Below are positions 1 to 64,000 of a stretch of 64,000 nt of DNA, piece by piece. Every line of letters begins with the position of its first letter. Within the stretch, counting starts at the first letter, position 1. The DNA is from Natroniella sulfidigena. Lineage in GTDB: Bacteria > Bacillota > Halanaerobiia > Halobacteroidales > Halobacteroidaceae. The notes under the pieces were generated by a model that saw only the letters and a list, made by a program, of their open reading frames with translations, was not told the origin of the DNA and made no database searches. The translations under genes and the position numbers were made by a program. The stretch is taken from NCBI RefSeq assembly GCF_023223645.1, contig NZ_JALKBY010000003.1:1-64000 (forward strand), read 5' to 3'.

Positions 1-27
1 TCCTTAGGATTTATTGTCGTTACTTTA

Positions 28-357
28 TTATACACAGATTTTACTCCTTACGACAACTATCCTAACACATAGGGGTTTTGATACTTGTTTAACAGTAGTT
101 TCTTCATTAGTTCTTTTAATTTGGTGTTTCAGCTTATCAGCTATCTTCTTTTTAACACCATTGACTACTCTAGATTTACATACATATTTATTACCTTTCT
201 TCCTAACTTTGAGTTTAATACCCAAAAATTCAGTATAAGTCCTTTTAAGGTTGGTAATTTTAGTTTTCTTTTTACTAACTTCAAGGTTAAGTCTTTCCTT
301 TAGCCACTTGATTGTGGCTACTTTAATCTTGCTGGCTGTTTCATAATCTCTACACAT
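28..357 (-). pseudogene. RT/maturase of intron 1, C-terminal fragment
   Basis: This is the continuation of the RT begun at 3239. It encodes KIMCRDYETASKI, the stretch that follows the YADD catalytic motif in LtrA-type proteins, then EFLGIKLKVRKKG and the start of the maturase X domain. Joining 2363 to 365 gives YADDFKIMCRDYE in frame. The fragment ends at a stop around 28. A sequence resembling the usual NPYVLG stretch lies in the next frame just before it, so the C-terminus appears frameshifted or decayed. No DNA endonuclease domain is visible before the window edge. Confidence 0.8.
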
Positions 358-484
358 AATCTTGAGTAGGGTCGAAGTCTGGTGCTCTAATTTAGGTTGG
401 CGTTTGTGTTCTCCGTTTGCTCACCCTTTCGTCTGTGAGTGTCACAATATCCCAGCCTTGTCAGTTTCCAAACCCCGCCGCCAC

Positions 485-517
485 AAACCGGACATGAGGT
501 TTTCCCTCATCCGGCTT
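485..517 (-). ncRNA. Group II intron domain V of intron 2
   Basis: On the minus strand it reads AAGCCGGATGAGG, a GAAAA loop, then CCTCATGTCCGGTTT. This is a 33-nt hairpin with a two-base bulge and the AGCC/GGTT base typical of catalytic domain V. It lies 25 nt past the RT stop codon, the standard place. Confidence 0.85.
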
Positions 518-542
518 TCTACCAAGCTTTCTTCTTAAGCAT

Positions 543-1835
543 TCAGAGAGGCAAGTATTTAACTCGCCCCGATAAAAAGTATAGACCTATGTTTCTAAAG
601 AAATGAGTATCATAATCTCTATTCCCGTGTCCTCGCTTCTGGTGCTTTCGTCTAAGCCATATCCTTATCCTCTGTTTTATATAATTATCTAATTTGATTA
701 AATGTTCAGCACAGTTACTACGACAAAAATAATTACCCCAACCTATCAACTTTCTATTAATTTTCTCAACTATATATTCTATTTTTGGGGTATAATCTCC
801 CTTCGTCAATGCTTTTACTTTATTTCTTATCTTCTTCATTGCTTTCTGCGATGGCCAGATATAGCACCACATCTTACCCTTTCGAGATAACTTCCTCCGA
901 AAGTGCATACCGAGAAAATTAAAACCTTCCTCAGCTTTTGTAACCTTTGTTTTCTTTTCATTCAGAGTCAATTCTAACCTCTCTATTAGTCTATTCATTT
1001 TCTTATACCACGGCATTGGATTACCTTTGGTGAGGATTACATAGTCATCGGCAAATCGCACCAATTTAGCTTCTTTACTCCATCCTAGTCTATTCCAGTT
1101 CCTATCCAATAGGTTCAGATATGCATTAGCTAAAAGAGGAGAAATAACTCCTCCCTGTGGTGTTCCTGTGTCAGAAAAAGTTATCTTTCCTTTTTCCATA
1201 ATACCAGCTTTTAACCAACATCTTATCATTTTAATAATTTTGGGGTCACTTATCCGCTCTTTAATTGTCTTAATTAAATTTTCATGCGGGATAGTGTCAA
1301 AATAGGATTTCAAATCAGCATCAATTACATTTGTATATCCATTGACTACATGCCGGCGTACAGCTCTTATTGCATCATGTGGACTTCTTTCAGGACGAAA
1401 ACCATAAGAACAATCCTGAAAATCTGCCTCCAGTATTGGTTCAATTATAATTTTAACTGCCGCCTGTACTATCCTATCTTTAACAACTGGTATTCCTAAT
1501 GGTCTCATTTCGGTGCGTGATGGCTCTTTGGGAATGTATGCTCGTCTAATTGGTTTCGGTTTGTATATCCCTTCCTGTAACTCTTTTTGTAGTTGTTTTA
1601 AATATAACTCAACTCCATATTCTTCAACAGCTTGCAATCTAACTTCATCTATCCCCGCAGAACCTTGATTTTGCCTCACCTGACACCAAGCTCTCTTTAG
1701 TATATCCATACGATATACTTTATCATATAAAATTCCATACCTCTTATTCGGTTTCTCTTTAGCACTAAGATATAGTTTCTGCTGAAGTACTCGAACCTTG
1801 TCTAATGACGTGTATATAGCCTTATCGGCAATCAC
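543..1835 (-). CDS. ltrA: Group II intron reverse transcriptase/maturase (intron 2)
   Basis: This 430-residue protein would splice and mobilise intron 2. It has an RT domain with RRAYIPKEPSRTEMRPLGIP (RT1/2), YGFRPERSPHDA, the DADLKSYFDTIPH block, GTPQGGVISPLLAN and the catalytic FADDYVIL near residue 265, then a maturase X domain with LIGWGNYF. No C-terminal HNH endonuclease is visible, and the protein is of the shorter type that ends after the X domain. The start is a GTG at 1835 behind GGAGGAGG at good spacing. All RT motifs look intact, so unlike intron 1 this intron could still be active. Confidence 0.95.
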   Translation of the reverse strand: MIADKAIYTSLDKVRVLQQKLYLSAKEKPNKRYGILYDKVYRMDILKRAWCQVRQNQGSAGIDEVRLQAVEEYGVELYLKQLQKELQEGIYKPKPIRRAYIPKEPSRTEMRPLGIPVVKDRIVQAAVKIIIEPILEADFQDCSYGFRPERSPHDAIRAVRRHVVNGYTNVIDADLKSYFDTIPHENLIKTIKERISDPKIIKMIRCWLKAGIMEKGKITFSDTGTPQGGVISPLLANAYLNLLDRNWNRLGWSKEAKLVRFADDYVILTKGNPMPWYKKMNRLIERLELTLNEKKTKVTKAEEGFNFLGMHFRRKLSRKGKMWCYIWPSQKAMKKIRNKVKALTKGDYTPKIEYIVEKINRKLIGWGNYFCRSNCAEHLIKLDNYIKQRIRIWLRRKHQKRGHGNRDYDTHFFRNIGLYFLSGRVKYLPL

Positions 1836-2362
1836 GTAGCTCCTCCTCCTCTCGAAACTTAGCTTAAATCACAGATACTTCACTAGAAAAAGTTATGTTG
1901 TCTTTTTCATCATCGTTACTATTACCTGTTCCGACTCCCAATTCATACATTGACGATATCTTCATAGTTCCTCTACTTATATATCGTCTTACCTTTCAGA
2001 TATGAACGGGCCTCCTTTACTTTCACGAGTTACTGTCATTACATACCGTTCTCTTTGTACCGAGGATGCCTCAACATAATTATTGAGGTTCTGCTTTCAC
2101 TCAACGACTCGAAGTTCAACCATCCCTACTTCGACTCTCCTAGATATAACAGCCGAATATACGCTGACGATACTTTATTCAAGATTCCCTTCCGGTACGG
2201 TCTGTAACTTTGCCTCCGCCCCTTGTCTAGGTTCGAGGACGTTTGTCAGATCGCTTAGGCATAGCAGTTGCCTGCATATTACCCGACCTCAAGCTACTTT
2301 GCTTAGTTTTACAAAGGCAAGTACTTTTCAACTTGCTAGCAACAACGTGTGGTAAAGCGCGC
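1836..2362 (-). ncRNA. Ribozyme domains I-IV leader of intron 2
   Basis: This 527-nt non-coding stretch between the intron 5' end and the RT start codon is where domains I to III of the ribozyme are expected. It shares a TTGTTGCTA motif near its 5' end with intron 1. I did not fold it and cannot name EBS sites. Confidence 0.6.
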
Positions 2363-3239
2363 AGTCATCAGCATATCTGACTATATATATTTCTTTAAGG
2401 TTTGATTTCCTTAATGCCCTGTATTTACTCTTGCTTTTACTGTATTTGTAGTCTGATTTAAAGGTTTCCCATTGATTAGATAACCACCAATCTAATTCAT
2501 TTAAAACTATATTTGATAGTAAAGGTGAGATAATTCCACCTTGAGGTGTACCTTTATTTGGGATTCCTTCACCTTCAATTTCTGCTTTAAGCATCGCACC
2601 AAGTATTGATATTAATTTTTTATCTTTAATTCCCATTGACCATAATTGTTTCTTTAACTTACTGTGGTCAACATTATCAAAGAAAGATTTAATATCAATA
2701 TCAACTGAGTAATGAAGTTTACTCCTATTCATTAAAGTTGATATTCTTGCTATTGCATGTTTGGTGCTACGATTAGGTCTAAAACCGTATGAGTGCTTAT
2801 GAAACTTAGCTTCACAAATAGGCTCTAAGACCTGTTTCATACATTGTTGGATAAGTCTATCTTCCATTGTAGGAATACCTAAAGGTCTTTTTCTACCATC
2901 AGGTTTAGGAATGTAAACTCTTCTAACAGGTTGAGGTTTGTAATATTCTAATCTGTTTCTTACATAGTCAACCAATTTTTGAGTAGTCCATTGTTCCAAG
3001 TCCTCTATAGTAGTATTGTTAGTTCCTCTAGTCTTACTACCTGTATTCCTTTTAATATTACGATAAGCAAGTAAAATATTTTTCCTTGAAGTTATGTGTT
3101 GCATTAAGTTCTTAAAATCGTAACCTTTTTGACTATACTTATACAGTTTATCCTGTATTGTTTGGGTATCATAATACTCATTATTCCTTAGTTTTTGTTT
3201 CTTAGGATACTCAACATAATTCTCTGCTAATGCAGTCAT
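2363..3239 (-). pseudogene. RT/maturase of intron 1, N-terminal part, split by intron 2
   Basis: The N-terminal RT fragment carries LLAYRNIKRNTGSKTRGTNN, RRVYIPKPDGRKRPLGIPT, YGFRPNRSTKHA, DIDIKSFFDNVDH and GTPQGGIISPLLSN, and ends at VRYADD, where intron 2 begins. Translation runs 11 codons into the intron before a stop at 2328. The start ATG at 3239 has AAAGGAGG 13 nt upstream. The sequence is clearly different from the RT of intron 2, so the two introns belong to different lineages. With the C-terminal fragment at 28-365 it forms one ancestral gene. Confidence 0.9.
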
Positions 3240-3967
3240 AAGTCGGCTAAAACCTCCTTTTGAAAAGAGACTTCGCCTTTCTTAGTCTCACGAAGAACCT
3301 TATGCTAAAAATGATATATCTTATAACTTAGAATATTGACTATTGGCTATCCCTAACTCTACATTACTAGAGTATTATCGGTTAATGCCAACACTATCAC
3401 TAACATTAAGGTATGTTATTAAAATCTTCCATACCACCATTTCATCAGTATTAAGACCTCCATGTTGTTAGCTTCCCTTGTTCCAAAAGACCTTACCTGT
3501 ACATATACCCTTAGATTTCTCCTTTGAGCCTGTATGTTCCACTTTGGTATGGATATACACCCTGTAAGTGTATAAGGATTTTCATAGTTTACAATCTTAC
3601 TAACCCCACATACCTCAAACTATTGTTGATATGATCATTTCTGATTATTAATATTTTAGACCCGTACTTCCAGAGATTCGTCAGTACCTTGTGGTACATA
3701 CTAATCATAGGTATTTTATAGGCGACCGAGTTATCTTAACCTTACCTATCTCTAGGTACATTTCCTCTTAGCAAAGCTAAGTTAGGGGTTAATCTCACTT
3801 GACTTCACCGAGCTTATTACATTTCATTACTTAATTAACCAAATGCAATTCGGAGTATTATCGACAGCCCTTCAAGGCGTTACCCTCTCATTTGACTATT
3901 TAGGTCTCTTAGTTCTAATTATCTTCCGATAACTAGGCTAAACTTTTAATTTAGCAACAAGTCGCAC
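3240..3967 (-). ncRNA. Ribozyme 5' domains of intron 1
   Basis: This 728-nt non-coding stretch runs from the GTGCGAC 5' end to the RT start. Several local inverted repeats are visible, as expected for domain I, but I did not model the fold. No other gene is supported here. Confidence 0.6.
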
Positions 3968-4863
3968 GTAAACATATTCCAAGCACAATCAGAAATCTGT
4001 TTCGCTAGTTTAGAATTTTTAAGCATTCCCTTTACATTCAAGTCCTCTAGAACTAAAAGTTGGTTCTCCTTCGTTAATCTAGTGGACAGTTTATGTAAAA
4101 AGTCTTTACGAATATTCTTAATTTTAGTATGAACTTTAGCAATTTTCTTTTTAAGTTTATGCCAATTATTAGAATCTTCTTCTTTACGAGCTAATCTCTT
4201 TTGAAGTTTGGCTAATTTATCTTCATATTTAGAAAGATGTCTAGGGTTTGAGATATGTTTTCCATCAGAAGTAGTTAAAAAATCCTTAATACCCAAATCT
4301 AATCCTAACTTTCCTTGATTATTGTTAACAACAGTTTTTAAAATTTGTCTAACATTAATTGAAATATAGTATTTGCCTGTTCTAGATTTAGAAACTGTAA
4401 CATTATTGATTTTGCCTTTAACTTCTTTAGATTTAGCAAACTTAACCCAAGATAATTTAGGCAATTTAATTTTGTTATCTTTAATTTCAATATTTGTACT
4501 ACCACTAGGTCTGATAAACTTTTGTGTTCTATATGATAGTCTAGCTTTCTTTTTACTTTTGAATTTAGGATAATTATATTTACCACTAAAGAAGTTTTTA
4601 AAGGCTCTATCTAGGTCTTTAAGAGATTGTTGTAAAGCTATACTATCAACTTCTTTAAGCCACTTATATTCTTTCTTTAGTTGAGGTAGTTGTCTAGAAT
4701 ATTTAGTGTATGATTGGTACTCATCTTCTTTAGCTTTTGCTAAAAATTCATTGTAAATGAATCTAGAGCAACCAATAGTCTTATCAATTAACTCCTGTTG
4801 TTCTTGATTAGGATAAATTCTAAACTTATGTGCTTTATTAATTGGTTTGAATTTCTTAATCAC
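3968..4863 (-). pseudogene. tnpB: TnpB (IS200/IS605 family), C-terminus split off by intron 1
   Basis: TnpB proteins are RNA-guided DNA nucleases of IS200/IS605 elements. Seen here are the N-terminal KFRIYPNQEQQELI, the first RuvC aspartate in GLDLGIKDF and the second-motif glutamate in LVLEDLNVKGM. The coding match stops after ISDCAWNMF, exactly where the relative at 54502-55614 continues [21 protein letters not shown]. The zinc finger and the last catalytic Asp would lie beyond the left edge. Readable sequence runs on to a stop at 3946 inside the intron. A GTG at 4863 with GAGGTG eight bases upstream is the better start than the GTG at 4872. Confidence 0.9.
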
Positions 4864-4880
4864 TATAATCACCTCGCTTT

Positions 4881-4993
4881 CTAATTAGAATTTTGATTTT
4901 GAATATATCTCTTAATAGTTTTAGAGCTTGCATTCCCAATCGTACTAACAAAATACCCCTTACTCCAAAGCGAACCACAACGAGCATAACTAA
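4881..4993 (-). pseudogene. TnpA (HUH Y1 transposase) C-terminal remnant
   Basis: In one minus-strand frame this encodes GSLWSKGYFVSTIGNAS then KTIKRYIQNQ and a stop at 4881. That is the typical C-terminus of IS200-type single-strand transposase TnpA (YFVST-G-AS). The N-terminal part with the HUH motif is absent: the frame closes upstream and the TCACTAA repeat array begins. The remnant sits 18 nt before tnpB, so the original element was a tnpA-tnpB IS605-type transposon, now broken at both ends. Confidence 0.75.
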
Positions 4994-5000
4994 TTACCTG

Positions 5001-5050
5001 TCACTAATCACTAGTCACTAATCACTAGTCACTAATTATTAATTACTAAC
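5001..5050. repeat. Heptamer array (TCACTAA type)
   Basis: Seven-base units run in tandem: TCACTAA, TCACTAG, TCACTAA, TCACTAG, TCACTAA, TTATTAA, TTACTAA. Similar arrays occur at 22727-22775, 32017-32052 and 37966-38055. Confidence 0.85.
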
Positions 5051-5061
5051 AAAAATTATAT

Positions 5062-5114
5062 TAAAAAAAGCTATTATTGTCAACTCCTTCTATAATGGGT
5101 CAACAATAATAGCT
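5062..5114 (-). terminator. Terminator of the Na/Pi symporter gene
   Basis: AGCTATTATTGT (5069-5080) pairs with ACAATAATAGCT (5103-5114). On the minus strand the stem is followed by seven Ts, directly downstream of the gene ending at 5140. Confidence 0.75.
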
Positions 5115-5139
5115 AATCTAACTTAAGTATCATTAGATT

Positions 5140-6804
5140 TTAAATTACTTCTTCTTCCATCTCTTTTGCTTCCTTTAAAGTCAAAGCAATATCAGCAGTC
5201 TGATCACTAATATGCTCTAAACTATCAAGCACTTCTAAATAGATAATACCTGCACTAGGAATACAAACATCTTGACTGAGCCGCTCTAAATGTTTATCTC
5301 GATACTTCAATTCCAACTGATCCATCTTTGATTCAGTAGCAAGAATCTCATCAACTAATTCTAAATTCTCTTCTTTTAATAACACAATTGTCTTTTCCAA
5401 TAAATTAAAGATAATTAAAAAGCTTTCTTTAAGACTCTGTCTTGCTTCTTCAGAGAAGACAATTTGATTATTTAAATCATGGAGTACTAGTTCAGAAAGT
5501 TCATCAGCGTCATCTGCTATACTTTCAATAGCATCAATCATTGCAAAATACATATCAATCATTTGCACATCACCTTTTGACAATTTAGCTTGTGGTATTC
5601 TAGTTAAAAAGATGAGTAACTCTTCCTCTAATTCGTTGATAATATCTTCTTTACACTTAACTGCTTTAGCCAACTCTATATCTTTAGTTAAAAATGCATC
5701 TGCAGAGTCATTTACCATATCTCGAGCGATTTCAAACATCCTAATTACTTCATTACTGAGTTGATTAACAGCAACACTAGGAGTCTCTAACATTCTTTCA
5801 TCTAGATAACTTAAGCCACGCTTAAGGGACATATCCTCACCAGGAACAATATACTTGACTGCTCGAACCATAAAGCCAACAAAAGGTAACCATAATAAAG
5901 TATTTAGGATATTAAAGATCGTATGAGCATTTGCCACTAACCGCGTAGGAGTAGTTGTAAAGCCAAAGGTTTCAGAAAAATTAATCAAAAGCACCTCAAT
6001 TGCTGCTGCAAAATTAGGAATTATATATAGTAAAATTAGAACAACCACTGAACCTAATACATTAAAAATAAAGTGACCTGCAGCTGCCCGCTTAGCGTTA
6101 ATACTAGCTCCAATAGCAGATAAAATTGCAGTCACAGTCGTTCCAATATTACTCCCTAAAATAATTGGAATTCCAGCTTGGAAACTGATAGCCTCTACTG
6201 CAAATAAACCTAACAAAATTCCCATAGCAGCAGTACTACTCTGGACTGCTACTGTAATTAGGGCTCCAATTAAAACACCTAAAATTGGATAATCAGCAAA
6301 TCTCTCCATCAAATCAAAAAAGACTGGTGAATCACGTAGCGGTCTCATCGTATCACTCATTACATTCATCCCTAAAAATAAAATTCCAAAACCTAATAAG
6401 ACCTGACCTATATACTTAACTTTTGGCTTCTTGGCAAATAGATGAACAAAAAAACCAAGAGCAATAAAATGAAAAGCATACTCTCCTAAATCAAAGGCAA
6501 CCATCTGAGCTGTAATTGTAGTCCCTACATTAGCCCCCATAATTACTCCGATTGATTGTACTAAATTCATTAAACCAGCATTTACAAATCCAACCACCAT
6601 TACACTGGTCGCACTACTACTTTGAACAATAGATGTTACCCCAGCTCCTACTAAAACCCCCATCACTCGATTTGTCGTCAAAGCTGCTAATAAACTTTTA
6701 AGTTTCTTTCCAGCTGTTTTCTGTAAGCCTTCACTCATCTGCATCATCCCATAGATGAACAGACCCAAACCACCTAAAAAAGTAAAGATCATTTCAGCAG
6801 ACAA
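5140..6804 (-). CDS. Na/Pi-cotransporter family protein with PhoU-like C-terminus
   Basis: This 554-residue membrane protein probably imports or exports phosphate with sodium. Residues 1 to about 320 hold two repeats of the Na/Pi-cotransporter fold, each with a signature glutamine-serine motif (QSSSATSVMVVG near 60 and QSSTAAMG near 190) among hydrophobic helices. Residues from about 345 to 545 form an acidic, helical PhoU-like domain facing the cytoplasm. The start is a TTG at 6804 with GGAGAGG seven bases upstream, since the next ATG (codon 5) is too far from that site. It is a single gene ending at a strong terminator. The transported ion is inferred from the family, and relatives can also act on other anions. 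Confidence 0.88.
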   Translation of the reverse strand: MSAEMIFTFLGGLGLFIYGMMQMSEGLQKTAGKKLKSLLAALTTNRVMGVLVGAGVTSIVQSSSATSVMVVGFVNAGLMNLVQSIGVIMGANVGTTITAQMVAFDLGEYAFHFIALGFFVHLFAKKPKVKYIGQVLLGFGILFLGMNVMSDTMRPLRDSPVFFDLMERFADYPILGVLIGALITVAVQSSTAAMGILLGLFAVEAISFQAGIPIILGSNIGTTVTAILSAIGASINAKRAAAGHFIFNVLGSVVVLILLYIIPNFAAAIEVLLINFSETFGFTTTPTRLVANAHTIFNILNTLLWLPFVGFMVRAVKYIVPGEDMSLKRGLSYLDERMLETPSVAVNQLSNEVIRMFEIARDMVNDSADAFLTKDIELAKAVKCKEDIINELEEELLIFLTRIPQAKLSKGDVQMIDMYFAMIDAIESIADDADELSELVLHDLNNQIVFSEEARQSLKESFLIIFNLLEKTIVLLKEENLELVDEILATESKMDQLELKYRDKHLERLSQDVCIPSAGIIYLEVLDSLEHISDQTADIALTLKEAKEMEEEVI

Positions 6805-6847
6805 AATAAAACCTCTCCTCTCTAAAGACTCTCATAATACTAAGCAA

Positions 6848-7981
6848 TTATTTATTATTCAATTTCTCAAGTGCTAACCTTAAGTCCTCTTTAACTTGCT
6901 TATCATTTTCAATCTCTAAAGCTTGCCTTAAATCTTTAATTACTTCAACAACTCCAATTTCAGCTAAAGCCCAAGCTGAGTGTGCTCTAACTATTGGTTT
7001 AGGATCAGATAATCCATCCTTCAAATCATCAATAGCCCGCTTATCTTTTAAATTACCCAAAATTATTGCAGCATTCCGTTGGATTGGACGTTTGCCTCGC
7101 CAATTCATCGCTGCCTTTCCAAACTGTTGTTGATAACTCTCATCCGTTAGCTTTAATAATGAAGTTAATTTTGTTCTAGAAGCTAGATTCTGTGGTTTAA
7201 ATTCAGCATGATCACCTGTAGTTACCTCTTGATTATGAGGACAGGCTTCTTGACAAGTATCACAACCCCATAATCTAGTTCCTATCTTCTTTCTATCTTG
7301 ATGATCAATATAACCTTTACTTAAGGTTATATAACCTAAACATTGATTGCTATTTAATAGATAACCATCCTCTAAAGCACCAGTCGGACATGCTTCAATA
7401 CACCTTTTACAATCACCACATTTATCTTCTATAGGAGAATCAATCTCTAAATCAAGATTGGTAATAATCCCTCCTAAAAAGATCCAAGAACCATACTCTG
7501 GATGAATAATATTACAGTTTTTTCCCTGCCAACCGATTCCTGCTCGCCGGGCCAACGCCCGATCTACTGTTGGACCAGTATCGGCAAATTTAACTGCTTC
7601 AACTTTTTGCTCTGCTTCTCGTTGTAAAAATTCAACCAACTGCTCTAACTTCTCTCCTAATACCTGATGATAATCCTTCCCCCAAGCAAATCTAGCTATT
7701 TTTCCTTTTAAATCCATTTGATCATCTTGATTATCATCAACTATAGAATCTTCATTAGAATAAGCCATCGCTACAACAATTACTGAACGAGTACTAGCCA
7801 AAACTTCTTGAGGATCAGTAATTAACTTAAAGTCATTTTTCACAAAAGAGGATAAATAATCCCGCTCCTTTAATTCTTTAAGTAATCTTTCTACTTGCGG
7901 AAAAGAAGTAGCAGTTGTAACCTTAAGTTCATCTAAGCCAATTTGAGCAGCATATTCCTTCAAGCAAGCAGTTAATCTCAT
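6848..7981 (-). CDS. queG: Epoxyqueuosine reductase QueG
   Basis: QueG carries out the last step of queuosine synthesis, reducing epoxyqueuosine in tRNA with cobalamin and two [4Fe-4S] clusters. The 377-residue protein shows the QueG core with DTGPTVDRALARRAGIGWQG near residues 130-150, cluster motifs CGDCKRCIEACPTGAL and CDTCQEACPHN, and a C-terminal HEAT-like region (about 295-375) with NAAIILGNLKD and RAHSAWALAEIG. The start ATG has GGGAGGAG at good spacing. It lies 44 bp downstream of nothing co-directional except the ferredoxin gene at 8268, from which a terminator separates it. Confidence 0.95.
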   Translation of the reverse strand: MRLTACLKEYAAQIGLDELKVTTATSFPQVERLLKELKERDYLSSFVKNDFKLITDPQEVLASTRSVIVVAMAYSNEDSIVDDNQDDQMDLKGKIARFAWGKDYHQVLGEKLEQLVEFLQREAEQKVEAVKFADTGPTVDRALARRAGIGWQGKNCNIIHPEYGSWIFLGGIITNLDLEIDSPIEDKCGDCKRCIEACPTGALEDGYLLNSNQCLGYITLSKGYIDHQDRKKIGTRLWGCDTCQEACPHNQEVTTGDHAEFKPQNLASRTKLTSLLKLTDESYQQQFGKAAMNWRGKRPIQRNAAIILGNLKDKRAIDDLKDGLSDPKPIVRAHSAWALAEIGVVEVIKDLRQALEIENDKQVKEDLRLALEKLNNK

Positions 7982-8027
7982 CTTTTCTCCTCCCTTTCTT
8001 ATTTTAGCATAATTTTCGACAAAATAA

Positions 8028-8050
8028 AAGAGGCAGAAGTACTGCCTCTT
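8028..8050 (-). terminator. Terminator of the ferredoxin gene
   Basis: AAGAGGCAG and CTGCCTCTT form a nine-base-pair stem with a five-base loop. A T-rich tract follows on the minus strand. It lies between the ferredoxin and queG genes. Confidence 0.8.
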
Positions 8051-8079
8051 AGGAATTTATTGCTAGCCTTACTTAAAAG

Positions 8080-8268
8080 CTAAACTTCTATAATTGCATC
8101 TGTTGGACAACTCTCTAGTGCATCCTTAGTTTCTTGCTCTACTTTATCAGGTACATCATCTGTAATTGCCTCAGCTTTATCGTCACCATCCCAATCAAAG
8201 ACTGCTGGAACTTCATTGACACATAATCCACAGCTAATACAATCATCTTTTTCTACTTTTACCTTCAT
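8080..8268 (-). CDS. Small ferredoxin, single [4Fe-4S]
   Basis: A 62-residue acidic electron carrier. Cysteines in CISCGLC near the N-terminus plus SCPTDAI near the C-terminus give one [4Fe-4S] cluster. The region between them (about 15-45) is rich in Asp and Glu, as in the short ferredoxins of clostridia and thermophiles that have lost the second cluster. The start is taken at 8268 because GGAGGG lies six bases ahead of that ATG. A longer reading from 8283 would use the ribosome site itself as coding. It is divergent from the cysteine desulfurase-like gene at 8527. The partner enzyme is not evident. Confidence 0.9.
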   Translation of the reverse strand: MKVKVEKDDCISCGLCVNEVPAVFDWDGDDKAEAITDDVPDKVEQETKDALESCPTDAIIEV

Positions 8269-8390
8269 CAATAATCCCTCCATTTACTTAGATTTACATA
8301 TAGTATTACCTCCTAGTAGTCAATTATTCACTACTTAAAATCACAATTTAAAAGAATAATTCATAAACTAAAAGTAATCACATATATAAC

Positions 8391-8505
8391 TGTGCCAGTG
8401 TGAGTGATATGTGTTAGTTAAGCTCAAGCTCCTTAAAATCTTTTAAATTAAAAGAACTGAATTTACAATTTTTAACTCACACAAACACTGAAACTCACAC
8501 TATTT
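8391..8505. repeat. Hairpin element with GTGTGA-type arms
   Basis: The left arm has AGTGTGAGTGATATGTGTTA and the right arm TTAACTCACACAAACACTG with a further ACTCACACT, inverted around about 60 bp. It sits in the divergent gap between the ferredoxin and desulfurase-like genes, so it may overlap both promoters. Confidence 0.65.
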
Positions 8506-8526
8506 TGTAATTGAAAGGAGGTAATT

Positions 8527-9924
8527 ATGCTTACCACCAGTTTCAAACAACAAGTCAGAAAAGAAATTGTCGGGATCAATACTAAAGTACCTGTCAGCAA
8601 TAACCGCTACCTACAGTACATAAACTTCGATAATGCTGCTAGTACCCCTAGTTTCAAACAGGTTTTTGAAAAGATTAAAGACTTTCTTGTTTGGTATTCT
8701 AATGTGGATCGAGGTACTGGTTTTAAATCTCAAATTTCTTCAGAAATTTATGAAAAAACCTATCAATTAATTGCTAATTTCATGGGAGTTGACTTGGAAA
8801 AAAATACCATTATTTTGGTCAAAAATACTACTGAAGCAATTAATAAGTTAGCTAATTCATTACAACTAAGCTCGGAAGATGTTGTGATTACTACCTTAAT
8901 GGAGCATCACTCTAACCTATTACCCTGGCGTAGTAAAGCTCAGGTAGTTTATTGCGGTTTAACTTCTAGTGGCAAATTGAATTTAGATGACTTAGAAAGA
9001 AAATTAAAAGAGTATCAAAATCAGGTCAAATTAGTAGCAGTCACTGGAGCCTCTAATGTAACTGGAATAGTCAATCCAATTCATGAAATAGCTAGGTTGG
9101 CCCATCAATATAATGCTAAAATATTAGTCGATGCAGCTCAGCTTGCTCCTCATCATCCAATTGATCTTAAACCAAATCATTCTGCTGAGCATATTGATTA
9201 TTTAGCCTTTTCAGCTCATAAGATGTATGCTCCCTTTGGAACGGGAGTCTTGATTGGCCCTCAAGAAACATTTCTCAATCAACCACCTGATTATTCTGGA
9301 GGAGGAACTGTCAAATCTGTTACCTTAGATGATGTAATTTGGGCCAACTTACCTGATAAAGAAGAAGCAGGTACTCCTAATATTATTGGAGCAGTAGCAT
9401 TACAAGAAAGCATTAAAAAAATTGAAGAACTTGGCTGGCAAAACATAATTGACACAGAAGAAGAATTAATCGCTTATACATTAAAACAGTTAAAGAAACT
9501 TCCCAAAATCAAACTCTATGGTGTCAATGAGCTAAATAATCTTTCTAATCAAGTTGGAGTTATCTCTTTTAATATCGAGCCACTACCACATTCATTAGTG
9601 GCTACAATTTTGGCCCATGAAGCAGGTATTGGAGTAAGAAGTGGTTGTTTTTGTGCTCATCCTTACGTTCATCAATTGTTAAATTTAACTCCAACTGAAA
9701 TAAAAAGATTCAAAGACCAGATTAAAACAGATGACTTCTCCTCTAGTCCTGGTCTGGTGCGAATTAGCTTTGGCTGCTATAACTCTAAAACAGAAATTGA
9801 TCGTTTCGTTGAAGTTATAGAATCAATTATTGAGCGAATAACTATCAACTTTGCCTTCTCAACCCAATATACTTTCAATCCCACCACTGGAGAATATATC
9901 CCTAACACTAATGCAAGCTTTTAA
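8527..9924 (+). CDS. Cysteine desulfurase-like class V aminotransferase
   Basis: A PLP enzyme of 465 residues related to SufS/Csd cysteine desulfurases and selenocysteine lyases, which remove S or Se from (seleno)cysteine. The PLP lysine is K232 in SAHKMYAPFGTG. Cys374 and Cys376 in RSGCFCAHP fill the place of the active cysteine loop. MEHHSN and VDAAQLAPH are the usual cofactor-pocket motifs. The protein has a longer C-terminus than SufS (about 60 extra residues). GAAAGGAGG precedes the ATG. It stands alone, with no suf or isc scaffold genes beside it, so it may not be the housekeeping desulfurase. Confidence 0.85.
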   Translation: MLTTSFKQQVRKEIVGINTKVPVSNNRYLQYINFDNAASTPSFKQVFEKIKDFLVWYSNVDRGTGFKSQISSEIYEKTYQLIANFMGVDLEKNTIILVKNTTEAINKLANSLQLSSEDVVITTLMEHHSNLLPWRSKAQVVYCGLTSSGKLNLDDLERKLKEYQNQVKLVAVTGASNVTGIVNPIHEIARLAHQYNAKILVDAAQLAPHHPIDLKPNHSAEHIDYLAFSAHKMYAPFGTGVLIGPQETFLNQPPDYSGGGTVKSVTLDDVIWANLPDKEEAGTPNIIGAVALQESIKKIEELGWQNIIDTEEELIAYTLKQLKKLPKIKLYGVNELNNLSNQVGVISFNIEPLPHSLVATILAHEAGIGVRSGCFCAHPYVHQLLNLTPTEIKRFKDQIKTDDFSSSPGLVRISFGCYNSKTEIDRFVEVIESIIERITINFAFSTQYTFNPTTGEYIPNTNASF

Positions 9925-9954
9925 GGAGAACTAAAATTTAAATTTTAGTTCTCC
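9925..9954. terminator. Palindromic terminator between convergent genes
   Basis: GGAGAACTAAAATTT followed by AAATTTTAGTTCTCC is a perfect 15-bp inverted repeat right after the stop of the desulfurase-like gene. The stem contains T-runs but is not followed by a long one, and it may serve both convergent genes. Confidence 0.6.
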
Positions 9955-9971
9955 GATTATATCTGTTAGGT

Positions 9972-11723
9972 CTATAATTCAACTACCTTAAATTGAGCTT
10001 TGTTAAATATTTTATCTCGCTGTTCATAATTAAATAAAACTGTTATTAATGACTCTTCAACCTCTGTAGTCGGTTGCTCAAGTATCTCTAATATATCATA
10101 CTTAAAAGTTTCAATTTGAACCTTTCTTCTAATCTGGCGTGGTGAATATTCAGCTAACCTTGGTGCAACTTCTTTTATCTTTACTTGATCTGCAGTAAAA
10201 TCCCTGAATTTTTGATCATAATCTTCAATTTTGTATTTATCCAAAAACTCAGGTAGATTAATCCTCCTTCTCCGCAACAAATAATCAAACTTTAAAATTT
10301 CATTAAATAGATCAAACCGTTTTGAACAATATTGCTGATAAAATTCCTGCAAGATTTGATATAATGATTCTAACTTATGAGAATAACGATAATATCCTTG
10401 CTCTTCCCAGAACTCTGCCAAATCTGCCCACAATAAAAAAGGATCTTGGTAGAAATTTTGCTCTATAAATTTCAAACTATGATCAAAATGATGAGCATTA
10501 CAGAAGGTTTCTAAAACCTCTTCTACCATCTGCAACTCTAATAATTCTTGATAATTAAGCCACTTACTCTTTAAGACTTGATAAGGTGGCTTATCCAAAT
10601 AAAGATAACTATACTCTTCAGCCTTCTCTCTTAAACCTGACCCCTTTAACAATTTTAAAAAACCCAACTGTAACCGACCAGCCCGTAACTGATAGACATC
10701 ATTAAAGGAATTTATAAAAGTTTGATAGTCTTCAGCCGGTAAGCCAGCAATTAAATCTAGATGCAAGTGAATATTTCCTGCTGCTTGTAATCTCTTTACA
10801 ACTTTAGCCACCTTAGTAAAGTCCATCTTGCGATCGATCAATTCTAAAGTTTTAGGATTAGTACTCTGTACTCCAATTTCAAACTGGAAGTAACCAGCAG
10901 GTACCTCCTCTAAAAAGTCAAGAATCTCTTCACTCAATAAATCAGCCGTAATCTCAAAATGAAAGTTCAAATCAGACTCATCAGGCCTATTTTCTAGCAA
11001 AAATTTAAAGATCTCAAGTGCTCGCTCTTGATCACAGTTAAAGGTTCGATCAACAAATTTAACCTGTTTGACATCCGCTTTAATCAGCTTTAATAGCTCC
11101 TTTTTTACTAAATCCAAAGGAAAATATCTAACTTTTGACAATGTAGACGATAAACAATACTGACAATTAAAAGGACAACCCCGATTGGTTTCAAAATAAA
11201 CTATCTTATGTTCTAAGCCCTCTAAAGTAGAGTAAGGAGTAGGTAACTGAGCAAGGTCTAATACAGGACGAGCTTGATTTTTAACTACTTGCTCTTCGCT
11301 ACGATAAGCCAAACCTAAAATTTGTTGAACAGCTTGATCAGTAGTTAAAGTGTTCAATAATTGTTGAAATGTCTCTTCCCCTTCACCATACACAATATAA
11401 TCAATCTCTTGATATTCTCTCATTAAACTAACTGGATCATAAGATACCTCTGGCCCTCCTAAAACTATGATTAACTCTGGTCTAACTTGCTTTAAGATCT
11501 TAATCACTTCTAAAGTTTGTTCTATATTCCAAATATAACATGAAAACCCAACCAGCTCAGGCTGTTGTTTATAGATCTCTGCTGCAATATGATCACTAGC
11601 CTGATTAATTGTATATTCAGCCAGATCAATTTCAAACTGACCATGACAATAATTTTTCAAATATCTTAATGCTAAAGAAGAATGAATAAACTTTGCATTC
11701 AATGTTGTCAACAAGACATCCAT
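9972..11723 (-). CDS. B12-binding radical SAM protein with DUF4080
   Basis: This 583-residue protein has an N-terminal cobalamin-binding domain (about 1-135, VLLTTLNAKFIHSSLALRYL; GGPEVSYDP), then a radical SAM core with the cluster motif GCPFNCQYC near residue 190, and a C-terminal DUF4080 region (about 400-580). Members of this family are common in clostridia. Their reaction is unknown, and methylation or another radical transfer is only inferred from the domains. The ATG at 11723 has an AGAGGTT site. It is a monocistronic unit. Confidence 0.88.
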   Translation of the reverse strand: MDVLLTTLNAKFIHSSLALRYLKNYCHGQFEIDLAEYTINQASDHIAAEIYKQQPELVGFSCYIWNIEQTLEVIKILKQVRPELIIVLGGPEVSYDPVSLMREYQEIDYIVYGEGEETFQQLLNTLTTDQAVQQILGLAYRSEEQVVKNQARPVLDLAQLPTPYSTLEGLEHKIVYFETNRGCPFNCQYCLSSTLSKVRYFPLDLVKKELLKLIKADVKQVKFVDRTFNCDQERALEIFKFLLENRPDESDLNFHFEITADLLSEEILDFLEEVPAGYFQFEIGVQSTNPKTLELIDRKMDFTKVAKVVKRLQAAGNIHLHLDLIAGLPAEDYQTFINSFNDVYQLRAGRLQLGFLKLLKGSGLREKAEEYSYLYLDKPPYQVLKSKWLNYQELLELQMVEEVLETFCNAHHFDHSLKFIEQNFYQDPFLLWADLAEFWEEQGYYRYSHKLESLYQILQEFYQQYCSKRFDLFNEILKFDYLLRRRRINLPEFLDKYKIEDYDQKFRDFTADQVKIKEVAPRLAEYSPRQIRRKVQIETFKYDILEILEQPTTEVEESLITVLFNYEQRDKIFNKAQFKVVEL

Positions 11724-11855
11724 CTAATTAAAACCTCTCTTTCGTAAACAGTTAAATTCAATTTTGGGTTCTATTATATACAGTTCTAGATTATAAATTC
11801 AAAACCTTCTTTACTACTCACTAACCTGATAAATTTAGAGATTAACTTAATAGCT

Positions 11856-11880
11856 AAAAAGCACCCATGTGGGTGCTTTT
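11856..11880. terminator. Terminator of the CBS-domain gene
   Basis: GCACCC and GGGTGC are separated by four bases and flanked by A5 and T4, so it is probably bidirectional. It lies directly downstream of the CBS gene. Confidence 0.85.
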
Positions 11881-11889
11881 AGCTTAGAA

Positions 11890-12318
11890 TTATTTTTGTG
11901 GCTTGCTTGGAATGGATATAGTTGATAATGCATCCCCAGCTTCCATATCCGCTTCAGATTGAACTGATATATCTCCTAAAGAAACAATACCTACTAAATT
12001 TCCATTTTCAACAATAGGTAACCTTCTAATTTGATTCTCTGCCATCAAATTAGCAGCTTCTTGAGTCGTCATATCCGGACTCCCATAAACCAAACCACTG
12101 GACATAACCTGCTCTACAGCAGTATTACCATCATGATTTTCAGCAACATTACGAATTGTAATATCTCGATCTGTTACAATCCCTACTGGCTCTTGACCAT
12201 TACTGACAGGAATTGCCCCTACATTTAACTCTCTCATTTTTTGAGCTGCTTCACTTACAGGTGCATTTGGCTCCACTGTTGATACATCTGAAGTCATAAC
12301 TTGTCTAAGATCCATCAT
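11890..12318 (-). CDS. Tandem CBS-domain protein
   Basis: A 142-residue cytoplasmic protein made of two CBS domains (about 5-60 with GAIPVSNGQEPVGIVTDRD, and about 70-128 with IRRLPIVENGNLVGIVSLGD). Such stand-alone pairs bind adenosine nucleotides and sense energy or ionic state. The ligand here is unknown. AAGGAGGAGG precedes two adjacent ATGs, and the second (12315) is equally possible. It is flanked by its own terminator and a 62-bp gap to the MFS gene upstream. Confidence 0.92.
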   Translation of the reverse strand: MMDLRQVMTSDVSTVEPNAPVSEAAQKMRELNVGAIPVSNGQEPVGIVTDRDITIRNVAENHDGNTAVEQVMSSGLVYGSPDMTTQEAANLMAENQIRRLPIVENGNLVGIVSLGDISVQSEADMEAGDALSTISIPSKPQK

Positions 12319-12379
12319 ATCCTCCTCCTTTTCAAGATTAGGATATGCAATTAATTAAATTTTAATCATAAATTTATAA

Positions 12380-13582
12380 CTAATTATTAGCTTTACTCAA
12401 ACTTTGATCATTGTTAACTGCTAAACAGTTTTCTGTTAAAGATTTATACTTCAGCCAACCGGTTAATAATATTAAACTGATCAGATAAAAGATTAATACC
12501 CCATAACCAAATTGAATACCTAATAGATCATTTACAACCCCCATCAGCCAATTAGCCAATAAAACATCTCCTATGCTACCTGCTGCCAAAGTTAGACTGA
12601 TAATAATAGTCAGTTGCTCTTCAAAAGCTTCAAACATAGCAGCCTGCATTGTCGGAAAGATAGCTGACATAAATAATCCTACAACTGAAAATAAAATCGC
12701 AAACTGATCCGGGCCAACTAATGCCACAAAAATAAGAATTCCTGAAATAGCACCACAAATTAAAACCAGATACAAATAACCTATTTTTTCTACAATGAAA
12801 GTAGTCAACAATCGCCCTACAGTAAACAATACAAAAAAGAGCGATAAGAAGAAACTAATCTCTGTTTCACTTCGCCCCTGAACATCACTCAAATAAATTC
12901 CCAGCCAATTTATTAACCCAATTTCAGTACCAACATATAATAAGAATAACAAAGCAAAAATAACTACCTTATAATCTTTAATTACCTCTAAAAATACAGA
13001 CTTCTTTTTATCTTTATCTTGCTTAACTGTAGGAAATTCACAATAAAGTCCTAACAATAATAAACATAGAACTAATCCCGTTGCAAAAAGATAGACACTT
13101 TCCCAACCAAATCCCCTACGCAATAAATAACCAGCATAAACTGGAGCAACAATACCACCAATTCCAAAAAAGAGATGAAATATATTCATCTTTTTACCAC
13201 GATCTTCAATAAAAATTAAAGAGGCTAATGTATTACTAGTCACACTTAAAGTTCCTACTCCAATTCCAAACAATCCCATAGCAGATATAAAAAGTTGATA
13301 GGTCGGTAAATAACTAATTCCAATTAAAACAATCATGATCATTACTAAACCTGCTAAGAATGTATTCTTTAAACCAAACTTGCGAATTAAAAATCCACTA
13401 CTAAACATAGCAATAATACTTCCACCAGCCATTACCGAAAAGGCAAAGCCTAAATAAGAATAACTGATTTGAAAGCTATCTTGGATTAAAGGAGCAACTT
13501 GGCCCCTTAAATTTACTAACACCCCAAAGGTTAAGAGCATTCCACAAGCTAAAACACCTAATAATTTATTATTATCTAACAA
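12380..13582 (-). CDS. MFS transporter
   Basis: A 400-residue membrane protein with twelve hydrophobic segments, the first at about residues 8-28, in two halves joined by a basic cytoplasmic loop (VKQDKDKKKSV near 190). It resembles the fucose-permease/YfkF type of major facilitator. Substrate unknown. The start is a TTG at 13582. An in-frame stop lies two codons upstream, so no earlier start is possible. GGAGGAGG sits about 12 bases ahead, which is rather far. No neighbouring catabolic genes hint at the cargo. Confidence 0.85.
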   Translation of the reverse strand: MLDNNKLLGVLACGMLLTFGVLVNLRGQVAPLIQDSFQISYSYLGFAFSVMAGGSIIAMFSSGFLIRKFGLKNTFLAGLVMIMIVLIGISYLPTYQLFISAMGLFGIGVGTLSVTSNTLASLIFIEDRGKKMNIFHLFFGIGGIVAPVYAGYLLRRGFGWESVYLFATGLVLCLLLLGLYCEFPTVKQDKDKKKSVFLEVIKDYKVVIFALLFLLYVGTEIGLINWLGIYLSDVQGRSETEISFFLSLFFVLFTVGRLLTTFIVEKIGYLYLVLICGAISGILIFVALVGPDQFAILFSVVGLFMSAIFPTMQAAMFEAFEEQLTIIISLTLAAGSIGDVLLANWLMGVVNDLLGIQFGYGVLIFYLISLILLTGWLKYKSLTENCLAVNNDQSLSKANN

Positions 13583-13607
13583 GCCTTAATCAATCCTCCT
13601 CCTAAAT

Positions 13608-13810
13608 AGTGTACAGTTTACGGTTGACAGTTGACAGTTAAAACCTTAAAATCTATAACCTGAATTAAATTGATAAATAGCTTAAGTTTAAGGCTGAGGA
13701 AATGGTTTTTATTACGAAGGGTTTTTATAAACCCGAAGGTGAGTTTAAGTCAATCACTAGAAACATAAGAGCTTAGCTCTTACTTAGACTTAGACTCAAA
13801 CTTAAACTTA
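13608..13810. repeat. Heptamer arm plus hexamer-armed hairpin element
   Basis: 13608-13641 is one arm of GTGTACA/GTTTACG/GTTGACA units with no partner arm. 13680-13810 is a hexamer element: GTTTAA-type units on the left, a core containing CACTAGAAACATAAG, and ACTTAG/ACTCAA units on the right. The same core and arms recur at 35592-35718. Here the left arm is interrupted by about 42 bp with a small hairpin (GGGTTT/AAACCC). Confidence 0.75.
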
Positions 13811-13825
13811 ATTGTAATTAAACAC

Positions 13826-14752
13826 TTACAACAAATAGATCATTAACGGAATCGTCAATCCAGATAATAATGTAGTTAAGAAGATACCTTCTGAAGCCAA
13901 TTCATAATCTCCACCAAATTCTTGAGCAAATATAACCGCAGTAACAGCTACAGGCATTCCTGTTAAAATAACTGTCACCCCTAAAACTAGATCATTAACT
14001 GGTAAACTTCTTAATAGAGCTAAAACAAAAAAAGGTAAAACAATCAGTCGCAATAAAGTTATCAACCATAATTTAAAATTAGTAAAGATTCGACTCAATT
14101 CTATTTGGGCCAAAATTGAACCGACAACAAATAATGCTAAAGGAGTTGTTGTTCCCCCTACTTTCTCTAAGGTAGTAAGGATTGGCCCGGGTAAATCAAT
14201 CGAAAATAAGAAGAGAAGCATCCCAATCATTACTGCTACAATCCCTGGAGTCAATAACTGTTTAGCAGAAAACTCTTGTTTGCTAGTTCGAGGATTAATA
14301 ATGAAGACCCCTATCGTCCAGATCATTAAATTAAAGATAGCATTATAAATTGCTGCTAAAAAAATACCCTCTGCTCCAAAAATCAAATCTATAACAGGAT
14401 AACCTACAAACGCTGTATTGGCAAAAATTATCATGAATTGATAGATGTCTTTCTCTTTTTCTGTACTAGGTAATATAAATCTGATCAGATAAGAAACTGA
14501 AATCATCAATAAGTAAACAGCTAATGTAATAAAAAAAACACTACTTAAATTAGCTAGTCGTTCAGAACTAAATTCATAATTCATAGAAGTTATAATTAAA
14601 GCCGGTAAAGTAAGATTTAACACTAACCCACTTAAGTTTTGATCAATACTCGGCTTAACAATTTCTAACTTTCTAAAACTAAAGCCTAGCAATACTAATA
14701 AAAATAGAACTAAAACTTGATTGAAAATTGCTATAAATCGGATTAAAACCAC
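13826..14752 (-). CDS. AEC family transporter (first copy)
   Basis: A 308-residue membrane carrier of the auxin efflux carrier family with about ten hydrophobic segments in two repeats. GFSFRKLEIV closes the first helix, and family signatures include LALFVVGSILA near 205 and LTGMPVAVTAVIFA near 265. Bacterial members export or exchange organic acids such as malate. It is a paralogue of the next gene upstream. The start is a GTG immediately after AAAGG, an unusual arrangement also seen in the paralogue, so the true start may be a little downstream. Confidence 0.87.
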   Translation of the reverse strand: MVLIRFIAIFNQVLVLFLLVLLGFSFRKLEIVKPSIDQNLSGLVLNLTLPALIITSMNYEFSSERLANLSSVFFITLAVYLLMISVSYLIRFILPSTEKEKDIYQFMIIFANTAFVGYPVIDLIFGAEGIFLAAIYNAIFNLMIWTIGVFIINPRTSKQEFSAKQLLTPGIVAVMIGMLLFLFSIDLPGPILTTLEKVGGTTTPLALFVVGSILAQIELSRIFTNFKLWLITLLRLIVLPFFVLALLRSLPVNDLVLGVTVILTGMPVAVTAVIFAQEFGGDYELASEGIFLTTLLSGLTIPLMIYLL

Positions 14753-14887
14753 CCTTTCTTCATAAAAAACAATTGCTTCTCTTGCTCATTATATTGAATT
14801 AATTATGTTTGTTATTGTATCATAATCACTCTTTAATTAATAGTTCTATAATAAATTAATACTTCTGTAAGTTATAAAGCAAAAATA

Positions 14888-14910
14888 AATGCTGGTTAAT
14901 AACCAACATT
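14888..14910 (-). terminator. Terminator of the second AEC gene
   Basis: AATGCTGGTT and AACCAACATT pair with one mismatch. On the minus strand the stem is followed by TTATTTTTG. Confidence 0.65.
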
Positions 14911-14928
14911 TAATAAACATCTATTACT

Positions 14929-15864
14929 TCAAGTAATAATGGAGACTACTAGAGGAATAGTTACCAATGCTAATAAAGTACCAAAGAAGACTCCTTCAGA
15001 GGCTACAACAGGAGGGTGTTTTTTATATCGCTCAGCAAAGATTGCTGTAAGAGATGCTATCGGCATTCCTGTCAGTATAACACTAATACTTACAATCAAA
15101 AAATCAAAGTTCAATAAATTCAAAATAATAAATACTAATAATGGAAAAACAAGCTGCCTGAATAAAGCAATTGTCCATAATTTAAAGTTAGAAAAGACAT
15201 TTGATACTTCAACCTTAGCTAAAGTTGAACCAACTACAAGCAAGGCTAAAGGAGTTGTAGTTCCACCCAACATTTCAAGTAAATCATTAATCAATCCTGG
15301 TATCTCTATCGAGAAGAGAAATATTACAAAGCCAAGTATAACAGCTACTATACCTGGATTTAATAACTTTTTATAGGAAAATCCACCTCCTTGTTCATCT
15401 TTAGTCATAATTATTACCCCAAAAGTCCACAAGAATATATTTACCACAAGATTATAAATTGCTGCTAAAAATATTCCCTCCCTCCCAAAAATAACATCAA
15501 TAATTGGAAAACCTATAAATACTGTATTACCAAAAACTATCATAAATTGATAAATTGAATTTTTATCGGGTGTAGAACTCATTACATAATTTACTACAAC
15601 ATATGCAATTGCAATCATTATTAAAAAGATCACTAAAGTAATCAAAAACATATCTCTAATTGTAATTAATCGTTCTAAACTGAATTCATAATCCATAGAA
15701 ATTAAAATTAAAGCAGGAAAACTAATAGAAAGAACAATATTGGCTAAATTTTCATTCAGGTTTTCATCAACTATATTATATTTTCTCATGAAGAATCCTA
15801 AAAATAAAATAAAAAATAAAATTAAAACCTGACTAAATACAGTAAAAAAGTTAATTGAAATCAT
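14929..15864 (-). CDS. AEC family transporter (second copy)
   Basis: A 311-residue paralogue of 13826-14752 with the same layout: GFFMRKYNIV after helix 1, ISFPALILISMDYEFSLERL, TPLALLVVGSTLAKVE and LTGMPIASLTAIFA. The two genes are in the same direction with 176 bp between them and a terminator in the gap, so they are tandem duplicates under separate control. The start ATG follows AAAGGA with no spacer. Substrate unknown, probably a mono- or dicarboxylate. Confidence 0.87.
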   Translation of the reverse strand: MISINFFTVFSQVLILFFILFLGFFMRKYNIVDENLNENLANIVLSISFPALILISMDYEFSLERLITIRDMFLITLVIFLIMIAIAYVVVNYVMSSTPDKNSIYQFMIVFGNTVFIGFPIIDVIFGREGIFLAAIYNLVVNIFLWTFGVIIMTKDEQGGGFSYKKLLNPGIVAVILGFVIFLFSIEIPGLINDLLEMLGGTTTPLALLVVGSTLAKVEVSNVFSNFKLWTIALFRQLVFPLLVFIILNLLNFDFLIVSISVILTGMPIASLTAIFAERYKKHPPVVASEGVFFGTLLALVTIPLVVSIIT

Positions 15865-16131
15865 TCCTTTCTTGATTTAGTTGATTTATCAAGTAGTTAA
15901 TCAAACTTAACAGCTCTTTTAATACAATAATCCTTGTTTTTAAATTATTATAAACAAATTTCAGTTTGATTATTATATTAAATAATCTTATAATTAAATC
16001 TAAGCTACTTTACTGAGGTATCTAGCCTATGGTTATAGTTTATTTGAGTAAAAAATGTAATTTTATTGAAAAAATAACAAGGGTTTTAATTGAAAATAAA
16101 GAAAATAAGTAGTATAAAGGAGGAATCTATT

Positions 16132-17091
16132 ATGGAAAGTAAGTATACAGTCAAAAATTTAGCTAAATATTTTGACTGTACTCCACAAACAATCCGTAAT
16201 TATCTTAAACAGATTGAAAGGGAGAAGACTGAATTGGTTACTAGAGGTAAAAGAAATAAATATATATTGACAGAAACTGGCTTTCAATATTTAAGGCAAT
16301 CATTAGATGATAAACTGACTTGTAGTAATAATTTTTTATTGAAATTTATTGTTTGTAATAAATTAAAATCACTAATCAATAAAGATACCAATTATATTTT
16401 ACAATATACTAAACGTACTAGAATCAAACAGAAAAAAGACCTAACTTATTTTGAACAATTACCAACTTTACTACAAAAAAGGTATGAAAAGTTCGCTAAA
16501 AAAGTTTTACACTGGCTAAAAAGAAAGTTTCTTTCTCCAGATATAACAAAAATTATTGTAGATAGATTGCCCAAATGGAAACAAGATGATAAAGATAATA
16601 CAGATCTTAGAATTACCTTCTATGAAGGTAATCATCCACAAGATTTAAATTTGATTATTAAAGAAAAATTGACTAGTTTACAAGAGATAAAAGTAGAAAA
16701 ACTTGAGCAAGATTTAGAAAAGATTGATCAATTAAGGGCCAACATTTCAGACCTTAACCCCACTGCTGATCAAGAAATTTTTCTTGCTAATTTAGCCAAT
16801 TTATTAAATAGAACTAATAATAAACGTTTGATCAAAAAACTCTTTAGAGTAATAGTCGGAGCCAACCCACACTACCAAATCATTGCTGAACCGGAAATTT
16901 TAATCATCAACTTTACTAAGATTAAATTACCAACTAAAGTATCAGCTGATTATGATCAACAAGAGAAGAAGCTATTAATCGACTTTAATAATAATTGCAA
17001 TTTAACCTGTTCAATAGATACAGAAGAGTCAGAAAAATTAATCATTAATTTCCAACAAGTACCTCCGACTCTAGAACTAATTTCGTTATAA
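16132..17091 (+). CDS. Unrecognised protein with N-terminal helix-turn-helix
   Basis: The start at 16132 follows AAAGGAGG at good spacing and gives 319 residues. An upstream in-frame ATG (16090) lacks a ribosome site. Residues 4-30 (YTVKNLAKYFDCTPQTIRNY) form a MerR-like or HTH_17-type helix-turn-helix. The next 150 residues are basic, and residues 195-225 look coiled-coil. The C-terminal 60 residues are beta-rich. I do not recognise the family. It is the only plus-strand gene between 10 and 28 kb and has its own terminator. It could be a DNA-binding regulator or a plasmid/phage-type replication accessory, and nothing settles which. Confidence 0.7.
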   Translation: MESKYTVKNLAKYFDCTPQTIRNYLKQIEREKTELVTRGKRNKYILTETGFQYLRQSLDDKLTCSNNFLLKFIVCNKLKSLINKDTNYILQYTKRTRIKQKKDLTYFEQLPTLLQKRYEKFAKKVLHWLKRKFLSPDITKIIVDRLPKWKQDDKDNTDLRITFYEGNHPQDLNLIIKEKLTSLQEIKVEKLEQDLEKIDQLRANISDLNPTADQEIFLANLANLLNRTNNKRLIKKLFRVIVGANPHYQIIAEPEILIINFTKIKLPTKVSADYDQQEKKLLIDFNNNCNLTCSIDTEESEKLIINFQQVPPTLELISL

Positions 17092-17117
17092 AAAAGTGGT
17101 TTTCACCCACTTTTTTA
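17091..17117 (+). terminator. Terminator of the HTH gene
   Basis: AAAAAGTGG, a six-base loop, then CCCACTTTTTT directly after the stop codon. Confidence 0.85.
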
Positions 17118-17335
17118 GCTTAAGGTTAAGTCTGAGTCTAAGTAACCCATTTAAAACCAATAAAAAAGTTGCCTCCGGCAACTCAGTTTAAGTCTAAGAT
17201 TAAGTTTAAGTAAAACCAACAAATACAAGCTCTAAAATCATAATTTCCTTAGTGATAACAAAACCCCCTGCTAACTAGCAGGGGGTTATTAATTACTTCA
17301 TATTTATTAACTTAAACGTACTTGGACTTATGCTT
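17118..17335. repeat. Hexamer-repeat tract (GTTTAA/GTCTAA type)
   Basis: Two same-direction arms (17118-17144 and 17185-17212) of GTTAAG/GTCTAA units flank a small hairpin GTTGCC-TCC-GGCAAC at 17168. An inverted arm with ACTTAAACGTACTTGGACTT lies at 17310-17335. The tract and its following bases are nearly repeated at 24798-24855. Confidence 0.65.
17261..17287 (-). terminator. Terminator of acnB
   Basis: AACCCCCTGCTA and TAGCAGGGGGTT form a GC-rich stem with a two-base loop, about 75 bp downstream of the acnB stop on the minus strand. Confidence 0.75.
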
Positions 17336-17362
17336 TTTAATCACACAGACACTCACACTAAA

Positions 17363-19876
17363 TTACTTATAGTATTCAAAGTATTCTTCAGCTGTAGGAA
17401 TTCTTCCTAAGATGGCAGCAACTGCTGCTACATGAGCACCACCTAAATAAGTCTTAGCATCAGCCGGGCCAATCCTAGATTGATAGTTACGAGTTGTCGT
17501 CGTCAGGGCAGTAGCACCAGAGCCAATTCTACGCTTATTACCCATACATAAACCACAACCAGGCATCGTAATTGTAGCACCTGCTGCTGTTAAGCTAGCT
17601 AGACTACCATCCTGTGCTAGTTGATTATAAATATCACGCGAGGCAGGACAGACTACAAAATTAACCCCCTGTGGTACTTGCTTACCTTCTAAAATCCTAG
17701 CTGCTGCTTGGATACTCTCTAAATCTCCTCCAACACAGCTACCAATAAAGATCTCATCCAACTCTACTCCACCTACTTCTGATAGGCCAGCTACATTATC
17801 AGGATGGTGTGGTTTAGCTACTAACGGCTCCTCGACTTCATCTAAAGGAATCTCAATTGTAGCTGCATACTGAGCATCTTCATCAGGCTGTAAAAGAATA
17901 GGATCAGCTAAAAACTCTTCAATTGATGCGATCGTCTCCTTGACTGATGGAGAAGTCTCAGCATCTACTCTAGATTTTAAATACTCCAAATTATCCTCAA
18001 TCGCTTCGATAGTCTTCTGATCAGAGACTACAACTCCAGCTGAAGCACTCCTTTCAGCTACAGCATTCGTCAGGATATATCGCTCATCAGAATCTAAAAA
18101 GTCGACTCCTTCCATCTCAATAATTCGACCATTATAAACCTCTTTACCTACAGTCTTTTCAGCATAAGTTACTAATGTAGAGACTAGATCTCTAGCAGTA
18201 ATACCCTCTTTAGGTTGACCAGTAAAGACAACCCTTACTGATTCATCCATCGTTAGATCCTGCTTACCATACTTCATCGCACCTGCTACAATATCTGAAG
18301 CCGCAGGGAAAGAAATCCCTCGTGGTGTTCTAGTATGAGAGTCACCACCAACGATTACATCTGTCGGTAAGACGAAACGATTAGCAATTGTATGAATAAT
18401 CCCTTCACCAGGTTCAAGACAGACTCCACCCCGCTCAGTAACAAACTCTTCAATAAATTGATGCCTGTCCCGATCTTCTGTAGATGGACACTCACCTGTA
18501 TGGCATAAAGATTGAACTACAAACTCTGCTCCAAAATCTTCTCCAGCCATAGCTTGATACTCATCAAGGGTCATTGGCCCTGTAGTATCTTGAGAATAGA
18601 CTCCTCTAATCTTAACAGTAGCAGTCTCACCTGGCAAGATTGTATCTTTACCATCAAGTCGATTCAGACCAACGATCTTTTGGGCCAACGTCTGTGGTAC
18701 CCGCTCCTCTTCAGCTTGAGCTCCTGCTGGCAACTTGCTTTGATCAAAGTCAACTCCTTGCTCTGTACAATAATCAACAGCCCATTGCTGCAATTCATTA
18801 CCTGCATCAAAGTAAGTCATACCGCCTGCAGCTATCTTATCTAAGTTATACTGAATCGGTAATTCAACCTCTATTTCTTCTTCATTGACAATTAAGATTT
18901 CATTCTCTAAATCTACCTTCAATTGATCCCCTTCTGCAATACTATCAGTATCACACTCTAATGGTAAAATACCAGAGGCTACTAAAGAATTCTTAAAGAT
19001 TGGAGCAAAGCTTTTAGCAATTACAACTCCACCTTCTTTCTTTTCTGGCTCACCAGCAACTGGCTTACCTAAAACCTGTAACATTGTATAGGTAGCAGAC
19101 TTTCGTGAAGAACCTTCTCCTAACGCTGCTCCTGCTACAAAGAATATATCTTGGCCTTCTTCTTTCAACTCCTCTAACCGCTCTAAAAAGTCAGCTTCAT
19201 CTTCTCGACCATCCATAATAAATTGAGCATGTAACGGATGATCAGTTCGACTATCAGCATTTTTAGAAGGGCTCAAATGGCCAGTAGTAATATTATCTCC
19301 AACCTTAATTGATAAACCTTGATACTTATCTTTTAACTTCCACTCTGTAGCAAACTCTCGTTCAGCCCAACCCTTAATTAACTCTGTAACAGCATCATTA
19401 TCTACTGCTAACTGGGCTAATTTATCAAATTCTGTCCGATTAATTAAGACCGTCTCTTTTAAAATTCCTATGATCTGATCAACAAAATACTCTTCTTCTA
19501 ATAGCTTCACTAATTCACCAGTAGCTGCTCCACCCTTCATCTGGGCCAACAACTCTAATGCTTCTTGTTGTGATAAGTAATCAGTCACTAGCTCTTCTCT
19601 TACAATATCAGCTAAACCTTCTGCCTTGACATGAGAAGAAGGGAAAGTTCCTCTTCTTACTTCCTCGGTCAACAATCTTAGTAATAATTGATCCAAACTT
19701 TCTTCCTCAAAGATAGTAAATGTCTCTTCCGCTAAATCTTCTAGTTCTAATCCTGCAATTATTGCTTCAACCTCAGTAGTTGATAATGGACGTGGTGCTA
19801 AATCATAATTCTTCTTCCGAGCTAAAGCTTTTTTCTTATAACCTTCTAAAACTTCTAACAGATCTTCTTTGTTCAT
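17363..19876 (-). CDS. acnB: Aconitate hydratase B
   Basis: AcnB interconverts citrate and isocitrate. At 837 residues it is slightly shorter than the 865 of E. coli AcnB. The N-terminal HEAT-like domain (about 1-160) contains ALELLAQMKGGAATGELV. The swivel domain follows (GDNITTGHLSPSKNADSRTD near 195), then the catalytic domains, with cluster ligands Cys714 (SCVGGD), Cys774 and Cys777 (GCGLCMGN) and HTRTPRGISFPAASD. The order swivel-before-core is specific to the AcnB type. GTAGGAGGAG precedes the ATG. It stands alone, with no citrate synthase or isocitrate dehydrogenase gene nearby. Confidence 0.95.
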   Translation of the reverse strand: MNKEDLLEVLEGYKKKALARKKNYDLAPRPLSTTEVEAIIAGLELEDLAEETFTIFEEESLDQLLLRLLTEEVRRGTFPSSHVKAEGLADIVREELVTDYLSQQEALELLAQMKGGAATGELVKLLEEEYFVDQIIGILKETVLINRTEFDKLAQLAVDNDAVTELIKGWAEREFATEWKLKDKYQGLSIKVGDNITTGHLSPSKNADSRTDHPLHAQFIMDGREDEADFLERLEELKEEGQDIFFVAGAALGEGSSRKSATYTMLQVLGKPVAGEPEKKEGGVVIAKSFAPIFKNSLVASGILPLECDTDSIAEGDQLKVDLENEILIVNEEEIEVELPIQYNLDKIAAGGMTYFDAGNELQQWAVDYCTEQGVDFDQSKLPAGAQAEEERVPQTLAQKIVGLNRLDGKDTILPGETATVKIRGVYSQDTTGPMTLDEYQAMAGEDFGAEFVVQSLCHTGECPSTEDRDRHQFIEEFVTERGGVCLEPGEGIIHTIANRFVLPTDVIVGGDSHTRTPRGISFPAASDIVAGAMKYGKQDLTMDESVRVVFTGQPKEGITARDLVSTLVTYAEKTVGKEVYNGRIIEMEGVDFLDSDERYILTNAVAERSASAGVVVSDQKTIEAIEDNLEYLKSRVDAETSPSVKETIASIEEFLADPILLQPDEDAQYAATIEIPLDEVEEPLVAKPHHPDNVAGLSEVGGVELDEIFIGSCVGGDLESIQAAARILEGKQVPQGVNFVVCPASRDIYNQLAQDGSLASLTAAGATITMPGCGLCMGNKRRIGSGATALTTTTRNYQSRIGPADAKTYLGGAHVAAVAAILGRIPTAEEYFEYYK

Positions 19877-19955
19877 ACTCTACTCCTCCTACTATATATT
19901 TTGCTTATATTAATTATATATTAAAAGCTATAAATTTACAAACAGTTGACATCGA

Positions 19956-20417
19956 TTAATTTTCATCTGCAACTTCTTCTAATTTAGCCTGCTCTGTTGT
20001 AGATAATAATTTATCTAGAGCTAATAAGATAATCAACCTATCTTCTAGCTTAGCAATCCCCGAGATAAACTCCGTCTTGATTCCAGCCATGCCCCCTGAA
20101 GGTTGAGAAATCTCTTCCTGAGCAATTCTAACCACCTCAGAGGCATCATCAACAATAAAACCTACATCAATATCATTAATCTTTACTACTATAATCCTAG
20201 TTTCAGCTTCAGGATCATATTCAAATTCTAGCCGTTTTCTTAAATCAATAATAGTAATGATATCCCCTCTTAGGTTAATAATCCCCTCAATAAAATCAGC
20301 ACTCTGTGGCAACTTTGTTATCTCTTTCATCTTAATAATCTCTTGCACCTGTGTGATCTTGACTCCAAATTCTTCTGTTCCCAATTTAAAGACTATAAAC
20401 TGATCAATTTTATTCAT
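19956..20417 (-). CDS. cheW: CheW-like chemotaxis adaptor
   Basis: A 153-residue protein made of one CheW domain: FKLGTEEFGVKITQVQEI, EGIINLRGDIITIIDLRKRL, RIIVVKINDIDVGFIVDDAS. CheW links chemoreceptors to the CheA kinase at the cell pole. ATG at 20417 with AAGGGGG seven bases upstream is favoured over the GTG three bases earlier. It stands alone, far from other chemotaxis genes in this window, so it may serve a separate receptor array or act as a CheV-less coupling protein. Confidence 0.92.
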   Translation of the reverse strand: MNKIDQFIVFKLGTEEFGVKITQVQEIIKMKEITKLPQSADFIEGIINLRGDIITIIDLRKRLEFEYDPEAETRIIVVKINDIDVGFIVDDASEVVRIAQEEISQPSGGMAGIKTEFISGIAKLEDRLIILLALDKLLSTTEQAKLEEVADEN

Positions 20418-20474
20418 CACTCATCCCCCTTTCAATTTATGATATAATTTCTAAAAAAGAAAGTAAAGAGCAAT

Positions 20475-20507
20475 TGATATAAAGTGGCACTTTGCCACTT
20501 TATATCA
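20475..20507. terminator. Perfect hairpin between pulA and cheW
   Basis: TGATATAAAGTGGCA and TGCCACTTTATATCA pair perfectly around a three-base loop. There is no following T-run, so it may be a transcript 3' end or a processing signal for pulA. Confidence 0.5.
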
Positions 20508-20652
20508 GTGTACAGTTTACAGTTGACGGTTGACAGTTAAGAGAATTAAAACATTAAAATCAATATAAACCTATGATTACAGGGGGTTAATGGTCTTAAG
20601 TCTTTAAGATTTTGATCTTAACTGTAAACTATACACTGTCAACTGTCAACTA
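20508..20652. repeat. Hairpin element with GTTGACA heptamer arms, complete copy
   Basis: The left arm is GTGTACA, GTTTACA, GTTGACG, GTTGACA, then TTAA. The right arm is the reverse complement type (TTAACTGTAAACT, ACACTGTCAACTGTCAAC). The core of about 75 bp ends TTTTGATCTTAACTG, a motif shared with other copies. The right arm touches the stop codon of pulA. Confidence 0.85.
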
Positions 20653-22521
20653 TTATTTATATAGCACCATCGTACTAATCCTAGGCACAATCACTTGCTT
20701 ATCCGTTAATACCTCTAATGTTTCAACGCCTGCCTGCTGATCAGCCACCACAATTTTCCAAGACCCCTCAGTCGGTAAAAATATCTGCTGTGCCTCTGGG
20801 TAAGGATTATAGATTACAATAATCTCTTCCCACAGATCACCGTTAGCATGCTCTTGTAGCTGATAAGCAATTACACCTTCAGGACTATCCAAAAATTGTA
20901 GATATTTTTTGATTTGATCAGCAGTATTCATTCTAAATGCTGGATGCTCTCTTCTTAGTTCAATCAATCCCTGGTAATACTCAAAAGTCTCGTAATCATA
21001 AACTTTTCGTTCCCATTCAAGTTGATTAATGGCATCGGGATAATTATAACTATTTTCCACCCCATATTTAGTTCTTAAAAACTCAACCCCTCCATGTAAA
21101 AATGGAATTCCCTGTGAAGTCAGTACAATTGCATTAGCCAAATTATTCATTCTGACCTTATCCTCACGATTAGCATCTGGATTACTCTTTTTAATCTTAT
21201 CCCACAAGGTTAGATCATCATGGGCTGAGACATAATTAATAGCCTCTTCAGGATCAAAACTGAAGGAATCAATCCCTCCCATGATTCCTACTTTTACCTT
21301 CTCGATCGTCTCCTCATCTAATTTACCGCTGACATAACCTCTATCTTCTCCTCTAGTACTACCCTTTAGAGCATCTCTAAAATCATCATTAAAGACAGCA
21401 ACTCCAGACTCTTGTTGAACTCCTTTTTTCATCTGCTTTTCAATCGGCAACGGAGAAAGATCAGCCGTCCAAGGTTCTCCATAGATTAAGATACTAGGAT
21501 CAATCTTTTTTAACTCTTGAGCTAATAACTCCATCGTTTCTTGATCATGAAGAGCCATTAAATCAAATCTAAATCCATCAATATGATACTCCTGAGCCCA
21601 ATACTTAACTGAATCAATAATAAATTTACGCACCATCGGATGTTCAGAAGCAATTTCATTACCACAACCAGAACCATTAGAATAATTACCATGTTCATCA
21701 AACCGATAATAAACCTCAGGGGCCAACTTACCAAAATTAGAATTTATAGTTTCATAAGTGTGATTATAGACAACATCCATAACCACTCGGATTCCATTAC
21801 GGTGTAAAGATTTAACCATCTCCTTTGCCTCTCGAATTCTAACCAATGGATTAGCAGAATCTCTAGCATAAGAACCTTCTGGAACATTATAATTTTGCGG
21901 ATCATAACCCCAATTATACTGATAGTCAACACTCTCATCAACAGTAGCAAAATCAAAGATAGGTAATAAATGAATATGGGTAATCCCCAACTCTTTTAAA
22001 TGAGCAATCCCTGTCTTGATCTCTGTTTTAGGAATCGTAGTTCCTTCTTCAGTAAATGCTAAAAACTTGCCCTTATGCTCCATACCTGAATGAGGAGAAA
22101 TTGAAAAATCTTTGACATGCATCTCATAAAGAATACTATCTTCTAATTCAACCAACGGAGGTTTTTGATCCTTCTCCCATTCTACTGGATTAGTTTCTGC
22201 CAAATCAACAACTACCCCTTTATGTCCATTCTGGATTACTGCCTTAGCATAAGGATCAACAGCACACTTGATCTCATTATCTATCTCTACAATATAATTA
22301 TAAAGTTTATTTTTTTGATTACCATGCACAGTCACACTCCAAACCCCTTGTTGATCCTGATTCATCTTAACAACCTGCCCCCCGTTTTGTTGAGAAGGAT
22401 CTGGCTCATATAAGATCAAATCAACATTATTGGCCTTAGGAGACCAAACAGCAAATTCGGTCTGTTCAGGGTTATAGTTGGCCCCTAAGCTTCTATTCAA
22501 AGGATACTCAGTAGTCATCAT
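20653..22521 (-). CDS. pulA: Type I pullulanase
   Basis: This GH13 debranching enzyme cuts alpha-1,6 links in pullulan and glycogen. At 622 residues it has an N-terminal CBM48 (about 10-100, TEFAVWSPKANNVDLILY), the pullulanase hallmark YNWGYDP near 205, and the GH13 catalytic motifs GFRFDLMALHD (nucleophile Asp), LIYGEPW (acid Glu) and VSAHDDLTLWD. There is no signal peptide, so it acts inside the cell on glycogen. AAGGAGGGG precedes the ATG. It lies upstream of cheW and downstream of glgP with repeat elements on both sides. With glgP it forms a glycogen-degrading pair. Confidence 0.95.
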   Translation of the reverse strand: MMTTEYPLNRSLGANYNPEQTEFAVWSPKANNVDLILYEPDPSQQNGGQVVKMNQDQQGVWSVTVHGNQKNKLYNYIVEIDNEIKCAVDPYAKAVIQNGHKGVVVDLAETNPVEWEKDQKPPLVELEDSILYEMHVKDFSISPHSGMEHKGKFLAFTEEGTTIPKTEIKTGIAHLKELGITHIHLLPIFDFATVDESVDYQYNWGYDPQNYNVPEGSYARDSANPLVRIREAKEMVKSLHRNGIRVVMDVVYNHTYETINSNFGKLAPEVYYRFDEHGNYSNGSGCGNEIASEHPMVRKFIIDSVKYWAQEYHIDGFRFDLMALHDQETMELLAQELKKIDPSILIYGEPWTADLSPLPIEKQMKKGVQQESGVAVFNDDFRDALKGSTRGEDRGYVSGKLDEETIEKVKVGIMGGIDSFSFDPEEAINYVSAHDDLTLWDKIKKSNPDANREDKVRMNNLANAIVLTSQGIPFLHGGVEFLRTKYGVENSYNYPDAINQLEWERKVYDYETFEYYQGLIELRREHPAFRMNTADQIKKYLQFLDSPEGVIAYQLQEHANGDLWEEIIVIYNPYPEAQQIFLPTEGSWKIVVADQQAGVETLEVLTDKQVIVPRISTMVLYK

Positions 22522-22539
22522 TTAAACACCCCTCCTTGA

Positions 22540-22775
22540 TAGTTTACAGTGTACAGTTGACAGTTAAAAACATTTAACCACCAAAATCATTCGCTTTAAT
22601 TTGATACTTAATTGATACTTAGTGTCAGTGTGAGTAGTGTGTGTGAGTAAAAGCAAAACCTTATCCCTTATGGTTTTGACCTCACTCACACTCACACACA
22701 TAACTGACACATAATTGTAATTAAGCTCTAGTCACTAATCACTAATTACTAATCACCAATTACTAGTTACTAACT
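22540..22775. repeat. Three adjacent tandem-repeat tracts
   Basis: 22540-22567 is a GTTTACA/GTGTACA/GTTGACA arm ending GTTAA. 22621-22711 is an inverted element whose arms are GTGTCA/GTGTGA units, with a core holding AAAACCTTATCCCTTATGG. 22727-22775 is an array of TCACTAA/TTACTAA heptamers. Three repeat types lie side by side in the gap between glgP and pulA. Confidence 0.8.
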
Positions 22776-22784
22776 GCTATGGAA

Positions 22785-22808
22785 AAAGCCAGCTTCACAG
22801 CTGGCTGA
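22785..22808 (-). terminator. Terminator of glgP
   Basis: AGCCAGCT, TCAC, AGCTGGCT, followed on the minus strand by TTTTTCC, seven bases after the glgP stop. Confidence 0.85.
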
Positions 22809-22815
22809 TAGCACT

Positions 22816-24474
22816 TTACTTTGTCTTTTTGTACATTAATTGATAATAATCTTCAACCATTCTTGCTGCAGAAAATTCTTGATAAGTATCTTCATGGCTT
22901 GCTTGCATCATCTTGACCCACTTTTCTTGCTTTTCATAATAAGTAGGTAAGACCTCATTAAATAAAACTTGATAGAGATTCTTCAGATCATACTCATCTA
23001 ACTTCTTAAGCTTCTCGTCGTGATCTCCTGAAAAATCTTCGGCAGTCTTAGGCTCAGTTCCAATCGCCCAACCATTCTTACCATGGCGACAAGCTTCTGG
23101 CCACCATCCATCAAGAATACTTAAGTTAAGTACTCCATTCATTGCAGCTTTCATTCCAGAAGTACCACTTGCCTCCTTAGGACGACGTGGATTATTCAAC
23201 CAAACATCACATCCTCGTGTCAACCATTTACCCGTTTCCATATCATAATCTTCAATGAAGACAACACTTTCAGGATATTTTTTAGACATCTCAACTAGAT
23301 TGGCTATAATCTCTTTACCCATATCATCTAATGGATGGGCTTTACCAGAGAAGATGATTTGAATCTTACCTTCTTCTAAATATTCCTTAACCCTTGCTTC
23401 ATTAGTAAAGATTAAATCACTTCTTTTATAAGGAGCAGCACGGCGAGCAAATCCAATTAACAATTTTTCGGGATCTAACTCTACTCCATTCTTCTGCTTT
23501 ACATATTCTAATAACTCTTTTTTTATCTCTTGATGGGTCTCCCAAACATTTTCCTGATCCCTAAATGCTTTAACTATTCGATCATCAACCCAAGTCGGTC
23601 GATGCACCCCGTTAGTAATTCCTAAAATTTCAGGAGCATTATCTACATAATCCCACATCTTGCGTGCTGTCTTCTTATGTAGCTGTGCCACCCCATTTGC
23701 ATTCCGACCTAATCTTAAACCAGCAACAGTCATATTAAATGGAGCATCTCCTAAAGCTACCATCTGTTCTGTGGTCAAATTCTGATCTGCTCCCATATAC
23801 CTTAATAATAAGTGAGAATGTCGTTCATTTCCTTGTTCTACTGGAGTATGAGTTGTAAAGACTATATCTTCTCTCGTCTCTTGCCAAGCTTGATCAAAAC
23901 CAATTCCTTCTTCTTCCATCTTTTCTCTGATCAACTCAACCCCCGCAAAGACAGCATGCCCTTCATTAAAATGATAGACATCTGGTTCGATATCCAACTC
24001 TCGTAATGCTCTAACTCCTCCAATACCTAGTACCATCTCCTGAGCAATTCTTTCCTCAGAAAATCCACCATAAAGTTGCCCAGTAATCCATCTATCTGCA
24101 CCATCATTTTCTGGAAGATCTGTATCTAATAAATATAGATCGGCATGACCAAACTCATCTACTTTCCAAACCTTACAGTAAACATCTCGTTGTCTGATCT
24201 TAACTTTAACCTTAACTCCCGTATCCTTCAAGAAATCATAATCATAAATCTTATAGCTATCATAGGGTTGGCCCTCTTCATCAATTTGTTGATAATGATA
24301 GCCCTGCTTCCATAAAATACCGATACCAACTAACGGAGCACCATCATCTTTAGCAGCTTTTAAATGATCACCAGCTAAAATTCCCAGTCCTCCTGAATAA
24401 ATATTAAAACTATTATCTAAACCATATTCCATACAAAAATAAGATACTTGTGGCTTTTCTTTTTGATTAGCCAT
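22816..24474 (-). CDS. glgP: Alpha-glucan (glycogen) phosphorylase, short form
   Basis: The enzyme releases glucose 1-phosphate from glycogen using PLP. It is a GT35 enzyme of the short bacterial/archaeal type (552 residues, against 750-850 for the long forms). Motifs seen: YSGGLGILAGDHLKAA near residue 28, FNEGHAVFAGVELIR, FTTHTPVEQGN, RRAAPYKRSDL and the PLP-binding EASGTSGMKAAMNG near 455. The ATG at 24474 is preferred because AGGAGG lies six bases ahead. An ATG two codons earlier abuts that site. It partners with pulA downstream. Confidence 0.93.
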   Translation of the reverse strand: MANQKEKPQVSYFCMEYGLDNSFNIYSGGLGILAGDHLKAAKDDGAPLVGIGILWKQGYHYQQIDEEGQPYDSYKIYDYDFLKDTGVKVKVKIRQRDVYCKVWKVDEFGHADLYLLDTDLPENDGADRWITGQLYGGFSEERIAQEMVLGIGGVRALRELDIEPDVYHFNEGHAVFAGVELIREKMEEEGIGFDQAWQETREDIVFTTHTPVEQGNERHSHLLLRYMGADQNLTTEQMVALGDAPFNMTVAGLRLGRNANGVAQLHKKTARKMWDYVDNAPEILGITNGVHRPTWVDDRIVKAFRDQENVWETHQEIKKELLEYVKQKNGVELDPEKLLIGFARRAAPYKRSDLIFTNEARVKEYLEEGKIQIIFSGKAHPLDDMGKEIIANLVEMSKKYPESVVFIEDYDMETGKWLTRGCDVWLNNPRRPKEASGTSGMKAAMNGVLNLSILDGWWPEACRHGKNGWAIGTEPKTAEDFSGDHDEKLKKLDEYDLKNLYQVLFNEVLPTYYEKQEKWVKMMQASHEDTYQEFSAARMVEDYYQLMYKKTK

Positions 24475-24499
24475 TAACATCCTCCTCTTAGCTTAAATT

Positions 24500-24603
24500 C
24501 AATTGATAATTGATAATTTAAAATTGATAGTTAAAAGCTTCAAAACCTTTGACTTTATGAACTTGATATTTAACTCTCAATTATCAATTATAAACTGTTA
24601 ACT
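24500..24603. repeat. Hairpin element with ATTGATA heptamer arms
   Basis: The left arm is ATTGATA, ATTGATA, ATTTAAA, ATTGATA, GTTAA. The right arm is TTAACTC, TCAATTA, TCAATTA, TAAACTG. The core of about 50 bp includes CTTGATATTTAA. The rest of the gap 24604-24797 is AT-rich with nothing else recognisable. Confidence 0.8.
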
Positions 24604-24797
24604 GCAATTACAATCAATCTACATCACTTATTATAAACCAAATGAAGTCTATCTATTTAACTTAATTCAATAATTTACAATAAACTCCTCCCTGTTTTAG
24701 TCTTATTAGTCAAAATTATAATTTATATCTTATTACTCTATTTTTTTACAGTTAGAAACCATCCCCAACATTTAAAAAGCAGAGCTTCCTAAATAAT

Positions 24798-24855
24798 AAA
24801 AAAGTTGCTCCGGCAACTCAGTTTAAGTCTAAGATTGAGTTTAAGTAAAACCAAC
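24798..24855. repeat. Hexamer-repeat tract next to a small hairpin
   Basis: AAAAAAGTTGC-TCC-GGCAAC is followed by CAGTTTAAGTCTAAGATT and GTTTAAGTAAAACC. It is almost identical to 17163-17214, so this is a dispersed copy. Confidence 0.75.
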
Positions 24856-24917
24856 AAATACAAACTATTAAAAGTTATCCACAACCTCTAAAAAACACAA
24901 TTCTTTAATGATAAAAA

Positions 24918-24936
24918 AGTGGCCACAAGACCACTT
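24918..24936 (-). terminator. Terminator of dinB overlapping its stop codon
   Basis: AAGTGG and CCACTT pair across seven bases, and on the minus strand six Ts follow. The first base of the stem is part of the dinB stop codon. Confidence 0.7.
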
Positions 24937-25981
24937 AATCAAATAGTTTCAGCTGTTTAAAATCACTATGATTTAAGGTTGATAAACTGATTCCAGCTAA
25001 CCTTATCTTTTTATTTAATTCAATATCTTCTAGCAGTTGCTCAGCCACTTGATAGATTTGCTCTTGTGCTTCAAGATACCTTTCTCCAGTCTTACTGCGA
25101 GAAATTTCAGTGAAATCTTCATATTTTATCTTAACAGTAACAGTCCTACCCTTGACCCCTTTTTTAGTTGCTCGTTGTGCGACCTGTTGGCTCAATCGCT
25201 TTAAATTCTCTAAGACTGCTGCTTTATCATCTAGATCAAACCTGAAAGTCGTCTCCTTTCCAATTGATTTAGGAGGGCCAGCAGGGGTGACCTCCCGCTC
25301 ATCTTTTCCCCAAGCTAAATTATATAATTGATAACCTTTTTTACCTAGCTTTCTAATTAAAAAATGCTTATCAGCTTGAGCAATATCTTTAACTTTATGC
25401 AAGCCTAATCTCTTTAACTTTTCTTCTGTTTGCGGGCCAACACCCCACAACTGACTAACATCCAACGGAAATAATATCTTCTCAGCTGCAAAAGGTGAAA
25501 TAACCTTAAATCCATCTGGCTTATCAAAGTCAGATGCTAGCTTAGCCAAAAATTTATTATAACTAACTCCTACCGAAGCAACCAAACCTACCTCTTTTTT
25601 AATTCTACGCTTAATCTCTTTGGCCAACTGGAGACTATTTCTATCATTTTGACTCAAATCTAGAAATGCTTCATCCAACGACAACGGTTCAACCAACTCT
25701 GTATATTGACAGAAGATCTCTTGAATTTTAGCTGATACTTCCTTATATCGTCCATGGCGTGGTTTAAGATAAACCCCATGTGGACAAAGTTTTCTGGCTT
25801 GATGCATCGGCATCGCCGAATGGATTCCATAATTTCTAGCCTGATAAGAAGCAGTACTGACCACCCCTCTTCTACTCAATCCACCAATAATCACTGGCTT
25901 ACCGACCAATTCAGGATTATCCTTCATTTCAACCGCTGCATAGAAAGCATCCATATCAAGATGAATAATATCTAACTCCAT
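24935..25981 (-). CDS. dinB: DNA polymerase IV
   Basis: A Y-family translesion polymerase of 348 residues. Catalytic acids lie in HLDMDAFYAAVE and SLDEAFLDL. SVGVSYNKFLAKLASD and the helix-hairpin-helix QLWGVGPQTEEKLKRLG follow, then the little-finger domain. The protein ends QLKLFD, a classic beta-clamp binding motif (QLxLF) at the extreme C-terminus. The start is taken at the ATG 25981 with GAGGG seven bases ahead rather than the GTG at 25987. No LexA box was recognised upstream, where a heptamer element sits 17 bp from the start codon. Confidence 0.95.
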   Translation of the reverse strand: MELDIIHLDMDAFYAAVEMKDNPELVGKPVIIGGLSRRGVVSTASYQARNYGIHSAMPMHQARKLCPHGVYLKPRHGRYKEVSAKIQEIFCQYTELVEPLSLDEAFLDLSQNDRNSLQLAKEIKRRIKKEVGLVASVGVSYNKFLAKLASDFDKPDGFKVISPFAAEKILFPLDVSQLWGVGPQTEEKLKRLGLHKVKDIAQADKHFLIRKLGKKGYQLYNLAWGKDEREVTPAGPPKSIGKETTFRFDLDDKAAVLENLKRLSQQVAQRATKKGVKGRTVTVKIKYEDFTEISRSKTGERYLEAQEQIYQVAEQLLEDIELNKKIRLAGISLSTLNHSDFKQLKLFD

Positions 25982-25998
25982 AATCACACCCTCGGGAA

Positions 25999-26152
25999 TA
26001 CAGTTTACAGTTGATAGTTGATAATTGATAGTTAAAAAACTTTAAATAATTATAAAGCAAATAAATTATCCCTTCATGTTAAAAACAAGCTCTTAGATAT
26101 TTCTATTGAACTTTTTCTTGATCTTAATTGACAATTGTCAATTGTCAATTAT
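25999..26152. repeat. Hairpin element with mixed heptamer arms
   Basis: The left arm is GTTTACA, GTTGATA, GTTGATA, ATTGATA, GTTAA. The right arm is TTAATTG, ACAATTG, TCAATTG, TCAATTA. The core ends TTCTTGATCTTAATTG. The right end overlaps the plsC stop codon. Confidence 0.8.
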
Positions 26153-26868
26153 TTTTTCAGGTTTTCCGCAATGACTTCCCTAACCTGTACAGTCAAATCA
26201 TCCTTTTCTTCTTTTGATAACTCGTCCACATAAATTGGATCAGAGATAATAAGCTCTACCTCTGTTGCTGAAAGCAGACCTTCTTCCCCGTTATTGATTT
26301 GATAAGAATTATTAATTGTAACCGGTACAATCGGAACATTCTCTCGTAAAGCTATCTTTAAACTACCCCGCTTAAACTTATTCAATTTAGCAGAACGACT
26401 CCGCGTACCCTCAGGGAAAATAACTAATGATTGACCGGTCTCAAAGACTTGGCCCGCATTCTTAAAAGCCCGTAAAGTTTGGCGAAAATCACTTCGTTTA
26501 ATAAAGATACACTTTATCTTCTTCATCCACAGATTAATTACTGGTAGATACCTCAACTCCCACTTAGCAATAAATGATTTAGGCTGTTTAATATAACCTA
26601 ATAATAATGGAATATCAAAAGCTCCTTGATGGTTAGCCACAAATAAAACAGGTTGATCAGGTATTTTTTTAACACCTAATACCTTAACTTCACTACCAGT
26701 AGTCTCAACTACTTTTTCTCCCCACTGATAAGCAACTTGATTAGCATAAGCTCGAACTTTCTCTTCTGTAGCTGTCAATTCTAAAAAACTCAATTTTATA
26801 AATTGAGGTAATCTTAAAAAGATCAAATCTGCTACAAACATTATTACCCATATTAAATCCTTCAACAT
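26149..26868 (-). CDS. plsC: 1-acyl-sn-glycerol-3-phosphate acyltransferase
   Basis: PlsC adds the second acyl chain to make phosphatidic acid at the inner membrane. At 239 residues it has an N-terminal membrane segment (about 2-22), the catalytic NHQGAFD (NHX4D) near 85, FIKRSDFR near 130, FPEGTRS near 155 and VPIVPVTI near 185. The start at 26868 has AGGAGTG five bases ahead. An upstream in-frame ATG at 26997 would add 43 residues that look like read-through of a repeat element and has no ribosome site. The stop codon is immediately followed by heptamer repeats. Confidence 0.93.
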   Translation of the reverse strand: MLKDLIWVIMFVADLIFLRLPQFIKLSFLELTATEEKVRAYANQVAYQWGEKVVETTGSEVKVLGVKKIPDQPVLFVANHQGAFDIPLLLGYIKQPKSFIAKWELRYLPVINLWMKKIKCIFIKRSDFRQTLRAFKNAGQVFETGQSLVIFPEGTRSRSAKLNKFKRGSLKIALRENVPIVPVTINNSYQINNGEEGLLSATEVELIISDPIYVDELSKEEKDDLTVQVREVIAENLKK

Positions 26869-26966
26869 ACTATCACTCCTGGTTAATTTATTAAAGAATT
26901 TCTCCTCCGCCTTTATTATATCTAATCCTCCTGCTCTAAACAACCTCAAACCAAAGCTTAACTTCA

Positions 26967-27233
26967 ATTTACAATGTACAAAATTGACAATTGACAATTA
27001 AAACCATTGAATCTTATAATCAAAATCAACCAAAGCTTATTGCCCAAGACTTTTCAAAGAACTTAAGCTTTTAAGAACTTGACCTTATCCTTCGGGTTCT
27101 TTGAACTCTTCGTGATGAAAAAATCCGCTCTTAGATTTTTTCTATCCATTGTAAATTGTACCTACGGGTCTTTATCAAGACCCTTCGTGAAAATCACAAA
27201 AACCGTATCCATTGTCAACTGTACATTATATTG
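26967..27233. repeat. Compound heptamer element
   Basis: The arms are ATTGACA/ATTTACA/ATGTACA units at 26967-27003 and reverse-complement units at 27147-27160 and 27210-27229. The core holds CTTCGTGATGAAAAAAT and GCTCTTAGATTTTTTCTATC, which recur at 62384-62420 inside an element with different arms. A further small hairpin TGTGGCA/TGCCACA lies at 27232-27250. Confidence 0.75.
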
Positions 27234-27254
27234 TGGCACAAAATGCCACAATGA

Positions 27255-27282
27255 AAAAGACTACCCTTGCGGATAGCCTTTA
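27255..27282 (-). terminator. Terminator of the glutaredoxin-like gene
   Basis: On the minus strand GGCTATCC, GCAA, GGGTAGTC and then CTTTTTC, directly after the gene. Confidence 0.65.
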
Positions 27283-27286
27283 TTAT

Positions 27287-27520
27287 TTATGCATATTTTT
27301 CCTCTAAATATTCAACTATCTTAGCTGAATCATTGACTACTGTACCATCACTATCCTCTATTACAGGCACTTTAATCTGACCTGATAACTCCTTGATCTT
27401 AGTTCTTTTGCTTCTCTCCCTGGGAACTTCTATCTTTTCATAGTCTAAATCCAGTTGAGCAAGTTTTCTTCTTACTTTAGCACAATAAGGACAAGCTTCA
27501 AATTGATAAAGCTTAATCAT
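27287..27520 (-). CDS. Glutaredoxin-like protein
   Basis: A 77-residue thioredoxin-fold protein with the redox motif CPYC in YQFEACPYCAKVRRKL at residues 5-20, a cis-proline motif VPVIEDSDG and a final helix ending YLEEKYA. It matches the glutaredoxin / glutathione-S-transferase N-terminal family and probably acts as a small thiol reductase. The start at 27520 has GTAGGAGG seven bases ahead. The extra ten codons upstream to 27550 lack a site. Single gene. Confidence 0.88.
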   Translation of the reverse strand: MIKLYQFEACPYCAKVRRKLAQLDLDYEKIEVPRERSKRTKIKELSGQIKVPVIEDSDGTVVNDSAKIVEYLEEKYA

Positions 27521-27715
27521 TTTTAATCCTCCTACTGTAATTTTTAACAACTATACTTATTATTATAGACTATTAGCTTATATTTTGCCACAATTATTAT
27601 TTTATTTATTCTAGATTAATAATCATCCCTCTTCTACTTCAATAAACACTTAAAATCATCCACTATTTAATTAATTATTAATTACTAAGCTTTTTTAGTT
27701 GATTTTTAAAATATA

Positions 27716-27927
27716 TTGACAAAATAATCATTTTTCTATAAAATATGTAATACTAAGCTGTTTTTGCCCCATATTTCTTAATTATCAGAAATTTTAGAAA
27801 ACCTATTGACAAAATAATCATTTTAAGATAAGATATAATCAATAGATAATTCTGATTAACCAGATGTTTCTCAATTATCAGAAATTTTAGAAAACCCATT
27901 GACAGAATAATCATTTTCTGGTATTAT
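27716..27927 (+). promoter_or_regulatory. Three repeated sigma-A-type promoters of acs
   Basis: TTGACA occurs at 27716, 27806 and 27899, each followed by 17 bases and a -10 box: TAAAAT (27739), TAAGAT (27829) and TATTAT (27922). All three share AATAATCATTTT after the -35 box. The second and third also share an upstream block AATTATCAGAAATTTTAG at 27781 and 27873. The repeat period is 90-93 bp. The third promoter would leave a leader of about 270 nt before acs, in which I recognise no riboswitch. The gap from 27551 to 27715 is plain AT-rich sequence. Confidence 0.8.
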
Positions 27928-28205
27928 ATGATTGGATAGTGAGCTAAGATACTTTTATTAGTTAGCCGCACAATTCTTTATTTAATTTTAATTTTTAGAA
28001 AATTACATATATTAAAAATGTCTGTTATCCTAGCTATCTTAGCTAAATTTACTATATAGATTATTTTTATTGTTTAAATTATTTGAAAATTTTATATTTT
28101 GCCATTATGCTTTAAATTCTGATTTGCAATTAAATAATCTTTTCAATAATGTGTATTAATAAGCTTTTTTATAAATATCAAAAAAATTAAAGGAGTGATT
28201 AATTT

Positions 28206-30164
28206 ATGTCCAGTAAAGAAGTTATTGATGTCTTGTTAGAGGAAGATCGTACTTTTTCTCCGCCGGAAGAATTTGCGAAAGATGCTAATGCTAATGATCC
28301 GAAGATTTATGAAGAAGGCGAGGATTTAGAAGCATTTTGGGCTGAACGAGCAGAGGAAAATATTGATTGGTTTGAAAAGTGGGATGAAGTCCTTGATTGG
28401 AGTAATCCTCCTTATGCTGAATGGTTTATCAATGGTAAATTAAATGCTTCTTATAACTGTCTGGATCGTCACTTAAAAAATGGTCGTAAAAATAAAGCAG
28501 CTCTTACATGGGAAGGTGAGCTAGGCGAAACTGTTACTTATACTTATCAAACTTTATATAATGAGGTATGTAAGTTTGCTAATGTACTAAAAGGTTTAGG
28601 TGTTGAAAAAGGAGATCGTGTTGCTGTTTATCTACCGATGATTCCTGAAGCAGCAGTTGTTATGTTAGCTTGTGCTAGAATTGGTGCTCCTCATACAGTA
28701 GTATTTGCTGGTTTCAGTCCTAGTGCCTTAGCAGAAAGAATGAATGATGCAGAAGCTTCTGTTGTAGTTACTTGTGATGGGTATTATCGTCGTGGAAATG
28801 TTATCGATCATAAGACTAAGACAGATAAAGGACTAGAAGAAGTTGAAAAGCTTGATGATGTTATCGTTGTACAGCGTGCTGAAAATGATGTTAATATGGA
28901 AGAAGGTCGAGATCACTGGTGGCATGAATTAATGGCTGATGCAGATAGAGATTGTGAACCAGAAGTAATGGATGCTGAAGATATGTTATTCTTAATGTAC
29001 ACTTCTGGTACAACTGGAAAGCCTAAAGGAGTTGTTCATACAACAGGTGGTTATTTAACTTATGCTACTACTACTAGTAAATACATCTTCGATTTAAAAG
29101 AGGATGACACTTATTGGTGTACTGCTGACGTTGGTTGGATTACAGGTCACTCCTATATTGTTTATGGTATCTTAGCTAACGGTGCTTCTATGGTAATGTA
29201 TGAAGGTGCTCCTAACTATCCTACTAAGAATCGTTTCTGGGAAATCATAGAGAAGTATCAAGTTAATATCTTGTATACTGCTCCAACAGCAATCCGTTTA
29301 TTCATGAAGTGGGGTGCAGAGTATCCTGAAAGTCATGACTTAAGTAGCTTGCGTTTGTTAGGATCAGTAGGAGAGCCAATCAACCCACGAGCGTGGATGT
29401 GGTACCACGAGCATATCGGTGGTGGAGAGTGTCCAATCGTTGATACATGGTGGCAAACAGAAACAGGAGGTATTATTGTTTCTCCTCTTCCAGGAATTAC
29501 AGAGCTTAAGCCTGGTAGTGCTACTAACGCATTCCCTAGTCTTGAAGTTGATGTCTTGGATGAAGATGGAAACCCAGCAGACTCTGGTTATCTAGCAATT
29601 AAGAGACCATGGCCTGGTATGTTAAGAACTTTATATAATAATCCTGAACGTTTTGAAAACACTTACTGGAGCAAGTGGGATAATACAACTTACTTCGCTG
29701 GTGATGGAGCTAAGAAAGATGAAGACGGTTACATCTGGGTTCTAGGTAGAGTCGATGATGTAATGAACGTAAGTGGTCACCGCTTAAGTACTGTTGATAT
29801 CGAAAGTGCTCTTGTAGATCATGAATCAGTAGCTGAATCTGCTGCTGTAGGTGTTAAGCATGATGTTAAAGGACACGTTCCTTTCGCTTATGTAATCTTA
29901 GATGATAAAGCAGAACCATCTGAAGAGTTAAAGCAGGAGTTAAGAAATCATGTTTCAGATATAGTTAGTCCGATTGCTAAGCCGGCTGATTTAGTATTTG
30001 CTCCTGACTTACCTAAGACACGTAGTGGAAAGATTATGCGTCGTCTATTAAAGGCAATTGCTAATGGAGAAGATATGGGTAACACTAGTACTCTAGCTAA
30101 TCCAGAAATTGCTGAAGAGTTACAAGCAAAAGTTGCTAAAGAAGAAGTCGCTGCTACTAAGTAA
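28206..30164 (+). CDS. acs: Acetyl-CoA synthetase (acetate-CoA ligase, AMP-forming)
   Basis: This enzyme activates acetate to acetyl-CoA through acetyl-AMP. At 652 residues it is full length: EAFWAERAEENIDWFEKWD in the N-terminal cap, the P-loop MYTSGTTGKPKGV near residue 263, DVGWITGHSYIVYG, DTWWQTETGG near 415, and the C-terminal PKTRSGKIMRRLL near 605, with the lysine that is acetylated in relatives. The protein is very acidic, as in halophiles. AAGGAGTG precedes the ATG. It is monocistronic with strong repeated promoters and a terminator, so high or varied expression is likely. Codon use looks more optimised than in its neighbours. Confidence 0.97.
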   Translation: MSSKEVIDVLLEEDRTFSPPEEFAKDANANDPKIYEEGEDLEAFWAERAEENIDWFEKWDEVLDWSNPPYAEWFINGKLNASYNCLDRHLKNGRKNKAALTWEGELGETVTYTYQTLYNEVCKFANVLKGLGVEKGDRVAVYLPMIPEAAVVMLACARIGAPHTVVFAGFSPSALAERMNDAEASVVVTCDGYYRRGNVIDHKTKTDKGLEEVEKLDDVIVVQRAENDVNMEEGRDHWWHELMADADRDCEPEVMDAEDMLFLMYTSGTTGKPKGVVHTTGGYLTYATTTSKYIFDLKEDDTYWCTADVGWITGHSYIVYGILANGASMVMYEGAPNYPTKNRFWEIIEKYQVNILYTAPTAIRLFMKWGAEYPESHDLSSLRLLGSVGEPINPRAWMWYHEHIGGGECPIVDTWWQTETGGIIVSPLPGITELKPGSATNAFPSLEVDVLDEDGNPADSGYLAIKRPWPGMLRTLYNNPERFENTYWSKWDNTTYFAGDGAKKDEDGYIWVLGRVDDVMNVSGHRLSTVDIESALVDHESVAESAAVGVKHDVKGHVPFAYVILDDKAEPSEELKQELRNHVSDIVSPIAKPADLVFAPDLPKTRSGKIMRRLLKAIANGEDMGNTSTLANPEIAEELQAKVAKEEVAATK

Positions 30165-30190
30165 TTAGCAACTGGATATGTTCCACAAGA

Positions 30191-30220
30191 AAAGTCCCAG
30201 CAAATGCTGGGACTTTTTTT
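30191..30220. terminator. Terminator between convergent acs and TPR genes
   Basis: AAGTCCCAGCA and TGCTGGGACTT form an 11-bp stem, with T8 on the plus strand and T-rich sequence on the minus strand, so it can serve both genes. Confidence 0.9.
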
Positions 30221-30229
30221 ATTTAATTT

Positions 30230-30838
30230 TTAATCTAAAAAGAGACTGGCTGCCCTTCTTCCTCTGGATATATGATAAAGAGCTCTAAAAAAATTACGCT
30301 GTTTATGATAGTTGGCCCCTAATAAAAAGTGGGTATACTGATTTTCCTCTAACTCCAAAGAATATTTCAAGTTCTTTTCAGCTTGATCATAATCTTCTAA
30401 CTCATAATTTACAACAGCTAAATAATTATAACTCCAAATATTTTTAGGATCAAGTTCAACTATCTTTTCAAAGTTATCCTCTGCTTGTTGATAATCTCGA
30501 CTGATATAATAAGCAAAAGCTAAATAATTAAGTAGTTTAACATTATCAGGTTTGTTGACCAGTTGAGTTTGATAATCCTCAGTCATCTCTTCTATCTTTG
30601 TCTCATAATCTTCTATCTCTTCATCTAAATAGTCAAAAATATCATGGGCTTCTTTTATCTTACCTAAGTTAGCATAAGCAACAGCTAACTCATATCTAGC
30701 TTCTAAATCATCCTCTTGTTCTAAAATCTTGTTTCTTGCTGTTATTACACCCTGCCATTCAGCTTCGTATTTCGTCCGAGCAATGACTAGACCTTGGCTT
30801 AAGATTAAAATAATCAGACAACAAGCTAACTTTTTCAT
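30230..30838 (-). CDS. Exported TPR protein
   Basis: A 202-residue protein with a signal peptide (LACCLIILILSQGLVIA, cleavage around residue 20) and about four tetratricopeptide repeats: ARYELAVAYANLGKIKEA near 46, LLNYLAFAYYISRDYQQAE near 105, IWSYNYLAVVNYELEDYDQA near 140 and THFLLGANYHKQRNFFRA near 175. Such repeats bind partner proteins. It is the last gene of the envelope block, 122 bp after the CsgG-like gene with a repeat element in between, so it may be co-transcribed. Its role is probably a periplasmic scaffold (inference). Confidence 0.82.
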   Translation of the reverse strand: MKKLACCLIILILSQGLVIARTKYEAEWQGVITARNKILEQEDDLEARYELAVAYANLGKIKEAHDIFDYLDEEIEDYETKIEEMTEDYQTQLVNKPDNVKLLNYLAFAYYISRDYQQAEDNFEKIVELDPKNIWSYNYLAVVNYELEDYDQAEKNLKYSLELEENQYTHFLLGANYHKQRNFFRALYHISRGRRAASLFLD

Positions 30839-30861
30839 TATCTCCCCCCTGGAAAAGCAGA

Positions 30862-30958
30862 TAATAATTAATAGTTAATAGTGAATAGTTTAAAATCAAA
30901 AGCATTAGTTCTTTAAAATGTACATTGTACATTTTACATTTTGTCAATTGTTCATTAT
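30862..30958. repeat. Heptamer-armed element between TPR and CsgG-like genes
   Basis: The left arm is ATTAATA, GTTAATA, GTGAATA, GTTTAAA. The right arm is TGTACAT/TTTACAT-type units ending TCAATTGTTCATTA, just before the stop of the upstream gene. Confidence 0.7.
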
Positions 30959-30960
30959 CA

Positions 30961-32007
30961 TTAGATCTCATATTTCTCATAAATCAATCGGGCCAACTCA
31001 TCTACCGCTTCAATCAAGACATCATCTAACAGCTCTTCATTAGAAGGAAGAACTATCGTTTCTCCTTCATAATAAGAATCTTCATATCGGTCTCGTTTGG
31101 CAATTGTTCTACTCATTTCCACTGCTCCTGTAGAGACATCTAGTAATCTAAAATTAACCCGAGTATAGGCCTCTTTAATTACAGTATATTTATCCTTTTC
31201 CTCTCCAGTATAAATTTCTACTTCTTGACTACTCTCATCTTGGCTAACACTCCCACTAATTACATCACCTGTTATTAAAAGATCTACTCCTAATATATCA
31301 CCTATCTCTTGAGCAGTAGAAGAATCAACCAACCCTGACTGACTTAAATGTTGCTCTTCCAAAATGGCATTAATCTGCTCTCGTTCAATTACTTCAATAA
31401 ATTTAGGATCTTTTTCTAATAACTGAGATATAAATAAGCTAGTTGCCCTCCTTCCTAAGTTATAACGATAGCTAGTATCAGAAAAATCAAGAATGGCCAC
31501 CCTTTTTAACTTTATCTCTTTTAGATTTTGATAAGCTTCTTCTTCCTTTAAAGCCAATTCTTTATAATTTGAATCATACTGAGCAACATCTCTAAATGCT
31601 CTATACGCCACTTCCCACTCCTCTTGTTCTAAATAATCTACCCCTAGTTGATAATTCTCCTCTTGATACTTCAATTGGGCTCTACTTAATAATTGCTTAA
31701 CCTCTGAAGTATCATCAATCGCTTTAGCTTCTTCTAAGTTAACTATAGCTAATTCATACTCTCCTTCTTCTAAATACTTCTCCCCCTCTTCTAAATGAGT
31801 TTGATATCTAGCTTCTCGGCGACTGTTAACTCTACGATAAATACCCCAAATTCCTAATCCAACCAAAGTTACGACCCCTGCTCTTTTTTCTAAACTAGAA
31901 TCACTGGAACTGGCCACTCCATAATCAACCCTTAAAAATGTAACAGTTACTACAATTAATAAAATCAACGCAATCTTTCTTAGATTACTATGCAACAAAA
32001 TCATCAC
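30961..32007 (-). CDS. CsgG-like protein with TPR segment
   Basis: A 348-residue protein with one N-terminal hydrophobic segment (about 10-28), no lipobox, then a TPR-like helical part (about 60-165, EEGEKYLEEGEYELAIVNLEEA). A CsgG domain follows: VAILDFSDTSYRYNLGRR near 172, FIEVIEREQINAILEEQ near 208 and IGDILGVDLLITGDVIS near 238. CsgG-type domains form outer-membrane secretion channels for curli or have assembly roles. A GTG at 32007 or ATG at 32004 can start it behind AAAGG. A terminator separates it from the barrel gene upstream. Confidence 0.85.
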   Translation of the reverse strand: MMILLHSNLRKIALILLIVVTVTFLRVDYGVASSSDSSLEKRAGVVTLVGLGIWGIYRRVNSRREARYQTHLEEGEKYLEEGEYELAIVNLEEAKAIDDTSEVKQLLSRAQLKYQEENYQLGVDYLEQEEWEVAYRAFRDVAQYDSNYKELALKEEEAYQNLKEIKLKRVAILDFSDTSYRYNLGRRATSLFISQLLEKDPKFIEVIEREQINAILEEQHLSQSGLVDSSTAQEIGDILGVDLLITGDVISGSVSQDESSQEVEIYTGEEKDKYTVIKEAYTRVNFRLLDVSTGAVEMSRTIAKRDRYEDSYYEGETIVLPSNEELLDDVLIEAVDELARLIYEKYEI

Positions 32008-32016
32008 CTTTCTTGA

Positions 32017-32052
32017 TAACTTATGATTAGTTACTAATCACTAATTACTAAA
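32017..32052. repeat. Short TTACTAA heptamer array
   Basis: GATTAGTTACTAATCACTAA then TTACTAA; one arm type only, upstream of the CsgG-like gene. Confidence 0.6.
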
Positions 32053-32101
32053 TTCTAGATTTTCCTATAAAAACCTTTTTCTAATTAAGCGGTAAAATAA
32101 A

Positions 32102-32126
32102 AAAGCAGGGGTTGGCCCCTGCCCTT
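32102..32126 (-). terminator. Terminator of the lipoprotein-barrel operon
   Basis: GCAGGGG, TTG, CCCCTGC with T6 following on the minus strand, two bases past the barrel gene stop. Confidence 0.9.
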
Positions 32127-32128
32127 TC

Positions 32129-33328
32129 TTAAAACTCTATCCTTGCTGTCAATCCACCTTCTATACCCTTAGATTCATTAAATAAACCCATCAAATCAGA
32201 GACTCCTAGATCTGCTTTCAACGGGCCAAGGTGTAAACCAAAACCTGCTGCCCATTGAAAATCATTCTGTAATGTAGAATAATTAATTCCCGTTCGCAAT
32301 GGTAAAAAACTTAACTTTGTTAACTCTGTAGCCGCAGAAAATTTATGATCATCATATCCCGACTCATGATAACGAGTATAAGCATAATCAACCAACAGAT
32401 CAATATTTGGAGTATAATCCATCTTACCTCCTAATCTTAAAGTAGAAGGTAGTTGCCAAACAAGTTCTTCATCTTTGTATATCTTATCTTGTTCTTCCCA
32501 TTCTTCATCATCAGTATATTCATACTTAGCTTTTGTATAACCATCAACTACTAACGAACCGATATTCATCGTACTAAAACCAATTGTATAGCGATCATTT
32601 AATATAGCGTATCCACCAATATCAATTGCTGATCCTGTAGCCAAGTTCTCGTCTGGATCATTATAGTTAACTATAAATTGACCATCACCAGCAAACTCCC
32701 GATCTTCAGTTAGCTTACTACTTCCTTGGCCTTCAAACTGATAAATCATTCCTTCCAATCGATGATAAGTAAATCCAACATATAAATCATCTATCCCCCA
32801 ATCATCAACTAAATCCTGTGGTGCTTGTAAAGAAAGATTTAATCCTACATCTCCATAAACTCCACCTACTCCAGAGCTGCCATCAAACTCGTACTCTCGA
32901 TCGATCTCATTTCCTTGTAGCAATAATTCTGCAATATCAGAATTCAGTCTCAATAGACCATCATGTTTGATATCCCCAACAAGACCAACCGGGCCAACGA
33001 TCAAATTCCCCCCACTACGTACATCAGTCCCAAACAATAAACCATCATCCTCTATATTCTCTAATAAATCTTCTTTATCCGCATTATCAATATAATCATT
33101 CATTAATAGGTTATTCCATAACGAAGCTGTCGCTCCTAACTCTAGGCTAAAGAAATTATCTCTGACATTGACAGCCCCAGGATTACTCGATAAAGCATCT
33201 GACCCAGTAACTGTTGTAAACTGATTACCAAGACCAATTGTTTTAGCCGAAGAGGCAGCAACAGTTGTAGATAACAGAAAGATTAAAAACAAACTGAAAA
33301 CTAAAATTTTCCTATAATTAATTACCAT
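32129..33328 (-). CDS. Predicted outer-membrane beta-barrel protein
   Basis: A 399-residue exported protein with a signal peptide (ILVFSLFLIFLLSTTVAAS, cleavage near 27) and a mature start KTIGLGNQFTTVTGSDALSSNPGAVN. That matches the DUF5723 / TraF / PorV-like barrel families, in which an early 'A..NPA' segment is typical. The rest shows alternating amphipathic strands such as YTIGFSTMNIGSLVVDGY, and it ends in a phenylalanine (LTARIEF), the classic barrel C-terminus. The ATG at 33328 is favoured over a GTG three codons upstream. It lies 14 bp after the lipoprotein stop, in the same operon. It implies an outer membrane. Confidence 0.82.
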   Translation of the reverse strand: MVINYRKILVFSLFLIFLLSTTVAASSAKTIGLGNQFTTVTGSDALSSNPGAVNVRDNFFSLELGATASLWNNLLMNDYIDNADKEDLLENIEDDGLLFGTDVRSGGNLIVGPVGLVGDIKHDGLLRLNSDIAELLLQGNEIDREYEFDGSSGVGGVYGDVGLNLSLQAPQDLVDDWGIDDLYVGFTYHRLEGMIYQFEGQGSSKLTEDREFAGDGQFIVNYNDPDENLATGSAIDIGGYAILNDRYTIGFSTMNIGSLVVDGYTKAKYEYTDDEEWEEQDKIYKDEELVWQLPSTLRLGGKMDYTPNIDLLVDYAYTRYHESGYDDHKFSAATELTKLSFLPLRTGINYSTLQNDFQWAAGFGLHLGPLKADLGVSDLMGLFNESKGIEGGLTARIEF

Positions 33329-33342
33329 CTTTATCACCTACC

Positions 33343-34773
33343 TTATTGATTTATCTCCACTTCTAAAACAGCATAGGAGTTTAAATTAATATCCTGTCCA
33401 GACTCAAACACTTCATTACTAACCCTTAATTTAACTCCTAAGTAAGCTGGTTCCCCTCTAAACTTATCTCGAATATCCTGCTTAAGAATAAATTCATCAA
33501 ACTTAATCTCATTTGCTGGAATAGTAAGTAACTCCCCTACTAAATTTTGCTTCTCATATAAAGTATCCTCTTTCTCATTACCAACATAAAGCTCTACAAT
33601 AATATCAGCCGGAAAAGTACTGTCAGCCTCAAATATCAGACGACCTTCTTTTAAATTTTCCTCTATCTTATCAAGTTTATCATCCGTCATCTCAAACTCA
33701 TTTCTTTCCTTAAATACCAGATAATCATCCTCAGCATCTAAATCTATATCAGGTAATTTAACAGTAATTGAGCCATACATACCTAGCTCTAATTGTAACT
33801 TTTCAGTAAAATCAAAGGTAACATCTCCAATATCTTTTATCTCACCATTCAATGTTAAATCATCATTTAAATCTACATTTGAAATTTTATAATAGCCTTC
33901 ATCGGCACCACTTTCTTCTTTGGTTAACTCTGTCTCATCAATCGTAAGCCTATCAATTATAAACTCTAGATTGCTTCCTTCAGGAAATTTAGGATCAATC
34001 CTTAAATATAATCCTTCTTCTCCAACCTCTGCTTCTTCACCAATATCAAGATTAGTAGTAAAATTAACCTCTTCAGCTATCCCTTCATTATATCCTTCTA
34101 ACTTATCCACTTCAAACTTCGATGAACTAATTTCAATCTTAAAATTAGCCTCACCAGAAGTTTGATTACTTTCTAATATAATTTCTAAGTCATTACTCAA
34201 TTTTTGAGCAGCCAATGTAATATATTTTGTTCTATTCTCTGTAATATCAGTAAAATTAACTTCACCTGAAATCTCTCCACTACTATTATCCTTTAACTTA
34301 ACAGTAAAATCATCAATTTTTTCCTTATCAATCTCAGTTAAAGCTACCTCCAATCGATTATACTCCCCTGCCTTATCAGATAGAGTAATACTATCAAATT
34401 CTTCAATACTCACTTCCCCACTAAACCCACCAAAATCTTCACCATCAACCTGATCTGATACTATAATCTCTGTTGGCCCAATATCAATTAATTCATCCAG
34501 TTCAAACTTGTCCAATTCCACTTCCAACTCAGTTATTATTTCATTCTCAGATTCACCTTTCAAAATAAATCGTTCTTCTTCACTATCGTATTTAAGAGAT
34601 TGAAAGCTATCCATATTAACTAAATCATTTATCAACCAATTATCTTCTATTGCCGGTATCTGAATCCCTACATCCCAAGACGGGCCAAAAGTACCGCGCG
34701 GGTTCTCTGCACAACCGACCACAACAAAAACAGGTATCAGTAACATTACTACTAAACCCATTACTCTCTTCAT
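33343..34773 (-). CDS. Large acidic lipoprotein of unknown function
   Basis: A 476-residue lipoprotein. The lipobox VVVGC with Cys21 ends an N-terminal hydrophobic stretch. The mature part is strongly acidic and beta-rich, with repeated blocks of the type SGEVSIEEFDSITL, SGEISGEVNFTDIT and SGEANFKIEISSS, suggesting several immunoglobulin-like or sandwich repeats. I do not recognise a family. It is the first gene of a two-gene operon with the barrel protein, so it may be a surface or periplasmic partner of it. AGAGGAGGG precedes the ATG. Confidence 0.78.
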   Translation of the reverse strand: MKRVMGLVVMLLIPVFVVVGCAENPRGTFGPSWDVGIQIPAIEDNWLINDLVNMDSFQSLKYDSEEERFILKGESENEIITELEVELDKFELDELIDIGPTEIIVSDQVDGEDFGGFSGEVSIEEFDSITLSDKAGEYNRLEVALTEIDKEKIDDFTVKLKDNSSGEISGEVNFTDITENRTKYITLAAQKLSNDLEIILESNQTSGEANFKIEISSSKFEVDKLEGYNEGIAEEVNFTTNLDIGEEAEVGEEGLYLRIDPKFPEGSNLEFIIDRLTIDETELTKEESGADEGYYKISNVDLNDDLTLNGEIKDIGDVTFDFTEKLQLELGMYGSITVKLPDIDLDAEDDYLVFKERNEFEMTDDKLDKIEENLKEGRLIFEADSTFPADIIVELYVGNEKEDTLYEKQNLVGELLTIPANEIKFDEFILKQDIRDKFRGEPAYLGVKLRVSNEVFESGQDINLNSYAVLEVEINQ

Positions 34774-34835
34774 CTCTAGTCCCTCCTCTAATTTTTATTA
34801 TCGTAAATTAGCGAAATTTGTTAAGCACCTTATAT

Positions 34836-34980
34836 CAATTGATAGTGTATAATTGATAGTTGATAGTTAAATTCATTAAAATCGAGAATTTCAAACATAT
34901 TCAAGTATATAGGATTTTTTTAAGCTTTTGAACTTTAAATTTTTTAACTGTACACTGTCAACTGTAAACCGTAAACTGCC
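34836..34980. repeat. Hairpin element with mixed heptamer arms
   Basis: The left arm is ATTGATA, GTGTATA, ATTGATA, GTTGATA, GTTAA. The right arm is TTAACTG, TACACTG, TCAACTG, TAAACCG, TAAACTG. It abuts the stop region of the gene at 34982. The two arms use different unit variants, so they are complementary only in part. Confidence 0.8.
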
Positions 34981-34981
34981 C

Positions 34982-35515
34982 TTAATGCAAAGTCCCTTCC
35001 CGATGTACGACATCATAAGCAAAGAGTGCATAGCCAACCTCTGCTACCTTAAACCCTTCCTGCTTAGCCATCTGACGAATAATCTCAATCATCCGCAGAT
35101 AATCATCAGGTTTAAACCGCTCCTTCTCCCGCTCAAAATAACCAAGCTTATACAAAGTAGCCCACACCCTAGTATCAACGACAGCATGCTGGGTATCATC
35201 CAAACTGGTCAAAATTGCCGAAGCAGTCGGAGTTCCAATCCCTTGTAGACTGACCAATAAAGCCAGTTGACAGAATTCATCTTCAAGCTGATAGGCAGCC
35301 TCGGTCACCTTCTCCACTCGCTTTGCTGGATTCTTCTTGACATGATAGGAACTGCGAGTAGAGTTAAGATGGGCCAACTGATATAACTCTTCTATAGTTA
35401 GATATCCTTTCTGGTGATATTTTTCACCAATCCGCCCTAACTTCTGCGGATACAACCCAGAAGTCTCAGGGTAAATTTCTAAGTACTTCTTTATATTTAT
35501 TGTATTAATAATCAT
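34982..35515 (-). CDS. Helix-hairpin-helix protein resembling base-excision glycosylases
   Basis: A 177-residue protein with a helix-hairpin-helix (LVSLQGIGTPTASAIL near 88) followed by VVDTRVWATLYKLGY, where the Asp sits at the place of the catalytic aspartate of HhH-GPD DNA glycosylases. The usual 4Fe-4S cysteines are absent, and the N-terminal helical part is shorter than in Nth or AlkA. It could be a small DNA glycosylase or only a DNA-binding relative. The ATG at 35515 follows a GGGAG site; a GTG sits one codon earlier. It is a single gene. Confidence 0.65.
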   Translation of the reverse strand: MIINTINIKKYLEIYPETSGLYPQKLGRIGEKYHQKGYLTIEELYQLAHLNSTRSSYHVKKNPAKRVEKVTEAAYQLEDEFCQLALLVSLQGIGTPTASAILTSLDDTQHAVVDTRVWATLYKLGYFEREKERFKPDDYLRMIEIIRQMAKQEGFKVAEVGYALFAYDVVHREGTLH

Positions 35516-35591
35516 CACTCCCTGTCAAAAAATTACTCATATATTTATTATAACTCGCTCTAGTTATTTTGTCCATCAGAATTAAGGTTAA

Positions 35592-35718
35592 GTTACACTT
35601 AATTGATAAATAGCTTAAGTTTAAGGCTGAGGTTGAGTTTAAGTCAACCACTAGAAACATAAGGGCTTAGCTCTTACTTAAACTTAGACTCAAACTTAAA
35701 CTAAATTGTAATTGAACA
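35592..35718. repeat. Hexamer-armed hairpin element
   Basis: The left arm is GCTTAAGTTTAAGGCTGAGG then GAGTTTAAGT. The core is CACTAGAAACATAAGGGC. The right arm is ACTTAAACTTAGACTCAAAC then TTAAACT. It is a close copy of 13680-13810 without the 42-bp interruption. Confidence 0.8.
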
Positions 35719-35721
35719 TAA

Positions 35722-35750
35722 AAAAAGAGACCCAATCTCTTGGGCCCCTA
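35722..35750 (-). terminator. Terminator of the SpoIID-domain gene
   Basis: On the minus strand CCCAAGAGATTGGG followed by TCTCTTTTTTT. The stem can form as CCCAA/TTGGG or AGAGA/TCTCT. Confidence 0.65.
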
Positions 35751-35754
35751 ATGC

Positions 35755-37950
35755 TTAATTCCAATCTTCAATTTCAATACCTGTATAGAAATGCTTTAAT
35801 ATCTCTTGATAACTATAGCCTTGACTGACCATTCCTCCCGTAGCAGTCTGATCCATTCCTACACTATGACCCCAACCACTACCCTGGAATTTATAACCAA
35901 CTAGCTCACCATTCTCATACTGTGGCTGAATCCAGAAGCGATTACTTCGCAGTTCACCGAATCTAGATCGTAAATCATTTTTAAATTCCCGTTCTTCCTC
36001 AGCTCCAATTACTAACATTGCTTCTACACTACCTGCTTGACCACGCTTAGTAGGTCTAATCTCTTGAATATCTTCAATCCCCAATCTTGCTTCCAAGTAA
36101 TCTAAAGATAACTTCCGTTGCCAACGATAATTACTCATCGTCCAACTTTCAGTCAATAAATCTGAATAAGAGTCAGGTCGTTCCCGTAGCCACTCCCTTA
36201 ACTCCAAAGGAGACTTTGAGAACTCCTGTTCGTTGATTTCAGTTCCAATCTCAGTTGATACACCACGCAAATAAGGGATCACTCCCCCCCAGACATCTTC
36301 ACTATTCTCAGTATGACCACCTGAATTGGAACTATAGACAGCATTAATCGGTTGATCATCATAAGTGGCTACCTCACCGCTCGTCTCTATTACAGCCTGA
36401 TTAGAACGAGGGTGCTCTCTGCCAATTCCATTATAAGCTGCACACTGTACAGTATCACATAAGTCATACCCTTTATCTGCAAAGCGACCTAAATTGAACA
36501 AAGTATAACTTCTAGCTGCCACTGCCTGAACCTTTAAGGCCTCTAGTTCCCAGGAAGCTGACATCTCTGAAGGTACTACTGCCAATAAATATTCCTCTAG
36601 GCCAACTAAATTAACCGCTGTAATTCCATCCTCTCGTGGTAAAAACTCCATTGTACCCCGATATTGACGATCTTCAATTCCACCCCAGTAATACCCTTCT
36701 CCATAGATCACATTATGCAATAAGACTGGCTTCTCTTCTGTAAGCTTCAACTCAATTGCTTCACTAAATTGAATCTCTTCTTCTGGCAGTTCTAAATAGT
36801 AATTACCATCAACAAAACTAACCTTATATAACTCACCTTTTTCTCCTGCAGCAATTTGAGTTCCTGCTTCTTCAACAACAAAATCACTACCTGCCCTAAA
36901 ATAGATCTCTTCTTGATCATCCATAATCCCAACTCTAATCTCTTCTCCTGGATCTTCTAATGGTTCAATCTCTTTAAACTCGACTTCTTCTGGAATCTCT
37001 CGGTCTTGTTCTTCTGGTAATAGCCGTTCCTCTTCTTCAAAATAATCTGGATAATCTACTTCTAAATCAGTCAACTTAGCCTTAACTAATTTATCAGCTC
37101 GATCTTCACTTTCAGCCTGCTGTAAATAATCTACTGCTTGTTCAATCTGACCTAACTCAAGATGTGCTAAACCAATCTGTCGCTTAACCCCTTTTAAGCT
37201 TCCATCAATCCGCAAGGCTTGATTATAACGCTCAATTGCGGCTTGATAATCTCCTTGAGCAGATTTAACCTCTCCTAATTGAAAAGAAGCTTGGGCAAAG
37301 GTATCATCAACTTTTATTGCTTCTAACAAATGCTGCTCAGCCTTTTCATATTGCTTCTGGCTAGTAGCTAACAAAGCCAAATAATAATTGGCATCTCTTC
37401 TTAGATAATTAGCTCCAATATCTGAAGTCAAAACTAAACTTAGTTCCTCTTTAGCCTGCTGATACTCTCCTAACTGATAATAAGCAACCCCCAAATCCAA
37501 TCTCCACTGAGCTACTTCATCTTGCTCTAATAACTGCTGATACTGCTCAACAGCAAGTTGGTAGTTACCAAGTTCTTCAGAAATAGCAGCCAAATTCAGT
37601 CGTGCCTCTTTATTTTCTTGATTAGTAAGTATTTCTTGATACTGTTCAATACTTGCTTGATAGTCTCCTTGATAATATAAATTTTTAGCTTCTTCTAGTA
37701 AAGGTTGTAATTGAGAATCATCTTCTATTTCTTCATCGCTTTCTTCTTCAGTTTCTCCTGTTCTTCCTTCAACCTTTTCTTCTGTTTCTTCTTTCTGTGT
37801 CTCATCAACTTCTTCTGATTTTGTATCATCAATTACTTGCTCTTGGCCCTGATTGTTGATATAAGCTATAACTCCTGAACTGATAAATGAAAAAATAAGC
37901 ACTATCATAATTAAAAGTCTGATTTTCTTTTGTTTGAGTAGTTCTTGCAT
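35755..37950 (-). CDS. TPR-SpoIID/LytB domain protein
   Basis: A 731-residue membrane-anchored protein. A single N-terminal transmembrane helix (LLIMIVLIFSFISSGVIAYI, about 12-31) is followed by a Glu-rich linker (34-75) and six or so TPRs (about 80-310, with AAISEELGNYQLAVEQYQQL and AYYQLGEYQQAKEEL). The SpoIID domain spans about 390-725 and holds YLLAVVPSEMSASWELEALK, AVAARSYTLF, YSSNSGGHTENSEDVWGG and GSGWGHSVGMDQ. SpoIID enzymes are lytic transglycosylases acting on denuded peptidoglycan. The TPR fusion suggests a vegetative cell-wall role rather than the sporulation protein itself. Confidence 0.9.
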   Translation of the reverse strand: MQELLKQKKIRLLIMIVLIFSFISSGVIAYINNQGQEQVIDDTKSEEVDETQKEETEEKVEGRTGETEEESDEEIEDDSQLQPLLEEAKNLYYQGDYQASIEQYQEILTNQENKEARLNLAAISEELGNYQLAVEQYQQLLEQDEVAQWRLDLGVAYYQLGEYQQAKEELSLVLTSDIGANYLRRDANYYLALLATSQKQYEKAEQHLLEAIKVDDTFAQASFQLGEVKSAQGDYQAAIERYNQALRIDGSLKGVKRQIGLAHLELGQIEQAVDYLQQAESEDRADKLVKAKLTDLEVDYPDYFEEEERLLPEEQDREIPEEVEFKEIEPLEDPGEEIRVGIMDDQEEIYFRAGSDFVVEEAGTQIAAGEKGELYKVSFVDGNYYLELPEEEIQFSEAIELKLTEEKPVLLHNVIYGEGYYWGGIEDRQYRGTMEFLPREDGITAVNLVGLEEYLLAVVPSEMSASWELEALKVQAVAARSYTLFNLGRFADKGYDLCDTVQCAAYNGIGREHPRSNQAVIETSGEVATYDDQPINAVYSSNSGGHTENSEDVWGGVIPYLRGVSTEIGTEINEQEFSKSPLELREWLRERPDSYSDLLTESWTMSNYRWQRKLSLDYLEARLGIEDIQEIRPTKRGQAGSVEAMLVIGAEEEREFKNDLRSRFGELRSNRFWIQPQYENGELVGYKFQGSGWGHSVGMDQTATGGMVSQGYSYQEILKHFYTGIEIEDWN

Positions 37951-37965
37951 AAGTTATCACAACCT

Positions 37966-38055
37966 TCATTTATAATTAGTAATTTGTAATTGGTGACTTG
38001 TAATTAGTTTCCAATCACCAGTTACTAATTACTAGTTACCACTTGTAATTATAAC
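37966..38055. repeat. TTACTAA/TTGTAAT-type repeat element
   Basis: The left arm carries AATTAGTAATTTGTAATTGG then TGACTTGTAATTAG. The right arm carries TCACCAGTTACTAATTAC then TAGTTACCACTTGTAATTA. The arms are inverted copies. Confidence 0.75.
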
Positions 38056-38094
38056 GTAGTTTAAGCTGTAAAACAATTTTTAAATCTTGGAAAC

Positions 38095-38204
38095 AAAAAA
38101 TGACCACAGGTCATTTTAGGCTAAGTTTGAGGTTAAGGTTAAGCCAACCATTAAAAAAATAAGGATTTAGACCTTACTTAACCTTGGACTTAAACTTAAA
38201 CTAG
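38095..38204. repeat. Hexamer-armed element with leading hairpin
   Basis: AAAATGACC-ACA-GGTCATTTT (about 38097-38116) is followed by TAGGCTAAGTTTGAGGTTAA, a core with ATAAGGATTTAGACC and the right arm ACTTAACCTTGGACTTAAAC then TTAAACT. Confidence 0.75.
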
Positions 38205-38250
38205 ATGATAAAAAAGCGTTAGGATAATTATCCTAACGCTTTTTTATCAT
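38205..38250. terminator. Perfect 46-bp palindromic terminator of galU
   Basis: ATGATAAAAAAGCGTTAGGATAA and its exact complement form a loop-less palindrome ending at the galU stop codon. A6 and T6 tracts on either side of the GCGTTAGGAT stem make it functional in both directions. Confidence 0.9.
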
Positions 38251-39153
38251 CTATTCAGTTACCGCAATCTCCTCTAACATATCTGTATCTCGCTGCAAAA
38301 ATTCAATCAAATACCTCTTAAAATCATCTCTAATATCATCTCTAGCCAACGCAAATTCAATCGTCGCCTCTAAAAACCCTAGCTTATTACCTATATCATA
38401 ACGCTTACCACTGAAGGCTTGAGCATACATCTCTTCTTGTTCCATCAGCGTCTGTAAGGCATCAGTCAATTGAATCTCATTACCTTTGCCTGGTGGAGTA
38501 TTCTCCAAAATCTCAAAGATCTCTGGTGTAATGATATAACGACCTAAAATAGCAATATTTGATGGTGCCTCCTCTAATGACGGCTTTTCAACCAAGTTCT
38601 GTATCTTATATAAGCCATCATCATTGTTAGAATAGTCAACAATCCCATACTTATGAACAACTTCATCCTCAACCTCTTGAACACCAATTACAGTTGTCTG
38701 TTTTTCAACAAAAGCCTCGATTAACTGTCTAGTGACTGGCTTTTTAGCCCGCACAATATCATCACCTAAAAGAACAGCAAATGGCTCATTACCTACAAAG
38801 GTCTTAGCACACAAAATAGCATGACCTAAGCCTCGTGGCTCCTTTTGGCGAACATAATGAACATTGATCAAATTAGAGATATCTTGAACCGTCTCTAACA
38901 TCTCATGCTTACCTTTCCGCTCTAGTGCTAACTCTAACTCTAAATGCTTATCAAAGTGATCCTCAATTGCTCGCTTATGCCGTCCAGTCACAATGATTAA
39001 ATCCTCAATGCCAGACATAACAGCTTCTTCTACAATATATTGAATCGTTGGTGTATCAACAATCGGTAACATCTCTTTCGGTTGTGCTTTTGTCGCTGGT
39101 AAAAATCGCGTTCCTAATCCCGCTGCTGGAATGACAGCCTTTTTAACTTCCAT
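38251..39153 (-). CDS. galU: UTP-glucose-1-phosphate uridylyltransferase
   Basis: GalU makes UDP-glucose from UTP and glucose 1-phosphate, the precursor that Ugd (40654-42003) oxidises. At 300 residues it is full length: AAGLGTRFLPATKAQPKEMLPI near 10-31 binds the nucleotide, GRHKRAIEDHFD near 57, FAVLLGDDIV near 128 and the lysine in VEKP near 186. AGGAGG lies ten bases before the ATG. It begins a run with wecB and ugd for surface polysaccharide precursors, each separated by hexamer elements and so perhaps separately transcribed. Confidence 0.96.
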   Translation of the reverse strand: MEVKKAVIPAAGLGTRFLPATKAQPKEMLPIVDTPTIQYIVEEAVMSGIEDLIIVTGRHKRAIEDHFDKHLELELALERKGKHEMLETVQDISNLINVHYVRQKEPRGLGHAILCAKTFVGNEPFAVLLGDDIVRAKKPVTRQLIEAFVEKQTTVIGVQEVEDEVVHKYGIVDYSNNDDGLYKIQNLVEKPSLEEAPSNIAILGRYIITPEIFEILENTPPGKGNEIQLTDALQTLMEQEEMYAQAFSGKRYDIGNKLGFLEATIEFALARDDIRDDFKRYLIEFLQRDTDMLEEIAVTE

Positions 39154-39202
39154 CTACTTTTAACCTCCTATATTAAAAACCATTTAATATTTAACACTTA
39201 AT

Positions 39203-39312
39203 AAAATTGCCTAAAGGCAATTTTAGGCTAAGGCTAAGACTAAGTTTAAGTAAAATCAAAATCTTAATAAAAAGTACTTAAACTCAAACTTAGACTCAAA
39301 CTCAATCTAAAT
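39203..39312. repeat. wecB terminator hairpin and hexamer element
   Basis: AAAATTGCC-TAAA-GGCAATTTT (39203-39224) can terminate wecB. It runs directly into TAGGCTAAGGCTAAGACTAA hexamers, a 35-bp core, and the inverted arm ACTTAAACTCAAACTTAGAC then TCAAACT. Confidence 0.75.
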
Positions 39313-39384
39313 TACTCTTGCTTTCAAGATAATACTTATGTAGTTATCAGTGAATTATTAAGTTTAAATTTATCCTTGATAAAC

Positions 39385-40503
39385 TTAATTAGCAAATAAA
39401 TCTAATATCTTCCTGACAATCCGTTGGCTTGCCTGTCCATCACCATAAGGATTTTCGGCTTGAGCCATCTGATCATACTGCTGCTGATCAGTTAATAAGT
39501 GATTGATCTGACTAATAATCTGCTCAGAAGTAGTACCGATTAACTTGATTGCCCCTGTCTCAACTGCTTCTTGTCGTTCAGTAACCTCTCGTAAGACCAA
39601 AACAGGTTTATTTAAGCTAGGTGCTTCCTCTTGAATCCCTCCCGAATCAGTGACAATTAGATGAGATCTAGCCATTAGATTAACAAACGGCTGATAATCA
39701 AGCGGAGAAACCAAATGAATCCGCTCTACCTCTTGTAAGATATCAGCAGCCAACTCTTTGACCTGCGGATTTAAATGAACAGGAAAAACCACTTCCACTT
39801 CAGAATTTTGCTCTACTACCTTCCTGACCGCTTTAAAAATATCCGTCATCGGCTGACCAAAATTTTCTCGCCGATGGCAAGTAAATAAGATCACCTGTTT
39901 AGAAAAATCAAGTTTCCTTAGATGCGGATTATTGAACTGATAATCAGCATCTACTGTCTCTAATAAAGCATCAATCACTGTATTGCCGGTCACAAAGATC
40001 TGCTCCTCAGCTATATTTTCAGCCACTAAGTTGGCCCGATTTTTAGCAGTCGGAGCAAAATGAAGATCAGCTAGTACTCCTGTCAAATGGCGATTGACCT
40101 CTTCAGGATACGGGGCATACTTATCATAAGTCCGTAATCCCGCTTCTACATGACCAACCTTAATCTGGTGATAAAAAGCAGCCAAACTAGCTACAAAGGT
40201 CGTCGTCGTATCACCATGCACTAAGACTAAATCAGGCTCTTCTTCATTTAAAATCTGACCAAGCTTAGTCAAGATTCTACTCGTTAAAGCTGATAGAGAC
40301 TGCTCTTTTTTCATCACTGCTAGATCATAATCAGGCTCTAACTCAAATAAGGCCAACACCTGATCTAATAACTGACGATGTTGGCCCGTCACTGTCAGAG
40401 TAGATTCTATTCTAGCTTCTCGTTCTAGTCTTTTAATCACCGGGGCCAACTTAATCGCCTCCGGCCTCGTGCCACAAACAGTCATCACCCTAATCTGTTC
40501 CAT
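39385..40503 (-). CDS. wecB: UDP-N-acetylglucosamine 2-epimerase (non-hydrolysing)
   Basis: The enzyme interconverts UDP-GlcNAc and UDP-ManNAc for surface polysaccharide or teichoic-type linkers. About 372 residues, full length: TVCGTRPEAIKLAPVI at the N-terminus, LVHGDTTTTFVASLAAF near 88, HVEAGLRTYDKYAPYPEE near 112, CHRRENFGQP near 208 and VTDSGGIQEEAP near 280. The ATG at 40503 follows GGAAGAG. A GTG at 40515 with AAAGGG is an alternative adding four residues. It sits between galU and ugd. Confidence 0.95.
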   Translation of the reverse strand: MEQIRVMTVCGTRPEAIKLAPVIKRLEREARIESTLTVTGQHRQLLDQVLALFELEPDYDLAVMKKEQSLSALTSRILTKLGQILNEEEPDLVLVHGDTTTTFVASLAAFYHQIKVGHVEAGLRTYDKYAPYPEEVNRHLTGVLADLHFAPTAKNRANLVAENIAEEQIFVTGNTVIDALLETVDADYQFNNPHLRKLDFSKQVILFTCHRRENFGQPMTDIFKAVRKVVEQNSEVEVVFPVHLNPQVKELAADILQEVERIHLVSPLDYQPFVNLMARSHLIVTDSGGIQEEAPSLNKPVLVLREVTERQEAVETGAIKLIGTTSEQIISQINHLLTDQQQYDQMAQAENPYGDGQASQRIVRKILDLFAN

Positions 40504-40559
40504 AATCTCTTCCACACACCCTTTTAGAGATAGTATATGGAAGAAAAACAGTTAATATT

Positions 40560-40652
40560 TAAATTTGAGGTTGAGTTTAAGCTTAAGTTTAAGTCAAGCA
40601 TTAAAAAGCTTTTAATTTTTTACTCAACCTTAACCTCAGACTTAAACTTAAT
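40560..40652. repeat. Hexamer-armed hairpin between ugd and wecB
   Basis: TTTGAGGTTGAGTTTAAGCT and AAGTTTAAGTCAAG on the left; TACTCAACCTTAACCTCAGA and CTTAAACTTA on the right. The core is about 25 bp with AAAAAGCTTTTAATTTTT. It begins at the ugd stop. Confidence 0.8.
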
Positions 40653-40653
40653 A

Positions 40654-42003
40654 TTACTCTCCCGTCGCTGCTATCTCTTCAAATGCTAGTAGATCCTCTT
40701 TAGTTACTGCAGGTCGCCCAACACTATGATAAATAAAACCTTCTTCTTTCATCTCGGCTGGCTGATAACAGTTACGGCCATCAATCAAGATCGGTTGCTG
40801 CAATAAGTTCTTAACCCGTAATAGATCAAGCTCTTGGAACTCATTCCACTCTGTAACTAAAAGTGCTGCATCGCTATCTTTTAAAGCGTCATAAGCATCA
40901 GTAGCATACTCAATATCGTCACCAAAGATCTCTTGAGCTTCCTCCATCGCAATTGGATCATAGGCCTTCACTTCAGCCCCTGCTTCTAACAACTGCTTGA
41001 CTACAGTCCTTGACGGAGCTTCTCGCATATCATCTGTATTCGGTTTGAAAGCTAGTCCCAATAAAGCAATCGTTCTTCCTGCTAAATCAGGTAGTATCTG
41101 CTTTAGCTTAGTTACTAAACTTTTCTTTTGTAACTTATTGACCTCAACTACTGAGTTGACAACCTTAAAGTCATAGCCATACTCTTGAGCTGTTTTGACA
41201 ATTGCCTTCGTATCCTTAGGAAAACAAGCCCCACCAAAACCGACTCCTGCTCGTAAGAACTTATCACTGATTCGATGGTCAGTACCAATACCACGGGCTA
41301 CTTCTTCAACGTTGGCCCCTGTTAACTCACAAATGTTAGCTATTTCATTGATAAAGCTGATCTTAGTAGCTAAAAAAGCATTAGCAGCATACTTGATTAC
41401 CTCTGCACTATAGCGATCTGTATGTATAATCGGTGCTCCAAAATCTTGATGTAACTGATCTAAAGTTTCAGCAGCTTGTTGATCATTAGAACCAATCACA
41501 ATCCGATCTGGCTCCATCGTATCACTGACCGCTGAACCTTCTCGTAAGAATTCAGGACACGAAACAACCGTAAAGTCATGCTCAGTCGTCTTATGCTTTG
41601 CAATATACTCCTCTACCCAATCACCTGTTCCCACAGGTACTGTACTTTTATTGATCACAATTTTATCATCATTAAGGTTAGTAGCAATCTTTTGGGCTAC
41701 AGCTTCAACAGCTGAAAGATCAGCCCCACCATCTTCTGCTGAAGGTGTCCCGACAGCGATAAAGATAATATCACTCTCTTGTACCCCTTGCTCAATAGAT
41801 GTAGTAAATTTAAGATTACCTTGTTCATGATTTCTTTCAACAATCTCTTTTAAACCTGGTTCATAAATTGGCATTACACCATTTTTTAATCCTTCTATCT
41901 TTGCTTCATCAATATCAACACAGATGACTTGATTGCCCAAATCAGCAAAGCAAGCCCCTGAAACTAAACCTACATAACCTGTTCCTACAACCGTTAATTT
42001 CAT
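40654..42003 (-). CDS. ugd: UDP-glucose 6-dehydrogenase
   Basis: Ugd oxidises UDP-glucose to UDP-glucuronate with two NAD. The 449-residue protein has the Rossmann motif GTGYVGLVSGACFADLG at residue 7, INKSTVPVGTGD near 118, the catalytic Cys in GVGFGGACFPKDT near 260, and ALLGLAFKPNTDDMREAPS near 312. Its ATG has AAGGAGGAAGTG just upstream. A second copy of this ribosome site and first six codons lies about 155 bp further upstream (42139-42178), next to a TnpB-type right-end fossil. Confidence 0.96.
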   Translation of the reverse strand: MKLTVVGTGYVGLVSGACFADLGNQVICVDIDEAKIEGLKNGVMPIYEPGLKEIVERNHEQGNLKFTTSIEQGVQESDIIFIAVGTPSAEDGGADLSAVEAVAQKIATNLNDDKIVINKSTVPVGTGDWVEEYIAKHKTTEHDFTVVSCPEFLREGSAVSDTMEPDRIVIGSNDQQAAETLDQLHQDFGAPIIHTDRYSAEVIKYAANAFLATKISFINEIANICELTGANVEEVARGIGTDHRISDKFLRAGVGFGGACFPKDTKAIVKTAQEYGYDFKVVNSVVEVNKLQKKSLVTKLKQILPDLAGRTIALLGLAFKPNTDDMREAPSRTVVKQLLEAGAEVKAYDPIAMEEAQEIFGDDIEYATDAYDALKDSDAALLVTEWNEFQELDLLRVKNLLQQPILIDGRNCYQPAEMKEEGFIYHSVGRPAVTKEDLLAFEEIAATGE

Positions 42004-42054
42004 CTATTCACTTCCTCCTTATCAATTACTTAAATTTAATACTTGTCTAGTTAA

Positions 42055-42138
42055 TTATGTTCCCCTCACAGTCTAAAGTTCAAGACTGCTCGTGAGTGGT
42101 TGACAATTACTACTCCTTAACCGTCAGTCTCTACACCA
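42055..42138 (-). ncRNA. Fossil right end / omegaRNA-like segment of a TnpB element
   Basis: On the minus strand it reads GTGGTGTAGAGACTGACGG, then AATTGTCAACCACTCACGAG, then CAGTCT-TGAACTTT-AGACTG and GTGAGGGGAAC. This layout of a short stem and a terminal stem ending in a G-run resembles TnpB-associated right ends. No tnpB gene is present beside it. I judge it from pattern memory, so the assignment is moderate. Confidence 0.5.
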
Positions 42139-42178
42139 CTCTACAACTGTTAATTTCATCTATTCACTTCCTCCTTAT
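42139..42178 (-). repeat. Duplicate of the ugd ribosome site and first codons
   Basis: The sequence around AAGGAGGAAGTGAATAG then ATGAAATTAACAGTTGTAG repeats that at the true ugd start (41988-42020) with one mismatch. The copied frame reads MKLTVVEWCRD and stops inside the fossil element. Further upstream, 42242-42270 also resembles 42028-42056, so about 80 bp was duplicated. Confidence 0.75.
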
Positions 42179-42182
42179 AATA

Positions 42183-42214
42183 TAGGGACTAGTTACTAGT
42201 AATTAGTCCCTAGT
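42183..42214. repeat. Palindrome inside the duplicated ugd leader
   Basis: AGGGACTAGTTACTAG and CTAATTAGTCCCT form an imperfect hairpin that splits the duplicated leader sequence. It may be a small inserted element. Confidence 0.5.
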
Positions 42215-42288
42215 TGGAATCTGATAACATATCATATGCGTCAACTTAATACATATTTTTCTAGTTAACTTGCTTTTAATTGATATAT

Positions 42289-42378
42289 AGTTTAAGGCTA
42301 AGTCTAAGTTTAAGTTTAAGTAAAATCTAAACCCTTATGCTTTTAACGGTTGGCTTAACCTCAAACTTAAACTAAATT
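42289..42378. repeat. Hexamer-armed hairpin element
   Basis: The left arm is AGTTTAAGGCTAAGTCTAAG then TTTAAGTTTAAGT. The core is AAACCCTTATGCTTTTAACG. The right arm is CTTAACCTCAAACTTAAACT. The same core occurs at 48390-48425. The rest of the 42215-42611 gap is AT-rich with no recognised feature. Confidence 0.8.
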
Positions 42379-42611
42379 GCAATCTAGTAAAATTTAACTT
42401 AAGTTAACACGTCTAACAAAATATCAAAAATTTATTGACTGATCATCCCTCTAATTAAATATTATAACATAAAATCCAATAGTTGTGAAATAATTATCTA
42501 ACGGGAAATACCTTTTTTCTTATTATATTCTTCTTTTTTTAGAACTTAAACTCCTGCTTATGAAACTGGTAAAATTAACAGCAAATCATCCAAAATAATT
42601 ATCTCAATTAA

Positions 42612-42637
42612 AACAAAGTTGCCGCTAGGCAACTTTA
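42612..42637 (-). terminator. Terminator of the SLC13 permease gene
   Basis: AAAGTTGCC, GCTA, GGCAACTTT with TTGTTTT following on the minus strand, 28 bp after the stop. Confidence 0.75.
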
Positions 42638-42664
42638 GATTTAAAGATATATTCTCTTTTCAGA

Positions 42665-44608
42665 TTAGATCCCCCAAAACAAAGAAATAAAAACAGGAAC
42701 TACAATAGATAAAAGTAATTGTAATGGAGCTCCTACTAAGATAAAATCACGGAATTTATATCCTCCAGGGCCATAAACCATTAAATTTGTCTGGTAACCT
42801 ACAGGAGTTAAAAAAGAAGCACTAGCAGCAAATGTTACTGCTAAAATGAAGGCAAATGGATTTGCTCCTAACTGATTAGCTGCTCCTACTGCTACAGGAA
42901 TCATTAAGACTACACTGGCATTATTACTAATAACACTAGTTAATATTGCAGTAAATAAATAAAAGACCCCTAGAATTATGACCAAAGGAAAGGACCCTGT
43001 AAGTTTTATTAATTGTGAAGCCATATACTGAGCTGTTCCAGTCTCTTCAATAGCTACCCCTAGAGGAATCAATCCTGATAATAAAAAGATGACTTCCCAA
43101 TCTATTATGTCATAAACTTCGTTAGAATTTACAGTATTAGTTAACACCATAGCTATTACTCCACCTAAAGCAGCGATTGAAATCGGCATTATATTCAATG
43201 CCGCCAGGCCAATTACAGCTCCTACAACCCCTAAAGAAGTGGCTATTTTAGTAGGCTGATACTCAAAGGTTTTCAATTCTACTTCTCCAACAATGAAATT
43301 ATCATTATTCTTTAATCGCTCCAATGTTTTTTCAGTAACCAACAAAAGCAATACATCACCAGGTGAAAAAGTAAATTCCTTTAAATTTCTATGCTCTAGC
43401 CCTTCTCCATGCCTAATTCCAATTAAGCTAGCATCATAACGTTCAAGAAAATTAACCTCTTTAACATTTTGATCTGCTAAAAAAGAATGATCTGGTATAA
43501 CAACTTCTATAACTTCTTGTCCTTTATCTAGAGATTCCAATTCTTGTTGAGTGATTTGAAAATCTGATAAGATCTTTATACCTTTTTCCTTGATAAAATC
43601 CAGTAAAGTCTCCTTATCAGCTCTAATAATCAAGCGGTCACCATTACGAATTGTCTTGATCTCTAATGGCTTCATAAATTCTTCTCCATCACGAATCAGG
43701 CGTAAAATATCTAAATCCTTCTCTATATGCTTTGCAAGTTCTCCTATATTTTGACCAAGCAATGAAGAGTCCTCTTTAATTTCAACTTTAGTCAAAAAAT
43801 CTTTCATCTCATATTCTTTAACTAAATCATTCTCATAGGTAATTCGGGTTGGAATCAAATGATAACCTATTGTAATTAAATAAAATAATCCTACTATAAA
43901 TACTACTATTCCTAATTTAGTAAATTCAAACATACTAAAAGGGTGCCCAATCAACCGAGCAGATATATCACTGGCCAAAATATTAGTCGAAGTCCCCAAC
44001 AGAGTCATAGTACCTCCAAACATAGATGCATAAGACAGAGGGATTAACAGCTTTGATGGTGATACCTTAGTTCTACGAGCAAGATTGGTTACCATAGGAA
44101 TAAAAGCAGCTACTACAGGAGTATTGTTAATAGCACTAGCAACAACCCCAGTCAAAATAGAGATTACCCCTACTTGTGCTCTTTCATTACCTTTAGTAAC
44201 CTTTTCTATTTTACTACCGAGAAGTTGTACAGCACCACTATTTTGAATACCTTTACTCAAGACAAACATAGCCATGACAGCAATTGTAGCATTATTACTA
44301 AACCCTGATAGAGCTTGCTCAGTAGAAATCTTAGTCCATGGGCTTAAAACCACAAGAATTACCGGGACTGATAAAGCTATCATGCCAATTGGCAGTGGTT
44401 CCCAAATAAATAAAATTAAAATTAACATTATTAATGACATAACTATAGCTATATTAATATCAAAAGTTACTGTAGAGACTAGTTCTTCTTGATAATCTGC
44501 CGCATTAACTATAGTAGACTGACTAACAAAAGATATAACTAAAACTATTAACAAGATAAAGATTAATTTAAAACTAAAATTAAAAAATTTACTCTTATAA
44601 CCAAACAG
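42665..44608 (-). CDS. SLC13-type permease with two RCK_C domains
   Basis: A sodium-linked anion permease (di/tricarboxylate or sulfate type) with about 11-12 helices. Two TrkA-C regulatory domains (about residues 225-310 and 335-420) sit in the central cytoplasmic loop. Signature motifs are INNTPVVAAFIPMV near 160, GTMTLLGTSTNILAS near 195, SNNASVVLMIPVAVG near 565 and FLTPVGYQTNLMVYGPG near 600. I place the start at a CTG (44608) eight bases after AAGGAGG. It gives a signal-like N-terminus LFGYKSKFFNFSFKLIFIL ending VNA-A. The first ATG/GTG/TTG in frame is TTG 44554, which has no ribosome site. The region 44627-45087 upstream is AT-rich, with one hairpin at 44910-44938. Confidence 0.85.
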   Translation of the reverse strand: MFGYKSKFFNFSFKLIFILLIVLVISFVSQSTIVNAADYQEELVSTVTFDINIAIVMSLIMLILILFIWEPLPIGMIALSVPVILVVLSPWTKISTEQALSGFSNNATIAVMAMFVLSKGIQNSGAVQLLGSKIEKVTKGNERAQVGVISILTGVVASAINNTPVVAAFIPMVTNLARRTKVSPSKLLIPLSYASMFGGTMTLLGTSTNILASDISARLIGHPFSMFEFTKLGIVVFIVGLFYLITIGYHLIPTRITYENDLVKEYEMKDFLTKVEIKEDSSLLGQNIGELAKHIEKDLDILRLIRDGEEFMKPLEIKTIRNGDRLIIRADKETLLDFIKEKGIKILSDFQITQQELESLDKGQEVIEVVIPDHSFLADQNVKEVNFLERYDASLIGIRHGEGLEHRNLKEFTFSPGDVLLLLVTEKTLERLKNNDNFIVGEVELKTFEYQPTKIATSLGVVGAVIGLAALNIMPISIAALGGVIAMVLTNTVNSNEVYDIIDWEVIFLLSGLIPLGVAIEETGTAQYMASQLIKLTGSFPLVIILGVFYLFTAILTSVISNNASVVLMIPVAVGAANQLGANPFAFILAVTFAASASFLTPVGYQTNLMVYGPGGYKFRDFILVGAPLQLLLSIVVPVFISLFWGI

Positions 44609-45087
44609 ATTAACCCCCTCCTTACAAAGACTTTAGTGCTCTCAATTAAATTCAACTCACTTTTAATTATTATTATCAAAATTATTTTATTATGTAAAAT
44701 TCGATTAATCCCTACTAAAACTATATGTTTTTACTACTTTAGGTTTGTTTTGATTATAACAAACTATTATCCAGATTACAAATTATTAATAAATAGATTA
44801 CTTACAATTAATTGATATATAGCTTAAGTTTTAAAATTAAAAAATTACAATTTAAACCTTAAAATCAAAACCATTTTACGGAAAAGTTAAAAACCAAACT
44901 TTATTCCGTGCTACCTTTTTTCTTGATAAAAAAGTAGCCAAAAAATCAATAAGAATTTGAATTTTTGCAATCACCAAAATCTAATCATTCTCATTTGAAG
45001 TATTAAAATTACATATAAACTCCTCCACTTCCACCGCAATCGCATAAATTCTTCGGGTAAATCAAAACATTACAATCTAAAAACTTA

Positions 45088-45269
45088 ACATGAGGGGTGT
45101 TTCGCAGTGACATTTAGATTTTTTCGTCTAGCTTCTTGATGAGTCGAGAAATGAATAAGAGTATGAATTAGCTAATTTCCCCATTTTAAATTAGCTTGCT
45201 CTTATTTATTCGCAGACGAATCTTAGAAGCTTAGAAAAAATCTTTCCAAACAAGAAATACCCCTCATGT
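45088..45269. repeat. 182-bp long imperfect hairpin
   Basis: The outer arms ACATGAGGGGTGTTTC and GAAATACCCCTCATGT match in 15 of 16 bases. Inside, AGATTTTTTC pairs with GAAAAAATCT, then GTCTAGCTTCT with AGAAGCTTAGA, then GAATAAGAG with CTCTTATTTATTC and AATTAGCTAATTT with AAATTAGCTT. No protein-coding frame fits. It could be a MITE or a structured RNA. Confidence 0.75.
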
Positions 45270-45324
45270 TTCACATCATAACTGACACAATATTGTAATT
45301 AAGCTATAATTTATAACCACAAAC

Positions 45325-45360
45325 AAAAAACACCCCTCTATCTTGCGATAGAAGGATGTC
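45325..45360 (-). terminator. Terminator of the OmpH-like gene
   Basis: On the minus strand CATCCTTCTATC, GCAA, GATAGAGGGGTG then T6. Confidence 0.85.
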
Positions 45361-45376
45361 TTCTAGGAGGTTGAGC

Positions 45377-45991
45377 TTAGTTTTGCAAATAATCTATGAT
45401 TTTTTCAGTAATATCCTGAGTTCCTGCAACGACCCCTTGATCAGTGATAATTATCTCTAATCCTAACTCTTCTCTAACTTCAGTTAAGATAGGGTCGATA
45501 ACTTCCTCTAATTGCTCTTCTTGCTCTTGTTGTAAAGCAAAAATTTCTTGTTGAACCTCTTGTTGTAACTGCTGTGCTTTTTCTTGCTCATCTTCACCTA
45601 ATTCTGATACCTGTTGATAAAATTCTTCTTCTAAGGCTTCTACTTCTGCTTGTAACTCCATCTCCATCTCTTCTACTTCTGGATGGGATTGATAAACTCT
45701 AGCCAAATCTACATAACCGATCATTCCCAATTCACCTGTTGGTTCAAAACTTGACTCATCATCATCTACTTTTTCCTCTTGCTCTATCACTTCAATCTCT
45801 TCCTCAAAATCCTCATCTTCAAAATCTTCATCTTCGAAATTTTCTTCTTCAATTACTTCCTCTTCTACAACTTCATTTTGCAAGTCTTCTTCACTCAAAT
45901 CAACATCTTCGCCATCTTTACAACCTACTACAACCAATCCAACGACAATAACTAGTACGACTAGAAGAGTCTTCTTGTTAAATTTGATCAT
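45377..45991 (-). CDS. OmpH/Skp-like lipoprotein
   Basis: A 204-residue envelope protein. The lipobox VVVGC places the lipid Cys at residue 24. A very acidic low-complexity linker follows (30-80, repeats of EDEDFE). The OmpH-like domain covers about 88-200: GMIGYVDLARVYQSHPEV, a long coiled coil rich in Gln and Glu, and the closing ELGLEIIITDQGVVAGTQDIT. Skp/OmpH proteins are periplasmic chaperones for outer-membrane proteins. The lipid anchor and acidic linker are additions. Its presence again supports a diderm envelope. GAGGGGAATT precedes the ATG. Confidence 0.88.
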   Translation of the reverse strand: MIKFNKKTLLVVLVIVVGLVVVGCKDGEDVDLSEEDLQNEVVEEEVIEEENFEDEDFEDEDFEEEIEVIEQEEKVDDDESSFEPTGELGMIGYVDLARVYQSHPEVEEMEMELQAEVEALEEEFYQQVSELGEDEQEKAQQLQQEVQQEIFALQQEQEEQLEEVIDPILTEVREELGLEIIITDQGVVAGTQDITEKIIDYLQN

Positions 45992-46194
45992 TAATTAATT
46001 CCCCTCTCAGTTAGATTCAATCCTACTTATTTCAATTCACAATTCAAAAAATCAAAACTGGCTGTGAATTGCTTTCAGCTCTTGATTTGTCAACTATTCA
46101 TTATTCACTATTAACTATTCACTGTCTTTTCTAACTCTTCTTTGATAATAGTTTAAATTACAATTATGATGATTTTGTGAGAAGGGATTGATAT

Positions 46195-46318
46195 TAAGTT
46201 TAAGGTTAACTTCAATTGATAATTGATAGTTTAAAATTGATAGTTTAAACCTTTTAATTCTCTTGATTTTAAGGACTTGATCTTTAATTGTCAATTATCA
46301 ATTATCAACTATCAACTG
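46195..46318. repeat. Heptamer element whose arm encodes a protein C-terminus
   Basis: The left arm is ATTGATA, ATTGATA, GTTTAAA, ATTGATA, GTTTAAA. The core ends GACTTGATCTTTAATTG. The right arm is TCAATTA, TCAATTA, TCAACTA, TCAACTG. On the minus strand the right arm is read as the last codons SVDS and the stop of the PHP gene. A further arm of TATTCAC/TATTAAC units lies at 46085-46126. Confidence 0.8.
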
Positions 46319-47138
46319 ATTTAATTGCTCGCTGTAAGGAAGCCAATAGCTCAGTCGATATATCCAAAGTTCCTAATAATAACTTGTCATTCTCGTTTGA
46401 CCCGTGACAGTCAGAACCACCGGTAATGATTAACTCCTCCTTACTGGCTAAGCGAAGATAATAACTGAGTTGTTCTGGACTATGCTGAGGATAATAAGCT
46501 TCTATCCCTGCTAAATCTGGCAGTTGCACTAGCTCTTCTACAATCTCGACCTCAGAAATGATCCCTGGATGGGCCAACACCGCCACCCCACCTGCTGTAG
46601 TAATCAGCTCAATTGCCTCCTTTGGTAGAAGTTGATACTTATCTACATAAGCTGGCCCGCCATCTGCTAAGTATTTATCAAAAGCTTCTTGTTTGCTAGC
46701 TACATGACCTTCATCAGCTAGTAGTTGGGCCAAATGTGGACGACCGACCCCTTCTTCCCCAGCTAACTGTTGAAGTTGCTCGTAATCAACTTCAATTCCT
46801 AGATTAGCAAGCTTGTTGATCATCTCTTTGGCCCGTCCTTTACGGGCTGTCTGTAACTTCTCTAAGATCTCTAATAATGCTTCATCCTCCCAGTCAATAT
46901 AATAGCCTAGGATATCGACCCGCTCACCTTTGTAATAGGTTGTCAACTCTATCCCTGGGACTACCTCTACTCCTAGCTTCTCCCCTTCCTCTAAAGCCTC
47001 AGTTATTCCACTGATGCTATCATGATCAGTGATCGCAATTGCTGCTAGATTCCTTTCTTTAGCTGCTGCAACCAACTCTTTCGGAGTTAAGTTTCCATCT
47101 GATGATGTCGTATGTAGGTGTAAATCTATTTTTTTCAT
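46305..47138 (-). CDS. PHP-domain phosphoesterase
   Basis: A 277-residue metal-dependent phosphoesterase of the PHP family, close to RNase AM / 3',5'-nucleoside bisphosphate phosphatase (TrpH type). Metal ligands appear in DLHLHTTSSDGNLTPKEL at the N-terminus, AITDHDSISGI near 36, GIELTTYYKGERVDILGY near 63, GVAVLAHPG near 188 and GGSDCHGSN near 238. The last four residues and stop are made from heptamer repeats, so the natural C-terminus has been replaced or trimmed by the element. GAGGGGAGT precedes the ATG. Monocistronic. Confidence 0.9.
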   Translation of the reverse strand: MKKIDLHLHTTSSDGNLTPKELVAAAKERNLAAIAITDHDSISGITEALEEGEKLGVEVVPGIELTTYYKGERVDILGYYIDWEDEALLEILEKLQTARKGRAKEMINKLANLGIEVDYEQLQQLAGEEGVGRPHLAQLLADEGHVASKQEAFDKYLADGGPAYVDKYQLLPKEAIELITTAGGVAVLAHPGIISEVEIVEELVQLPDLAGIEAYYPQHSPEQLSYYLRLASKEELIITGGSDCHGSNENDKLLLGTLDISTELLASLQRAIKSVDS

Positions 47139-47236
47139 TTTTTTACTCCCCTCGTGAAAACATTTAAATTTAATAATTAATATAAATTTTCACTTTCAAA
47201 ATTAAGATCTTAAACCAATAAACTTCAAAATCAGTT

Positions 47237-47267
47237 TCGAGAGGGCTAAAAACCAGCCCTTCCTCGA
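47237..47267. repeat. TCGAG/CTCGA hairpin repeat, copy 1
   Basis: TCGAGAGGGC, about ten bases, then GCCCTTCCTCGA, followed by T7. Two near-identical copies at 51754-51784 and 58493-58523 belong to the duplicated AAA modules. The rest of the 47139-47569 gap is AT-rich without a gene; one heptamer arm lies at 47535-47566. Confidence 0.8.
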
Positions 47268-47569
47268 CTAAATTTTTTTACTGCAAAAAAATTCAGAAAA
47301 AAAACTCAAAACCAGAGGAAAATTAAACTCGCTACCCAAGCTAACTCTTTACTTAAAATTAATTCTATTACCTAATATTTAAAAATTTAATTGCTGTTCA
47401 GTAAATTAAGTGCAGAATCTATGCTTAGCTCAAACAGAAATTTTCCTAAAACCTAATTAGTACCCTAAATTTAAAATAAACCTATAAATATAATGCTTTT
47501 AAGAAATCTTAAGCTTTTTAGGTTTTGATCTTTAACTATCCACTATCAATTATCAACTATAAACTGAAC

Positions 47570-48295
47570 TTATCCAGCGTTAAAAATAAATTTAATCAGA
47601 TCACGAAATAACCTTTCCATGATAACTATTCGATTGGTAACTAACAAAAGCCCAACAATTAATAAAACTCCCCCAAAGATGACTTGAAAGAATCTAGTAT
47701 ATCTTTTAGCTCCTGCCATTAATCCTACTGCTTTCTCAAAAGAGATCGCCATTAAAAAATAAGGAATCGCCAAACCAATAGAAAAGAAGAACATAATCAA
47801 TAGATTATTCACTTCTGTAGTTCCTGTAATTACAAAGATCGAAGATAAGGTTGGGCCAACAAGATGAGATGCTATCAGTGCAAAGAAAATACCAGTGATG
47901 AAGACAGTTAGATACTCATATCTTTTCGAGACACTGACAATACTAACTCTACTGCTGAGATTATGTAGCTTAGAACTTGGTAGAACTCCTAAGAGTTTGG
48001 CCCCTATGAAGATGATAAAAATTCCAGCTACTAAATTAAATAACCTCATCTGATCCATCAATAGATGCCCTAAGCTATCGATTAAGCCTCCGATCGAGAC
48101 AAAGACCAAGGTAAATGCTAGTACAAAGATAGAAGTATTGACTAGTAGCTCTCTTCTTTCAAAACTAGCTGCTTCCATATTCTCGACAGAAAAGCCTGAG
48201 ATCATACTGAAATAAGCTGTCATCATCGGGATGATACAGGGTGCTAAAAACGAAAGAAAGCCGATCATAAGTGCTATTAAGTAAATACCTTCCAA
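47570..48295 (-). CDS. ccdA: CcdA/DsbD-like thiol-disulfide membrane transporter
   Basis: A 241-residue protein with six transmembrane segments that carries reducing power across the membrane, for cytochrome c maturation or other extracytoplasmic thiol proteins. The first helix ends in FLAPCIIPMMTAYFS with one redox Cys. The usual second Cys-containing segment appears as FFALIASHLVGPTLSS, where the expected Cys is replaced, so electron transfer may be altered. The start is a TTG at 48295 with AAGGAGGG seven bases ahead. No cytochrome or thioredoxin gene is adjacent. Confidence 0.8.
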   Translation of the reverse strand: MEGIYLIALMIGFLSFLAPCIIPMMTAYFSMISGFSVENMEAASFERRELLVNTSIFVLAFTLVFVSIGGLIDSLGHLLMDQMRLFNLVAGIFIIFIGAKLLGVLPSSKLHNLSSRVSIVSVSKRYEYLTVFITGIFFALIASHLVGPTLSSIFVITGTTEVNNLLIMFFFSIGLAIPYFLMAISFEKAVGLMAGAKRYTRFFQVIFGGVLLIVGLLLVTNRIVIMERLFRDLIKFIFNAG

Positions 48296-48369
48296 TAATC
48301 TCCCTCCTTTTGATACCCTCTAGAGGTATGTTATTGTAAGGTATATTACTTTTTAAGCTAAATTATGAT

Positions 48370-48456
48370 TTAAAATTGAGGCTAAGTTTAAGTCAAGTAA
48401 AATCTAAGCCCTTATGCTTTTAACAATTGACTTAGCCTTAAACTCAAACTTGAAGT
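48370..48456. repeat. Hexamer-armed hairpin element
   Basis: The left arm has GAGGCTAAGTTTAAGTCAAG. The core is TCTAAGCCCTTATGCTTTTA. The right arm has GACTTAGCCTTAAACTCAAA then CTTGAAGTTAATT. It abuts the stop of the helicase gene. Confidence 0.75.
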
Positions 48457-51400
48457 TAATTATACTCCAATAAATCTTGAATATCCTCCCAACTAATACT
48501 CTGAATTGGACTACTATTCTTCTCGATTATACTCTCAAAGATATCCTGCTTTCTTTGTTGTAACTTCAACATCTTCTCTTCGACCGTTCCAGTTGTGATC
48601 AATTTATAGACAGTTACCTGCTTAGTTTGACCAATCCTGTGGGTTCGATCGGTAGCCTGTCGTTCGACCATCGGATTCCACCAGGGATCAACATGAATTA
48701 CGATATTAGCAGAGGTTAAATTCAAACCGGTTCCTCCTGCCTTTAAGCTGATTAAAAAGACCTTTAACTGATCATCTGCATTAAACTTCTCAACCCGTTC
48801 CATTCTATTTCTAGTACTACCATCCAAATAGGTGAAAGGTATTTCTTGCTTCTCAAATCCCTGCCTGATTATCTTAAGCATCTTCACAAACTGACTAAAG
48901 ACAACTATCTTATGCCCTCCAGCAATAGCAGCTTGGACTATTTCTAATAAGGCGTCTAACTTAGCAGAACTTAATTGCTGCTCACTCTCTTCTAAAATCA
49001 AGCTAGGATGATTACAGATCTGGCGTAACTTGGTCAAAGCAGCTAAAATATTAATCCGTGACCGATTAAATCCCCGCTCTTCAATCTGGGCTGTTAAATC
49101 AGTCTTGACCTGCTCTAAGATCATCCGATAGCTATCCTCTTGCACCTTAGTCATCTCGACTGGATGGATATTGATCAACTTATCTGGCAGATCAGCTAAG
49201 ACCTCTTCTTTTCTTCGTCTTAAGATAAAAGGAGCAATCCTCTTCTTCAATTCTACAAGCTTTGTCTCATCTTGATCCTTAGTAATTGGATTTAAATACT
49301 TCTTTCTAAATTGACTATAACTATTTAAATAGCCTGGCATGATAAAATCAAAGATAGACCATAGCTCTTCTAAGGAATTTTCTAAAGGAGTTCCTGTCAG
49401 AGCCAACCTATACTCTGCTGTAATCTCTTTGACACCTTTGGCCCGCTTGGTAGTTCTATTTTTGATATAGTGTGCCTCATCTAAGATAACATGAGAAAAT
49501 TTAAAATCCCCTAACTCTAAATAATCACGACTGATGATCGAATAAGAGGTAATTATTAACTGATACTTACTAAAATCTTGTCGCATCTCTGCCCGCTCTT
49601 GCGGAGTACCATAATAGACTAAGTAATCAAAATCTGAAAAGAACTTATCAACCTCAACTCCCCAATTATAGATCAAGGTTCGCGGACAGATAATTAAAGC
49701 AGGTTGGTTATGCCCCATACTCTTAAGCAAGGTCAGAGTCTGTAAGGTCTTACCTAAGCCCATATCATCTGCTAAAATCCCACCGAAATGATATTTAGCT
49801 AAGAATTTCAACCAATAATAGCCTTGCTTTTGATAATCTCTTAAGATATCTTCAACCTCCGTAGGAAGTTCTACCTCCTGGACTAAATTATCCTGGGTAA
49901 TATCCCGATCCAACTGATCATAGACCTGATTACCTGTAAAACTAATCCCTGCTTCTTGAACTAGATTACGATAATATAAGAGTTGATAATAACTACTCCG
50001 ATAGCTACCATCTTCTTGCTTGTCGGCTTGAGCAATCATCTGCTCGACCTGTTGTTGGTTATCTTCTTCGATCAGATAATACTTATTATCAAGCTGTAGA
50101 TAACCCTCACCTTGTTGATTATACTTCAATAATTCTTCTAACTCTGCTTTAGTATAGCTTTCTGCCCCGATATTATATGTAATCTTAAACTCAAACCAAT
50201 TAATATTATCATCATCTTCAACAAATTCAATTACTGGTTCGAGCTGACAAGGGACTACCTCTAACTCTTCAAAGTCAGGAGTAGTCTCTACCTCCCATTC
50301 TGCTGATAAGTCAGCTAAATCCTCAGTAATAAACCTTTGCTGATCAGTCTCATCCTTAATACTGAAACAATCAGGCTGGAGATGAAACTCATAATCCTCT
50401 AGAAAGTTCAAAAACTGCTTAACCTTTGCTGTATTCCACGCCGACCATACTTTAGGGTCTTGTTCATCTTGTTGATAATGCTTCGCATCATAATCAAACC
50501 CTACAATCTCAGTATTGTGATAAATTTGCTGGTCAATCTTGACCTCTGATTGGCAGATGATAGTCTGTTCTTGATAATCAAACTTCAATCTTATCTGTGG
50601 CTCTTTTTCAATCAATTGATAACCCTCTAAGTTTTGAGCAACTTCTAAATTTAAATTCTGCTGCAATGAAGGCAAGACCTCAAAGATAAACTCCCCTTGC
50701 TTCTTTTCAGGGATCGGTATCTGCGTAGGTGCATTCCTAATAGTTTCCATCTCCACAGGATGTACCTTAGCCTCTTGAACCGTCCAAGTAATTCCATTAC
50801 CTTGATAAGTTTGATAATTACTATCTTTAATCTTGATTTTGACTTTGCTTAGATCACCAGTCATGATTAACTTAGGATATAGTAATTGCCCTACCTCAGC
50901 TAGTTGATCACTTTCTGCTAAATAGACTTGACTATCTTCTATCAAGCCTAATAAGAAATTGAAGTTAGCCTCATCTTTAGAAAAAAGAAGTGCTCCCTCA
51001 GTCTGACTACCTTTTGTTTCAACTTGAGCTAGATAATTAATCTGAGCTAAATCTTTGCTTGTTAATCTATCTTTAAAAGAGTCTAAGCCTGAATAATAAG
51101 AATCTTGAATATAAGCGATAATCCTTTCTAGTTCATCTACTTCTAATTCTTCAGACTGTAAAACCAGCTTGAAATTAACCATTGAACTGGTCATTAAGCC
51201 TTTGATTACAAATTGCAAAGACGCTGTCTCTTTAGTTCTGACCTGCTGACTCAACCCTACTAATTTATTATAATTAACCTCTGTTAAGCGATTAAAATTG
51301 AGTGTAGGATAATCCTCTTCTAAAAATTTATACAAGACTGCTATTTCGTGCTTACAGATTGGCCCCCAATCATAGGGACAATTACATTGGCCCTCCGGAT

Positions 51401-51599
51401 AAACCTTCTTATTTTTCAAGTTAATCTCTATTTTGACCTGATAGAGTTTAGTACCTGATACTTCTGCTTTGATTTCTAATTGCTGATCATTTATAATTTG
51501 ATAATCATAATCGACAACCCTACCGGTTTGATAATAGTTTCTTCCTCTGTTATAGATTTTAGTTGAAACATTTCTTCTAAGCTGCTTCAGTACTGACAT
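48456..51599 (-). CDS. SWIM zinc-finger SNF2-family helicase
   Basis: A 1,047-residue DNA-dependent ATPase. The N-terminal SWIM finger is CNCPYDWGPICKHEIAVLYKF near residues 78-98. A long middle region of unknown fold follows. The SNF2 motor has DDMGLGKTLQTLTLL near 608 (Walker A), DEAHYIKN near 705 (DEAH), LTGTPLEN, SLKAGGTGLNLT near 955 and QATDRTHRIGQ near 985. Bacterial SWIM-SNF2 proteins are presumed to remodel or remove proteins on DNA, but their substrates are unknown. ATG at 51599 with AAAGGGTG upstream. Monocistronic; the gene ends at a hexamer element. Confidence 0.93.
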   Translation of the reverse strand: MSVLKQLRRNVSTKIYNRGRNYYQTGRVVDYDYQIINDQQLEIKAEVSGTKLYQVKIEINLKNKKVYPEGQCNCPYDWGPICKHEIAVLYKFLEEDYPTLNFNRLTEVNYNKLVGLSQQVRTKETASLQFVIKGLMTSSMVNFKLVLQSEELEVDELERIIAYIQDSYYSGLDSFKDRLTSKDLAQINYLAQVETKGSQTEGALLFSKDEANFNFLLGLIEDSQVYLAESDQLAEVGQLLYPKLIMTGDLSKVKIKIKDSNYQTYQGNGITWTVQEAKVHPVEMETIRNAPTQIPIPEKKQGEFIFEVLPSLQQNLNLEVAQNLEGYQLIEKEPQIRLKFDYQEQTIICQSEVKIDQQIYHNTEIVGFDYDAKHYQQDEQDPKVWSAWNTAKVKQFLNFLEDYEFHLQPDCFSIKDETDQQRFITEDLADLSAEWEVETTPDFEELEVVPCQLEPVIEFVEDDDNINWFEFKITYNIGAESYTKAELEELLKYNQQGEGYLQLDNKYYLIEEDNQQQVEQMIAQADKQEDGSYRSSYYQLLYYRNLVQEAGISFTGNQVYDQLDRDITQDNLVQEVELPTEVEDILRDYQKQGYYWLKFLAKYHFGGILADDMGLGKTLQTLTLLKSMGHNQPALIICPRTLIYNWGVEVDKFFSDFDYLVYYGTPQERAEMRQDFSKYQLIITSYSIISRDYLELGDFKFSHVILDEAHYIKNRTTKRAKGVKEITAEYRLALTGTPLENSLEELWSIFDFIMPGYLNSYSQFRKKYLNPITKDQDETKLVELKKRIAPFILRRRKEEVLADLPDKLINIHPVEMTKVQEDSYRMILEQVKTDLTAQIEERGFNRSRINILAALTKLRQICNHPSLILEESEQQLSSAKLDALLEIVQAAIAGGHKIVVFSQFVKMLKIIRQGFEKQEIPFTYLDGSTRNRMERVEKFNADDQLKVFLISLKAGGTGLNLTSANIVIHVDPWWNPMVERQATDRTHRIGQTKQVTVYKLITTGTVEEKMLKLQQRKQDIFESIIEKNSSPIQSISWEDIQDLLEYN

Positions 51600-51679
51600 C
51601 CATTACACCCTTTCTTTTAAAGCTCATTAAGATCATTATATCTTATTTCAGGGTTTCTTAAAAGAAAAATTAGATACAA

Positions 51680-51701
51680 AAAGTTGCCGTTAGGCAACTT
51701 T
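51680..51701 (-). terminator. Hairpin downstream of AAA module 1
   Basis: AAAGTTGCC, GTTA, GGCAACTTT with TTGTATC following on the minus strand. It matches the hairpin family at 42612 and 39203. Hexamer units (TTTAGGTTGAATTTAAG) follow on the plus side. Confidence 0.65.
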
Positions 51702-51827
51702 AGGTTTAGGTTGAATTTAAGTGAAATTTAAAGATCAAACTTCAAAAGCAATTTCGAGCGGGCCAAAGACCAGCCCTTTCTCGACTAACCTTTTTTTAAT
51801 TGTAAATTGTACATTGTCAATTGTTAA

Positions 51828-51898
51828 TTATCTTAATTTCTCCCACCACTCTCTATGCTCTAAATACCAACCTATCATCTATATAGCTAATCAACTTT
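51828..51898 (-). pseudogene. rfbB-like 3' fragment, copy 1
   Basis: One minus-strand frame gives WYLEHREWWEKLR and a stop, the typical end of dTDP-glucose 4,6-dehydratase. Seven bases are missing relative to the better copy at 58569, which puts the first part (LISYID) in another frame. It lies directly after the AAA gene stop. Confidence 0.5.
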
Positions 51899-53462
51899 AA
51901 ACCCAAACTGCAAATATATCTTTATCATTCTTTGTTACCTCTTCTTCTTTATATTCCTTATTCTGGTTAAAATTAAAGCTGACTAGATAACCTTGCTCTA
52001 GATTCTGCTGATCAAGATAATCTGCTAATTGTTCCAAACCCTCCTGATGATACTTCTCTCCTCGCCAAATCTTTAGTTCTACAATATATTTCTTATCTAA
52101 ATAAGTAACCACTACATCCAGCCGCTTCTCCTGAGAGATTTGAACTTCTTTAAAGTCAAAGCCTTGTCCGTTAATGATCGGTTTGATAAAAGCCAAAAAG
52201 ATAAGTCTCCCATTTCTTTCTAGAAATTCTTGATCTTTATCACTATACTGCTCTTTAATGAACAACTGGAACTTCCTTAATATCTTCCTAAAGTCTAAAT
52301 AGCCATCTGCTTTAATAAAGTTCTCTCTAAAATTATAGACTGTCATATCTAAATCTGTCTCAATCTTTGAGCTTAGATAATTATAAATAGCCTGCTCATA
52401 GATTCTATTATGAACCTTTACTCTCCCGTTATCATTCTTTAAAATTCCATATAATTCTCCCAACTCTATAAGTGGATTATGCCGATTATAACTTAGCTTC
52501 TTACCTTCCATTATTAGTTCATAGACAAGTTGATATAAGTCTTGATTATTTTCTAAATTCTTGATCAAACTTTCAAAATTAACACTCTTATCCTCTAATA
52601 TCAGCTTCACTGCTGCTTCTAAATCTTTTAAGTCCCAGCTTTTATTCTCTTTTTGAGGTAGTATCTTTTCATCTATTATCTTAGCTATTTTACTAACTAA
52701 ATAAGGATGGCCTGAAGTATAATAATGAATCTTTTTAGCTATTTTCTCTACATTTAATTTAATATTTTTATCTTTTCTATAATCCTTAAGCATTGTAGCT
52801 ATTTCTTTTGGATTAAAACTTAAATCTATATCAAAATCTACTGCTATATTCCAAGGACTATTATACTTTTTCTCATCATCTGCTCTTAACTTTACCTTAA
52901 GGTTCTTAACATCATGGACTCCTGCTAAGATTACACTATGGAAAGTATAATCTTCTCCTTCAATACTAGCAAGATATTTACTTCTTAACATTCCTAGAAA
53001 ATCCAAAAACAATTGATTATTGCTACTTTTATCTACTTCATCTATCATTAATACTATTCTTCTTTTCTCTTCTTTAGTTAATTCAGTTATTACTCTTGCT
53101 AATTTTCTCATATTTGTAGCTGTAGCTAAATTATTTTCTATAATATTAATTAGTTTTTCTTCATTTTTAAGCTCTAATTTATCTTTTAAGATTAATAAAA
53201 ATTCCTCTATAAATACCTTCTGTTCTTTATATATTTCCTTATCAAAACCTTCAAAACTAATCCTTAACACTAAATAATCTTCTTTGCTTAATTTATTAGA
53301 TAATAGATATAGTGCAGTTGTTTTTCCATATTGTCTTGGTTTATTAATAGTAAAGTAATTCCCTTTATCTACCAACTTCTTCATCTGATCTAATTTATTC
53401 TTTATATCAACCATATAATGTTTAGCTGGAATACAGGTTCCTGTTATATTAAATTCTTTCAT
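51897..53462 (-). CDS. AAA-ATPase / PD-(D/E)XK nuclease-like protein, copy 1
   Basis: A 521-residue protein of the AAA-ATPase-like (PF09820 type) plus PD-(D/E)XK (PF08011 type) family. The N-terminal ATPase has FTINKPRQYGKTTALYLL (Walker A-like, GKTT) near 33 and VLMIDEVDKSSN (Walker B) near 125. The C-terminal nuclease-like domain has RLDVVVTYLDKKYIVELKIW (D, then ExK) near 470 and LEQLADYLDQ. Members are found in many dispersed copies; their role is unknown. ATG 53462 has AAGGGGTG ahead and TATAATAAT further up. A longer reading to 53600 lacks a site. Confidence 0.85.
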   Translation of the reverse strand: MKEFNITGTCIPAKHYMVDIKNKLDQMKKLVDKGNYFTINKPRQYGKTTALYLLSNKLSKEDYLVLRISFEGFDKEIYKEQKVFIEEFLLILKDKLELKNEEKLINIIENNLATATNMRKLARVITELTKEEKRRIVLMIDEVDKSSNNQLFLDFLGMLRSKYLASIEGEDYTFHSVILAGVHDVKNLKVKLRADDEKKYNSPWNIAVDFDIDLSFNPKEIATMLKDYRKDKNIKLNVEKIAKKIHYYTSGHPYLVSKIAKIIDEKILPQKENKSWDLKDLEAAVKLILEDKSVNFESLIKNLENNQDLYQLVYELIMEGKKLSYNRHNPLIELGELYGILKNDNGRVKVHNRIYEQAIYNYLSSKIETDLDMTVYNFRENFIKADGYLDFRKILRKFQLFIKEQYSDKDQEFLERNGRLIFLAFIKPIINGQGFDFKEVQISQEKRLDVVVTYLDKKYIVELKIWRGEKYHQEGLEQLADYLDQQNLEQGYLVSFNFNQNKEYKEEEVTKNDKDIFAVWV

Positions 53463-53627
53463 TTTTTCACCCCTTTTATTATTATTATACCCTAATTTTA
53501 GGAAGGATAAAAGAGGGGAGTGGCTTTTACTCAGCCTCAACCTTAGACTTGGACTTAGTCCTTTTTTGCTTCCTTCAGACAAAATTTCTTCGAATACCAA
53601 ACCTTTAAATTCAGTAAGAACTTAAAA

Positions 53628-54362
53628 CTATTTTAAGATGAAATCTCCTGTTATAAGCCTTTTTAATCTACCAGCATACAACTTTTCTATTATAATGTTA
53701 TTCTCCAATTTAATCATATTTCTTTTCTGATCGTATACTTTAGTCTTTGTAAATGAAAATTTCTTAATATATTCCAATGCATTAACTTTAGCTAAACCAT
53801 TTTCCTTTAACAGATCAAAAGATCCTAAAACACTAAGTCCAGTAATCTTATCATCGTAAATTGTCTTTCCGAAAGTCAAGACTATAGCTCTTCGTGCTCT
53901 ACGATCATCAGATAAGAAATAATTAATCTGTTTATTTGCAATATCTCTTAACAGTATAATCATATGTAAAGTTTTAATTTCACCGATATCTTTTAGTTGA
54001 TTATCGATAATCTCTACAGCATTAAGAAGTTCTTCATTAGAATTTGAATCCCTAAGCTCATCATAATACTGCTCATAATAATCTACTCCAAAAACTTCAC
54101 AAACCTCTTCTAAAGTCGCAAGAAAATATTCTCTTATTTCTATTTTAGTTAATAACTCTTCATCATTTACTAAAATTATCTGTTGTTTTTCAATTAAATC
54201 ATTTAATCTAACCACTACTTCATCTGGCCACTTAACTTCTTGATAAACTCTACTATGGAGATAACATTTATCAAACAATGAGATTACTTCTTCTAATAAG
54301 TTGGAATTATTAAAACTCATCTTGATAATTGCATCAGTATCTAAACATAGTACTTTATTCTC
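53628..54362 (-). CDS. PIN-like protein whose start is cut off by a TnpB element
   Basis: Reading open from the element edge (54362): ENKVLCLDTDAIIKMSFNN, then about 230 residues to the stop at 53628. The N-terminal DTD, RVYQEVKWP (Glu), GEIKTLHMIILL and YFLSDDRRARRAI fit the acidic residues of a PIN ribonuclease fold. No start codon lies before the first Asp; ATG 54320 would remove it. Removing the element joins ATGGAAGTTAA (overlapping the ImmA stop) to GGAGAATAAAG and restores MEVKENKVLCLDTD in frame. So it is the third gene of an Xre-ImmA-PIN operon, now interrupted. Confidence 0.75.
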   Translation of the reverse strand, partial: ENKVLCLDTDAIIKMSFNNSNLLEEVISLFDKCYLHSRVYQEVKWPDEVVVRLNDLIEKQQIILVNDEELLTKIEIREYFLATLEEVCEVFGVDYYEQYYDELRDSNSNEELLNAVEIIDNQLKDIGEIKTLHMIILLRDIANKQINYFLSDDRRARRAIVLTFGKTIYDDKITGLSVLGSFDLLKENGLAKVNALEYIKKFSFTKTKVYDQKRNMIKLENNIIIEKLYAGRLKRLITGDFILK

Positions 54363-54363
54363 C

Positions 54364-54501
54364 TTGACCCTCCTCGAGGCAAGCCACCGAGGATTCTTAG
54401 GCTGAGAGTGTAACCACTACTCATATATAGCAAGTTTAAAATTCAAAACCTGCTATGTAAACTCCTAAGCGTAATTTCCTGTTAGCCCGACAGTACATAT
54501 C
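54364..54501 (-). ncRNA. Right end / omegaRNA 3' region of tnpB
   Basis: The non-coding 138 bp after tnpB contains CTTGCTATATATGAGTAG, GTGGTTACACTCTCAGCC and the terminal hairpin ending GGAGGGTCAA. In TnpB systems this region with the tail of tnpB forms the guide RNA scaffold, and the next bases outside (here GGAGAATAAAGTACTATG, the PIN gene start) are the guide. Confidence 0.7.
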
Positions 54502-55614
54502 CTAAGTGCTATTTGCCTTTATTTTTAGTCCTTCGTTTAAAATATTCAAACTTGCGTTAATGTCCCTATCGTGTACTTCTTTACATTCGGGACATTTCCA
54601 CTTTCTAACATTTAAATTTTTAACCTTTTCATTCTTATAGCCACAGTTGCTACATAATTGACTACTTGCAAAGAAAGTATCTATTTTAACTAAATCCCTT
54701 CCATACCATTTAGCTTTATAAGTTAGTAATTCAATAAACTTGCTCCAAGATACATCTGATATTGATTTAGCTAATTTAGAGTTTTTAAGCATATTCTTTA
54801 CTTTTAAAGTTTCAACTACTATGAATTGGTTTTCTTCAATTAACTTAGTTGAAACCTTGTGTAAGAAATCTAATCTAATATTAGCTACTTTTTCATAAAC
54901 CTTACCTAATTTCTTTTTAGCTTTATACCAATTATTAGAACCTTTTTCTTTTCTAGCTAGACTTCTGTTTAATCTAGCAATCTTTCTCTCGTATTTCTTT
55001 AATACCCTAGGATTAGCTATTTTCTCACCATCTGACATAATAGCAAACTCTTTTAATCCCAAGTCTATTCCTATTTGCTTATCTACTTTAGGCAACTCTT
55101 CAACTTCTTCTTTAACTGCTATTGAGATAAAATATTTATCTGTATTAGATTTAGTTACTGTAACATTTAATATCTTACCTTTGACCTTTTTAGACTTTCT
55201 AAACTTAATCCAGCCCAATTTAGGCAATTTAATTTTGTTATCTTTTATTTCAATATTTGTATTTCCACTTTTTCTAGTAAATTTATTAGTACGATAAGAG
55301 TTTTTTCTGTTTTTCTTGGATTTAAACTTAGGAAAATCGTATTTTCCATTAAAATAGTTTTGGAATGCTCGGTCTAAGTCTTTAAGTGCATTTTGTAAAG
55401 CGAATTTATCTGGCTCTTTTAACCATTCTAGCTCTTTCTTTAGTTTAGTTAATTGCTTAGAATATTTAGTATAAGCTAAGTATTCATTTTCTTTAGCTTT
55501 ATCTAAGAAATGATTGTAAACAAATCTCGCACAACCTACTGATTTATTAATTAATATCCTTTGGTCTTTATTAGGACATAATCTAAACCTGTATGCCTTT
55601 TCTCTAACTGTCAT
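54502..55614 (-). CDS. tnpB: TnpB RNA-guided nuclease
   Basis: A 370-residue TnpB with all parts. N-terminal [20 protein letters not shown]; RuvC-I Asp in GIDLGLKEF near 195; RuvC-II Glu in [12 protein letters not shown] near 277; zinc finger CSNCG/CPEC near 325-345; RuvC-III Asp in [12 protein letters not shown] near 350. It probably cuts DNA at sites with the element's guide and TAM, which keeps the element in place after excision by TnpA in trans. No tnpA is present in this element. GTAGGAGGTG precedes the ATG. Confidence 0.95.
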
Positions 55615-55634
55615 ATTTTCACCTCCTACTTAAC

Positions 55635-55686
55635 ATTATAGCATAAACTTAAATAAGTTGCAATATTAATGTTTAAGTGTTATAAT
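55635..55686. promoter_or_regulatory. Divergent promoters sharing one palindromic -35 box
   Basis: TTGCAA at 55658-55663 is its own reverse complement. On the plus strand it lies 17 bases before TATAAT (55681-55686), driving the RHH gene. On the minus strand it lies 17 bases before TATAAT (55640-55635), driving tnpB. Confidence 0.8.
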
Positions 55687-55706
55687 TAATTTAGGAGGTG
55701 CTTATT

Positions 55707-55859
55707 ATGTCAGATTTAACCACTAGAAAGAGAATTACTACTACTTTAGATAAAGATTTAATTGATAAATTAGATAATCTTTCTAAAGAAACCAGAATAC
55801 CTAAATCTAAATTATTTGACGAGGCTATTAAAGATTTACTTGAAAAGCATAAAAAATAA
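55707..55859 (+). CDS. Small ribbon-helix-helix protein
   Basis: A 50-residue protein, RITTTLDKDLIDKLDNLS then RIPKSKLFDEAIKDLLEKH, the one-strand, two-helix pattern of CopG/Arc-type DNA-binding proteins. TTAGGAGGTG lies six bases before the ATG. It is divergent from tnpB inside the same element and shares the -35 box, so it is a likely repressor of tnpB and itself. It is too short for most gene finders. Confidence 0.85.
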   Translation: MSDLTTRKRITTTLDKDLIDKLDNLSKETRIPKSKLFDEAIKDLLEKHKK

Positions 55860-55937
55860 AGTCAAGACCGTCCACTCTTACCACAGGGCATTATCAAGGG
55901 AATACGATAAATCCGCCACAGTGGTTTGCGAGTGGAC

Positions 55938-56720
55938 TTAACTTCCATCACTATCACCAATAAGGCTTAAATCCTTCTCTATCTTTTGCTTAGGTAACAA
56001 TTCTGCTAAATCATTGTCAATAATTAATGATTTAAGATTGCTATACTTAACTTCTTTCATTCTCTTTTGCCATCTTTGTCCAATTTGATGTTTATTAATC
56101 TGATATAAAACCCCTTCTTGAGGGTTTCTGTCAGGAATAGAAAGCCACTTTTTAACCTCTTTTAGCTCTAATAACTCAACCTCATAGAGTCTTAAAATAA
56201 TCGTTTTATAAGGAACTGCAAAGGTATCCATCAGTTTAATAATCTTTAATAAATCTAGATCTTTTTCGGTTCTAACCTTTAATAATTTTAACTCTTCTAA
56301 TAAAGATAACTCAGGTACTAATATCAAAGCAGCAAATAAATTGGCTTTACTCTCTTCTAAATTAAGCTCTTTATTCTCTTCTACAACTCGCCGATGTAAT
56401 AACTCCTCTTTATCCTTATTATGTAAGTGATATAATTCATGGGCAGCAGTAAAGATCTGTTTTTCGTATGGTAAATAAGTATTAATATAAATAAAAAACT
56501 GACCTCTATGTTCACAAATAAAACCACAGAGGTCATCATCATTAATAGGAAATCTTAACAGATCAACTTCTTCTTTCTCTTCAATGATCCTAAAAATATT
56601 ATCCTTTAAGACCTTATTACTAGCCCCTGCAAATTGATCTAATAAATATACCGCTTCCTTTTTAACCTCTTGGTATAATTGGGGTTGAACTTTCTTAATA
56701 GTCTGATTTAGTAGCTCCAA
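55938..56720 (-). CDS. ImmA/IrrE-type metallopeptidase
   Basis: A 260-residue protein of the ImmA/IrrE (DUF955) family, zinc peptidases that cleave a partner repressor. The motif AAHELYHLHN (HEXXH) is near residue 90, with a downstream acidic helix ESKANLFAALILVP supplying the third ligand (Glu). The C-terminal half is helical. It lies 44 bp after the Xre gene in the same direction, the standard pairing. Its stop overlaps the original ATG of the PIN gene by 14 bp, suggesting translational coupling before the TnpB element inserted. Confidence 0.9.
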   Translation of the reverse strand: MELLNQTIKKVQPQLYQEVKKEAVYLLDQFAGASNKVLKDNIFRIIEEKEEVDLLRFPINDDDLCGFICEHRGQFFIYINTYLPYEKQIFTAAHELYHLHNKDKEELLHRRVVEENKELNLEESKANLFAALILVPELSLLEELKLLKVRTEKDLDLLKIIKLMDTFAVPYKTIILRLYEVELLELKEVKKWLSIPDRNPQEGVLYQINKHQIGQRWQKRMKEVKYSNLKSLIIDNDLAELLPKQKIEKDLSLIGDSDGS

Positions 56721-56764
56721 TATTTAAGCTCCTTTCTTCTCTAACTAAAAATATTCTTAGTAGC

Positions 56765-57127
56765 TTATACAAATAAATCTTGATGGCTATCTTTTAAATC
56801 ACGATGAAAGATAATTAAATCCATGATTTCCTTAGCATGTTCTAGTCCTTCTTTAGCTTCTTTAGAGTTTACTTCACCCATGAAAGCAATAATAGGATCA
56901 GTCTTTTCTTCTTCCATAGGTTTTTCAGTCAGTTCTTGTAGCTCAACATTTAAAATCTCAGCAATGCTTTTAAGCTCTTCAATCGTTATTTTCTTTCTAC
57001 CATGAACAATTTTATTGACCATTTGGCGTGAAGTAGCTAATTTTTCTGCTAAGTCAGTCTGAGTCCAGTTAAGTTCATCTAATTTCTGTTGGATTCTAGT
57101 TCCTACTAATTGGTTAAAAGAACTCAT
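56765..57127 (-). CDS. Xre-family HTH regulator
   Basis: A 120-residue protein with an Xre helix-turn-helix: RIQQKLDELNWTQTDLAEKL then TSRQMVNKIVHGRKKITIEE (about 8-62). An acidic C-terminal tail follows. It is paired with the ImmA/IrrE peptidase, which probably cleaves it to derepress the operon. The start at 57127 has AAAGGAGG six bases ahead. Reading from 57181 is excluded because the -10 and -35 boxes lie inside that stretch. Confidence 0.9.
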   Translation of the reverse strand: MSSFNQLVGTRIQQKLDELNWTQTDLAEKLATSRQMVNKIVHGRKKITIEELKSIAEILNVELQELTEKPMEEEKTDPIIAFMGEVNSKEAKEGLEHAKEIMDLIIFHRDLKDSHQDLFV

Positions 57128-57152
57128 CTGTAATCCTCCTTTCTTTAGTTTT

Positions 57153-57242
57153 ATTATACCACTCCCAATGGTTTCTAGCAATGATATATTTACATTAATA
57201 TTATATGCACATTTCTTGTGAATGATACATTTACAATATTAG
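57153..57242 (-). promoter_or_regulatory. Promoter and possible operators of the Xre-ImmA operon
   Basis: Minus strand TTGCTA (57181-57176), 17 bases, TATAAT (57158-57153). Upstream lie two direct repeats of AATGATAYATTTACA (plus strand, about 57180 and 57222) 42 bp apart, which could bind the Xre protein. Confidence 0.65.
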
Positions 57243-57346
57243 AAAAATAAAAAGAGTAGATCAGCAATAAATCGACCTACTCCTAATTTAAATATTCTTT
57301 TAATTTTTTATCTCTTCGATCTCAAATAACCAATAATCCCTTGTTT

Positions 57347-57787
57347 TTAACTGACAAACTCTAAATTAGATAAGTTTAATTCTACATTCCCTACCTCTTC
57401 TTTCAATTGCTCAAATTTATCCTTTCGAGTAAAATCACACAAAAACTTAAAGTAACCTTCTAATAAATCATTATCAAAAACAGGTTCAATATAAGAAGTA
57501 CTGAAATATTTAGCTAGTAAAGAGTTAGCTACTTCCTTGATTTCAGAAGAACCATATACTTTGTGATTTTGAATTTCAGTTAAAACATATTTGGCTATAC
57601 CTAAATATCTTCGACCTAGCTTAGAAGAAAGAAAATAATTAAAAGTTTCTTTATCTCTCAAACCGTAAAAAATAGCAAGCTTTTTTACTCTATAATTTTC
57701 CTTGCTTTCTTCCAATAAATTATCAGTTTCAACTAATTTCCTTTTGTAATCATCAAGAAATTTCACAAATTCTTGTTGGTTAAACAT
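57347..57787 (-). CDS. Unrecognised 146-residue protein
   Basis: A helical, soluble protein without a motif I can name. It begins MFNQQEFVKFLDDYKRKLVE and carries FYGLRDKETFNYFLSSKLGRRYLGI in the middle. It lies 20 bp after the nucleotidyltransferase-like fragment and in the same direction, so the two were probably one operon. Its position suggests a partner (antitoxin or toxin half) in a nucleotidyltransferase toxin-antitoxin pair, but this is only context. A GAAAGGAGG site precedes the ATG. Confidence 0.55.
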   Translation of the reverse strand: MFNQQEFVKFLDDYKRKLVETDNLLEESKENYRVKKLAIFYGLRDKETFNYFLSSKLGRRYLGIAKYVLTEIQNHKVYGSSEIKEVANSLLAKYFSTSYIEPVFDNDLLEGYFKFLCDFTRKDKFEQLKEEVGNVELNLSNLEFVS

Positions 57788-57807
57788 TATATTTCAGCCT
57801 CCTTTCT

Positions 57808-58197
57808 CTAAAAATATTGATTTTTAAAGGCTTCCCACTGACTTTGTATTCTTCCTTGACCTATTTGAAAACTTATAGTTTCCCTCATTAGTTTATCCAA
57901 TTTATTTTTATTTATACTCTCCAATATCCCTGATTGTGCAACATCTTCAAAATCCCTTGAACGACCTCTTCCTATCTTGGTTATAATTAGATCATAATCT
58001 CCTAAAATAAAAATATCAAGAAATTTAAAATCATAATCTATAACAAGTTTTTCCAACCTCTCTTCATAATCAGGATGCAACATTATTACGCCATTACAAT
58101 CATCATTTATCCCAAACAAATCAAATTTAAAATTACTTAAATAATTTCTTAATTCCCTATCCATTTTTAAGGTGTCAATATCTTGTGTCACGTTCAT
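57808..58197 (-). pseudogene. Nucleotidyltransferase-like protein, probably frameshifted at the N-terminus
   Basis: A 129-residue frame with TQDIDTL near its start, ILGDYDLIITKIGRGRSRDFEDV near 83 and a helical end. This matches the second half of DUF6036/AbiEii-type nucleotidyltransferases (R-x-T-x-DID; DL-IITK; R-KD-ED). The expected N-terminal GG(S/A)xL block is missing, but the upstream sequence has GTGTATTTTGTAGAAGATT encoding YFVEDLFADKIKIIERLVVL in a broken frame and SGG in another. So the gene appears disrupted around 58195-58240. Confidence 0.55.
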
Positions 58198-58568
58198 GTC
58201 GCAAGGATGCCACCCGATTTATCTGAATGTGAACTTTTTCCTGAATCTCTTGAATTTTGATTCCAGTTTTTTATCTAAAACTACTAATCTTTCTATAATT
58301 TTTATTTTATCAGCAAATAAATCTTCTACAAAATACACTCCTTATCTTAATGTGCTTTGATTATATCATATTTTACATAAAATTGAAATATTAAAATCAA
58401 AACAACTATTACGGAAAGACTAATAAGCCTTCTTCCGTATTACTTTTTCCTTATATCCCTTGTTTCTCTTCTAGCAAACTTCAAAAGCAATTTCGAGCGG
58501 GCCAAAGACCAGCCCTTTCTCGACTAACCTTTTTTTAATTGTAAATTGTACATTCCGTCAATTGTTCA

Positions 58569-58648
58569 TTAGCTTAATTTCTCCCACCACTCTCTATGCT
58601 CTAAGTACCAATCTATAGTCTCCTCTACATAGCTAATCAACTTTAAAC
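58569..58648 (-). pseudogene. rfbB-like 3' fragment, copy 2
   Basis: The minus strand reads LGLKLISYVEETIDWYLEHR then EWWEKLS and a stop, the typical C-terminus of dTDP-glucose 4,6-dehydratase. It starts inside the 3' end of the AAA gene in another frame. It suggests that the AAA gene once inserted near the end of an rfbB gene and carries that tail with it. Confidence 0.55.
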
Positions 58649-60205
58649 CCAAACTGCAAATATATCTTTCCCATTCTTTGTTATCTCTTCTTCTTTGTAC
58701 TCCTTATTTTGATTAAAATTAAAACTGACTAGATAACCTTGCTCTAGACTCTGTTGGTCAAGATAATCTGCTAGTTGTTCCAAACCTTTCTGGTGATACT
58801 TCTCACCTCGCCAGATCTTCAACTCTACAACATATTTTTCATCTAAATAAGTAATCACTACATCCAGCCGCTTCTCCTGAGATATCTGAACCTCTTTAAA
58901 ATCAAATCCTTGTCCGTTGATGATCGGTTTAATAAAAGCCAAAAATATAAGTCGCCCGTTTCTTTCTAGGAACTCTTGATCCTTGTCACTATACTGCTCC
59001 TTAATGAACAACTGAAACTTCCTTAATATCTTCTTAAAATCTAGGTAGCCATCTGTTTTAATAAAGTTTTCTCTAAAGTTATAACCTTTCATATCTAAAG
59101 TTGTTTCTAACTTAGAACTCATATAATTATAGATTCTTTGCTCATAAACCCTGTTATGAACCTTTAATCTTCCGTTCTTCTTAGCAAATACCCCATATAA
59201 CTCTCCTAAATTAATAATTGGATTATCTGGATTATAACTTAAATTCTGACCTTCCATTATTAGTTCATAGACAAGTTGATATAACTCCTGATTATTCTCT
59301 AAATTCTTGATCAAGCTTTCAAAATTAACGCTACCCTTGTTTAATATTATCTTTACTGCTTCTTCTATATCTTTTAAATCCCAGCTTTTATTCTCTTTTT
59401 GAGGAAGTATCTTTTCATCTATCACCTTAGCTAATTTACTAACCAAATAAGGATGACCAGATGTATAGTAATGAATCTTTTTAGCTACCTCCATTACATC
59501 TACTTCAACTTCTCTTTCTTCTTTATATTCTTTTAACATTGTAGCTATCTCATTAGGATTAAAGCTTAAATCTACATCAAAATCTACCGCTATATTCCAA
59601 GGGCTATTATACTTTCTTTCATCATTTGGTCTTAGCTTTAATTTAAGATTCTTGACATCATGTACCCCTACTAAAATTACACTATGAAATGTCTTATCCT
59701 CTTCTCTTTGAGCCAGTAAATATTTACTTCTTAACATTCCTAAAAAATCTAAAAATAATTGATTATTACTACTTTTATCTACTTCATCTATAATCAATAC
59801 TAGTTCTTTGTTACTTGTTAATATTAAATCAGTTAGTAAATAGCCAAGTTCATCTATATTCTCTATTTCAGCATCTTCTAATACCTTTATCAAGTCAGTC
59901 TCATTTCTCAACTTTAAATTTCTTTTAATCTCTCTCAAAAAGCTTTTTATAAAACTCTCTTCGGCACTAAAGACCTTGCTACTCATACCTTCAAAACTTA
60001 TACTGATTACTAGATAATCCTTCCTTTTAGCTAATCTTTTGCTAAGTAAAAAGATTGTTGTAGTCTTTCCATACTGTCGTGGTCTATTAATCGTAAAATA
60101 CTTTCCTTTTTCTACTAGGCTCTCTATCTGATCTAATTTATTCTTTATATCAACCATGTAATGCCTCTCTGGAATACAGGTTCCTGTTACATTAAACTCT
60201 TTCAT
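58643..60205 (-). CDS. AAA-ATPase / PD-(D/E)XK nuclease-like protein, copy 2
   Basis: A 520-residue paralogue of 51897-53462 with the same motifs: FTINRPRQYGKTTTIFLLS, LVLIIDEVDKSSN, RLDVVITYLDEKYVVELKIW and LEQLADYLDQ. The N- and C-terminal thirds are almost identical. The region from about 85 to 150 differs clearly, so diversification is concentrated around the helices between Walker A and B. ATG 60205 with AAGGGGTG ahead is preferred over 60283. All key residues are kept in both copies. Confidence 0.85.
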   Translation of the reverse strand: MKEFNVTGTCIPERHYMVDIKNKLDQIESLVEKGKYFTINRPRQYGKTTTIFLLSKRLAKRKDYLVISISFEGMSSKVFSAEESFIKSFLREIKRNLKLRNETDLIKVLEDAEIENIDELGYLLTDLILTSNKELVLIIDEVDKSSNNQLFLDFLGMLRSKYLLAQREEDKTFHSVILVGVHDVKNLKLKLRPNDERKYNSPWNIAVDFDVDLSFNPNEIATMLKEYKEEREVEVDVMEVAKKIHYYTSGHPYLVSKLAKVIDEKILPQKENKSWDLKDIEEAVKIILNKGSVNFESLIKNLENNQELYQLVYELIMEGQNLSYNPDNPIINLGELYGVFAKKNGRLKVHNRVYEQRIYNYMSSKLETTLDMKGYNFRENFIKTDGYLDFKKILRKFQLFIKEQYSDKDQEFLERNGRLIFLAFIKPIINGQGFDFKEVQISQEKRLDVVITYLDEKYVVELKIWRGEKYHQKGLEQLADYLDQQSLEQGYLVSFNFNQNKEYKEEEITKNGKDIFAVWV

Positions 60206-60394
60206 TCTTTCACCCCTTTCGTTATTATTATATCCTAATTTTAGGAAGGATAAAAGAGGGAAGTGGTTTTTACTCAGCCTCAACCTTAGACTTGGACTTA
60301 GTCCTTTTTACTTCGTTCAGACAAAATTTCTTCGAATAAGAAACCTTTAAAAATAAAAAAATAGAGTAACAATAAAATACTTAGTAGCAAGATA

Positions 60395-60435
60395 TTGAAA
60401 ATTAATACGTATTCCGGTATAATTATATACGTAAG
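60395..60435 (+). promoter_or_regulatory. Promoter with TACGTA operator pair
   Basis: TTGAAA (60395-60400), 17 bases, TATAAT (60418-60423). AATACGTATT in the spacer and ATATACGTAA after the -10 box put two TACGTA palindromes 22 bp apart, a likely site for autoregulation by the antitoxin. Confidence 0.7.
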
Positions 60436-60445
60436 GAGGGATAGA

Positions 60446-60694
60446 ATGAAGGATAAATTAACTTTAAGTATTGAAAAGGATGTAATTGAATTTGCTCATA
60501 AGCTTTCTGAGGAGACAGGTCAATCTATCTCCAGCATAGTGGAAAAGCATTTAATGGATTTAAAGGAAACACGAGAAGAAGATTATCAGGTTAGCAGCAA
60601 AGTAAAGAATCTTACTGGTTTTTTTGCAAGAGAAGATTTTCCAGAAGATAAGCAGGAAATGAGGAAGATATTCCATGAAAAAAGTAGTGATTGA
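60446..60694 (+). CDS. DUF6364-like RHH antitoxin
   Basis: An 82-residue protein: KLTLSIEKDVIEFAHKLSEE then QSISSIVEKHLMDL form a ribbon-helix-helix. The acidic C-terminal part (YQVSSKVKNLTGFFAREDFP) would wrap the toxin. GTAAGGAGGG lies seven bases before the ATG 60446. It overlaps the next frame by 20 bp. The family pairs with PIN-domain toxins. Here the toxin is truncated after nine residues, leaving an orphan antitoxin with its promoter. Confidence 0.82.
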   Translation: MKDKLTLSIEKDVIEFAHKLSEETGQSISSIVEKHLMDLKETREEDYQVSSKVKNLTGFFAREDFPEDKQEMRKIFHEKSSD

Positions 60695-60701
60695 TATCAA
60701 T
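60675..60701 (+). pseudogene. PIN toxin, truncated after nine codons by a TnpB element
   Basis: MKKVVIDIN is the usual start of PIN toxins with the first catalytic Asp. From 60702 the frame enters the right end of the TnpB element and stops at 60776. The rest of the toxin is not recognisable at the other side of the element (after 62158), so it was probably also deleted. Confidence 0.65.
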
Positions 60702-60778
60702 TTGACATACTCCCCGCCCATTCTCTTCAGTCATGAGCGAGGATTCTTGATAGTTCAAGACCATCTTCCAAACTGACA
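60702..60778 (-). ncRNA. Right end / omegaRNA 3' region of the second TnpB element
   Basis: After the tnpB stop the minus strand carries AAGAATCCTCGCTCATGACT then GGGCGGGGAGTATGTCAA. The flanking bases ATTGATATCAATCACTAC, from the toxin gene, would be its guide. Confidence 0.6.
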
Positions 60779-62044
60779 TTACGCTGAAACTCCCTGACTA
60801 CTAAAAGGTCTAGAGTTCCATTCAGTTTGGCAACTAATGGAGTTTGAATCATATCTCACTCCAAAGGGCGATGTCAATTCGCCTTCTAACCTAGAGGACT
60901 TATCTAAATTGCCTCTAGTATACTTTTTAACGGATTGTTTCTTTGAAACAAGTAGGTACTTTCTATAAATATTAATAGCACCAATGCTATCTCTATGATA
61001 TGAAAATCCACATTGACAATTATAATTTCTATTATTAGGTTTATGTCTTTTGTTACACTTAGGACAAGTTTGACTAGTATAAGATTCTTCTTGATAGTCA
61101 ACTTTGATACCTACTGATTGTGCTTTATACTCTATCATATCTGTTAATTTCTTATATACCCATTGATGCAACTTTTGATTAGTCTTAGTACCAAAATAAA
61201 TATTCTCTCTAATCCCTTTAATATCACCAATCGCAATAATAGAAACTCTATTCTTAATACAGTAGCTAATAAGATGGCTTGTGTATTTTTGCAACACATC
61301 CATAACCTTATTTCTACTTTTAAAAAGTAGTTTCTTCTTACCACGATTGAGTTTGTTCCAGCGATTAGAGTATTTTTGACATTTAGACATTTTGTTTTGC
61401 AGTTTAGCTAATTCTTTATTTCTAAATCTAATAAAAGAGTTGAGTTTTCCACCATTATAAATTAAACTCTGTTCTCCATCAAAAGTTACCATAGGGTGTA
61501 TTTGACCTAAATCAACAGCTAGAGTTTTATTATTATCATAATCAATCTTTTTGTTTTCAATATCTACTACAACATGAAGTTTATATCTATCTTCTTTAGA
61601 ATGATAAATGATTTCAGCATATTTAGGTCTTTGATTTAAACTAGATGTTTTTACTTTTAATGGAGTAGCACCACGACCATTGGATAACCTTAATATATTA
61701 TTATCTTTCAGCTTAATGGCAGACTTCTTATAGATTACTTTATTATATTTTCTGGTTCTATAAGGTGGCTTAGGGTTATCTGCTTTATCCATTGACTTAA
61801 AGAAAGATTTAAGGTTAGTATAATATTGTTGCACTGCACCTTGTTTAGTTTGAGAGTGCATACCAAATTCTTTAGCATATAGTTTTATCAATTTTTCCAT
61901 ATTATTTTTAGATAGCCAAACATCTTTAGATTCTTTTAGTTTAAAGATAGTAGATACAGTTTTAGAGTATATGCGACCACTTAATCTAGCTAATTTATAA
62001 GCTAACTCTTGTTGTTCAATAGGTAGTATATAAGTCTTATTCAT
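60779..62044 (-). CDS. tnpB: TnpB-like protein with altered RuvC-II motif
   Basis: A 421-residue TnpB of a different subgroup from the other two. RuvC-I Asp in LAVDLGQIHP near 178; zinc finger CPKCNKRH...CQCGF near 338-358; RuvC-III Asp in YHRDSIGAINIYRKYL. The position of the RuvC-II Glu reads IIAIGDIKGIRE: the expected Glu is Gly, with Asp next to it and Glu seven residues on. The C-terminal 45 residues (after KQSVKKYTRGNLD) overlap the guide-RNA scaffold region. AAGGAGGTG precedes the ATG. Confidence 0.9.
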   Translation of the reverse strand: MNKTYILPIEQQELAYKLARLSGRIYSKTVSTIFKLKESKDVWLSKNNMEKLIKLYAKEFGMHSQTKQGAVQQYYTNLKSFFKSMDKADNPKPPYRTRKYNKVIYKKSAIKLKDNNILRLSNGRGATPLKVKTSSLNQRPKYAEIIYHSKEDRYKLHVVVDIENKKIDYDNNKTLAVDLGQIHPMVTFDGEQSLIYNGGKLNSFIRFRNKELAKLQNKMSKCQKYSNRWNKLNRGKKKLLFKSRNKVMDVLQKYTSHLISYCIKNRVSIIAIGDIKGIRENIYFGTKTNQKLHQWVYKKLTDMIEYKAQSVGIKVDYQEESYTSQTCPKCNKRHKPNNRNYNCQCGFSYHRDSIGAINIYRKYLLVSKKQSVKKYTRGNLDKSSRLEGELTSPFGVRYDSNSISCQTEWNSRPFSSQGVSA

Positions 62045-62234
62045 TATTTCACCTCCTTAACTACCATTATTAGTATAACCTAATATTGTATCCAATATAA
62101 GCAAAAATATTAATAGCCAATTCATCCCCGCCCTAATTCAAGGGCGAGGCTTTCTTGGCTACAATTCGATAAGATACCTGCTGATTACTGAATCATTACT
62201 TCATTATTAAATTTTACAAAATAATCAGGATTTT

Positions 62235-62285
62235 ACTGCTTTTTTGCTTCGTTCAGACAGAATTTCTTCGAATTAAGGGCTTAAA
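62235..62285. repeat. Third fragment of the AAA-module right flank
   Basis: CTTCGTTCAGACAGAATTTC then TTCGAATTAAGGGCTTAAA resembles 53567-53612 and 60306-60350. No AAA gene is attached, so it may be the scar of a lost third copy. The remainder of 62159-62441 holds only the hairpin and repeat listed next. Confidence 0.6.
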
Positions 62286-62298
62286 AAATCTTGAAATA

Positions 62299-62332
62299 GA
62301 ATAAGATCAGGCATGGAGACCTGACCTTATTC
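62299..62332. terminator. Hairpin upstream of a heptamer element
   Basis: GAATAAGATCAGG and CCTGACCTTATTC form a long stem with an eight-base loop. It lacks a T-run. It may mark the 3' end of transcripts from the CapD-like gene. Confidence 0.5.
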
Positions 62333-62444
62333 AGTGTACAGTTTACGGTTTACAGTTTACAGTTAAAGACCTTAAATCCTTTCGTGATGAAAAAATCTGC
62401 TCTTAGATTTTTTCTATCAACTATCAACCGTCAACCGTCAACTA
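62333..62444. repeat. Heptamer element abutting the CapD-like stop codon
   Basis: The left arm is GTGTACA, GTTTACG, GTTTACA, GTTTACA, GTTAA. The right arm is TCAACTA, TCAACCG, TCAACCG, TCAACTA. The core shares CTTTCGTGATGAAAAAAT and GCTCTTAGATTTTTTCTATC with 27105-27146, although the arms differ. Confidence 0.85.
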
Positions 62445-64000
62445 TTCTTTTCCCGCTGCTATCTCATCCTTCGCCTGAGAGATCTCTTCAATATTATCCC
62501 GGTTCGGCTTATAAGTCCCTACTAGCTCTACTAAACATCTAATAATTGCTGGCGAGCTATTTAAATTAATCAATCGCTCTAGCTTATCAATACTCTGATA
62601 TAAAAACTCCCGCTCGATTGCTTCTAACTTTGCAATATAGATCCTCTCATGTTCCGTCGCTAGATTATCCTCTTTCTCGGTCAATAGCTCCTCGTACATC
62701 TTCTCACCTGGTCGCAAGCCCGTAATCTCAATCTCGATATCCTCTCCAACTATCAAACCAGAAAGTTCAATCAAATCCTTTGCTAAGTCAATGATCTTGA
62801 CTGGCTCTTCCATATCGAGAATAAAGACCTCTCCACCATCTCCTAATGCCCCTGCCTGAATTACCAATTGAGCTGCTTCAGGAATCGTCATAAAGTACCG
62901 TTCTATCTTTTCATGGGTTACAGTTATTGGCCCGCCATTTTTGATCTGCTTTTTAAAAAGTGGAATCACACTACCATGACTACCTAAGACATTACCGAAT
63001 CTAACTGCCATGAACTTGGTAGCACTCTCTTCATTGATCGCTTGAACTACCATCTCTGCAGTCCGTTTGGTAGCCCCCATCACATTGGTCGGATTGACTG
63101 CTTTATCGGTCGAGATCAAGACAAAGCGTTCTACATTGAATTGATCGGCTACTTCAGCGACCTTCTTAGTTCCCAAGATATTATTCTTGACTGCTTCTTC
63201 AGGGTTGGCCTCCATCAGTGGAACGTGCTTGTGGGCTGCTGCATGGAAGACGACATCTGGTTGATAGCGAGCAAAGATGGTCTGAAGCTTGTCTCGGTCA
63301 CGAATACTGGCAATCAAAGGAATGATATTTAAATCATCATACTTCTCCCTCAATTCCAATTCTAAAAAGTAAGTATTATTCTCATAGATATCGAGAATCA
63401 ATAACTGCTCAGGAGCAAAGCGAGCTATCTGACGACAAAGCTCAGAACCGATCGAGCCACCTCCACCGGTGACTAAGACGGTCTTACCTTCTACATAAGA
63501 ACAGATCTCATCAAGATTGAGATCGACCTGCTCTCGTCCTAATAAGTCCTCAACTCTGACCTCACGAATCTGACTCAAGCTGACATTTTCAGTCAAGATC
63601 TCATCTAAGGCAGGTAGGATATTGACCTTGACCCCCTCTTGATTGCTTAAGTCATAGATCTCTTTGATTGCATCACCTCGGACAGATGGAATTGCAATGA
63701 TCACTTCTTGAACATTATACTTTTCGATCACCTCTGGAATAACATAGCGGTCTCCTAAGACCTTGCGTTCATGAATCTCTAAGCCTTGTTTGTAAGGAGC
63801 ATCATCGATCAAGCCGATGATCTCTTTGTTGATTGGATACTTATCGACTTCTCTGATCAATGCTTCGGCAGCATCACCTGCTCCAACGAGCAAGATATTG
63901 GTATTATTCTGATCAGAGCTGATATAATCTATGTAGTAGTCCTTGATGATCCGAAATGTAAAGCGAATTCCTCCTAGAAAGCCGACCTGTAAGAAGCCAT
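62442..64000 (-). CDS. CapD/FlaA1-type nucleotide-sugar dehydratase, 5' end beyond the window
   Basis: A membrane-bound polysaccharide enzyme of the UDP-GlcNAc 4,6-dehydratase (CapD/WbpM/PglF) type. The frame is open to the right edge and shows ILLVGAGDAAEALIREV (first Rossmann-like CoA-binding domain) and then VLVTGGGGSIGSELCRQIA, the NAD site of the catalytic SDR domain. STDKAVNPTNVMGATKR holds the usual catalytic Lys region in place of YxxxK, as in this family. Part of the N-terminal membrane region (FLQVGFLGGIRFTFRIIKDY) is visible at 63940-64000. The stop codon touches a heptamer element. It goes with galU, wecB and ugd in surface-sugar synthesis. Confidence 0.92.
   Translation of the reverse strand, partial: GFLQVGFLGGIRFTFRIIKDYYIDYISSDQNNTNILLVGAGDAAEALIREVDKYPINKEIIGLIDDAPYKQGLEIHERKVLGDRYVIPEVIEKYNVQEVIIAIPSVRGDAIKEIYDLSNQEGVKVNILPALDEILTENVSLSQIREVRVEDLLGREQVDLNLDEICSYVEGKTVLVTGGGGSIGSELCRQIARFAPEQLLILDIYENNTYFLELELREKYDDLNIIPLIASIRDRDKLQTIFARYQPDVVFHAAAHKHVPLMEANPEEAVKNNILGTKKVAEVADQFNVERFVLISTDKAVNPTNVMGATKRTAEMVVQAINEESATKFMAVRFGNVLGSHGSVIPLFKKQIKNGGPITVTHEKIERYFMTIPEAAQLVIQAGALGDGGEVFILDMEEPVKIIDLAKDLIELSGLIVGEDIEIEITGLRPGEKMYEELLTEKEDNLATEHERIYIAKLEAIEREFLYQSIDKLERLINLNSSPAIIRCLVELVGTYKPNRDNIEEISQAKDEIAAGKE

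Follow-up and report, generated by a model that had tools for sequence, protein, structure and literature searches.

A candidate repressor–promoter unit built on a shared palindromic −35 hexamer, beside tnpB in Natroniella sulfidigena and before other mobile-element nucleases

Results

Organization of the TnpB element

The window (the whole stretch of 64,000 nucleotides of Natroniella sulfidigena DNA analysed here) carries a solo-TnpB element in which tnpB lies divergent from a small ribbon-helix-helix (RHH) gene (Table 1). Boundaries were set by aligning 13 right ends and 14 left ends of relatives: identity starts just past GTGAT (TTGAT in copy L131) and stops at ...GGGTCAA, with unrelated flanks beyond. 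The earlier note had placed a pair of divergent promoters inside a TnpB element, and both genes do fall within these limits.

Table 1 Features of the element and its promoter region in the window
Feature	Position	Strand	Basis
Solo-TnpB element, IS1341-type, 1583 bp (left end 55946, right end 54364)	54364-55946	-	Aligned ends
GTGAT, a TAM-like target motif adjoining the left end	55947-55951	-	Conserved beside unrelated flanks
Left-end hairpin, arms GTCCACTC ... GAGTGGAC	55870-55937	-	Inverted arms read in the letters; kept in relatives' left ends
RHH gene, 50 aa	55707-55859	+	RHH_3 (PF12651); phrog_3180 'Arc-like repressor'
RHH gene Shine-Dalgarno AGGAGGT	55693-55699	+	Letters
RHH promoter −10 box, TATAAT with TG before	55681-55686	+	Letters
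Shared palindromic −35 hexamer TTGCAA	55658-55663	.	Letters; position matched in relatives
Operator-like palindrome ACTTA-AA-TAAGT = ACTTAAATAAGT, between tnpB −35 and −10	55647-55658	.	ACTTA class
tnpB promoter −10 box, TATAAT with TG before	55635-55640	-	Letters
tnpB Shine-Dalgarno AGGAGGTG	55620-55627	-	Letters
tnpB, 370 aa	54502-55614	-	Pfam and PDB matches
Right end / presumed guide-RNA 3' part, ends GAATCCTCGG...GAGGAGGGTCAA	54364-54501	-	Aligned ends

The tnpB product comprises OrfB_IS605 (PF01385, E = 1.1e-29), TNB (PF07282, 1.1e-24) and HTH (PF12323, 4.3e-15) domains and matches the solved ISDra2 TnpB (PDB 8bf8, E = 8.7e-98). The RuvC catalytic D, E and D are kept (GIDLG, VVETL and DRDINA) and align with those of solved TnpB-type nucleases. 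There is no Y1 transposase (tnpA) reading frame in 54364-55946, which makes the element IS1341-type rather than IS605 proper. It has the hallmarks of IS1341-type members of IS200/IS605—TnpB RuvC motifs with a zinc ribbon, a left-end hairpin, no tnpA, a TGAT-type motif at the left end and TCAA at the right—but differs from them in that the stretch from the left end to tnpB also houses a divergent RHH gene with a shared promoter. A search of Rfam gave no guide-RNA family match for the element. The right end, and with it the presumed guide-RNA scaffold, holds a hairpin-forming 35-bp insert (~54419-54455) that is absent from 12 aligned relatives and may affect guide-RNA function.

The 50-residue RHH gene announced in the earlier note is real, its product matching RHH_3 (E = 3.2e-17), RHH_1 (PF01402, 2.2e-6) and the Arc-like repressors of phrog_3180; similarity to CcdA is weak (E = 0.027). 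The RHH domain agrees with membership of the MetJ/Arc group. Across the five other clade copies with a sound frame (L012, L078, L088, L089 and L080), codon changes are mostly synonymous (9 synonymous and 1 non-synonymous between the window and L088) and dN/dS from the window is 0.02-0.14; the gene is under purifying selection. A PDB search for an RHH–DNA complex returned no close homologue with DNA, the best match being a distant CopG protein (E = 0.0067). Homologues are annotated in phage and plasmid records; those in named phages and plasmids are few and none stands beside a nuclease, so the named laboratory phages supply no example. Small stand-alone members of the family in the chromosomes of a 398-genome sample lie inside TnpB elements or at contig ends.

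Several other features of the window and genome were recorded. A second tnpB (3964-4839, − strand), C-terminally truncated and 62% identical, has an apparent tnpA reading-frame end upstream. An ImmA/IrrE-type peptidase gene (55938-56720, − strand), adjoined by an Xre-type gene, ends inside the left end of the element, which thus supplies its last codons and stop. Two closely similar long AAA ATPase genes (51897-53600 and 58643-60283, − strand), the first also matching a PD-(D/E)XK nuclease, flank the region and have a DUF6036 nucleotidyltransferase-like gene between them; this is possibly a defence or mobile region. Elsewhere in the same genome (C29), an IS605 copy that has a tnpA interrupts an integrase-like reading frame; a co-directional 53-aa ORF separates the left end of this copy from its tnpA (L005:2157-2318), is 96% identical in Halonatronum L052 and has no Pfam match.

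Two promoters around one −35 hexamer

The 52 bp of 55635-55686 read ATTATA-N17-TTGCAA-N17-TATAAT, exactly as the earlier note had described: a palindromic TTGCAA 17 bp from TATAAT in both directions. Both −10 boxes are perfect and carry the extended TG, and TTGCAA matches the −35 consensus TTGACA at 4/6 positions on either strand. Two or more TTGCAA-N16-18-TATAAT matches occurred in only 2/100 shuffles of the whole window. We take the region to hold two divergent promoters, probably of sigma-A type, using one palindromic −35; with a single −35 in common, RNA polymerase would bind in either orientation and not in both simultaneously. Prokaryotic bidirectional promoters have been described in which a −10 element is common to both directions (PMC12825309). 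These likewise offer one core element to RNA polymerase in two orientations, with competition possible; here, in contrast, both directions use the same −35, and the −10 boxes point outward, 40 bp apart. A shared −10 bidirectional promoter was rejected on the grounds that two separate TATAAT boxes are present and the −35 is the common element.

Conservation among relatives

Close relatives with both genes intact (TnpB 85-93% identical) carry the same RHH gene, divergent and ~84 bp from tnpB. TTGCAA is retained in the window, G007 (L103/L148), L088 and L089, and has changed to TTTCAA in Natroniella L012. The palindrome is lost in L010, where the 5' end of tnpB is deleted (TTTCAG), and in L018, where the RHH gene is deleted (TTTGAA). 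A Halanaerobium TnpB 80% identical (L008) has no RHH gene, and four further tnpB genes 85-88% identical (L086/L101, L087/L108, L138 and L139) stand beside a different RHH (~33% identical), the shared −35 being TTGAAA in L138 and L139. Other pairs have TTGCTA, TTGCAT or TTGACA in place of TTGCAA. At greater distance, L083 (TnpB 27% identical) keeps TTGCAA, flanked by TATAAT towards tnpB and by TATACT towards the RHH gene; L132, from another family of the phylum (G139), has the exact arrangement, with the RHH gene and the tnpB start read there.

The conservation proposed in the earlier note as a check on the shared box and the RHH gene therefore stands for close relatives and for the distant L083 and L132, and breaks down in L012, in L008 and where the RHHs are unrelated. 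Neither the RHH gene nor the palindromic box is strictly required, given L008 and the unrelated RHHs of L138, L139, L101 and L108. Conservation is nevertheless largely in favour of one −35 serving tnpB and the RHH gene, and it supports the suggestion that the RHH protein may control tnpB. A DNA search with one TnpB–RHH pair as query gave matches confined to the tnpB part.

Two rearranged forms were also seen. A solo RHH gene 96% identical to that of the window (L080:1501-1653, in G010) retains the left end and has lost the shared promoter, tnpB and right end; its product could act in trans on other copies. In G260, two copies (L126 and L131) share an identical internal deletion fusing RHH to tnpB, which suggests mobilisation in trans after the deletion.

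Recurrence of the arrangement before unrelated nucleases

We searched 398 genomes sampled from the phylum, and then viral contigs, for exact ATTATA-N17-TTGCAA-N17-TATAAT. The genomes gave 7 distinct sites (none for a reversed-pattern control), five adjoining an RHH gene (the window, G007, G002 and two in G139) and two adjoining ordinary genes (G344 and G004). Viral contigs gave 98 stretches. Over viral and genomic sites together, 51 of 105 records, or 35 of 82 distinct promoters, adjoin the RHH family of the window; the control pattern, centred on AACGTT, was found in 14 stretches, 0 with an RHH. The 47 distinct matches without an adjacent RHH of this family include some at contig ends and a few with other RHH families (L212, L164 and L157, all RHH_5), and the remainder look unrelated. 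An HNH nuclease is the divergent partner of the RHH_5/Arc gene that stands at the same palindromic promoter in L212:2327-3292; the layout may thus have several origins. Distances from one −10 box to the facing one peak at 40; the histogram is noisy because AT-rich DNA holds many −10 matches, and we rely on the TTGCAA counts instead.

A second sample was drawn by RHH similarity and not conditioned on the promoter, comprising 79 viral loci with 58 distinct upstream regions. In 25 of these 58, TTGCAA lies 16-18 bp from a facing −10 box on each side (dinucleotide shuffles: mean 0.1, maximum 1), the distance being mostly 17 bp on both sides and otherwise 16 or 18 bp on one. Divergent partners, defined as ORFs of ≥150 aa no more than 150 bp away and typed by Pfam and PHROGs (near-identical copies being assigned by sequence), were present at 35 loci. 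Mobile-element nucleases make up 31 of them—TnpB 12, HNH 12, LAGLIDADG 4 and GIY-YIG 3—and the other four are three unclassified ORFs and one DnaD-like protein. The shared TTGCAA is found at 20/31 nuclease-paired loci versus 5/27 others (Fisher p = 5e-4). The setting is thus broader than the earlier note had it, with an operator-like palindrome and the same unit before homing endonucleases.

At L308, the RHH gene is divergent from a 130-aa ORF that resembles, by eye, the Y1 transposase TnpA. In L321, L322 and L325 the RHH strand carries a perfect TTGACA; these promoters have a CAATTG palindrome, lack TTGCAA, and still lie beside TnpB or HNH. Type II toxin–antitoxin systems were considered and set aside: the RHH gene does not form a co-directional operon with a recognised toxin, its partner being a divergent TnpB or homing endonuclease.

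An operator-like palindrome follows the RHH class

Immediately past TTGC on the nuclease side, a 12-bp palindrome of the form [5-mer]NN[inverted 5-mer] is usual beside the shared box. Among 45 distinct cases the arms agree at 5/5 positions in 21, at ≥4/5 in 32 and at ≤3/5 in 13; the palindrome of the window is not significant taken alone, since one turns up in 24/100 shuffles of the window. The palindromes belong mainly to three classes (ACTTA, ACTAC and AGTCC), each found with three or more nuclease types. The ACTTA class accompanies 11/13 RHHs that have Arg two positions beyond an invariant Arg, versus 0/25 RHHs that lack it; the N-terminus RG-LK accompanies ACTAC, and KD-LK, DA-LK or TE-LK accompanies AGTCC. 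Palindrome class follows the predicted DNA-reading residues of the RHH, a correlation that p-values overstate because the RHH classes are clades and the independent events few. One joint exchange is visible among GIY-YIG loci: L365 and L362-L364 have nucleases 75% identical and near-same sequence from the nuclease −10 onward, and the RHH and palindrome have changed class together, ACTTA giving way to ACTAC. A palindromic operator over the regulated promoter, as in MetJ/Arc proteins, is accordingly indicated by sequence and co-variation only.

TTGCAA might itself be the core of the RHH site rather than a −35, with the true promoters elsewhere or using other hexamers. The hexamer is palindromic and joined to the operator, and some elements have no better −35 match, yet it stays constant beside all three operator classes as the palindrome varies with the RHH, and its spacing from the −10 boxes is the near-constant one given above. 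The −35 consensus is strongest in its TTG, and TTGCAA is the sole palindromic hexamer to start with those letters. We regard this reading as unlikely; TTGCAA could still have a double role as −35 and RHH site.

Divergent transcription would be incidental if the RHH protein were a partner of the nuclease at the protein level, as an antitoxin-like inhibitor or an accessory homing factor. That antitoxins contain RHH domains, that CcdA is matched, if weakly, and that the RHH and nuclease genes are always adjacent would all suit such a partnership. We find it quite unlikely, however: one RHH class pairs with the structurally unrelated TnpB, HNH, GIY-YIG and LAGLIDADG, for which a common binding surface is not expected; a 50-aa RHH leaves no room outside its DNA-binding domain; and what changes along with the RHH is a palindrome in promoter DNA.

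An RHH that activates or times tnpB transcription rather than repressing it is very unlikely. The palindrome lies in the −35/−10 spacer and overlaps the −35, and a protein bound at such a place normally blocks RNA polymerase; with their perfect extended −10 boxes, both promoters already look strong. A box arisen by chance in AT-rich DNA and spread by descent within one element family is scarcely credible: the window is AT-rich and close relatives do share descent, but the shuffles, the AACGTT control and recurrence both before unrelated nucleases and before TnpBs of 27-93% identity contradict it.

Discussion

Promoter geometry, RHH identity, divergent pairing with nucleases, the palindrome with its RHH-residue correlation and one joint exchange are all read directly from the sequences. 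We consider it highly probable that the window holds a self-contained repressor–promoter unit controlling a selfish nuclease, and that the same unit has moved before several kinds of nuclease. The RHH protein would bind the 12-bp palindrome, which overlaps the shared −35 and lies within the tnpB −35/−10 spacer, and when bound would shut off tnpB and probably its own promoter too. From these features we also infer mutual exclusion of the two promoters and a pulse on entry: in a cell without repressor both genes would most likely fire, nuclease and repressor would build up, and the repressor would then hold both down, giving a burst of TnpB on arrival and low expression from a resident element.

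Recurrence before four unrelated kinds of DNA-cutting enzymes, in bacteria and phages, makes the unit look like a portable off-switch, apparently transferred before TnpBs of several clades and before HNH, GIY-YIG and LAGLIDADG homing endonucleases. We lean, by a little, towards a stronger form of this proposal, in which a nuclease-independent cassette of RHH gene, operator and palindromic −35 moves among the four superfamilies as a common immunity-and-pulse switch. Since such a repressor would work in trans, related elements present in one cell would silence each other wherever their operators match.

 T4 I-TevI represses its own promoter (PMC2988022), and a selfish nuclease held low by a promoter-bound repressor is what we predict here; in T4 the nuclease itself is the repressor, whereas here the role would fall to a separate 50-aa RHH serving four nuclease superfamilies. 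CopG and Arc, small autoregulating RHH repressors, share with the present protein the RHH domain and a promoter-overlapping palindromic site, but here the gene is paired divergently with mobile-element nucleases and three operator classes track the N-terminal residues. In the accessible parts of the open-access literature we found no report of RHH pairing with TnpB, a homing endonuclease, HNH or GIY-YIG, and an earlier description is possible; PMC10853773 has DndE as its subject. The parts are of known kinds, and their combination as a portable selfish-nuclease switch appears new.

Sharing of the −35 sets this promoter layout apart from the −10-sharing promoters currently studied, and the three RHH/operator classes constitute compact matched repressor–operator pairs. 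Outside T4, little is established on how TnpB and homing endonucleases go on homing yet spare their hosts. A common repressor, if real, would open this to direct tests needing one small protein and a 60-bp promoter; it would explain how nuclease genes arrive with ready-made control, and would predict elements that silence one another.
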